From a virus: 27,059 nt of DNA. Position 1 is the stretch's first letter. Every line of letters starts with the position of its first letter. Position numbers and translations under genes: made by a program. This document shows, in pieces, positions 1 to 27,059 of this stretch. Location of the stretch: IMG/VR virus record IMGVR_UViG_3300035698_019948, positions 1-27,059 of that record. One strand, written 5' to 3'. Under the pieces are notes generated by a model. It searched no databases. It saw nothing but the letters and a program-made list of their open reading frames with translations, and was not told the origin of the DNA.

Positions 1-62
1 ACTAAATGGACATGGTTTCTAGGGTCTCTATTCTGCATAACCCACTGGGCAGGACCGGGCAA
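1..62 (-). repeat. Imperfect direct repeat, copy 1 (with 795-856)
   Basis: The first 62 bases align without gaps with 795-856, at about 45 identical positions by eye. The first 20 bases are identical. The copy may continue beyond the window edge. Confidence 0.75.
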
Positions 63-74
63 TCTTTCTTTCAT
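1..74 (-). CDS. Partial ORF, second copy of the C-terminal tail of the 517-residue protein
   Basis: The reading frame runs off the left edge. It starts at ATG 72-74 (a second ATG lies at 78-80) with an AGGA about 7 bases upstream, and an in-frame stop lies just before, so no longer N-terminus exists. The visible peptide contains PAQWVMQNRDPRNHVHLV, which matches PAQWIMQNKDLRNHVHLV at the end of the 779-2332 protein. Several differences are silent (GCC/GCT, CAG/CAA twice, GAC/GAT) or conservative (V/I, R/K), so the peptide was under selection for part of its history. It is either a truncated paralogue or a short gene reusing this tail. Function unknown. Confidence 0.5.
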   Translation of the reverse strand, partial: MKERLPGPAQWVMQNRDPRNHVHL

Positions 75-104
75 AGCCATGTCCTTTTCTTCTTACGTCT
101 TTCA

Positions 105-782
105 TTATTTACACTCACTGATTAGCTCCAATAACTTTTTGGAAAAACTTGTACAGGCGGCAGACTCGGCGGCAAACTCGGCGGCAGACTTGGCGGCAGA
201 CTCGGCGGCAAACTCGGCGGCAGACCTGGCAGACCAGGCGGCAGACTTGGCGGCAGACTCGGCGGCAGATCTGGCAGACCAGGCGGCAGACCTGGCCGCA
301 GACTTGGTCTGCCTGGAAGCGTCGTCTCTTTTCCAAAGTCTGACACAGCCCTCGACTGCACTCCTTTGTTCTTCAAATTCTTTACCTTGCAGCCTTTCAA
401 GGTTTGACTCCAACACAAATATTAAGAACTTCGGTTTAATCGTATCAAGATCGGCGCCAACATTGATTTTCTCAATAAATTCTAACGGCCATGTTTTCTG
501 GAGATCGGACGGGAGTCTTTCGAATATAGCGTCCTCCAAATAGGCCAGCCACTCTGGCACCCCAAAGTATTTTTCGTAAGAAGCGTGGAGGCTACTTAAT
601 ACCGATTCATCTTTTAATTCAAGTCGAACAGAATTCAAAGAGCAGCCAACGGCGCAACCCTTGAAAGTGCCATCATCGGGGTCACCATATGTGCCTGGAA
701 TAATTCTATCCTGATCTTGATGCCATTTTAGATGATGCAGTAATCTTTCTTTTGTGACTGGTGTCTCTAAAAAGGCTCTCAT
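105..782 (-). CDS. Alanine-repeat protein with conserved N-terminal domain
   Basis: 225 residues. The N-terminal 150 residues carry the motifs GCAVGCSL, FGVPEWLAYLEDAIFE, WPLEFIEKINVGADL and KPKFLIFVLE. I recall these from a family of uncharacterised bacterial and phage proteins that typically end in alanine-rich repeats. Residues from about 158 to 212 are four-residue units of the form S/F-A-A-x (x = R, W, E, K), encoded by a 12-base tandem repeat, predicted to be helical; the end is KKLLELISECK. The start codon overlaps the TGA of the upstream gene as ATGA, so translation is probably coupled. No catalytic motif seen. Role unknown. Confidence 0.8.
   Translation of the reverse strand: MRAFLETPVTKERLLHHLKWHQDQDRIIPGTYGDPDDGTFKGCAVGCSLNSVRLELKDESVLSSLHASYEKYFGVPEWLAYLEDAIFERLPSDLQKTWPLEFIEKINVGADLDTIKPKFLIFVLESNLERLQGKEFEEQRSAVEGCVRLWKRDDASRQTKSAARSAAWSARSAAESAAKSAAWSARSAAEFAAESAAKSAAEFAAESAACTSFSKKLLELISECK
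157..310. repeat. Degenerate 12-base tandem repeat inside a coding region
   Basis: About twelve units of a GGCGGCAGACTC-like sequence. One unit-phase change near the middle shortens a unit (S-A-R instead of S-A-A-R). Because the unit is a multiple of three and contains no stops, four or more frames stay open across it, which creates long spurious ORFs on both strands. Slippage would change protein length rather than switch it off. Confidence 0.9.
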
Positions 783-2332
783 ATAAGTTCCCCAACTAAA
801 TGGACATGGTTTCTTAAATCCTTATTTTGCATAATCCATTGAGCAGGGTTGGGAGAGCTAAATGTATACCTTGTTACCCAGTCGTTAGCTTTTGGGTGGT
901 TGTTCTTCAAGGCAATGGCCAAGACTTCTCCATGATAAAACGTACTAGCTTTGTGGTCTAACTGTTTCCCATCAACTCCACATCTGTACCAAGGACCGGG
1001 TTGTCCAACGTGCCAGCATTTATCGCAAATAAATTCCAAGTGTTTATTTAAACTATATGATCCGAAGGGCATACCCAGCCTTCTAATTGAGTGGGCGGCG
1101 TAAAGAAGGATTGTCTCTTGATAAGGTTGAGTCACTGGCTCTAAAGTAGGTGCCAGGCCTACACTCTCTTTGTAGTTAGGCGCAGAAGGGTTGTATTCTT
1201 TGTTGTGGTCCCATGAACATAAACCACCATGAGGGGTTTGGTCTCTTCCTAATACCATTACAAAATTCTGCAACCATGTTATCGCTTCGGAAGTCAACTC
1301 ATGCTTAGGAGCGACATGAACGGCCAATGCTTGGAGTATTGCGTTCCAACCGTGCGCCCTCCCTAGTTTACCAAACCCTGTGTTTTTAGGATTTGGCTCA
1401 TCTAGTCTTCCTGCTGCTGCCATTAAAACAATTCTGTCTATGGCGGGTAGATCTCCTATGTGTTGAGCTAAATAGGCATCCGGTCCAAACCATCTTGATC
1501 CGTGCTGAAGGTCAATCGATCCAAAATCAGTTGGTATATTAGTTTCATCGAATTCGTATGGGTTGCTTGCCTTGTTCGAGAATATATATTTTGAAGGGCC
1601 TATAGACATGTTAAATCCAGAGGGTAACTCGCTGGTGCTTATAGGTTTGCCTTTCTTAAACAAATAACCCCTCTGAGGCCTCTCATGTATTAAGTTACTC
1701 CAGCCTGTCATTGCTGAATAGCTTTCTGCTTTTGTGTGGTTGATTAATTCATCACCTATATCAAAACGTACGGACATACCACCAGTTGCTCCACCATATT
1801 TCCAGTTAAGATAATCCAACTCACCTTTTGCAACACCGTCTTTTGCTAGAAGAATATCGCCGGTAAACTTATTCGATATACCTGGCATCTTAAAACCATC
1901 TAGTCTTCCTTTAGGTTTGTTAAAATTTAAATGAGGAAGGTTTGCTTTATACCAGTTTAGAACCTGTACATCGACCTGCCCCTTAGGAAAGACAACCCCA
2001 TACCAGTGTCGCATTGAAGTCTGTTCTAGTTTTTTGTTATTGGGCTTTGTTATCCAGTAAACCTCTAGAGTGGGGGAATTTAAATTAAGGATTAATTCTT
2101 CAGTGATGTGTTCGTTAACTGGTTCTACCTCACCATTTGATAAGTGAATTGAAACGTGGACACCTGGCTCATTGTTGTAAACGGTGAACCTAGATCCATA
2201 ACTTCCTGGGGCGGTAATATAATCCTCTTTTATTTCGATTTCAGTGGGGCTAGGCTTCACTTCCGCAAACGTGAAGTTTAGACCCTTTGCCAGTTCGGGA
2301 ATCATTCCCAATACGGTTTCATGGATTGCCAT
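779..2332 (-). CDS. Large protein of unknown function
   Basis: 517 residues, beginning MAIHETVLGM, with AAAGGAATAAATA before the ATG. The first ~200 residues look beta-rich (for example APGSYGSRFTVYNNEPGVHV); residues ~270-500 look helical with Trp/His/Gly-rich segments (HGSRWFGPDAYLAQHIGD, GRAHGWNAILQALAVH), which could be a helical toroid as in some polysaccharide lyases or glycosidases. That is a guess from composition. A CDKCWH...YRCGVDGK segment near residue 440-460 may bind a metal. No signal peptide. Its last ~20 codons are duplicated at 1-62. It follows the exonuclease and precedes the alanine-repeat gene with ATGA overlap, so the two may be a functional pair. An enzyme or a virion-associated protein are both possible. 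Confidence 0.75.
   Translation of the reverse strand: MAIHETVLGMIPELAKGLNFTFAEVKPSPTEIEIKEDYITAPGSYGSRFTVYNNEPGVHVSIHLSNGEVEPVNEHITEELILNLNSPTLEVYWITKPNNKKLEQTSMRHWYGVVFPKGQVDVQVLNWYKANLPHLNFNKPKGRLDGFKMPGISNKFTGDILLAKDGVAKGELDYLNWKYGGATGGMSVRFDIGDELINHTKAESYSAMTGWSNLIHERPQRGYLFKKGKPISTSELPSGFNMSIGPSKYIFSNKASNPYEFDETNIPTDFGSIDLQHGSRWFGPDAYLAQHIGDLPAIDRIVLMAAAGRLDEPNPKNTGFGKLGRAHGWNAILQALAVHVAPKHELTSEAITWLQNFVMVLGRDQTPHGGLCSWDHNKEYNPSAPNYKESVGLAPTLEPVTQPYQETILLYAAHSIRRLGMPFGSYSLNKHLEFICDKCWHVGQPGPWYRCGVDGKQLDHKASTFYHGEVLAIALKNNHPKANDWVTRYTFSSPNPAQWIMQNKDLRNHVHLVGELI
795..856 (-). repeat. Imperfect direct repeat, copy 2 (with 1-62)
   Basis: This is the 3-prime end of the 517-residue protein gene, matching 1-62. 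Differences are mostly transitions and often at third codon positions. Confidence 0.75.
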
Positions 2333-2347
2333 TATTTATTCCTTTGT

Positions 2348-2536
2348 TTAGTCGTAGGTTTGGTCTTCTTCTTTTTTACCGATATGAGCTATGAAGATTT
2401 TCTTCTCTCCATCTATTCTGACATCTTTTATTTGGGTGTCGTCGATGTAAATGTCACTTTCATTTAAGAGGTAGTTCTTGAACGATTGTTTTAGGGTGTC
2501 TACTAATTTTTCTATGGGTATTTCTACTCTGATCAT
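2348..2536 (-). CDS. Small hypothetical protein overlapping the exonuclease gene
   Basis: 62 residues from MIRVEIPIEK. I chose this ATG because GGAGG lies 5 bases upstream; a longer frame to 2605 exists but has no comparable site. The gene overlaps the 3-prime end of the exonuclease gene by 77 bases in another frame. The protein is acidic at its C-terminus (GKKEEDQTYD) and looks like one mixed alpha/beta unit (LVDTLKQSFKNYL then IDDTQIKDVRIDGEKKIFI). Function unknown. Its ribosome site belongs to the GGAGGCC type shared by the neighbouring early genes. Confidence 0.7.
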   Translation of the reverse strand: MIRVEIPIEKLVDTLKQSFKNYLLNESDIYIDDTQIKDVRIDGEKKIFIAHIGKKEEDQTYD

Positions 2537-3089
2537 CATGGCCTCCAAGGATTGTGTTTTGATATTTATATATCTCATACAGACATTTGCAATCACTTTG
2601 TGCATTATGATGGGTCAATTTAAATCCTATCTTCTTGGCCCAAGTATCTAGTTTTTGGTTCTCTATCCCAAATATATCTAGATACTGATTTCCCCTTTTC
2701 ATTGTGCTCCTAACCTTTTTAAATGTCTCATAAAACTCTGTTCTTCGGTCTAACTTCCAAAACCATGCAAAGAGCATTTGGTAATCAAAGTAATCAACGT
2801 TTGATCTCCAGGGAAATGCATGACAAACGAAAGTCCTGTCTTTACCTACAAAGTCTATTATCTCTTTTAGTACGATATTAGGATCATCAAAAGAATTGGC
2901 TTCATCTTTTGAAATACCGTGGACTGCTTCTGCTTCTTCACTCCAGCTCTTATCGCATATCGGCTTTGAGTTGAACGACTTAGCATCTTGTATCTTGAAG
3001 TTTTGATCAGTTAAGATTATCGCAGTAACTATTGGATCGTGAGTCCATGGTATAAGCCCAGTGGTTTCAATATCTATGAAGGCGTACAT
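2460..3089 (-). CDS. DnaQ-like 3-5 exonuclease (DEDD family)
   Basis: 209 residues. Exo I motif FIDIETTGL has D6 and E8. The middle segment VCHAFPWRSNVDYFDYQML supplies the Exo II aspartate, and H161-N-A-Q-S-D166 fits Exo III of the DEDDh type. Such nucleases remove nucleotides from DNA 3-prime ends in proofreading or recombination. The nuclease fold ends near residue 180; the basic tail (QSRNTHRKISRHPKT) overlaps the next gene. The ATG overlaps the TAA of the upstream micro-ORF (TAATG). It sits with ERF and SSB, so recombination-dependent replication is the likely setting. No polymerase domain is attached. Confidence 0.85.
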   Translation of the reverse strand: MYAFIDIETTGLIPWTHDPIVTAIILTDQNFKIQDAKSFNSKPICDKSWSEEAEAVHGISKDEANSFDDPNIVLKEIIDFVGKDRTFVCHAFPWRSNVDYFDYQMLFAWFWKLDRRTEFYETFKKVRSTMKRGNQYLDIFGIENQKLDTWAKKIGFKLTHHNAQSDCKCLYEIYKYQNTILGGHDDQSRNTHRKISRHPKTIVQELPLK

Positions 3090-3169
3090 TATCTTATTAG
3101 CTCCCTGAATATTTTATAAACAATCCAAAAGAACCCCACAAATAAAACTAGGTCATTAAAGAAACTCAT
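3089..3169 (-). CDS. 26-residue membrane micro-protein
   Basis: MSFFNDLVLFVGFFWIVYKIFRELIR. The start overlaps the ERF stop (ATGA) and the stop overlaps the exonuclease start (TAATG), so it fills exactly the gap between two well-supported genes in their operon. A single hydrophobic helix (LVLFVGFFWIVYKIF) is followed by a basic end, consistent with an inner-membrane peptide. Function unknown. The exact double overlap is the main reason to think it is translated. Confidence 0.6.
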   Translation of the reverse strand: MSFFNDLVLFVGFFWIVYKIFRELIR

Positions 3170-3750
3170 TCGTGTTGTTTTAAGTATTTCTTCCAGTCTT
3201 GTAGTTTATCCATAGAAGACTCGGCCATGATATCTTTTGACCCCGATATACCCAGATCATTCATAATGTCAGCTAATGAACCAGAGTCCTGACCACCATC
3301 AGTTAAATACATGACCTGTTTAACAATTGTTTCTTGTAGATTTTTAGTATTGTCTTGAGAGTCCGGGTCTGTTATTTCTTCTATTTTTGTGTCGTCCAGG
3401 CAAAACAAATTATTAAGGGCATATTTTTTTGCATACGTAGAGGCCATGCCAGAAATTTGTGCCTGATCCATTCCTTTTTTTAACTCAGCCTCCCTTGCAT
3501 AGCCTGTGCTAAAAACAGAATTTTCTCCGTCGCTCAACTCAACTCTGGAAACTACATAAAACCTGCCATTAATATCAGCAACAGTGTCGCAAGCCCTAAG
3601 GGTCAGCACGTGCTTCAATAAGTAGGGTTTGACCGCATTCATTATGTCATCTACAACTCTGTACCGAAATTTACCGAATTGATTGTACTGAGTTTTTGGT
3701 GCTTTCAGGTTGACTTGAATATCAACCAGCTTCTCGTGCAGTGTTTTCAT
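3166..3750 (-). CDS. erf: ERF-family single-strand annealing protein
   Basis: 194 residues. Family hallmarks: QYNQFGKFRYRVVDDIMNAVKP near the N-terminus, a central GYAREAELKKGMDQAQ segment, SGMASTYAKKYALNNLFCLDDTK, then an acidic linker and a helical C-terminus. ERF proteins (named for the P22 essential recombination function) bind single-stranded DNA and anneal complementary strands, for genome circularisation or recombination. Length is typical. GGAGGCCAC precedes the ATG with 4-base spacing. It is followed by the exonuclease and lies downstream of SSB, a normal set of partners. Confidence 0.9.
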   Translation of the reverse strand: MKTLHEKLVDIQVNLKAPKTQYNQFGKFRYRVVDDIMNAVKPYLLKHVLTLRACDTVADINGRFYVVSRVELSDGENSVFSTGYAREAELKKGMDQAQISGMASTYAKKYALNNLFCLDDTKIEEITDPDSQDNTKNLQETIVKQVMYLTDGGQDSGSLADIMNDLGISGSKDIMAESSMDKLQDWKKYLKQHE

Positions 3751-3761
3751 GTGGCCTCCTG

Positions 3762-4007
3762 TTAAATAAAAAGTTTTCCATTAATGTAATCATCGGCGCA
3801 TCTATCATAGACAAGGCCGGCCATAATATTAATATAGTCTTCTGGGTATTCGGGGTTGTCTTCCCCATATTGGTCTTTGAGAAAAAGCTCAATACAGTGC
3901 AACAGCCCCTGGTCCCCATCTTCATAGGTATCAATCGCAAGATGGGTTACTAGTTTCGCTAATTCGTAATTAATGCCTTGATCGGCTAATTCGTCTACAG
4001 AATACAT
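3762..4007 (-). CDS. Small acidic hypothetical protein
   Basis: 81 residues from MYSVDELADQG. I chose the internal ATG because GGAGGCCAC precedes it at 4 bases; the longer frame to 4046 overlaps the SSB gene end and lacks this site. Strongly acidic and helical, with two cysteines. It lies between SSB and ERF in the recombination operon, so an accessory role in that step is possible, but nothing in the sequence shows a function. Confidence 0.75.
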   Translation of the reverse strand: MYSVDELADQGINYELAKLVTHLAIDTYEDGDQGLLHCIELFLKDQYGEDNPEYPEDYINIMAGLVYDRCADDYINGKLFI

Positions 4008-4029
4008 GTGGCCTCCAATAAATGTTTGT

Positions 4030-4467
4030 TTAGAACGGTAGATCATCCGTTGTGAACTTCGTATCTGTTTCTACCTTATATTCCTTGTCTAGTATATTCT
4101 CCGTAGCAACATCGCTGGCACTCTTATTATTACCCGCCGTGTCTTTCCAGGTAGGTTTTTTCCCTGGTTTCATCTCAAAACAGACGATCTGGAGCCCTTG
4201 CTTCTCATTCCATGTGTTAGCTTCAAGTTTCCCCTTAACCTCGCAAATCTGCCCCTTTTCGAGCGTCTGGGCCAATGTCTCGGAGTCTTTGCCGAAATAG
4301 GTTCCCCTAATGAATATTGCTGATTTAATTTCTTTGTTAGAATCTCCCACCATTAGTGAGAATCTGAAATAGTAATTACCTTTCTGGGATTTTTCTAGCT
4401 TAGGACTTGTCTGGTCTCTACCAAAGTAAACGCGCCCTGTTAGTCCTCTTTCATCTATCGATATCAT
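4030..4467 (-). CDS. ssb: Single-stranded DNA-binding protein
   Basis: 145 residues. The N-terminal ~100 residues have the OB-fold pattern: LTGRVYFGRDQTSPKLEKSQ, a central FRFSLMVGDSNKEIKSAIFIRGTYFG and a late EVKGKLEANTWNEKQGLQIV. A linker leads to the acidic tip TTDDLPF, the classic SSB tail that recruits partner proteins. It coats single-stranded DNA during replication and recombination and probably works with the ERF protein. The ribosome site is AGGAGGCCAT before ATG. A short CCTT-CACT-AAGG hairpin could cover part of this ribosome site. Confidence 0.9.
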   Translation of the reverse strand: MISIDERGLTGRVYFGRDQTSPKLEKSQKGNYYFRFSLMVGDSNKEIKSAIFIRGTYFGKDSETLAQTLEKGQICEVKGKLEANTWNEKQGLQIVCFEMKPGKKPTWKDTAGNNKSASDVATENILDKEYKVETDTKFTTDDLPF

Positions 4468-4569
4468 ATGGCCTCCTTAGTGAAGGTCCCTTGTATCACA
4501 TTCTTTTCTAAATGTTAATAGGGTTCTTAGTTTAAGCTTTACTTGGGATCTGGGTACTACAGGGACTTT

Positions 4570-4600
4570 CCCCTACCTACCCTTCTGGGTTGTAATGGGG
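4570..4600 (-). other. Two-tier hairpin upstream of ssb
   Basis: On the minus strand an outer CCCC/GGGG stem encloses an internal loop and an inner CCC-AGAA-GGG stem. A GTCCCT just after it could pair with AGGGAC near 4483, close to the ssb ribosome site. Structure seen by eye only. Confidence 0.3.
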
Positions 4601-4686
4601 AGCCTTGGTGCCTCTAATCTCAATCTCAAGCTTCAGAAGGTTTAGGAGTTGTTTAGGTATTCCCTTCTCTAAGTATTCTTTGTCCC

Positions 4687-4701
4687 TGTATTTCGAATAC
4701 A
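4687..4701. repeat. Inverted repeat TGTATT-TCG-AATACA
   Basis: Perfect 6-base dyad with 3-base spacer in the noncoding region. It could be a protein-binding site; no partner known. Confidence 0.35.
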
Positions 4702-5016
4702 AAACCCTTAATTAAGTTGGTTCCATAAAACCTATATCACCTGACACATTGATCACTCCCCACCCACAAGACACCTTCTTCAGGTTCTTGCTTCTTTTTA
4801 GTGATTGATATCAGTAAACCTTTTCATCTACAGGTGTTTTAACCTGCTCCCCTTTAGGGTGTCCGTGCCTTTTTGATGGAGAAGGCTAACAACTCTTTAA
4901 GATGAATGTGAAAGATAACTCTTTTCTATGGAAAGTAAATTAGTTTAAAGAAAAAGGACCTCATGAGAGTTGTGGGACACTACATGTATCTTTCTAGAAG
5001 GGAATATACTCTTTAT

Positions 5017-5046
5017 ATGCCTTTAGCTAATAAAAGCCAAAGGCAT
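5017..5046 (-). other. 12-base-pair hairpin after the zinc-ribbon gene
   Basis: Minus-strand RNA folds as AUGCCUUUGGCU / AGCUAAAGGCAU with a UUUAUU loop: eleven Watson-Crick pairs and one G-U. On the plus strand the G-U becomes an A-C mismatch, so the structure favours minus-strand RNA. It lies 13 bases after the stop of the 5060-5485 gene. No U-run follows, so it may be a 3-prime processing or stability element, or a factor-dependent terminator. Confidence 0.5.
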
Positions 5047-5059
5047 AGAGGTTATTGAT

Positions 5060-5485
5060 TTAAAAGGGAGTATCACTCTTATGCTTTTGTGCGTTGGGGT
5101 GAAAGTGAGCTCCATTTGGGCAAGGGCATTGATAGCATGTGTTATGGTTATCAGTAGTCTCCACGATGGCCCCGACTCCTCCACATTTATCGCATTTGAT
5201 TGGTATAAAGCTATTTCGTTTAGGGCCATTAGCTGACATTATGATACGTGGCAATGTCACCGCATGGGCCTTATCTTCTGTCATCTTAACCCTTTCGATG
5301 GCATTCAATATTGTCTTGGGGTCAAATAGTTTTAGAAGTTCACTTGTCCAGTGCTGTAGGACGGTTTCCTTGAAATCCCGGTTGTAGCATTTACCTAGGT
5401 TTTCTAGTTCTTTGATAATGAGATGGTCTTCTTCATTGGGTTTAACACCCCAGTTGTCGAGATAACCTCTTGTAGATTTTTGCAT
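5060..5485 (-). CDS. Zinc-ribbon protein, possible replication accessory
   Basis: 141 residues. An N-terminal helical part (to ~residue 90) resembles in style the small helical phage replication or loader proteins, but I see no diagnostic motif. The C-terminal part has C98-x2-C101-G-G-V-G and C117-x2-C120-x-C122, which fits a zinc ribbon with a DnaJ-like CxxCxGxG knuckle. The ATG has GGGGGTC upstream. It is the first minus gene left of a divergent start with 5545-5745, upstream of ssb and erf, hence the suggestion of a replication role. Confidence 0.65.
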   Translation of the reverse strand: MQKSTRGYLDNWGVKPNEEDHLIIKELENLGKCYNRDFKETVLQHWTSELLKLFDPKTILNAIERVKMTEDKAHAVTLPRIIMSANGPKRNSFIPIKCDKCGGVGAIVETTDNHNTCYQCPCPNGAHFHPNAQKHKSDTPF

Positions 5486-5544
5486 TTGACCCCCAATTTA
5501 ATAAACCTACTATTTTATGCTATATCTGTTAAGTGGAGGTCGAT
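5486..5544. promoter_or_regulatory. Divergent intergenic region, possible promoters
   Basis: 59 bases separate the minus zinc-ribbon gene from the plus gene at 5545. TTGACC at 5486-5491 and TATTTT at 5511-5516 form a weak plus-strand promoter with a long 19-base spacer. The region is AT-rich, but no strong consensus is seen on either strand. Confidence 0.25.
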
Positions 5545-5745
5545 ATGTTTAAAAAAAATGATAGTGGTGAAATGATCCGTTGTAAGAAACACAGAACTTG
5601 GTACGAATTCAGGGAGTTAGGTGACAGATGTGCCGATTGCTATAATGAATTGGATTGGGTTTCTTTCAAGGTAAAGTTTGACCGTTTCCTTTCGGATACG
5701 GAAAAGGAAAAGCGGGCTAAACTTAAGGAATGCGAAGGTCCATAA
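5545..5745 (+). CDS. Small zinc-binding hypothetical protein
   Basis: 66 residues from MFKKNDSGEM. I preferred this ATG to an upstream in-frame GTG at 5533 because GGAGG lies directly before it at a normal distance. C13-x2-H16 and C29-x2-C32 fit a small zinc finger; the C-terminus is a charged helix (DTEKEKRAKLKEC). It overlaps the next plus gene by 16 bases. Plus-strand genes are rare here, so this group may be transcribed at a different time from the main operons. Confidence 0.7.
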   Translation: MFKKNDSGEMIRCKKHRTWYEFRELGDRCADCYNELDWVSFKVKFDRFLSDTEKEKRAKLKECEGP

Positions 5746-6023
5746 CTCTATTTGGGAAAAAGATTAAGATCAAAAGATTGGATCTTAGGCCCCAAGGTTT
5801 ATGTGGTTACTTCGACTACAACAAAAGAGAAATATATCTGTGTAAAACTTTAAAGGGTGATGTTTTGATGCATACACTTATCCACGAGCTTGGCCATGCA
5901 ATGATTTTTGTTTTAGGGATTAACCAAACCAGTCTATCTCACGACTTAGAAGAGATTCTAGTCGAAAACTTCGCTACAATGATGATGGAGTTGTACACCA
6001 TGAAACAAAAGACCCTCAGTTAA
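5730..6023 (+). CDS. HExxH metallopeptidase-like protein
   Basis: 97 residues. The zinc motif H52-E53-L-G-H56 lies within LMHTLIHELGHAM, with an acidic LEE at 73-75 that could supply a third ligand. The N-terminus (LFGKKIKIKRLDL...GYFDYNKREIYL) is the beta-strand layout of small phage zincins related to the ImmA/IrrE or SprT-like types. In ImmA proteins this fold cleaves a phage repressor; whether that applies here is not shown. AAGGA lies almost on the ATG, so the start is uncertain. A CCCTC/GAGGG hairpin surrounds its stop codon. Confidence 0.75.
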   Translation: MRRSITLFGKKIKIKRLDLRPQGLCGYFDYNKREIYLCKTLKGDVLMHTLIHELGHAMIFVLGINQTSLSHDLEEILVENFATMMMELYTMKQKTLS

Positions 6024-6070
6024 GAGGGCCTCTCGCTATGTTTCTACTTGGTTTGGAGGCCATGCAGAAA

Positions 6071-6262
6071 TTACTTGATATCATCTTTGGGGATTTGGGA
6101 CAATTGCTTTTCGTAATCATCTTTCAACTTTTTGGACTGGCTTTGTTTTTCTTCAGTCCTTATAAATTCCAGAAACAATGCTTTTAGTTCGTCCCTTCGC
6201 TGCTTTCCCTTGATAAAAAACCCGAATAGTTTGAAAACAATTTCTATTATTGTTGCCCACAT
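6071..6262 (-). CDS. Small membrane-anchored coiled-coil protein
   Basis: 63 residues. A hydrophobic N-terminus (TIIEIVFKLFGFFIKG) is followed by a charged helix (QRRDELKALFLEFIRTEEK and onward). No Shine-Dalgarno site precedes the ATG; TATTAT ends 6 bases before it, which would fit a leaderless transcript. It is a minus gene isolated between plus genes, convergent with 5730-6023 and divergent from 6300-6491. A 41-codon plus ORF (6062-6187) lies antisense to it. Function unknown. Confidence 0.5.
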   Translation of the reverse strand: MWATIIEIVFKLFGFFIKGKQRRDELKALFLEFIRTEEKQSQSKKLKDDYEKQLSQIPKDDIK

Positions 6263-6299
6263 TGGTTGATAATATCATGGTTTTTAAAATGGAGGTCAT

Positions 6300-6491
6300 A
6301 TGAAAAACTATATTGAAGAGAAAAAAGCCTGCGAACTACTAGATGTTGATTCCGCTAAGTTTAGATTCTTGATAATTGAGAACGAAATCAAGGGAATTCA
6401 AATAAATGGGGAGTTTTGGATGCATAGGTCTGAGCTTGGGGATTATGCTGGTAGGCGTAAAGAAGAAATGATTTCAATTATCTCTCAATAG
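6300..6491 (+). CDS. Excisionase/MerR-like DNA-binding protein
   Basis: 63 residues. The pattern YIEEKKACELLDVDSAKFRF...INGEFWMHRSELGDYA is that of the helix-turn-helix 17 (excisionase-like) group: a short recognition unit followed by a turn with F-W and a last helix. Such proteins act as regulators or recombination directionality factors; no integrase is present in the window to decide. GGAGGTCAT precedes the ATG. The 3-prime end overlaps the convergent lipoprotein gene by 18 bases. Confidence 0.65.
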   Translation: MKNYIEEKKACELLDVDSAKFRFLIIENEIKGIQINGEFWMHRSELGDYAGRRKEEMISIISQ

Positions 6492-7130
6492 AACTTCTTC
6501 ATAGCCTATTGCGACAAGCAGATGGGTTTTGTCTTTAGTGTAAAAGACACACTGTGTTATCCTGTTAGGGGTTACATACCTAAATGTTTTATTATTCTGG
6601 GTTGTTAGTTTGAAACCCTGGCACCCTGTGCTCTTAACCTCCGTATTGAAAGAAATTAGCTGTTCTAGGCCTTCTTTGCTCTGGCACACAGTTTTGTCTA
6701 TGGATTTATAGAAACTCCCATTACACATCCCCTGTGCCTCTAATTTGAGATGTTTTAATGGGTCTCTAAAAAATACCATCGCCCAGGAGTGGCGGCCTTT
6801 ACTATTCATATGCGCAATAGTTAAAGGGCAGTTAATATCCTCCCCTACTTCTAGCCCATAAGCTGGTTTGAATTTTAGTTTCCACTTTCTACCTTGATCT
6901 TCAGTGAGCCTTTCTCTGTGGCAGTTTTTTACAATAACTACGTCACCTTTATTGGGTGATTTAGTAACAATTTCGTATTGGGCTTGATGGTCTAGGACTT
7001 GGATTCCGTAGGCTTTTCGTCCGTTGATTTCGGTGAAGAGGTTTCTTTTATAGAAGGTTTCGGAATTGAGGTTCTTCCTTGGGACGGAGGAGCAGGAGAG
7101 GATGAATGTGAATAATATTGCTTTAACCAT
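6474..7130 (-). CDS. Lipoprotein, possible outer spanin-like protein
   Basis: 218 residues. The N-terminus MVKAILFTFILSC fits a lipoprotein signal with C13 as the lipidated residue. Beyond it are six further cysteines, an even number that suits disulphide bonds in the periplasm. The gene begins inside the preceding small membrane-protein gene in another frame (139-base overlap), the layout of Rz/Rz1-type spanins. At 218 residues it is long for an outer spanin, so it may have another envelope role. No ribosome site precedes ATG; a 12-pair hairpin ends 11 bases upstream. Confidence 0.65.
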   Translation of the reverse strand: MVKAILFTFILSCSSVPRKNLNSETFYKRNLFTEINGRKAYGIQVLDHQAQYEIVTKSPNKGDVVIVKNCHRERLTEDQGRKWKLKFKPAYGLEVGEDINCPLTIAHMNSKGRHSWAMVFFRDPLKHLKLEAQGMCNGSFYKSIDKTVCQSKEGLEQLISFNTEVKSTGCQGFKLTTQNNKTFRYVTPNRITQCVFYTKDKTHLLVAIGYEEVLLRDN

Positions 7131-7195
7131 TTCAATATAAATTGTAGCCCAGAAACTATCTGAGCTACAAGGCTAAGTATTTTTAGCCAGTTCAT
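6992..7195 (-). CDS. Membrane protein, possible inner spanin-like partner
   Basis: 67 residues. One hydrophobic N-terminal helix (LKILSLVAQIVSGLQFILKWL) is followed by a Ser/Pro-rich tail of about 40 residues without hydrophobic stretches. The start overlaps the stop of the upstream gene (TAATG). Overlap with the lipoprotein gene and position downstream of the M15 peptidase suggest lysis. Classical inner spanins have a periplasmic coiled coil rather than a short Pro/Ser-rich tail, so the assignment is tentative. Confidence 0.6.
   Translation of the reverse strand: MNWLKILSLVAQIVSGLQFILKWLKQYYSHSSSPAPPSQGRTSIPKPSIKETSSPKSTDEKPTESKS
7142..7170 (-). other. 12-base-pair RNA hairpin before the lipoprotein start
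   Basis: Minus-strand RNA pairs UUGUAGCUCAGA with UCUGGGCUACAA around a UAGUU loop, with eleven Watson-Crick pairs and one G-U. On the plus strand the equivalent pair is a mismatch. It lies inside the 6992-7195 gene, 11 bases before the lipoprotein ATG, so it may control that start or stall ribosomes. Confidence 0.55.
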
Positions 7196-7401
7196 TAGCC
7201 TTCTTTCTTGTCGATTTTATCAACAGCGGCCATAACTAAGGGTTTTGCTACGGGTAAAACAGCAAGTAAGATGTCATCGTACTTGTTTTCACTTTCCTTT
7301 ACATACTCTTCTGCCAATTCAAAAACGGCCTCAACCACTTTTAAGGCGACGTCTTCAGCAATGTCTAGTCCCTTTTCTTTCAACTTTTCTTTTAAATCCA
7401 T
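7195..7401 (-). CDS. Small lysis-region protein
   Basis: 68 residues, helical and mostly amphipathic: KLKEKGLDIAEDVALKVVEA, then ENKYDDILLAVLPVAKPLVMAAVDKID. The last part is moderately hydrophobic and could be membrane-active, but is not a clear membrane helix. It sits directly after the M15 peptidase and is coupled to the next gene. I recall similar proteins near phage lysis genes; a holin-like or regulatory role is possible. Confidence 0.65.
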   Translation of the reverse strand: MDLKEKLKEKGLDIAEDVALKVVEAVFELAEEYVKESENKYDDILLAVLPVAKPLVMAAVDKIDKKEG

Positions 7402-7403
7402 GG

Positions 7404-7760
7404 TTATCTCCTAACTTGAAAATGAAAATGGGCACCATGCCCGCTGTCATGGTATTTCACTAATCGCTTTTTGTGATCGGTATTAGAAATTGCTGCAATG
7501 TTTTTATATTTGCAATTAAAATGCACAAGTAATTCTCCAATATCCTCTTCACCCCAGCCTTTTATTGACGCATCAAATGCACGCCCGTCACGATGGGTGG
7601 AACTAATTCTCCCCTCAACCTCTTCTTTCAAGGAAGTTATTAGACAAGGCATGTCGTTTTCTTTACACCAGTCAAAAAATTCTATTAAGACCATAAGAAT
7701 CATGGGCTTCATTCTATGGAGGTCGGTTATGTCTAATTCTGATTTAAATTCTATTTTCAT
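7404..7760 (-). CDS. M15-type peptidase, probable endolysin
   Basis: 118 residues from MKIEFKSELD, starting in the ATGA overlap with the upstream gene. A longer frame to 7823 exists but would lie inside that gene. Zinc-site pattern of the M15 (D-Ala-D-Ala/L-Ala-D-Glu) family: S-S-T-H56-R-D-G-R-A-F-D63 and the late H-G-A-H111-F-H113. These enzymes cut peptides of the cell wall. No signal peptide, so export would need a holin. It is short, consistent with a compact single-domain endolysin. Confidence 0.85.
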   Translation of the reverse strand: MKIEFKSELDITDLHRMKPMILMVLIEFFDWCKENDMPCLITSLKEEVEGRISSTHRDGRAFDASIKGWGEEDIGELLVHFNCKYKNIAAISNTDHKKRLVKYHDSGHGAHFHFQVRR

Positions 7761-7978
7761 AATTTTAATGCTTTTAAAAGAGCTACCGCTATTATTGGGA
7801 CCATACCAGCAACAGCGCCCCATACCCCCGCTTTTATTTTTAGTGAATTTATTTCTATCCTTGCGTCAAACATATTTGTGTTCATTTCTTTTAGCTCCGA
7901 TCTTATGGAGTCAAGGTCTGACCTAAGCAACTTAAGTTCGTGGACTATTAAATCAATATTGTGTTCTCTATCCGACAT
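7757..7978 (-). CDS. C-terminally anchored coiled-coil protein, holin candidate
   Basis: 73 residues. An N-terminal coiled coil (IVHELKLLRSDLDSIRSELKEM and on) is followed by one C-terminal membrane helix (AGVWGAVAGMVPIIAVALL). Small proteins of this form often lie beside phage endolysins and are frequently annotated as holins or lysis proteins. It is coupled to the M15 gene by ATGA and overlaps the receiver-domain gene upstream by 11 bases. Confidence 0.65.
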   Translation of the reverse strand: MSDREHNIDLIVHELKLLRSDLDSIRSELKEMNTNMFDARIEINSLKIKAGVWGAVAGMVPIIAVALLKALKL

Positions 7979-8285
7979 TTTTAATAATCCAATCCGTTAA
8001 GTTTTCTTTTAATACGAATTGATACCTAAGTTTTCTTAGGGGTTCGCAAGAAGAGGTCACGACAACATTTTTATGATCAAATTTATTTAAAGTTTCTTCT
8101 ACACTCAGAAGGGTTGTCCCCACGTAATCGATTATAACAAGTTCAATAGATTCTTTTTTATCTTGCGCCATATCTTTGGCACCGCTAGCAGTTGGCAACC
8201 ATGATACGTTGAAGCACTTAGGTAAAGATCTTTGGAGGATCTTTTTATCTATATAATTGTCTTCAATATAAAGGGTGTTGGGCAT
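7968..8285 (-). CDS. Stand-alone receiver (CheY-like) domain
   Basis: 105 residues. The start TLYIEDNYIDKKILQRSL matches receiver domains, and all active-site positions are present: acidic pair E8/D9, phospho-acceptor D53 in LVIIDY, T77 in VVVTSS, and K93 in FVLKEN. The distances are shorter than in CheY, so the domain is compact. No output domain is attached. Receivers accept phosphate from histidine kinases; a phage one could titrate or mimic a host signalling protein, but no target is visible. It overlaps the holin candidate gene downstream. No Shine-Dalgarno site; the ATG lies in a hairpin. Confidence 0.75.
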   Translation of the reverse strand: MPNTLYIEDNYIDKKILQRSLPKCFNVSWLPTASGAKDMAQDKKESIELVIIDYVGTTLLSVEETLNKFDHKNVVVTSSCEPLRKLRYQFVLKENLTDWIIKNVG

Positions 8286-8306
8286 AGCTAATTATAACCT
8301 ATGCCC
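8280..8306 (-). promoter_or_regulatory. Perfect 8-pair hairpin covering the receiver start codon
   Basis: Minus-strand GGGCATAG pairs exactly with CTATGCCC around an 11-base loop. The ATG of the receiver gene is inside the 3-prime arm. The loop holds TATAAT, ending five bases before the ATG, which could be a promoter minus-10 for a leaderless message; no good minus-35 is seen at the normal distance. Confidence 0.5.
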
Positions 8307-8330
8307 GTCAAGACTTATTCGATTGGAATG

Positions 8331-8699
8331 TTACTTGTATTCGGTAATATAAACGGTTGCGGAAGCGCCAGCATCAATCACTCGGATATATCTTGCGGTA
8401 TCTTTGACAAAATATAACGTCTCAGGCTTCAGAAAAGCACCACCGTTAAGCAGTTTACCAGCAGCAACGGTAGCGGCTCCGATGCTTTGGTCACCCATAA
8501 TTATAAAAACATCAGCGCTTGTGGCTATTGAGAACACTTTGCTTTCTATAAACTTGTTAGTTTTAGCGGCCAATGGGTCTGCACTTGTAGACGTTGATGT
8601 TGTGAATTGAGTGTTAACCGCCCCCGCTAGCGTGAAAAGGTTTTGGGCGGACTCACCTGTCTTGAGGTTAACTGTACTAATACTATATTCTAAACTCAT
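8331..8699 (-). CDS. Small structural-type protein
   Basis: 122 residues, Ala/Ser/Thr-rich with short beta segments (VFSIATSADVFIIMGD, TLYFVKDTARYIRVIDAGASATVYITEY), the look of a small virion protein. AGGAG lies 5 bases before ATG. It falls between the ejection-protein block and the lysis genes. No specific family recognised. Confidence 0.7.
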   Translation of the reverse strand: MSLEYSISTVNLKTGESAQNLFTLAGAVNTQFTTSTSTSADPLAAKTNKFIESKVFSIATSADVFIIMGDQSIGAATVAAGKLLNGGAFLKPETLYFVKDTARYIRVIDAGASATVYITEYK

Positions 8700-8737
8700 A
8701 AATACTCCTAAAAAAGTTCTGTGATACTGACTATAGC

Positions 8738-8752
8738 GACAACGCCGTTGTC
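8738..8752. repeat. Inverted repeat GACAAC-GCC-GTTGTC
   Basis: Perfect 6-pair dyad in the 87-base gap between 8331-8699 and 8787-9110. No T-run follows on either strand, so an operator or RNA stem is as likely as a terminator. An 11-codon ORF (8755-8790, ATGA overlap) lies beside it and I do not call it a gene. Confidence 0.4.
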
Positions 8753-8786
8753 TATTATTCTGCTGTGCTTACTGTTTTTATTTCGC

Positions 8787-9110
8787 TCATGCGCTAGCCT
8801 TTTTTGTTACCTTTTTCTTGGTTGTTTTTTTGACTTGTTCTTCACCTAAAGACTTGAAGAGATCTTCACTATCAATGGTCTCGGCTTTACCTCCAAAGAA
8901 CTTTACTCTGAAAGTAGGGTCACCAACTTTATCTAAGTAACAAACCACCCTTTCCGACCTTCCCTGGCCGTCAACGTATTCCGTCACGACAAAAGGGGAT
9001 TCTGGACTGAACCAGACCTTATCAGTGTCTCTTGGTTTTGCTGGGATGTCTGAGTTAGCACCCCTTCTGTTACGGCCATCGTTTTCTAGGTAGACTCGGT
9101 AAAATTTCAT
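8787..9110 (-). CDS. Small hypothetical protein with lysine-rich tail
   Basis: 107 residues. The body is beta-rich (FYRVYLENDG, FVVTEYVDGQGRSERVVCYL, FRVKFFGG). The last 15 residues are nearly all Lys/Thr/Val (KKTTKKKVTKK) and may bind nucleic acid. It begins inside the end of the 700-residue gene (4-base overlap), so it is probably co-translated with the ejection proteins. Function unknown. Confidence 0.7.
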   Translation of the reverse strand: MKFYRVYLENDGRNRRGANSDIPAKPRDTDKVWFSPESPFVVTEYVDGQGRSERVVCYLDKVGDPTFRVKFFGGKAETIDSEDLFKSLGEEQVKKTTKKKVTKKASA

Positions 9111-11209
9111 TTTCCTTCCTTGTTTCTATCTTGTACGGACTTTACTTGCCCTATTTTAAGGATCTTTTCGAATTTACCGCGCTTCCTGCCTGGTAGTTTG
9201 CTTAGTGCTTCCTGTAATTCACTTACTTTTCCTTCCTGGGCAAGTTTCACTATTCTTCTCTCATCAGCGGATCTTGCGACTCTTTTCATTCTTGCTACTA
9301 TTGACTCATTGACTATGGCGTTTGAAATATTGGCCTTAATATCTTTAAAGACATTAGAAGAACCAGTTTTAGAAGTGCTTAGAAATTTTGCCCCTACACT
9401 GTTTGTGAGCTCCATCATCTCTGAGAATGGACCTAGCTCTCCCACATCGAACATTCTTTCTAATAATTGTTTGTCGTTAAGAAGATTTTTCCTAGTGGTA
9501 GCCACATTTATCAGTCCGTCCGAATTAGTTGAAATTCTGCTTCTTAGAAACTCACCTTTTATTTTTTGAAAAACCTCAGGTGATACAAGCTCTTTTATTT
9601 TATTAAGTTTTTTATTAGATAAGTTTTTTATGAAAGCCACAAAAACCTTTTCCGGTTCGTCACCATCTAGGAGCTTAGTAACTCCTTCTGAATTATTATA
9701 GAAGTTGGATATTGTTTTATTGTTTTCTAAAATAGTGTCGCCTATTTCTTTACCTAGGTTCCTTGCGGTGTTTTCATCTATTACTTTTGCGTATTTAAAG
9801 TAAAGATCTTTGAAAGCATCTTTGTTAACAGGCAAATCAAGCCCCTTGCCAAAAGCGACTTCCCCGATGCTTTGGAGTATTTCAATCGATCTGTTAGGGT
9901 CGTTACCTGCTTCTTCTATTTTCTTAACAGCATTTAAAACGTCTCGATTTCTCTTTGTTATCGCCGGGCTAACAGAATTTTTTATACCAGAAATAGCTTT
10001 TGTTCTTATGCTTCCGATGGCCTTGCCCAAGTCTTTCATCGAAACTCTGTCTAATTTAAGTCCCGGGGCCTGACTGACTGCTGATTTTCTAGTCAAATCT
10101 ATTTGGTCAAATAAGTTTGTTCTAAAATCTCTGAACCCATTTATTATATTTTCCCCAGCTTCGATACCACCGGCCGGGTCTGAACCTGTTATTTTAGTTA
10201 TTTGGTCTAGTGTTTTGTTATGAATTTCTGATACTGAGTCGTTGAATTTTAAAACTTCGGATTGCCCCAAAAGACCCTCTCTGTTTTGCCTAGACGCTGT
10301 ATCAATGAAGGAATCTTTCCCAAACTCAACCGACTCCGGAAGCTTGGAAACATCTATCCCATTATCTTTGGCAATATTTTTTAGTCTTTTAAAATCTGGT
10401 GACACTCTGGGCTTGATGATACTGGAAATTGACTCGATAGTTTTTTTAATAACTCCTGAATCTCTAGCAACTTCTTCCGCTGCTTTGCTTCCCTTGAGGA
10501 ATTTTTTAACAGTTTTAAAGCCTTTAATAGGCGACTTCAAAACGGCAATGGGGGCGATTACGTTTAATGGGTCAGCAACTGAATCGATTAACCCGCCAAC
10601 TCCTTCAGCTAGGCTTCCGGTCTCTACTAGTTGAGCAAGATTTTCTCTTTGTGCTTGTGGTGCTGTCAAAGCCTCTCTTGGAGAAACCCCAACCTGTGTT
10701 GCTCTTGGTATTTGTTGGGGCTCATTACTTATACCCAGGTCTTGAGTCGCTATTTGTTGACCAGTTGGTGCAAGAGCGGGGTCTTCTGCAAACTGAGAAG
10801 AAAAGGCAGTTAGCGGGTTCTCTCCTCTTATCCCAGCTCTCAAAGCTGATCTCATGGGGGCTCCTGTCACGCTGTCAATTGCACCGCCAACCTCTGTTAA
10901 AGCATCAACTAGGGGCACATCGTTAATTGAAAATTCTTTCCCAGTTGTTCTTCCGGGAATGGCTATTGACGCTCTTTTTTTAGAGTCCCTTCCTATTTGC
11001 TTTATTCCTTCATTGAAGTCGTCTTCCTCTTCTTCTGCAGCGAGACCTTGTATTTCACTATTTTCAGTCTCAAGCTGTTCTAGCTCGGCTTCCTCTTCTG
11101 GGGAAAGCCCCGACGCCTGGCCCTGCGGTTCGTTTATTGCACTGGCAATCTGTTGGTTTTCAGCCTCTAATGCTTGAAGCTCGGCCTGCTCTTCCGCTGA
11201 TAGGGGCAT
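9107..11209 (-). CDS. Large internal virion/ejection-type protein
   Basis: 700 residues. The N-terminal 65 residues are Glu/Gln-rich helices (EEQAELQALEAENQQ and a similar second stretch, EEEAELEQLETENSE, so an internal repeat). A Pro/Ala/Gln-rich region follows (residues ~110-200), then a hydrophobic Gly-rich part and long charged helices to the end. Composition, size and position after the tail genes fit the large ejection proteins of podoviruses, which leave the head with the DNA and cross the envelope. No lytic-transglycosylase motif seen. Coupled to the upstream gene through TAATG. Confidence 0.7.
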   Translation of the reverse strand: MPLSAEEQAELQALEAENQQIASAINEPQGQASGLSPEEEAELEQLETENSEIQGLAAEEEEDDFNEGIKQIGRDSKKRASIAIPGRTTGKEFSINDVPLVDALTEVGGAIDSVTGAPMRSALRAGIRGENPLTAFSSQFAEDPALAPTGQQIATQDLGISNEPQQIPRATQVGVSPREALTAPQAQRENLAQLVETGSLAEGVGGLIDSVADPLNVIAPIAVLKSPIKGFKTVKKFLKGSKAAEEVARDSGVIKKTIESISSIIKPRVSPDFKRLKNIAKDNGIDVSKLPESVEFGKDSFIDTASRQNREGLLGQSEVLKFNDSVSEIHNKTLDQITKITGSDPAGGIEAGENIINGFRDFRTNLFDQIDLTRKSAVSQAPGLKLDRVSMKDLGKAIGSIRTKAISGIKNSVSPAITKRNRDVLNAVKKIEEAGNDPNRSIEILQSIGEVAFGKGLDLPVNKDAFKDLYFKYAKVIDENTARNLGKEIGDTILENNKTISNFYNNSEGVTKLLDGDEPEKVFVAFIKNLSNKKLNKIKELVSPEVFQKIKGEFLRSRISTNSDGLINVATTRKNLLNDKQLLERMFDVGELGPFSEMMELTNSVGAKFLSTSKTGSSNVFKDIKANISNAIVNESIVARMKRVARSADERRIVKLAQEGKVSELQEALSKLPGRKRGKFEKILKIGQVKSVQDRNKEGK

Positions 11210-12201
11210 TATTGACCCGCCTTTTTTCTTAGCTCTTCAATTCTTTTTTGATTTTGTTGAATTCTCCTGGTCGCGGCTTGCTTGTTGAAGCCCAACCCTT
11301 TTGGGAAAATTTTATCAATAGGAAGGTTTCTTTCAAGTGCAGATTCAAACTGGGGGCTTAAAGAGTTTTTTATATTTGTTAGCTGACCATCTTTCACTTC
11401 TTTTGCAACAGAGACAAAATCAGCTCTTTGCGAAGCCGTTAATTTATCACCTTTTGCAAAACCTATAATAGAAGCCCTAACTCTTTCTGGAAAAGATCCG
11501 GCGGCTTGGACTACATCAAATTCACCCTCCCTAACAGTTGCGCCAGGATCGACAATTCTTTGAAAACTGTTTATCAATGCAACGTCACCGGCGGCGGTGG
11601 CCTTCGCAGCGGATTTTAAAACTTTGGAATAAGATGTGATAACAATGTCTGCCTTCCTTATACTGGGGTTAGACCCAACCTCTTTTCTTAAGCTGTCTAT
11701 GGCTTTTCTTTCTTCTTTTATTTCTTCTAGCTCAGTCTCTTCGTTAACCTTTGCTGAAAGCCTTTCTGTTAATCTTTTTCTTTCTGGCACAGGTGCTTCC
11801 GGTCGTGGTGCTTGACCTTGATCAATAACTGGCTGTTCGTTAACAAAACCCTGTGCTGGCGTTTTTTTGCCAAGAGAAGATAAGCCCCCTGCTGTTTCAG
11901 TATTAGGTTCAAGCGATGTCCCAGAGGGAGAGCCAAAACCTAAAAAGTTATCAACATCTGAATCAGTTGCATCTATTCCCTTTTCCGCCAGCTTAAGCTT
12001 AACGTCAGTTCTTTGCTTGTTTTTTTCAGATTCCAATTTAGAACTTTCTAATGCTTTCTTTCTGTCTTCCTTTTCCAGCTTATTAAACTGAGACAATCCG
12101 GCACCAAGAGCAGCGGTTAAGCCTTCCGCTATCCCCGGCCTGTCTTGGGCTGATAATGCTTGTCTTCTCTTTTCTTGCTCTGAAATATCTACAAAAGCCA
12201 T
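11209..12201 (-). CDS. Ejection-type protein, helical
   Basis: 330 residues, mostly predicted helix: a long Lys/Glu region (KLEKEDRKKALESSKLESEK), a Pro/Gly-rich linker (~95-140), then a second helical part ending in RRIQQNQKRIEELRKKAG. It is linked by TAATG overlaps to both neighbours, which suggests a fixed ratio of the three products. An internal virion protein is the likeliest role. No enzyme motif seen. Confidence 0.65.
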   Translation of the reverse strand: MAFVDISEQEKRRQALSAQDRPGIAEGLTAALGAGLSQFNKLEKEDRKKALESSKLESEKNKQRTDVKLKLAEKGIDATDSDVDNFLGFGSPSGTSLEPNTETAGGLSSLGKKTPAQGFVNEQPVIDQGQAPRPEAPVPERKRLTERLSAKVNEETELEEIKEERKAIDSLRKEVGSNPSIRKADIVITSYSKVLKSAAKATAAGDVALINSFQRIVDPGATVREGEFDVVQAAGSFPERVRASIIGFAKGDKLTASQRADFVSVAKEVKDGQLTNIKNSLSPQFESALERNLPIDKIFPKGLGFNKQAATRRIQQNQKRIEELRKKAGQ

Positions 12202-12827
12202 TATCCCACCGCCTGTCCAGTCGCATTACCGACTGCAAGACCTACTTGAGCGCCTTGTGGAGATCCGCCAGTAGCGGCAGCACCTATCCCGGCACCTATA
12301 ATACCGGCAAACTTACTAAACCCAGAAGGCTTTTTAATCACTTGATCGTTGAATCTAATCGGTACATTTTGAGAACTAACTGCTGTAGTCGCTCCACCTA
12401 ATAATGCTTGCGCTCTTTGTTGCCTTAACTGAGCAACCCTTTCAGGAATGCCAGCTCTTAAAGATGCTATTTGTTGAGTCGTGTTTTGTTGGGCGCCTCT
12501 AAGCTGGCCTAGACCTAAAGAAGTGTTTCCAAGACCACGCCTTGCTAATAACCCTTCTTGCTGTCTTCTTAAGTCCTCAACCCCACTAGTTAATTGGGTC
12601 GCTTGTCTTTCGACTCCAGCCCTAACCAGATCGGTGGGATCTTCTGCTTGCTGGGATTGCAGCGCGCCTAATCCCTGCCTTTGAGCACGAGAAGCAAAGA
12701 GCAAATTATCCTTAAGTTCCTGGGCTATTGGATCGGCAGCAAGTGTTTGGCTACCACCTTTAAAGAAACTTGATCCTGCAAGCTTTTTACCTCCAGCACC
12801 TACTGTCCCTGCTAATACCGTTCCCAT
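12201..12827 (-). CDS. Gln/Ala-rich ejection-type protein with glycine-rich end
   Basis: 208 residues. The central part is Gln/Arg/Leu-rich helix; the C-terminus (FAGIIGAGIGAAATGG...VGLAVGNATGQAVG) is a glycine-zipper stretch that could insert in a membrane. This resembles the smallest podovirus ejection proteins. GGAG with 5-base spacing precedes ATG. It may help form the channel through which DNA crosses the envelope; this is inferred from composition and neighbours. Confidence 0.65.
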   Translation of the reverse strand: MGTVLAGTVGAGGKKLAGSSFFKGGSQTLAADPIAQELKDNLLFASRAQRQGLGALQSQQAEDPTDLVRAGVERQATQLTSGVEDLRRQQEGLLARRGLGNTSLGLGQLRGAQQNTTQQIASLRAGIPERVAQLRQQRAQALLGGATTAVSSQNVPIRFNDQVIKKPSGFSKFAGIIGAGIGAAATGGSPQGAQVGLAVGNATGQAVG

Positions 12828-13153
12828 TATATCTCCTTAATAAAAGTAATTACATTTGCTTCAGCAGCGTGAAACTTGAAACCAAACCCCAATATATTAG
12901 TGGCGCTTCTTTCGGCACCATTCGAATACAAGTCCACATTGGAACTCATAGTTTTGCATCCTTCTTTAAGGGCAATCTCAGTGAGTTGGTTCGCAAGTTT
13001 ATATCCTAGTTTCTTTCCCCTAAAGTCGGGGTGGATGAAGTAGTCAGATACAAAACAATTCTCTCCATCTATACGATAACGTATGAAGCCCCAATCTTCA
13101 GCAATCTCACTCATTCCAAGCCTTTCTGAATGGTATAGCTGGTAAAGGTTCAA
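12827..13153 (-). CDS. GNAT-family N-acetyltransferase
   Basis: 108 residues. The acetyl-CoA motif A is seen in VSDYFIHPDFRGKKLGYKLA, with R-G-K-K-L-G as the phosphate-binding loop, then LTEIALKEGC and a C-terminal NILGFGFKF (motif B). Start is TTG, supported by AAGGGG upstream and by overlap with the previous stop. GNATs move an acetyl group to amines on small molecules or proteins. Its place among virion genes is also known in other phages; a virion or host-protein target is possible. Confidence 0.8.
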   Translation of the reverse strand: MNLYQLYHSERLGMSEIAEDWGFIRYRIDGENCFVSDYFIHPDFRGKKLGYKLANQLTEIALKEGCKTMSSNVDLYSNGAERSATNILGFGFKFHAAEANVITFIKEI

Positions 13154-13518
13154 TTAATCCCCTTCAATATTGTGCAAAAGTTGAGCAGGTCCCCGACATA
13201 TCTAGTGCAATCAAGCTTTTTTAGAAGCCTCTTGGCCTCTTCCTTCTTATCTCTTTTGATTTTCTTATCTCTAATAGATTTATTGATACGATCTTCAAAT
13301 TTCTTTTTCTTCTCGGTATTTATAAAAGCTGACCCATCTTTGATATCGTAGTATTCAGGGTTGTGGTCGCCTGGAACCGCTATACAGTTCTTATGTTTAG
13401 TTAGGCAGTGGTGCTTTCTAAGAAACAACTCCCTCCCAATAGACGAGACCTCATTTATTCCAATAAACGCTGAATTAGCATTGGTAATCATCAATAAAAT
13501 GACTAGGGATTTGGTCAT
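13150..13518 (-). CDS. Small exported protein with four cysteines
   Basis: 122 residues. MTKSLVILLMITNANSA is a Sec signal peptide with likely cleavage after A17. The mature part has C-x6-C (HHCLTKHKNC) and a second pair near the C-terminus (LDCTRYVGDLLNFC), with a very basic helix between (KKKKFEDRINKSIRDKKIKR). Four cysteines suit two disulphides in the periplasm. It is coupled by ATGA to the exported fibre-like gene before it. Function unknown. Confidence 0.75.
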   Translation of the reverse strand: MTKSLVILLMITNANSAFIGINEVSSIGRELFLRKHHCLTKHKNCIAVPGDHNPEYYDIKDGSAFINTEKKKKFEDRINKSIRDKKIKRDKKEEAKRLLKKLDCTRYVGDLLNFCTILKGIN

Positions 13519-14417
13519 TGTCTAACGCCTGCACAGCTAATATTAAGACCAGCAGCACTGGAAGACCCCGCCTGGTTTGACCTAAAAGTTGCTCCCGATA
13601 CCGTGAGGGAAGTTATCTGGCAGTGTTCATCGTTTACGTTTTCTTCGACGGTACACTGGCATGTAGGTTCTTTGCCTCCAAATATTCCTGTTTCAAATGT
13701 TAATACAGCAGTTACCGTCCCAGAGATTGAAGCAACCCATTGGCCACACGCGGCCTCAGCGTCAAGCTCAAAGCTAACTGTTGCACCAGTTACAGACACC
13801 CGACAATCGAATCTACTTCTACTACTATCAAACCCTATCTGGTCCCATTGTCTAACGTCGTCCTTAAGATCACTTGAGCTGTCGTTATAGACCTTAGCGA
13901 GTGCCCTATTATCAGAGTTGTCGTAACCGTCAGCATTAGGCTCTGTAGTCGAAATCAACAAATCAAGAGTTGCAGAAGCTGATCCGTCTTTCGCGTAAAC
14001 ATAATATAGTGTATCCGAAGACTCACTTGAGCAATCGGTACAACCCCAGGTAACAGTCGTCTTTGTCGCTGTTTCTATTAGGTTACCGTTAACACCCAGT
14101 CTACAAATATCAACAGAAATAGTGTTAGTGTCATCAAAAGCAACCTTGCACCCATCTCTCAACCCATTATTTAAAGCTCCAAAAGAAGCTGATAGCTTAG
14201 CAGGAGTAACCGCACCGTCTGCCAACTTCGCTTCATCAATCGAGCCGTCAACAATACAGTCACCAGGCAAATTATTGGCCCTAGTGTAGACCGTATTCAA
14301 ATCGGTATTGTACTTAGCTGAAGTCAATACAGAGTTGGCACCGTTATTAGTTCTAGAAATTGTCGTGTCACAGACTGCAAAAACAAGTGAAGGTAAAAAC
14401 AATAAGATCCATTTCAT
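13515..14417 (-). CDS. Exported Cys-rich fibre-like protein
   Basis: 300 residues. MKWILLFLPSLVFA is a typical signal peptide, with cleavage likely before V15-C16. The next part (TDLNTVYTRANNLPGDC...GSIDEAKLADGAVTPAKLSA) is the register of phage fibre or tail-structure proteins. The rest is beta-rich. There are 12 cysteines, including C-T-D-C and C-Q-C, far more than in the other structural proteins here. It lies directly after the nozzle gene. Export plus disulphides suggest that it folds in the periplasm, either to join the virion late or to work on the envelope. Confidence 0.75.
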   Translation of the reverse strand: MKWILLFLPSLVFAVCDTTISRTNNGANSVLTSAKYNTDLNTVYTRANNLPGDCIVDGSIDEAKLADGAVTPAKLSASFGALNNGLRDGCKVAFDDTNTISVDICRLGVNGNLIETATKTTVTWGCTDCSSESSDTLYYVYAKDGSASATLDLLISTTEPNADGYDNSDNRALAKVYNDSSSDLKDDVRQWDQIGFDSSRSRFDCRVSVTGATVSFELDAEAACGQWVASISGTVTAVLTFETGIFGGKEPTCQCTVEENVNDEHCQITSLTVSGATFRSNQAGSSSAAGLNISCAGVRQ

Positions 14418-14426
14418 AAGTATTCC

Positions 14427-16325
14427 CTAATTAAGATTTCTATTTCCGTTTTTATTGTAGTGAACTTGTGCATTTACCAAGTTCATATTTCCATCGATTG
14501 TCGATTGATAAAATCCAATTAATATGTTTTCACCAGTTAGGTTAATGTCATTCCTTGCCGTAACAATTGAGCGGTCATCACTAAAAACCCCTTCATCAAG
14601 CCTGGAAACATCCAGTATAAACCCAGTGGTAGGAGTGGGGAAAGAATAGCTATAAGTGTTAACAACAGTCTGGTCATAATTAAGAAATGTTTTGACCTCT
14701 ATATCTCCACCCGCAATCGCTCTTACAATAACTTCCCTGAAAGAATAGGTAGCATCAAAATCTTGAGTACCACCAAACCAAGGCATTAAAGTAAATGCTT
14801 CTACGGCGACCGGATTGTTATCGGCATCGATATCGTTTCGATCTTCCGCAATTGAATGCTTGTGGATAAACCCGTTAGCATCTGAGAAAAGGACAACTTC
14901 ATCACCAGATGTCATATCTTCAGCTACCGTGGCAAATGTTCCCGGTATTGCAAATTCATAGGGCTTGAATGTTCCGTTATTAAACTCCCAACAATAGACC
15001 TTAGAAAGAGCGTTGTTAGCCCCCTCAGAAACCCAGGTCATATACATATCTAATTGAGAGTAATAAACACCAAAGAAGTTACTGAAGTTAGCTTTGTTCA
15101 ATTCAAAAACAAAACCCTCAGCACTGAAGATATCATCGATGTCACCTTCACCAATTGTGGCTGGCCGATCGGTTGATCCAACCAATCTCCCGTTAAACAC
15201 CGCTCTCCACCCTGACTTACTTAAGAAGTAAACAGATCCGTCTCTTATAGAGACCGTATCCTGGCTAACACATCCAACACGATCGTTGATCATTACGAAT
15301 TTAGCCTGACCACCGACTTCTGAATAAATATGAGTTGAACTTTCCTTGAACACTACAAGGTAGGGGTCTAATACCCCGTCATTGAAAAATCCAGTGGCAA
15401 GACCAGTAATAGGCCCATCACCCTCAGCTACTAATAATAGCCTGGTTTCTGTATCATCAAACGCATCTGGTAGATCGGTCTCACTGAAGTAAACGTCACT
15501 GGGGTTATTTGAATTCCCAGCATAAACCAATCTTCTATTAAATGTAGTCAAATACTTAGCGCCACCCGCAGTAGGAGGGGCATTAACAGTAGGAGGTGTT
15601 TGAGTAGAGGTTGATTCTGCCGTAATAGTAGTCGTGGCATCCCCTATGGCTATTTCTTCAATAAATAAGAAGTTCCCAGCATTGGTGACATCCTTGAGAT
15701 ATACACGCTTTTTATCAATAAAACCGTTGTCGGCCACAACCGGCATAGAGGAAACATCAATTTGATTTGTCCCAGAAACGGTAACAGTAGAAGAGGTTCT
15801 AACGTTTGATTCAAACCCTGTAACTGTAGAATAAAAAGTGATCCCAACTGCCCAATCACCTGTTGCAATCGTAGCCCCTGACCCAGAGACACCAGCGGTA
15901 AAGGCACCAGGTATCGCCTGACCTAGCTGAGAGAAGGTTGTCCCATCCCATTGGAATAGTCCATCACTCTCTATCGCCATAATATGTCGATTATTAAAAG
16001 TGACTGCTCTATGTTTATTGGCTTGAGTTAATCCGTTCTTAACAGTCGCATGTGTGCTGGTTGTGCTGACGGACTTAAGGTCTGACCCAACCTTGGCCAA
16101 TACATTGGTAGAACCATCATTCTCACCAAAATAGCTAATTGATTGGATTGACCCACCTAAAGAGATGGCGTTGTATCTAGAGAAACCATGTCGGGTCTCG
16201 AGTTTCCCCTGATTAAAGAACATATTACGAACGTCTTTAAACTTATCATCTTCTTCATCTGCTCGATAAGATAAGGGAAGGTTAAATCTTTTAACTGTTT
16301 GAACTGCTCTTCTATTTAAAGGCAT
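14427..16325 (-). CDS. Tail nozzle / tail tubular B-type protein
   Basis: 632 residues. The start (LPLSYRADEEDDKFKDVRNMFFNQGKLETRHGFSRYN) is characteristic of the tube or nozzle proteins of short-tailed phages, which list donut-like beta-propeller repeats. Mid-protein motifs include LTTFNRRLVYAGN, DVYFSETDLPDAF and DGSVYFLSKSGWRAVFNG. Residues ~157-246 form an Ig-like insert that matches one in the adaptor. It extends the tail below the adaptor and gives the fibre platform. It follows the adaptor gene with one base between them. Confidence 0.8.
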   Translation of the reverse strand: MPLNRRAVQTVKRFNLPLSYRADEEDDKFKDVRNMFFNQGKLETRHGFSRYNAISLGGSIQSISYFGENDGSTNVLAKVGSDLKSVSTTSTHATVKNGLTQANKHRAVTFNNRHIMAIESDGLFQWDGTTFSQLGQAIPGAFTAGVSGSGATIATGDWAVGITFYSTVTGFESNVRTSSTVTVSGTNQIDVSSMPVVADNGFIDKKRVYLKDVTNAGNFLFIEEIAIGDATTTITAESTSTQTPPTVNAPPTAGGAKYLTTFNRRLVYAGNSNNPSDVYFSETDLPDAFDDTETRLLLVAEGDGPITGLATGFFNDGVLDPYLVVFKESSTHIYSEVGGQAKFVMINDRVGCVSQDTVSIRDGSVYFLSKSGWRAVFNGRLVGSTDRPATIGEGDIDDIFSAEGFVFELNKANFSNFFGVYYSQLDMYMTWVSEGANNALSKVYCWEFNNGTFKPYEFAIPGTFATVAEDMTSGDEVVLFSDANGFIHKHSIAEDRNDIDADNNPVAVEAFTLMPWFGGTQDFDATYSFREVIVRAIAGGDIEVKTFLNYDQTVVNTYSYSFPTPTTGFILDVSRLDEGVFSDDRSIVTARNDINLTGENILIGFYQSTIDGNMNLVNAQVHYNKNGNRNLN

Positions 16326-17315
16326 TTAGACCCCCGAATTAGCAAAGCCGTCGGCATCACCCACAACATCTCTGACGTTTGTGTAATTACGATAAACCCC
16401 AGCAAGGTCTCTAATGGCCCTTGATAAAAGCTCTTCATAATTAAGCCGCTTACTTTCTTGCCCTGACCGATCTCTATACTCATAACCCATAGCTATAACT
16501 CCGGCCTTTAGGTTTTGCTTGAGTTCTACTGGCAAAATAGGCTGGCTATCAACATCAGCAAATAGGCTTGGAGGTCTTAGTTGGAAATAGTAACTAAGAG
16601 TCACAGTGGCGCTTGGCTTAGGATAAAAGACCATTTCTGAACTAGATATTGGGGACCACAGAGAAGGTGTCCCGGTAGAAAACGCCCCTTGGAACTCTAA
16701 TCTCAATTGGTCCAATGACATAAACTGAAGTTGAGAACTTGATTCGATGTAAGGATTACCAACGTATTTTCTTACACCGCTATAATCAGGTGGCTCTATT
16801 GTACTGGTCACATCTGCTGTGATCGAAACAGTAGTATCCGTATTGTTACTGATGGTAGAGGAGAAAAGGATATCCCCTCCGTCTTTCTGCAAGTAAACCT
16901 TTCTACTGGTTACTAACGGTTCAGCGGAAACTGGAATTGAACTAACATCTATAGTTAAGGTCGCCCCTGTAGGGGTAGCACTAGCACTCTCCGTGCCGGC
17001 TACCGTCTCAAGCCCATTAGACTCAACGAAAGTTATATAAACCTTGTAAACCGAATTATCAATCAGAGATCCCCCTGATGCTAACGCGACTGACGACGCT
17101 CCGGGTGCAGCTGTTATAACACTTTGTTGCTCTGACCCGGCGGCAAGTACCTTCTGCGCCTTTCTTTGCAAGAAATTCCAATCGTGTCTATTTGCTATGT
17201 CAGATTGAATATCATTCAACCAACCTAGTACTCGACCCTTAAAAGTGGCAGTGTTATCCCCTAAAAGAGCTGATAGCTCATTCTGAAGATCTAACCCATT
17301 CCAGCTACGAGACAT
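16326..17315 (-). CDS. Head-tail adaptor / tail tubular A-type protein
   Basis: 329 residues. N-terminal helices (KGRVLGWLNDIQSDIANRHDWNFL) and a later part (SLDQLRLEFQGAFSTGTPSLW, SSEMVFYPKPSATVTLSYYFQLRPP, then KAGVIAMGYEYRDRSGQ) match the adaptor type that joins the portal to the tail nozzle. Between them, residues ~90-177, is an Ig-like module that also occurs in the nozzle protein. The gene is between the small structural protein and the nozzle gene, as expected. Confidence 0.8.
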   Translation of the reverse strand: MSRSWNGLDLQNELSALLGDNTATFKGRVLGWLNDIQSDIANRHDWNFLQRKAQKVLAAGSEQQSVITAAPGASSVALASGGSLIDNSVYKVYITFVESNGLETVAGTESASATPTGATLTIDVSSIPVSAEPLVTSRKVYLQKDGGDILFSSTISNNTDTTVSITADVTSTIEPPDYSGVRKYVGNPYIESSSQLQFMSLDQLRLEFQGAFSTGTPSLWSPISSSEMVFYPKPSATVTLSYYFQLRPPSLFADVDSQPILPVELKQNLKAGVIAMGYEYRDRSGQESKRLNYEELLSRAIRDLAGVYRNYTNVRDVVGDADGFANSGV

Positions 17316-17560
17316 TAAACACCAGCGACGTAGAGAGTACCCGTATCACTTGCAGTAACACTAGAAACCGTAACAGAACCAACCGTTCTAACAGCTAAAC
17401 CAGCGGCTTCAGTCACTTCATTGTTGAATGAAAGGTGATATATCTGGCTTAAACCAGTCTCAACCGTTCCAGTTGTTACTGAATCGAAGTCCATTTCATA
17501 GACTTTGTACTTGATGGCACCTAGTTGACCCTGACTTGAAATACTACTTGAAAACGCCAT
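17315..17560 (-). CDS. Small structural protein upstream of the adaptor
   Basis: 81 residues. Beta-rich (AIKYKVYEMDFDSV, YHLSFNNEVTEAAGLAVRTVG, TASDTGTLYVAGV). I have seen this size and pattern of small proteins among phage head-completion genes. It overlaps the O-antigen ligase-like gene end by 17 bases and the adaptor start by one. No clear family. Confidence 0.7.
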   Translation of the reverse strand: MAFSSSISSQGQLGAIKYKVYEMDFDSVTTGTVETGLSQIYHLSFNNEVTEAAGLAVRTVGSVTVSSVTASDTGTLYVAGV

Positions 17561-18602
17561 TATAATCCTCCCTGGACATTGAATAAGCTAAGATTCCTAT
17601 TAAAGCTGTGGTCGCAACGTGAAAAGTTAAGTTTCCAAAACTGTTAACTACAACCCCAAAAAACATTGCGTTTAGGATAACGCTTTTTGCTCTTAAAACA
17701 TTTGATACCAACTTTAGTACGAAGGCAATACCAATAAGGCCAAAGGCAACATACACTTCTAGAAATTCATTATGGGCATGGTGGAACCAAGCCTCATGTT
17801 TATGATACCTACTGAAAACTTCGGAGAAGTAACCGAGACCCTTCCCAAAGATAATGTCCCAACCGTTAAGCCAGGTAACCGTCTCCATCCAAATAACATC
17901 CCTATTAGTTGAACTGAGTAAATGGTCAGGCGGAAGTTCACTTAGAGAGGAAGCTGCTATCAAGGTGAACATTCCAATTAAAAATGACCCATAAGTATTA
18001 AATCTACCTATCCTGGGGATCATTAAGTACGCCCATAACACCGCCCCACACGTCAATATGGACATCGCCGACTGAGTGATAGCTACACCTATCAAAAACA
18101 ATAGACAGACATGCCACTTCCTAAAATAAATGGCAGCAGGCAAACAAAGTGCCAGATGAGCGCCACTAAGAGTCTGCTGACCCAAGCTCCCAGCAATAGG
18201 CCATGCGCCTGACCCACTTCTCTTAAAGTCCCCAAATAGATTGAGGATGAAGTTATAGGGTTCAATGTTGATATAGTTTAAAAATATCCATAAAGACTGA
18301 ACGATCCCACCGACCATTAACCCTTTGAAGATAATCTTATGGTCAATCCCCTTTAGCTGCTGAACCAGAAGAAAACCCAATATGAGGCAGAACCACTGAA
18401 ACAACATTGTCCCAGATGCATAGTTGAACTGGTTCAAACCAGCAAAGATAAGAAAGTACAGACATGGCACTAAATGCTTCCTATCCACAGCGGGCTTTCT
18501 GAAGAGAACCAATGAGATTGAAGCGAACATAATGAAGGCTACGTTCTGAGCTATTCGAACATCAAAGATTTTTTGGATTCGGAAAAAGAAGGGAAGGGTC
18601 AT
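17544..18602 (-). CDS. O-antigen ligase/polymerase-like membrane protein
   Basis: 352 residues from MTLPFFF; I chose this ATG because GGGAGGGG lies 5 bases upstream (a TTG at 18617 is the longer alternative). About ten hydrophobic segments. A large loop contains STNRDVIWMETVTWL, GKGLGYF and HHAHNEFLEVYVAFGLIG, which are the key motifs of the Wzy_C (O-antigen ligase) fold: an Arg, G-x-G-L-G and H-x-H-N-x-F-L. Such proteins join or polymerise O-antigen on the periplasmic face of the inner membrane. In a phage this can change surface receptors and block superinfection; its place between decoration-like and structural genes is unusual. Confidence 0.8.
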   Translation of the reverse strand: MTLPFFFRIQKIFDVRIAQNVAFIMFASISLVLFRKPAVDRKHLVPCLYFLIFAGLNQFNYASGTMLFQWFCLILGFLLVQQLKGIDHKIIFKGLMVGGIVQSLWIFLNYINIEPYNFILNLFGDFKRSGSGAWPIAGSLGQQTLSGAHLALCLPAAIYFRKWHVCLLFLIGVAITQSAMSILTCGAVLWAYLMIPRIGRFNTYGSFLIGMFTLIAASSLSELPPDHLLSSTNRDVIWMETVTWLNGWDIIFGKGLGYFSEVFSRYHKHEAWFHHAHNEFLEVYVAFGLIGIAFVLKLVSNVLRAKSVILNAMFFGVVVNSFGNLTFHVATTALIGILAYSMSREDYNGVFK

Positions 18603-18630
18603 TAAGACCCCTCCCAATAGTAGCTAAGCA

Positions 18631-19125
18631 TTAAAGCAAGCGTACAAATATTTCTAAAGATTCAGTAGCAGAACTAGCATCAAGTGCAGTTCCAACGGCA
18701 TGGTCTGAAGCGGCAGGAGAAGTTATTCCTGTTACTTTTCCACCAAGAGCGTCGGCACTCAAATAAACAACACTACCAGCAACGGCGTTATCACCGAAAC
18801 CAGAGTGTAGTCCACTGACCTTGCCGTAAACACGACAACGACCAAAACTACCAGCGGCTTGAGCTTTCACAGCAAAACAAGCAGCGGGATCACCAAGAGC
18901 AGCTGACTCAGAGTCTGAGCTGTCTACAGTGGCACCGTCGTCAGCAGTTAGATCCCAGACTTGCAGGGAACCAGCTAGCGCAACAGCGGTAAACTTAACA
19001 CGAATATCAATCGTGTCTTTTTTAGTGACTGTGCCATTTACATCAAAGGCATTAGAACCAGCACCAGTGATGATCGCCATTGCTACCAAAGGTAGAACAG
19101 CGATTAAAACAATTAACTTTCTCAT
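18631..19125 (-). CDS. Exported decoration-like protein
   Basis: 164 residues. MRKLIVLIAVLPLVAMA is a Sec signal peptide with cleavage near A17. The mature part is Ala/Gly/Ser-rich beta (GDNAVAGSVVYLSADALGGKVTG and SPAASDHAVGTALDAS), like small head-decoration or capsid-stabilising proteins, and has exactly two cysteines (AACFAV...GRCRVYG). It immediately follows the major capsid gene, the usual place for a decoration protein. A signal peptide on such a protein is odd, because capsids assemble in the cytoplasm. It may bind the virion after lysis or have an envelope role. Confidence 0.75.
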   Translation of the reverse strand: MRKLIVLIAVLPLVAMAIITGAGSNAFDVNGTVTKKDTIDIRVKFTAVALAGSLQVWDLTADDGATVDSSDSESAALGDPAACFAVKAQAAGSFGRCRVYGKVSGLHSGFGDNAVAGSVVYLSADALGGKVTGITSPAASDHAVGTALDASSATESLEIFVRLL

Positions 19126-19136
19126 GCAATTACTCC

Positions 19137-20075
19137 TTATGCAGAAACTTCGATATCAGCAAGTTCGCCTTGAAATCGTCTGTTGTTAGAAATTAAGTTA
19201 CCCATCCAGAAGATTCTCATCAACATACTGTTAGATGTCTCAAGTTTCTCGATAGTGTCCTTACGCATGTTCTCATCTTTGTGAACGGCCAAGTACAAGT
19301 ACTCTTCGTTTAAGAAGTACACGCTGTTAGCTTTACAGTGCGAGTCGACCAACATTGGCGTCGAGTTAAAGGTCAAAACATTTGAAAATCCTAATCCAGC
19401 CATTTCTTCAGACATAAGTCTTTGATGTGGTTGGAACAAGCTCCAAGCTTGGTCATAAACGTCTTGTTTTGAAACAATTACTGTTGGCTTGTCATCATCT
19501 TCAGAAGTGGCACCAAAAGTATTTTGCATCAAGTTCAAAGTCAAAGCACGGTCTGTTCCACCGTTGGCTTTTACAATTGATGCCCAATCAGAAAAGTCAG
19601 CAACAGCAATTCCACCATAAGTAGAAGAAGTACTAACAACAGCCTCAAGGCCATCAACAGCATCAGAACCACCGGCTCCGAAAAGACCAGTAGCTAGAGT
19701 GTCTTTCATTTGCTTTTCAGCAATCTGAACTTTTGATTGAACTAAGTTCAACTTAGCAGCGTCGCCACTGTTTTGAAGAAGCTCTTTACGAGAAACACGG
19801 ATTGGCTCATAAAGTTGTCTCCAAGCATGCTTAGAGGCAGTGATGTTATCAGTACGAGAGATGTCGAGAGTAGCAAGGTCATTGAAAAACCCACCAGCAG
19901 AAGGCTGAGAGCTGATAACCGGTGCAAGTATCTCGTGTCCACCTTCGATTAATTTAAGCTTCTCTGGACGTGCAAGACGTGCAGTAAAAGCCTTACTGTT
20001 GTAAACGCCGTCAACTAGACGGGGAATGAAATGCCGCTCAGTAATAGCGGTGATTTGTGCAAATTCTAAAGCCAT
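19137..20075 (-). CDS. Major capsid protein (HK97-fold type)
   Basis: 312 residues. Start MALEFAQITAITERHFIPRL; core segments include DISRTDNITASKHAWRQLYEPIRVS (alpha/beta start), TVIVSKQDVYDQAWSLFQPHQRL and a C-terminal NVLTFNSTPMLVDSHCKAN...VYFLNEEYLYLAV, in the order seen in phage capsid proteins. It lies after the scaffold gene, and GGAGT precedes ATG. One cysteine, so no disulphide cross-link is expected. Confidence 0.8.
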   Translation of the reverse strand: MALEFAQITAITERHFIPRLVDGVYNSKAFTARLARPEKLKLIEGGHEILAPVISSQPSAGGFFNDLATLDISRTDNITASKHAWRQLYEPIRVSRKELLQNSGDAAKLNLVQSKVQIAEKQMKDTLATGLFGAGGSDAVDGLEAVVSTSSTYGGIAVADFSDWASIVKANGGTDRALTLNLMQNTFGATSEDDDKPTVIVSKQDVYDQAWSLFQPHQRLMSEEMAGLGFSNVLTFNSTPMLVDSHCKANSVYFLNEEYLYLAVHKDENMRKDTIEKLETSNSMLMRIFWMGNLISNNRRFQGELADIEVSA

Positions 20076-20093
20076 ATAAAACTCCTTATTGTT

Positions 20094-21104
20094 TTAGCTT
20101 AAGTGTCCTTTAACAACTTCATTGAGAATATCCCCATATCCTCTGAGTTTGTTGCCCACTCGTGTACCCGTGGCCTTTGCCTTAACGTCTTTAACAGCAC
20201 GAGAAGTCCCAGCAGTTGGTACCTTTTTAGTGGAGTTAACTTTGTTGGCAGTCTTTTGGACTTGGGACTTAGATTTCATCAGCTTAATAATGTCTTTCCC
20301 GTAGAGAGATACAATCGCATCATCTACAGTCTCGGCACCGTTTATATAAGCTTCCATAATCTTGTCGTCGTCCATCTTAATGCCAAACTTTTCAAAGTCT
20401 TCATTCCACTTGGTTTTTGATTCCTCTAATCCCTTTTGAAACTCAGAGCGTATTTGCTCATTCTGTCTTTCTGCCATCATGCCTTCGTACTTGCCCATTT
20501 GTTCTTGCATTGCTTGCAACTGCGAGTTGACTACTGGGTTTTGGAACTGACGGCTAGTTTCTTCAAAAGTAGAATTGATGTCTTCATAGAGATCGGGATT
20601 CGTTTTCTCCAATGAATTAAGATAAAAGTCCCACTGGTCTTTCATTCCCAATACATCGGATAGTTCTTTCTGCTTCTCTTGGAGTGTCTGCATTTCTTTT
20701 TCTACAGAATTTTTTTCCTGCTCTACCTTAGACTCCCAGTCCTTTCTTTGTTCAGATAAGGTCATAGTCTTGGTGGTGTAATCGAAACCTTTTTGCGCAT
20801 AGGATTTCAATTCATCCATAGATAAAGTTCTCTTAACTCCATCGTGGACAATATCAAAAGTTTCTGAAGAGGCCTCTGGCTTGTCTTCTACTCCTTCTTG
20901 ATCGTGGGTGTCCTCACCTTCTACTTCTTCAGATACTTCTTGCTCCATTTCTGGCTGGCTTTCTGAACTAGTGTCGGGTTCAATACCGAGAGATTTTAAC
21001 AGGTCAGGAGAAATGCCACCGAGCTCTGATGTTCCAGTTGTCTCAGTTGATTCAGCAGATACTTCTGCGCCTGTAGTCTCTACAGATTCGTTACTTTGTG
21101 CCAT
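20094..21104 (-). CDS. Scaffold-like protein
   Basis: 336 residues. Very acidic N-terminal ~90 residues (Glu/Ser/Thr), then long helices (QRKDWESKVEQEKNSVEKEMQTLQEK, QAMQEQMGKYEGMMAERQNE), and a basic C-terminus (KVNSTKKVPTAGTSRAVKDVK), the layout of capsid scaffolds whose basic end binds the capsid protein. It lies between portal and capsid genes. It would guide shell assembly and then leave. Confidence 0.75.
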   Translation of the reverse strand: MAQSNESVETTGAEVSAESTETTGTSELGGISPDLLKSLGIEPDTSSESQPEMEQEVSEEVEGEDTHDQEGVEDKPEASSETFDIVHDGVKRTLSMDELKSYAQKGFDYTTKTMTLSEQRKDWESKVEQEKNSVEKEMQTLQEKQKELSDVLGMKDQWDFYLNSLEKTNPDLYEDINSTFEETSRQFQNPVVNSQLQAMQEQMGKYEGMMAERQNEQIRSEFQKGLEESKTKWNEDFEKFGIKMDDDKIMEAYINGAETVDDAIVSLYGKDIIKLMKSKSQVQKTANKVNSTKKVPTAGTSRAVKDVKAKATGTRVGNKLRGYGDILNEVVKGHLS

Positions 21105-21146
21105 TTATTTATTTCCCTGTTCGCCTTGTCCTTAAGTGGGTGGCGG

Positions 21147-23141
21147 TTATAAAAGTCCGTCTTCAGCACTAAGTGTAGCCAACTCTTCTTCTGTCGGGGG
21201 TGCGCTGGGATCCTGTGGGATCAATGCTCCTCCTAACTCTGCTTTAAGTTGTTCGTTCTCAGCAGCGAGCGCTTCAAGTGTAGCTTGTGTTTCATCATTC
21301 TCTTGTAGTTTGGTTAGGATGCTCGACTTATAGGGAAGATCAGTTAATTCAACAAAGGTCTTGGCATCTATCACGCCTGTTTGAACCAGCTGGCTCATAG
21401 TGGAGAACACCTCTTCTTTGTTAAGACCCGCATTAGAGCTGGGCAACGGTCTGACTTCATAGTTAAGCTTTTGGATTTCATCGGGATCAAATTCTATAAA
21501 CTGGATCCGTCCTGATGCATCGTAAACTCTAAGCTTCTTCTCAACTGACCACCTTTTGACAATACGGCTAGCGGTTAACTCAGTGAGTCTTGGGAGTGAA
21601 TACTCCATTAGATATTTTTGCTTAAGCTGGATTCTGCTTCTGGTAGCGCCTATTAAACTATTAACAGCACTGGCAGCGGTAATCCCATTAGGCCTTCTAC
21701 CTTGGGACGCTTCATTAATCCCACTGATTGCTTCAATCGCTTCTCTGTCACCTAGCTTTCTATTGTTAAGTTGGGGAGAAGTGGTCCCAGGTTCAAGTCT
21801 TCTTGCCTCGGTTCCTTGTTTCTTTTTGACAACCAAACCAGGCGCGTTTGTCAACGTGTCTACGTCAACTCCGGATTCTTCATCGACTATCCAGCCGGAG
21901 TTACCGGTCAAGCGGAGAGACTGTAACTCTGACCAATCCATCTCATTGTAGGATTTCTGAGGAGAGATAAGGTTCTTAACTTCCCCTTGTGCATAGATAG
22001 AGTCTTCAGTCTTATATGCATAGATAGGGACGAGAGGAATCATCCCGTCATCTTCTGGTGCTCGACCGTCATAGAGGATTAAACCTCCGTTCTTAATAAC
22101 TAGTCTTAAATTGTTTGGATACTTTGGCTTCTTACTATCAGGGTTTTCACCTAATAAGATCTCGTGCTGTCTAATATGATCATCGATGATCTGAAAGAAT
22201 ACAGAGAGCTGAGGGTCTTCAGTTATCAAGATCATGTCTTGTTCAGTGACTTCACTTATATCTATCTGAAGCGCCTGAGAAACCATTTCAACTTTTAAAA
22301 GCTTATGAGCTTGGATGTGAGCTTCATGGTCTTCATATTTAGAAACATCAGGATTAATTCCCTGGGATAACTCTTCACCTTCTTTATTGATTTCTTCAGC
22401 AGTCTCTTCTTCTGGAATGGAAGCTAACTCATAGTCTCTAAACCAATATTCCTCAACCATAGTAATGTTATCGCCCTCATATCTTCCACGAGTACTCTCG
22501 GTAGAGATCTGAGGAGACCACTTATCAGATAAGGATCCATCCGGGGTGATGCTAGATTGACCGTCTTTCTGGTCTTTTACTTTAACTATCTCATCTGCTT
22601 TCTTAGGAAATCTTCTTTTGAGTTCATTGATATCTGTAGGGATTTGGATAAGAGCATATTGAGCTTCATGCATTTCACTCGCCGATGGATCGACAAATAC
22701 GTGTCTCCAGCCCAAGTTCTTTATTACAACATTCCCATCACCGTTTTCAGCATCAGGGTCGTAATCTACATACAGCCAAGAAGTACCGACTATTAAGGAA
22801 GACCTAACCGCCTGGCTAAGTTTAAGCATCATCCTTTGCTTCTCATAGACAAACTGGACGGCAGACTCTAATACCTTGGCAGTATCAGTATTTTCTTCAT
22901 CTAATGGGACAATATCAACCAATTGAGATTGGACATCTGTTATGACTGGGACTTCGCCTTCTACAATAGTAAATACCCAGTTCTTTACTGGGCGTTTCTT
23001 AGCAAATTTCCACTGATCCCCATAATAGAAGGACTCAGCTTCTGTCCATCCTGACTCAAACTGGTCTCTATACTTAGTGAGGTCATCTTTAAATAGCCCT
23101 AGTTTTTTGAGTAACTTCTTATCTTCATCGGTTTTATCCAA
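21147..23141 (-). CDS. Portal protein
   Basis: 664 residues, a P22-like length. Features: YRDQFESGWTEAESFYYGDQW near the N-terminus, then the SWLYVDYDP and GWRHVFVDPSASE segments of podovirus portals, and a long C-terminal helix (QLVQTGVIDAKTFVELTDLP to the end). Start is TTG with GAGGTGAT just upstream; no ATG is suitable. It is the ring through which DNA enters the head and on which the adaptor sits. The 80-base gap upstream separates it from a divergent plus gene. Confidence 0.8.
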   Translation of the reverse strand: MDKTDEDKKLLKKLGLFKDDLTKYRDQFESGWTEAESFYYGDQWKFAKKRPVKNWVFTIVEGEVPVITDVQSQLVDIVPLDEENTDTAKVLESAVQFVYEKQRMMLKLSQAVRSSLIVGTSWLYVDYDPDAENGDGNVVIKNLGWRHVFVDPSASEMHEAQYALIQIPTDINELKRRFPKKADEIVKVKDQKDGQSSITPDGSLSDKWSPQISTESTRGRYEGDNITMVEEYWFRDYELASIPEEETAEEINKEGEELSQGINPDVSKYEDHEAHIQAHKLLKVEMVSQALQIDISEVTEQDMILITEDPQLSVFFQIIDDHIRQHEILLGENPDSKKPKYPNNLRLVIKNGGLILYDGRAPEDDGMIPLVPIYAYKTEDSIYAQGEVKNLISPQKSYNEMDWSELQSLRLTGNSGWIVDEESGVDVDTLTNAPGLVVKKKQGTEARRLEPGTTSPQLNNRKLGDREAIEAISGINEASQGRRPNGITAASAVNSLIGATRSRIQLKQKYLMEYSLPRLTELTASRIVKRWSVEKKLRVYDASGRIQFIEFDPDEIQKLNYEVRPLPSSNAGLNKEEVFSTMSQLVQTGVIDAKTFVELTDLPYKSSILTKLQENDETQATLEALAAENEQLKAELGGALIPQDPSAPPTEEELATLSAEDGLL

Positions 23142-23221
23142 GAATCACCTCATTGACGAATATCTATATCCATTAGATCCTACATTAGTACTATTAAGAG
23201 TGTACTGATACGGGAGTTTAG

Positions 23222-23590
23222 ATGGCAAGGTCGAGTTACTTTGTATTCAAGTTTGATAACGGACAGCTAGAAGTTATGGAGCCTGGTGCTGCTTATGAAT
23301 ATGCAAAAAAACATAAGCTTGAGATTGTGAAAGACGGTTATGAAAACGCTAAGAATACAGTGAGAATGACTAAGGATGGGTTCACTCCCGGATATAATCC
23401 TGGGCTGGGAGAACACGTTGGGGGAAGAAGAGAACACGCCCGAAAGCTGAAAGAGAAAGGCTTAGTTGAGATGGGTAAAGATCATAGACCCCAAGTCTCT
23501 GAGAAGAAAACTGAGTATTTTACTAAGGATGTTAAAAAAGAACTTAGCACCGCTGGAGTAAGCGACCGAACAATAGATACTTTGAGTTAG
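23222..23590 (+). CDS. Conserved-type phage protein on the plus strand
   Basis: 122 residues. The motif GFTPGYNPGLGEHVGGRREHARKLKEKGLVEMG is one I recognise from small phage and bacterial proteins of unknown function (a G-Y-N-P-x-L-G...R-R-E-H...L-K-x-x-G-L-V signature). GGGAG with 5-base spacing precedes ATG. It is the only plus gene in the virion block, divergent from the portal gene and overlapping the next minus gene tail-to-tail by 4 bases, so it needs its own promoter; I do not see a clear one in 23142-23221. Confidence 0.75.
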   Translation: MARSSYFVFKFDNGQLEVMEPGAAYEYAKKHKLEIVKDGYENAKNTVRMTKDGFTPGYNPGLGEHVGGRREHARKLKEKGLVEMGKDHRPQVSEKKTEYFTKDVKKELSTAGVSDRTIDTLS

Positions 23591-23805
23591 TTCTTAAATT
23601 GATCCTCTACAAGCCCCATCATCTTCTTAGTCTCATCAGCTTCTGGATTGTAGGCCTTCAGCTTTTTTGAGAACATGGGGCTAATAAACCCGCCCTTACT
23701 TAGGTTGGGTTCTTCTTTCCCGGACAGAAGGGTAATCTTAACTCTTGCGCTTAGTAAGAGTATTACCGAAGCTCCTAATAGCATTCCTTGATAAAAATCA
23801 CTCAT
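23587..23805 (-). CDS. Small membrane protein A
   Basis: 72 residues. One N-terminal membrane helix (GMLLGASVILLLSARV), then a basic cytoplasmic or periplasmic part (KKLKAYNPEADETKKM). It shares L-L-G-A-S-V with the next-upstream gene, suggesting a duplicated pair. The start overlaps that gene's stop (ATGA). Function unknown. Confidence 0.65.
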   Translation of the reverse strand: MSDFYQGMLLGASVILLLSARVKITLLSGKEEPNLSKGGFISPMFSKKLKAYNPEADETKKMMGLVEDQFKN

Positions 23806-23957
23806 AGCTTACTTGCCTTTTTTTTCTTCAAATAAGATCTTATGAAGAACAATACACTAGCACCCAAAAGTAAAAGACCGTAACCAAGATCATCGTTGGC
23901 GGAGTCCAGAAGTGCCTGCTTGTCCATTTGTGAGCTTCCAAGTACAAAGTTAAACAT
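23802..23957 (-). CDS. Small membrane protein B
   Basis: 51 residues (MFNFVLGSSQMDKQALLDS...). One membrane helix (GYGLLLLGASVLFFIRSYL) and a Lys-rich end. GGGGAAGAA precedes ATG. It fills the gap between the terminase nuclease part and membrane protein A. The L-L-G-A-S-V core is common to both proteins. Role unknown; holin or antiholin pairs can look like this, but the lysis cassette is elsewhere. Confidence 0.6.
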   Translation of the reverse strand: MFNFVLGSSQMDKQALLDSANDDLGYGLLLLGASVLFFIRSYLKKKKASKL

Positions 23958-23966
23958 TTCTTCCCC

Positions 23967-24743
23967 TTATTCAAAATAGTTATCATTGATTCTTTTCCTA
24001 TCATACATCTCTAGTTTCTCTTTTAAATTCTTGGCCTTCTTAATATCTGCAAATGGTACAAAGGCTTTCATATTGCCCGGTATTGCCTGCTTTATCGCCT
24101 GTAAAGCAATACAAGCTGAGACTACCCTATCCTTACTGTTAAGGGTCACGTCACCAGACGCCTCTACAAATAATGAGGCCATCTCCTGTAGTAGGTTTGA
24201 GTCGTTGATAGTTACTGCGTTTTCTCTCACAGCGGCGACAAACTCATCCATCATTAAACCCTTAGTCCTAGTGTTGGTCTGCCAACCTATCTTCTTAGTT
24301 GGACCTTCGCCCCGTTCTTCCTTGACTGTCCTAGTATATACATTAGTGTAACCGCGCCTTTTCATAGCAGCGGCAGTGGCATGGCCGTGATTGTTTATCT
24401 CAACTGCTATTAATGCATTATTGTAGAAGGATCCTATTTTACAAAGAAGATCACCGAAAAGATCAGGATCAATGTGACCGTGCCAACTAGCAACTTGATT
24501 GAGAGACTTATCAACGACAAATGCGCTAGAAAAATCTCCATGTTCTAAACCCTCAGCGACGTCAGCGCCAACAGCGTAAATCCTATCAGGATTAGGATTC
24601 TCGTAAACATGAAACCTCCCATCGTCCCTAGGAGTAATAACGTTCTCTCTTGGTAGTAAAGTGATAATCACACCTAGTGCATCTGTGTCGGTGCCATCTT
24701 CCATCGCTGTAAAATACACCCATATATTCCATCTTGTGCCCAA
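23967..24743 (-). CDS. Terminase large subunit, nuclease half
   Basis: The nuclease domain (RNase H-like) of the packaging motor: GADVAEGLEHGDFS with D61, V-E115-I-N-N-H, and D205 in NSKDRVVSACIA are the three acidic positions (numbered from TTG 24743). It cuts DNA at the start and end of packaging. The protein-like region begins at about residue 37 (TPRDDGRFHVYENP); residues before it overlap the micro-ORF 24628-24774. Start codon is uncertain: TTG 24743, ATG 24704, GTG 24671. The ATPase part is a separate gene, in another frame. Confidence 0.75.
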   Translation of the reverse strand: MGTRWNIWVYFTAMEDGTDTDALGVIITLLPRENVITPRDDGRFHVYENPNPDRIYAVGADVAEGLEHGDFSSAFVVDKSLNQVASWHGHIDPDLFGDLLCKIGSFYNNALIAVEINNHGHATAAAMKRRGYTNVYTRTVKEERGEGPTKKIGWQTNTRTKGLMMDEFVAAVRENAVTINDSNLLQEMASLFVEASGDVTLNSKDRVVSACIALQAIKQAIPGNMKAFVPFADIKKAKNLKEKLEMYDRKRINDNYFE

Positions 24744-24774
24744 ACAGATTACACAGCCTTTGATACCACTTCAT
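24628..24774 (-). CDS. 48-residue zinc-knuckle-like micro-protein in the terminase split
   Basis: MKWYQRLCNLFGHKMEYMGV... ends with HRHRCTRCDYHFTTKRERYYS. C32-x2-C35 with nearby H29/H31/H38 could bind zinc. ATGA overlap with the preceding micro-ORF; its 3-prime part overlaps the nuclease gene start in another frame. Composition is protein-like. It shares the frame of the upstream ATPase gene, from which it is cut off by two TAA codons. Role unknown. Confidence 0.5.
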   Translation of the reverse strand: MKWYQRLCNLFGHKMEYMGVFYSDGRWHRHRCTRCDYHFTTKRERYYS

Positions 24775-24884
24775 AAAGGGATCCCCATAGCGTCCATAAT
24801 CGCCCACATCGCATAAGCAAATGCCGTGATACCCAACAAAAGAGCAATAATCATTACCGCCTCTTTAAATTCTTTAAAATTCAT
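24771..24884 (-). CDS. 37-residue membrane micro-protein in the terminase split
   Basis: MNFKEFKEAVMIIALLLGITAFAYAMWAIMDAMGIPL: a single membrane helix with a charged N-terminus. It starts inside the last codons of the ATPase gene, with GAGAG upstream, and ends in ATGA overlap with the next micro-ORF. The overlaps at both ends suggest real translation. Role unknown. Confidence 0.5.
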   Translation of the reverse strand: MNFKEFKEAVMIIALLLGITAFAYAMWAIMDAMGIPL

Positions 24885-25857
24885 ATCTCTCAACCTTGAT
24901 AGATTTAACTCTCTCAATTAAGTCATTAATAATATCTATTGAAAAGACAGAGCGCCCACTCATAATAAAAGCTTCCTGCGGTGTGGTGGGGTACTCTTGT
25001 CTGAATTGATCCTCAGGTCTTAATAGTGCCGTGCCCATCTCGTTACTTATCTTCCATCTTCTCCAAGCTAACTGCTTGATATTTAAGCCAAACATCTCGC
25101 TCAGTTCCCTCTCATAATCATTTAGCACTAAGTCCGTATCATCCATTTGATACTCATCATTCTCATACCAAGGGAAAAAGATAGGGGTGTAATCCGATTC
25201 ACCCGCTTGTGCTGATTTCCATCTATTATAAAACTCCTCCCCATGACCTGTTATCCCATTAGCTGTGGATTCAATAATCACACTGGTGCCAGGTTTTCTG
25301 GGTACTGATTGCATAAGGGAGGTCATAACAGTGGGAGCATTTGCCCAAAATGCCATCTCTGAGACATGTAGATCAGTTATAGTCCCGGATCGACCAGCGG
25401 TTAGCTTGTTAGATGTTTCAACCGATATCGTGCTTAGTAGTCCTGACTTGGTAGCTCTTTCAACTTCATTGGGGTTAGCGAAGGCTAACTCCTTCCTGTT
25501 TGAGTACCTCTTCATGGGCTTAAGTAACTCGGGGACATAATCGTAATAGCGAGAACACATATTAAACAGGTTCCCAGCAGCATCATTATCGTGAGCTATG
25601 ATCATCGCGTTTCTATATCTATTGGTTGAGCAGGTTTGATAAGTGAGAGCAGTTGAGAAGGTAGAAATACCCAGTTGTCTTGCCTTTAGGATAATTAACC
25701 TAACAGGATTGCCGCTTCTTCTTTGTTCTTTGATTGTTTCCCATAATCGCATTTGTTGAATATTAAACACCAATGGGATTAGCTTCGAGTCCTTCGTTAG
25801 AATCTTGAGAAACTTAGAATACTGTTCAAGGTCTCTTAGCTTCTCAAGTGTATTCAT
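24874..25857 (-). CDS. Terminase large subunit, ATPase half
   Basis: 327 residues. K58-A-R-Q-L-G-I-S-T66 is the degenerate Walker A loop of terminases, HVSEMAFW the Walker B region with the catalytic Glu, and IESTANG the coupling motif. The end (PQEAFIMSGRSVFSIDIINDL...VERYEF) is where a normal terminase would continue into the nuclease domain. Instead TAA stops it. It drives DNA into the head. ATG overlaps the stop of 25857-26075 (TAATG). Confidence 0.85.
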   Translation of the reverse strand: MNTLEKLRDLEQYSKFLKILTKDSKLIPLVFNIQQMRLWETIKEQRRSGNPVRLIILKARQLGISTFSTALTYQTCSTNRYRNAMIIAHDNDAAGNLFNMCSRYYDYVPELLKPMKRYSNRKELAFANPNEVERATKSGLLSTISVETSNKLTAGRSGTITDLHVSEMAFWANAPTVMTSLMQSVPRKPGTSVIIESTANGITGHGEEFYNRWKSAQAGESDYTPIFFPWYENDEYQMDDTDLVLNDYERELSEMFGLNIKQLAWRRWKISNEMGTALLRPEDQFRQEYPTTPQEAFIMSGRSVFSIDIINDLIERVKSIKVERYEF

Positions 25858-26075
25858 TAGGCGTCTGGGAGCAAGGGCTCAATACCTGGGATGTCTGAAA
25901 TGATATCGGCCAGTATTGCATCCTCTTCTAGTTGGGTGGCGTCGATTGCGTCTTTCAGTACATCCATTTCAGCAGATTTAACTTCCTTCTGTGCCTTAAG
26001 GTTTTTCTTCTTAGCTTTTGCCTTAGATAGATCAACAAACTTGTCTACCGTAGCTGCTTTAAATTTCTTTGCCAT
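25857..26075 (-). CDS. Small charged protein upstream of terminase
   Basis: 72 residues: Lys-rich N-terminus (KAKAKKKNLKAQKE), acidic C-terminus. Position directly before the ATPase gene is where small terminase subunits often lie, but no helix-turn-helix is seen and it is short, so that role is only a possibility. AAGGAG lies inside the end of the preceding gene; TAATG overlap couples them. Confidence 0.65.
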   Translation of the reverse strand: MAKKFKAATVDKFVDLSKAKAKKKNLKAQKEVKSAEMDVLKDAIDATQLEEDAILADIISDIPGIEPLLPDA

Positions 26076-26410
26076 TATACTATCTCCTTAAAAATACATA
26101 TCTCTATATTGTCAGCACCCTTGCTATCAATGCTTATTACATCATCCACCACGCAGTTTAAATCAAACGGCGTGTTCTCTAATATGTTATCGATTAAATC
26201 TTGAACCAAGAATTCATAGTCGTATTGGGACTCAACCCCGTTAGCTGTACTTGCAGCCCTAGTTACTTTAACAAATGATTTCTGCCCTAAGTGTATTGCC
26301 GCTATGTCTGCTACGTTTGTTATTGCTGGTTCGATGCCAGCTAGAACATCGTCGATTAATTGCTGCTTAGTAACCGTTACCTTCTGATTTAGATATTGTT
26401 TAATACTCAT
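26075..26410 (-). CDS. Hypothetical protein between fibre and terminase genes
   Basis: 111 residues, mixed alpha/beta (TVTKQQLIDDVLAGIEPAI..., SQYDYEFLVQDLIDNILENTPF), acidic. GGGG precedes the ATG at 26408-26410. Not recognised. Placed directly after the fibre gene, it could be a fibre chaperone or a small packaging protein. Confidence 0.65.
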   Translation of the reverse strand: MSIKQYLNQKVTVTKQQLIDDVLAGIEPAITNVADIAAIHLGQKSFVKVTRAASTANGVESQYDYEFLVQDLIDNILENTPFDLNCVVDDVISIDSKGADNIEICIFKEIV

Positions 26411-26418
26411 ATAATCCC

Positions 26419-27059
26419 CTATGTGTTGTGTACAATAGCAAGAAATCTACCACCGTCGGGGTACTGAACTTCATCACTCATGTGACATAGGCCCCTCACG
26501 TCGGTTGAATTAGCGGCAGAGTTTGGTTTATCGGAAACCCCGCCAGTACCTACGTTTGCGATTGCTCCCGTTTGGGTGGTGGCAGCTATGTCCCTTCCGC
26601 CCCAAGATATCCCAAACCTATCCCCAGAATGAACAACACTTCTAATTAACGTGAGATCTACCGGGCACCAATATTCAAATATATTGTTAGTTCCATTGTT
26701 CCTGAAAGTGATGAGGTTGGCGCCATTATATGTGATGTCCCTGAAATCAGATCCGCTACCTTTTTGCAGGGTTAACCCGTTGTCCTGAATAATGCTTCCT
26801 GACCGATTTAACTCAGCTATTTGTAGCCAGACCCTAGAAGACCTCAAGCGGGAAGCTACAATCCATATCCTTGCACCGTCGCCGACTATCCCGTCGCAAC
26901 CTTGCCAGCCAGAATAAAGTCCACTAATGGAAACGGTTGATATTAACCTAAGAGAGTTTCTTGTATACGTGTACCTTCTCAACGCACTGGTCGCTACAAT
27001 CCAAAATAAGTTATTATTCCACCAGATCCCCTCTGGAGTGAATCCAGAAAGAGTACTGC
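26419..27059 (-). CDS. Partial beta-propeller-like fibre/receptor protein
   Basis: The frame is open to the right edge, so the N-terminus is missing; the in-frame TTG at 26982 is only an internal codon. At least three blade-like repeats are visible: GIWWNNNLFWIVAT, GIVGDGARIWIVAS and ITYNGANLITFRNNG, each ending in strands with W/I/V/Y-rich turns. The C-terminus DGGRFLAIVHNT is complete. This pattern suits a propeller in a tail fibre or another surface protein of a virion. It lies before the packaging genes. Confidence 0.65.
   Translation of the reverse strand, partial: STLSGFTPEGIWWNNNLFWIVATSALRRYTYTRNSLRLISTVSISGLYSGWQGCDGIVGDGARIWIVASRLRSSRVWLQIAELNRSGSIIQDNGLTLQKGSGSDFRDITYNGANLITFRNNGTNNIFEYWCPVDLTLIRSVVHSGDRFGISWGGRDIAATTQTGAIANVGTGGVSDKPNSAANSTDVRGLCHMSDEVQYPDGGRFLAIVHNT

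Follow-up and report, generated by a model that had tools for sequence, protein, structure and literature searches.

Tailed phages are, according to the textbook account, assembled in the cytoplasm. Export before assembly is seen in the filamentous phages, whose coat proteins pIII and pVIII carry signal peptides and whose pIII is disulphide-bonded. Virions of filamentous phages are assembled at the membrane and extruded through it, whereas the lineage described here has an icosahedral tailed virion released by lysis. The window analysed is a stretch of 27,059 nucleotides (IMG/VR virus record IMGVR_UViG_3300035698_019948), and its late genes can be compared with several described systems. The Phage_cement_2 (PF09956) capsid cements and their kin (phi29 gp8.5 base, TW1, T1, Pam3, HFTV1 and phiCD508) are similar to its putative cement in predicted fold, position after the major capsid protein (MCP) gene, size and likely expression level. 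What sets the window lineage apart from them is its Sec signal peptide with paired cysteines, neither of them found in the Mx8 cement, and its dedicated membrane-enzyme neighbour.

The cultured phages closest by capsid protein (27–32%) are Myxococcus phage Mx8 and its relatives (BUCT555, ppBjS10J-1). They have a similar order of MCP, next gene and, behind the tail genes, a GNAT protein. Unlike in the window lineage, their post-MCP genes lack a signal peptide, no Wzy_C gene is annotated there and no exported fibre follows the nozzle; the Mx8 gene in the cement position, annotated ‘major virion structural protein’, encodes neither a signal peptide nor cysteine. Fibres of the Tail Collar and Mtd type resemble the window-lineage fibre in following the nozzle gene and in combining a conserved N-terminal with a variable C-terminal domain, to which the latter adds a signal peptide and a cysteine-paired N-terminal domain. 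The pilin-modifying enzymes TfpO/PilO, TfpM and PglS are similar in that a Wzy_C (O-antigen ligase-related) membrane enzyme lies beside one exported substrate; TfpO, TfpM and PglS are encoded close to their single substrate (PMC12645811). Here the putative substrate is instead a phage cement.

The lineage is one of uncultured short-tailed phages. No nucleotide relative was found among 50,697 phage records, nor any isolate match to the cement, fibre or Wzy_C protein in the collection searched, and scanning host genome contigs with the MCP and the fibre N-terminus gave no confirmed relative. In the open-licence literature no precedent was found for tailed-phage virion proteins with signal peptides or for periplasmic virion glycosylation. 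The relevant features of the window are as follows.

7404–7823, minus strand: endolysin-like peptidase without signal peptide (phrog_894 endolysin, 0.044, weak; HxxGxAxD...HxH pattern)
7757–7978, minus strand: holin-like candidate, a small membrane protein whose single transmembrane segment is C-terminal
13150–13518, minus strand: small, predicted exported protein, 122 aa, 4 mature cysteines (signal peptide; 4-nt overlap with the fibre gene)
13515–14417, minus strand: tail fibre, predicted Sec-exported, 300 aa, 12 mature cysteines (signal peptide in 29/29 homologues; domain layout)
14376–14417, minus strand: fibre signal peptide MKWILLFLPSLVFA
14427–16325, minus strand: nozzle-like virion protein (phrog_3287 virion structural protein, 3.7e-10; 44–53% conserved)
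16326–17315, minus strand: head-tail adaptor (SU10_adaptor, 2.6e-15)
17315–17560, minus strand: small virion-block protein, 81 aa, without signal peptide here
17544–18617, minus strand: polytopic membrane protein with a Wzy_C (O-antigen ligase/O-oligosaccharyltransferase-type) domain
18591–18615, minus strand: intrinsic-terminator-like hairpin GGGAGGGGTC-TTAAT-GACCCTTCCC, then TTCTTTTT, between the cement and enzyme genes
18631–19125, minus strand: capsid cement (decoration) protein, predicted Sec-exported, 164 aa (position after the MCP, Phage_cement_2 in homologues, AF2 fold, signal peptide)
19075–19125, minus strand: cement signal peptide MRKLIVLIAVLPLVAMA
19137–20075, minus strand: MCP, SU10/Mx8-like (phrog_9953, 6.8e-53; Mx8 MCP, 32% identity)

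The protein encoded directly after the MCP had been described from a first reading as decoration-like, and its identification as a capsid cement is now well supported. Phage_cement_2 is matched by 5 of 16 homologues (best 3.2e-5); the window protein itself has no Pfam match, and its identity rests on these homologues and on the fold. The AF2 model (pLDDT 79) finds only phage capsid decoration proteins as its best PDB matches (E 2.7e-4 to 1e-2, prob 1.00), its predicted fold resembling the decorations of phi29, HFTV1, TW1 and T1, and its BFVD matches are mostly phage proteins. The cement profile also matches the cytosolic Mx8-type family (prob 94.8). PDB sequence searches with the cement and enzyme profiles gave chance matches or none. 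The proposal that a fibre follows the nozzle gene is likewise well supported: in homologues the N-terminal domain is conserved and the C-terminal domain variable, two orthologues contain a Tail Collar domain (2.1e-24), and four members show a weak match to the Mtd second domain.

The preliminary description reported signal peptides and even cysteine counts in three genes, and both are correct. All three open reading frames are present at 18631–19125, 13515–14417 and 13150–13518, and their mature parts contain 2 (Cys83 and Cys97), 12 and 4 cysteines respectively, compared with one in the capsid protein and two in the 632-residue nozzle. A rule-based caller requiring a basic n-region, a hydrophobic core and a small-x-small cleavage site flags, among 38 called ORFs, exactly these three and a lipoprotein-like lysis-region gene (6474–7130). 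By manual reading, IIT follows the signal peptide MRKLIVLIAVLPLVAMA in the cement, VCD follows MKWILLFLPSLVFA in the fibre and FIG follows MTKSLVILLMITNANSA in the small protein. By the same rules they are Sec type I signal peptides, with a basic start, hydrophobic core, AxA-type site and real translation start; Shine-Dalgarno-like motifs precede the start codons of 15/16 cement and 12/15 fibre genes.

These properties are retained throughout the lineage. Under the rule-based call, a Sec-type signal peptide is present in all 29 intact cements from distinct contigs (16/16 in a first set, 13/13 in a second) and in all 29 fibres (15/15, one read by eye, and 14/14). The second set came from a nozzle and portal search without selection on the cement or fibre genes. 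As the rule is satisfied by only 31 of the 311 remaining ORFs (80 aa or longer) on the same contigs, the frequency exceeds chance. Mature cysteine counts are even in 29/29 cements (2, 4, 6 or 8), the L102 protein (149 aa, 3 Cys) being left out because it is apparently truncated, and in 26/29 fibres; the three odd fibres are L080 and two from a cement-less subclade. No such bias is seen in the capsid protein, nozzle, adaptor or portal, odd counts being common in cytosolic virion proteins. In the fibre the letters of the signal peptide have diverged (mean identity 28%) while the adjoining domain is kept (63%), so that it is the property that is conserved and not the sequence. The observation named in advance as contrary to the first reading, homologues without this N-terminal segment and without the cysteines, was looked for within the lineage and did not turn up; it is made only outside it, the cement signal peptide being absent in L011–L014 and in Mx8. 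As signal-peptide-free cements are confined to such Mx8-type relatives, the export feature is derived. This conservation strongly supports a cement and fibre that would be exported and disulphide-bonded. Given their export signals and paired cysteines, both proteins are expected to fold away from the cytoplasm, the site at which the remaining virion parts are put together.

Two features beside the cement gene were missed in the first reading. One is the terminator-like hairpin, which a strict scan finds after 24/29 cement genes and after the MCP in 3/4 contigs without cement, compared with 4/580 shuffles and 0/26 adaptor or nozzle gene ends. Its position behind the cement, or behind the MCP where cement is missing, suggests that the cement may be made at capsid-level expression. 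The other is the membrane enzyme, whose gene has a possible ATG start at 18602 within the hairpin loop. Wzy_C is detected in the window protein just below the cut-off (E 3.9e-7, 30.4 bits against 31.7) and in 16/16 homologues (best 1.1e-11), with R239, H282 and H333 invariant. PglL_A and Wzy_C_2 are not among the Pfam matches of any of the 16 members, as is also the case for TfpO and TfpM. The AF2 model is mostly helical; its fold search against the PDB gave nothing significant (SEDS RodA-PBP2 among the top, prob 0.47), and an NCBIfam search nothing useful. The gene accompanies the cement in all 29 contigs with an intact cement, and one subclade lacks the two genes. On the MCP tree this joint absence, which at first looked like four cases, forms one clade; the linkage is thus not independently repeated and was downgraded as evidence. 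In contrast to the pilin systems, the window cement (ending ...RLL) lacks a terminal Ser/Thr, as do all 16 aligned homologues. SPAASD, a Ser/Ala/Pro-rich loop of the window cement, was considered as a PglL-like glycosylation site and rejected, as it is not conserved in other cements.

We consider it fairly probable that virion assembly is divided between two compartments. The cytoplasm would, as usual, be where capsid, portal, adaptor and nozzle come together. Cement and fibre would be made with cleavable Sec signal peptides, pass into the periplasm of a presumed diderm host, fold there with disulphide bonds and remain there until the inner membrane gives way to the phage holin; the DNA-filled particles would then be bound by both proteins during lysis. 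The holin may be the product of 7757–7978, which matches phrog_1103 (7e-5, unknown function) and weakly hemolysin phrog_1193 (0.099). Acting at the periplasmic face, the Wzy_C enzyme would probably modify the cement after its export, in the way that dedicated O-oligosaccharyltransferases modify pilins whose genes adjoin their own, and we infer that the cement is its substrate. A broader form, in which Wzy_C would be a phage-encoded oligosaccharyltransferase that decorates both cement and fibre with the lipid-linked glycan of the host, so that the virion would leave coated in that sugar, is rather unlikely.

Export may instead be real but serve disulphide folding only, with the enzyme an unrelated polysaccharide polymerase or ligase, and we regard this as a genuine, if lesser, possibility. 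The subclade without cement and enzyme still exports its fibre, so export is independent of the enzyme; one gene separates the pair in L086 and L091, and their joint loss is a single event. Nevertheless the pair is kept in 29 distinct contigs with widely diverged capsid proteins, and TfpO, TfpM and PglS provide a precedent for an enzyme encoded near a single exported substrate (PMC12645811). That the N-terminal segments are instead uncleaved anchors or assembly segments, binding the inner membrane or capsid while the proteins stay cytoplasmic, is very improbable. Hydrophobic N-terminal segments can have other uses and cleavage here is predicted, but the three-part signal peptides are conserved with AxA-type sites right before the mature domain, their properties persist while their sequence diverges, and the cysteine counts are even.

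It is also improbable, though less so, that the site of action of the exported fibre and of the cement relatives is the periplasm or cell surface (receptor masking, phage exclusion) and not the virion, with Wzy_C altering the host O-antigen in a serotype conversion. A lysogenic conversion in which a prophage changes capsular polysaccharide with the involvement of Wzy has been described (PMC13228068), and exclusion proteins normally carry signal peptides. Against this, the cement and fibre genes lie within the tightly packed late virion block, the cement on the capsid side of the conserved terminator. The predicted cement fold is that of a capsid decoration, and the highly conserved N-terminus and variable or Tail Collar C-terminus of the fibre are as expected of a virion-anchored protein.

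Consistent export of the outermost capsid and fibre proteins throughout a lineage would demonstrate that a virion can receive late parts from the periplasmic side while the cell lyses, and would explain the origin of disulphide-stabilized, perhaps glycosylated, virion surfaces. Late virion genes that encode both signal peptides and even numbers of cysteines give a searchable signature for the same strategy elsewhere, and the question becomes directly testable by virion proteomics.

Of the predicted exported proteins, the small one at 13150–13518 would fit an envelope or exclusion role best. The first reading took it as an exported virion-block part; the export signal and paired cysteines stand, and weak homologues in L060 and L061 (E about 1e-4) have the same position, a signal peptide and four cysteines, but no virion role was found for it. 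Homologues of the 81-residue protein at 17315–17560 do carry a signal peptide in L007 and L049.

The 27,059-base virus record is a genome fragment from a podovirus-like phage of the Mx8/SU10 type. Its minus strand encodes, in order, the portal, a scaffold-like gene, the MCP, the cement, a Wzy_C membrane protein, a small protein, the adaptor, the nozzle, the fibre, a third exported protein, a GNAT protein and internal proteins. From the MCP onward the genes overlap or are separated by 13 nt or less.

Features of the virion block
19137-20075, minus strand: MCP gene (phrog_9953, 6.8e-53)
18631-19125, minus strand: cement gene, directly after the MCP gene
17544-18617, minus strand: gene of the Wzy_C membrane protein
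Minus strand: adaptor gene (SU10_adaptor, 2.6e-15)
13515-14417, minus strand: fibre gene, after the nozzle gene
13150-13518, minus strand: third gene, after the fibre gene

The preliminary description noted Sec signal peptides and even mature cysteine counts in the cement, fibre and third genes, and its coordinates, signal peptides and counts are all reproduced here. Applied to the 38 called ORFs of the window, a simple rule-based caller flags exactly these three and a lipoprotein-like gene in the lysis region (6474-7130). The latter (MVKAILFTFILSC, then SS) lies by the lysis genes and encodes 7 cysteines; its product gave no family match, and as a candidate outer spanin it would point to a diderm host.

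Both features are conserved in uncultured relatives. A first set of contigs, from MCP searches, a cement search and a search with the fibre N-terminus, comprises 16 distinct contigs with a cement (window included) and 15 with a fibre. Each of the 16 cements has a signal peptide, and its mature cysteines are always even in number and never zero (2, 2, 2, 2, 2, 2, 4, 4, 8, 4, 4, 4, 2, 4, 6 and 2). All 15 fibres carry a signal peptide, that of contig L056, with no basic residue before the core, being read by eye, and 13 of the 15 have even counts (the window fibre, cut after VFA, being counted at 12). A second set came from nozzle and portal profile searches, not selected on cement or fibre, and its cements and fibres were recognised via profiles stripped of the signal peptide. 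In this set a signal peptide and an even cysteine count are found in each of 13 additional intact cements. A fourteenth cement, that of L102, is truncated but also has a signal peptide, and the fibres have one in 14/14 and an even count in 13/14. Over both sets the cement scores 29/29 for each feature and the fibre 29/29 for the signal peptide and 26/29 for parity; as the contigs are related, these are not independent draws. The number and positions of the cysteines vary widely across contigs, yet parity is kept, and odd counts are common in the MCP, nozzle, adaptor and portal of the same contigs. Mean identity is 28% in the fibre signal peptide and 63% in the domain next to it, while the signal-peptide properties persist. 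Shine-Dalgarno-like motifs precede the start codons in 15/16 cement and 12/15 fibre genes.

Signal peptides are also gained or lost on homologous virion-block genes. A protein of ~90 residues has one only in L007 (8383-8709) and L049 (6628-7005), fused in L049 directly before the family's usual MAFS-type start; the protein of window 8331-8699 and its homologue in L062 (14844-15215) have none, whereas the homologue in L005 (19488-19898) does. In this lineage, export of virion-block proteins thus seems to be tolerated, or of use, in general. Large further signal-peptide proteins are encoded downstream of the block in L046 (16295-18133; 612 residues, 20 cysteines), L060 (14940-16376; 478 residues) and L010 (19871-20935; at least 355 residues). 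A Pfam scan of these gave nothing better than E 0.008; they are possibly additional exported tail parts.

The gene after the MCP, previously proposed to encode a decoration protein, is identified as a capsid cement by family matches, predicted fold and profile comparison. Phage_cement_2 is matched by 5/16 homologues (best 3.2e-5). The AlphaFold2 monomer model of the window's mature cement (pLDDT 79, pTM 0.76) has capsid decoration proteins as its leading PDB matches, including the phi29 head fibre gp8.5 base, phiCD508, HFTV1, TW1, T1 and Pam3. Its cysteines, mature-chain residues 66 and 80, lie on adjacent model strands (66-68 and 77-90), a predicted placement that fits a cross-strand disulphide. 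Profile comparison ties the cement to the same-position gene of distant relatives and of Myxococcus phage Mx8 (prob 94.8, E 4.9e-8), which is annotated 'major virion structural protein' but lacks both signal peptide and cysteine. A tree of the MCPs places the contigs with an exported cement together with one subclade that has no cement, apart from the relatives with cytosolic cements (100/100). For these two reasons the exported, cysteine-paired cement is most likely the derived form.

Behind the stop codon of the cement gene lies a hairpin resembling an intrinsic terminator (18591-18615 in the window). In a strict scan such a hairpin follows 24/29 cement genes, against 4/580 shuffles and 0/26 adaptor or nozzle ends, and fold z-scores are negative at 29/29 cement ends (-2.1 to -5.9, mononucleotide shuffles). 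Such a hairpin stands behind the MCP gene in three of four contigs without a cement, and between MCP and cement in 5/27 cement-bearing contigs. Most simply, the pattern is read as a stoichiometry terminator placed after the last capsid gene expressed at high copy; this favours a cement that is part of the virion over an envelope factor made at low level. The hairpin and the start of the Wzy_C gene overlap in most contigs, which would lower the amount of enzyme made. At that start in the window (18591-18617) the loop holds an in-frame ATG and the stem a Shine-Dalgarno-like GGGAGGGG, which may restrict the enzyme's translation as well.

The Wzy_C protein accompanies every intact cement gene, directly downstream of it in all contigs except two, L086 and L091, which have one small gene in between. 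All 16 members scanned match Pfam Wzy_C (best 1.1e-11), and R239, H282 and H333 are invariant; a fold search with the enzyme model gave no confident solved relative. Both genes are missing from L008, L010, L046 and L094, which form one clade with L009 (unscored for either gene), so that the joint absence is one event. The genes of TfpO/PilO, TfpM and PglS frequently lie near that of the substrate (PMC12645811), and these dedicated O-oligosaccharyltransferases share the arrangement seen here, an exported protein with an adjoining Wzy_C enzyme. TfpO and TfpM lack PglL_A and Wzy_C_2 (PMC12645811), as does the enzyme of the window lineage, but they use a substrate C-terminal Ser or Thr that the cement lacks, and membership of these classes is therefore not claimed. 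Fibre export persists in contigs without the enzyme and thus has a reason beyond it, most likely disulphide folding.

The fibre assignment is likewise borne out by a conserved N-terminal domain, a variable C-terminus and, in L010 and L046, a Phage Tail Collar domain (2.1e-24) that follows this same exported N-terminal domain. The second domain of Mtd is weakly matched in four members, and in L049 a second signal-peptide gene with fibre-like sequence lies right behind the fibre. The product of the third gene is indeed small and exported, with four cysteines. L060 and L061 have weak homologues at the corresponding position, likewise with a signal peptide and four cysteines. No virion role was found for the window protein, which could be a fibre helper or an exclusion factor.

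In the best-supported mechanism the particle would be built in the cytoplasm, while cement and fibre would cross the inner membrane by Sec, be cut, and become oxidised and possibly glycosylated. Opening of the inner membrane by the holin would then mix the compartments and allow both proteins to bind the particle. An endolysin-like gene without a signal peptide, overlapped by the gene of a small membrane protein with holin-like topology (both assignments weak), is consistent with holin-triggered lysis. No precedent was found in the open-licence literature, which is no proof of absence.

Elsewhere in the window the large terminase looks split into ATPase-like and nuclease-like ORFs (23967-24743 and 24874-25857, minus strand). 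The stretch between them (24744-24873) codes short ORFs, one transmembrane-like and one with a CxxC motif, and 24300-25100 gave no Rfam intron match; an insertion, an intron that escaped detection or a truly split gene could account for the arrangement. Low-complexity, repeat-rich coding regions, possibly fast-evolving, occur at window 105-782 (SAA-rich repeats) and at L005:8-560, where two adjacent ORFs contain GSGHGYGSG-type repeats.
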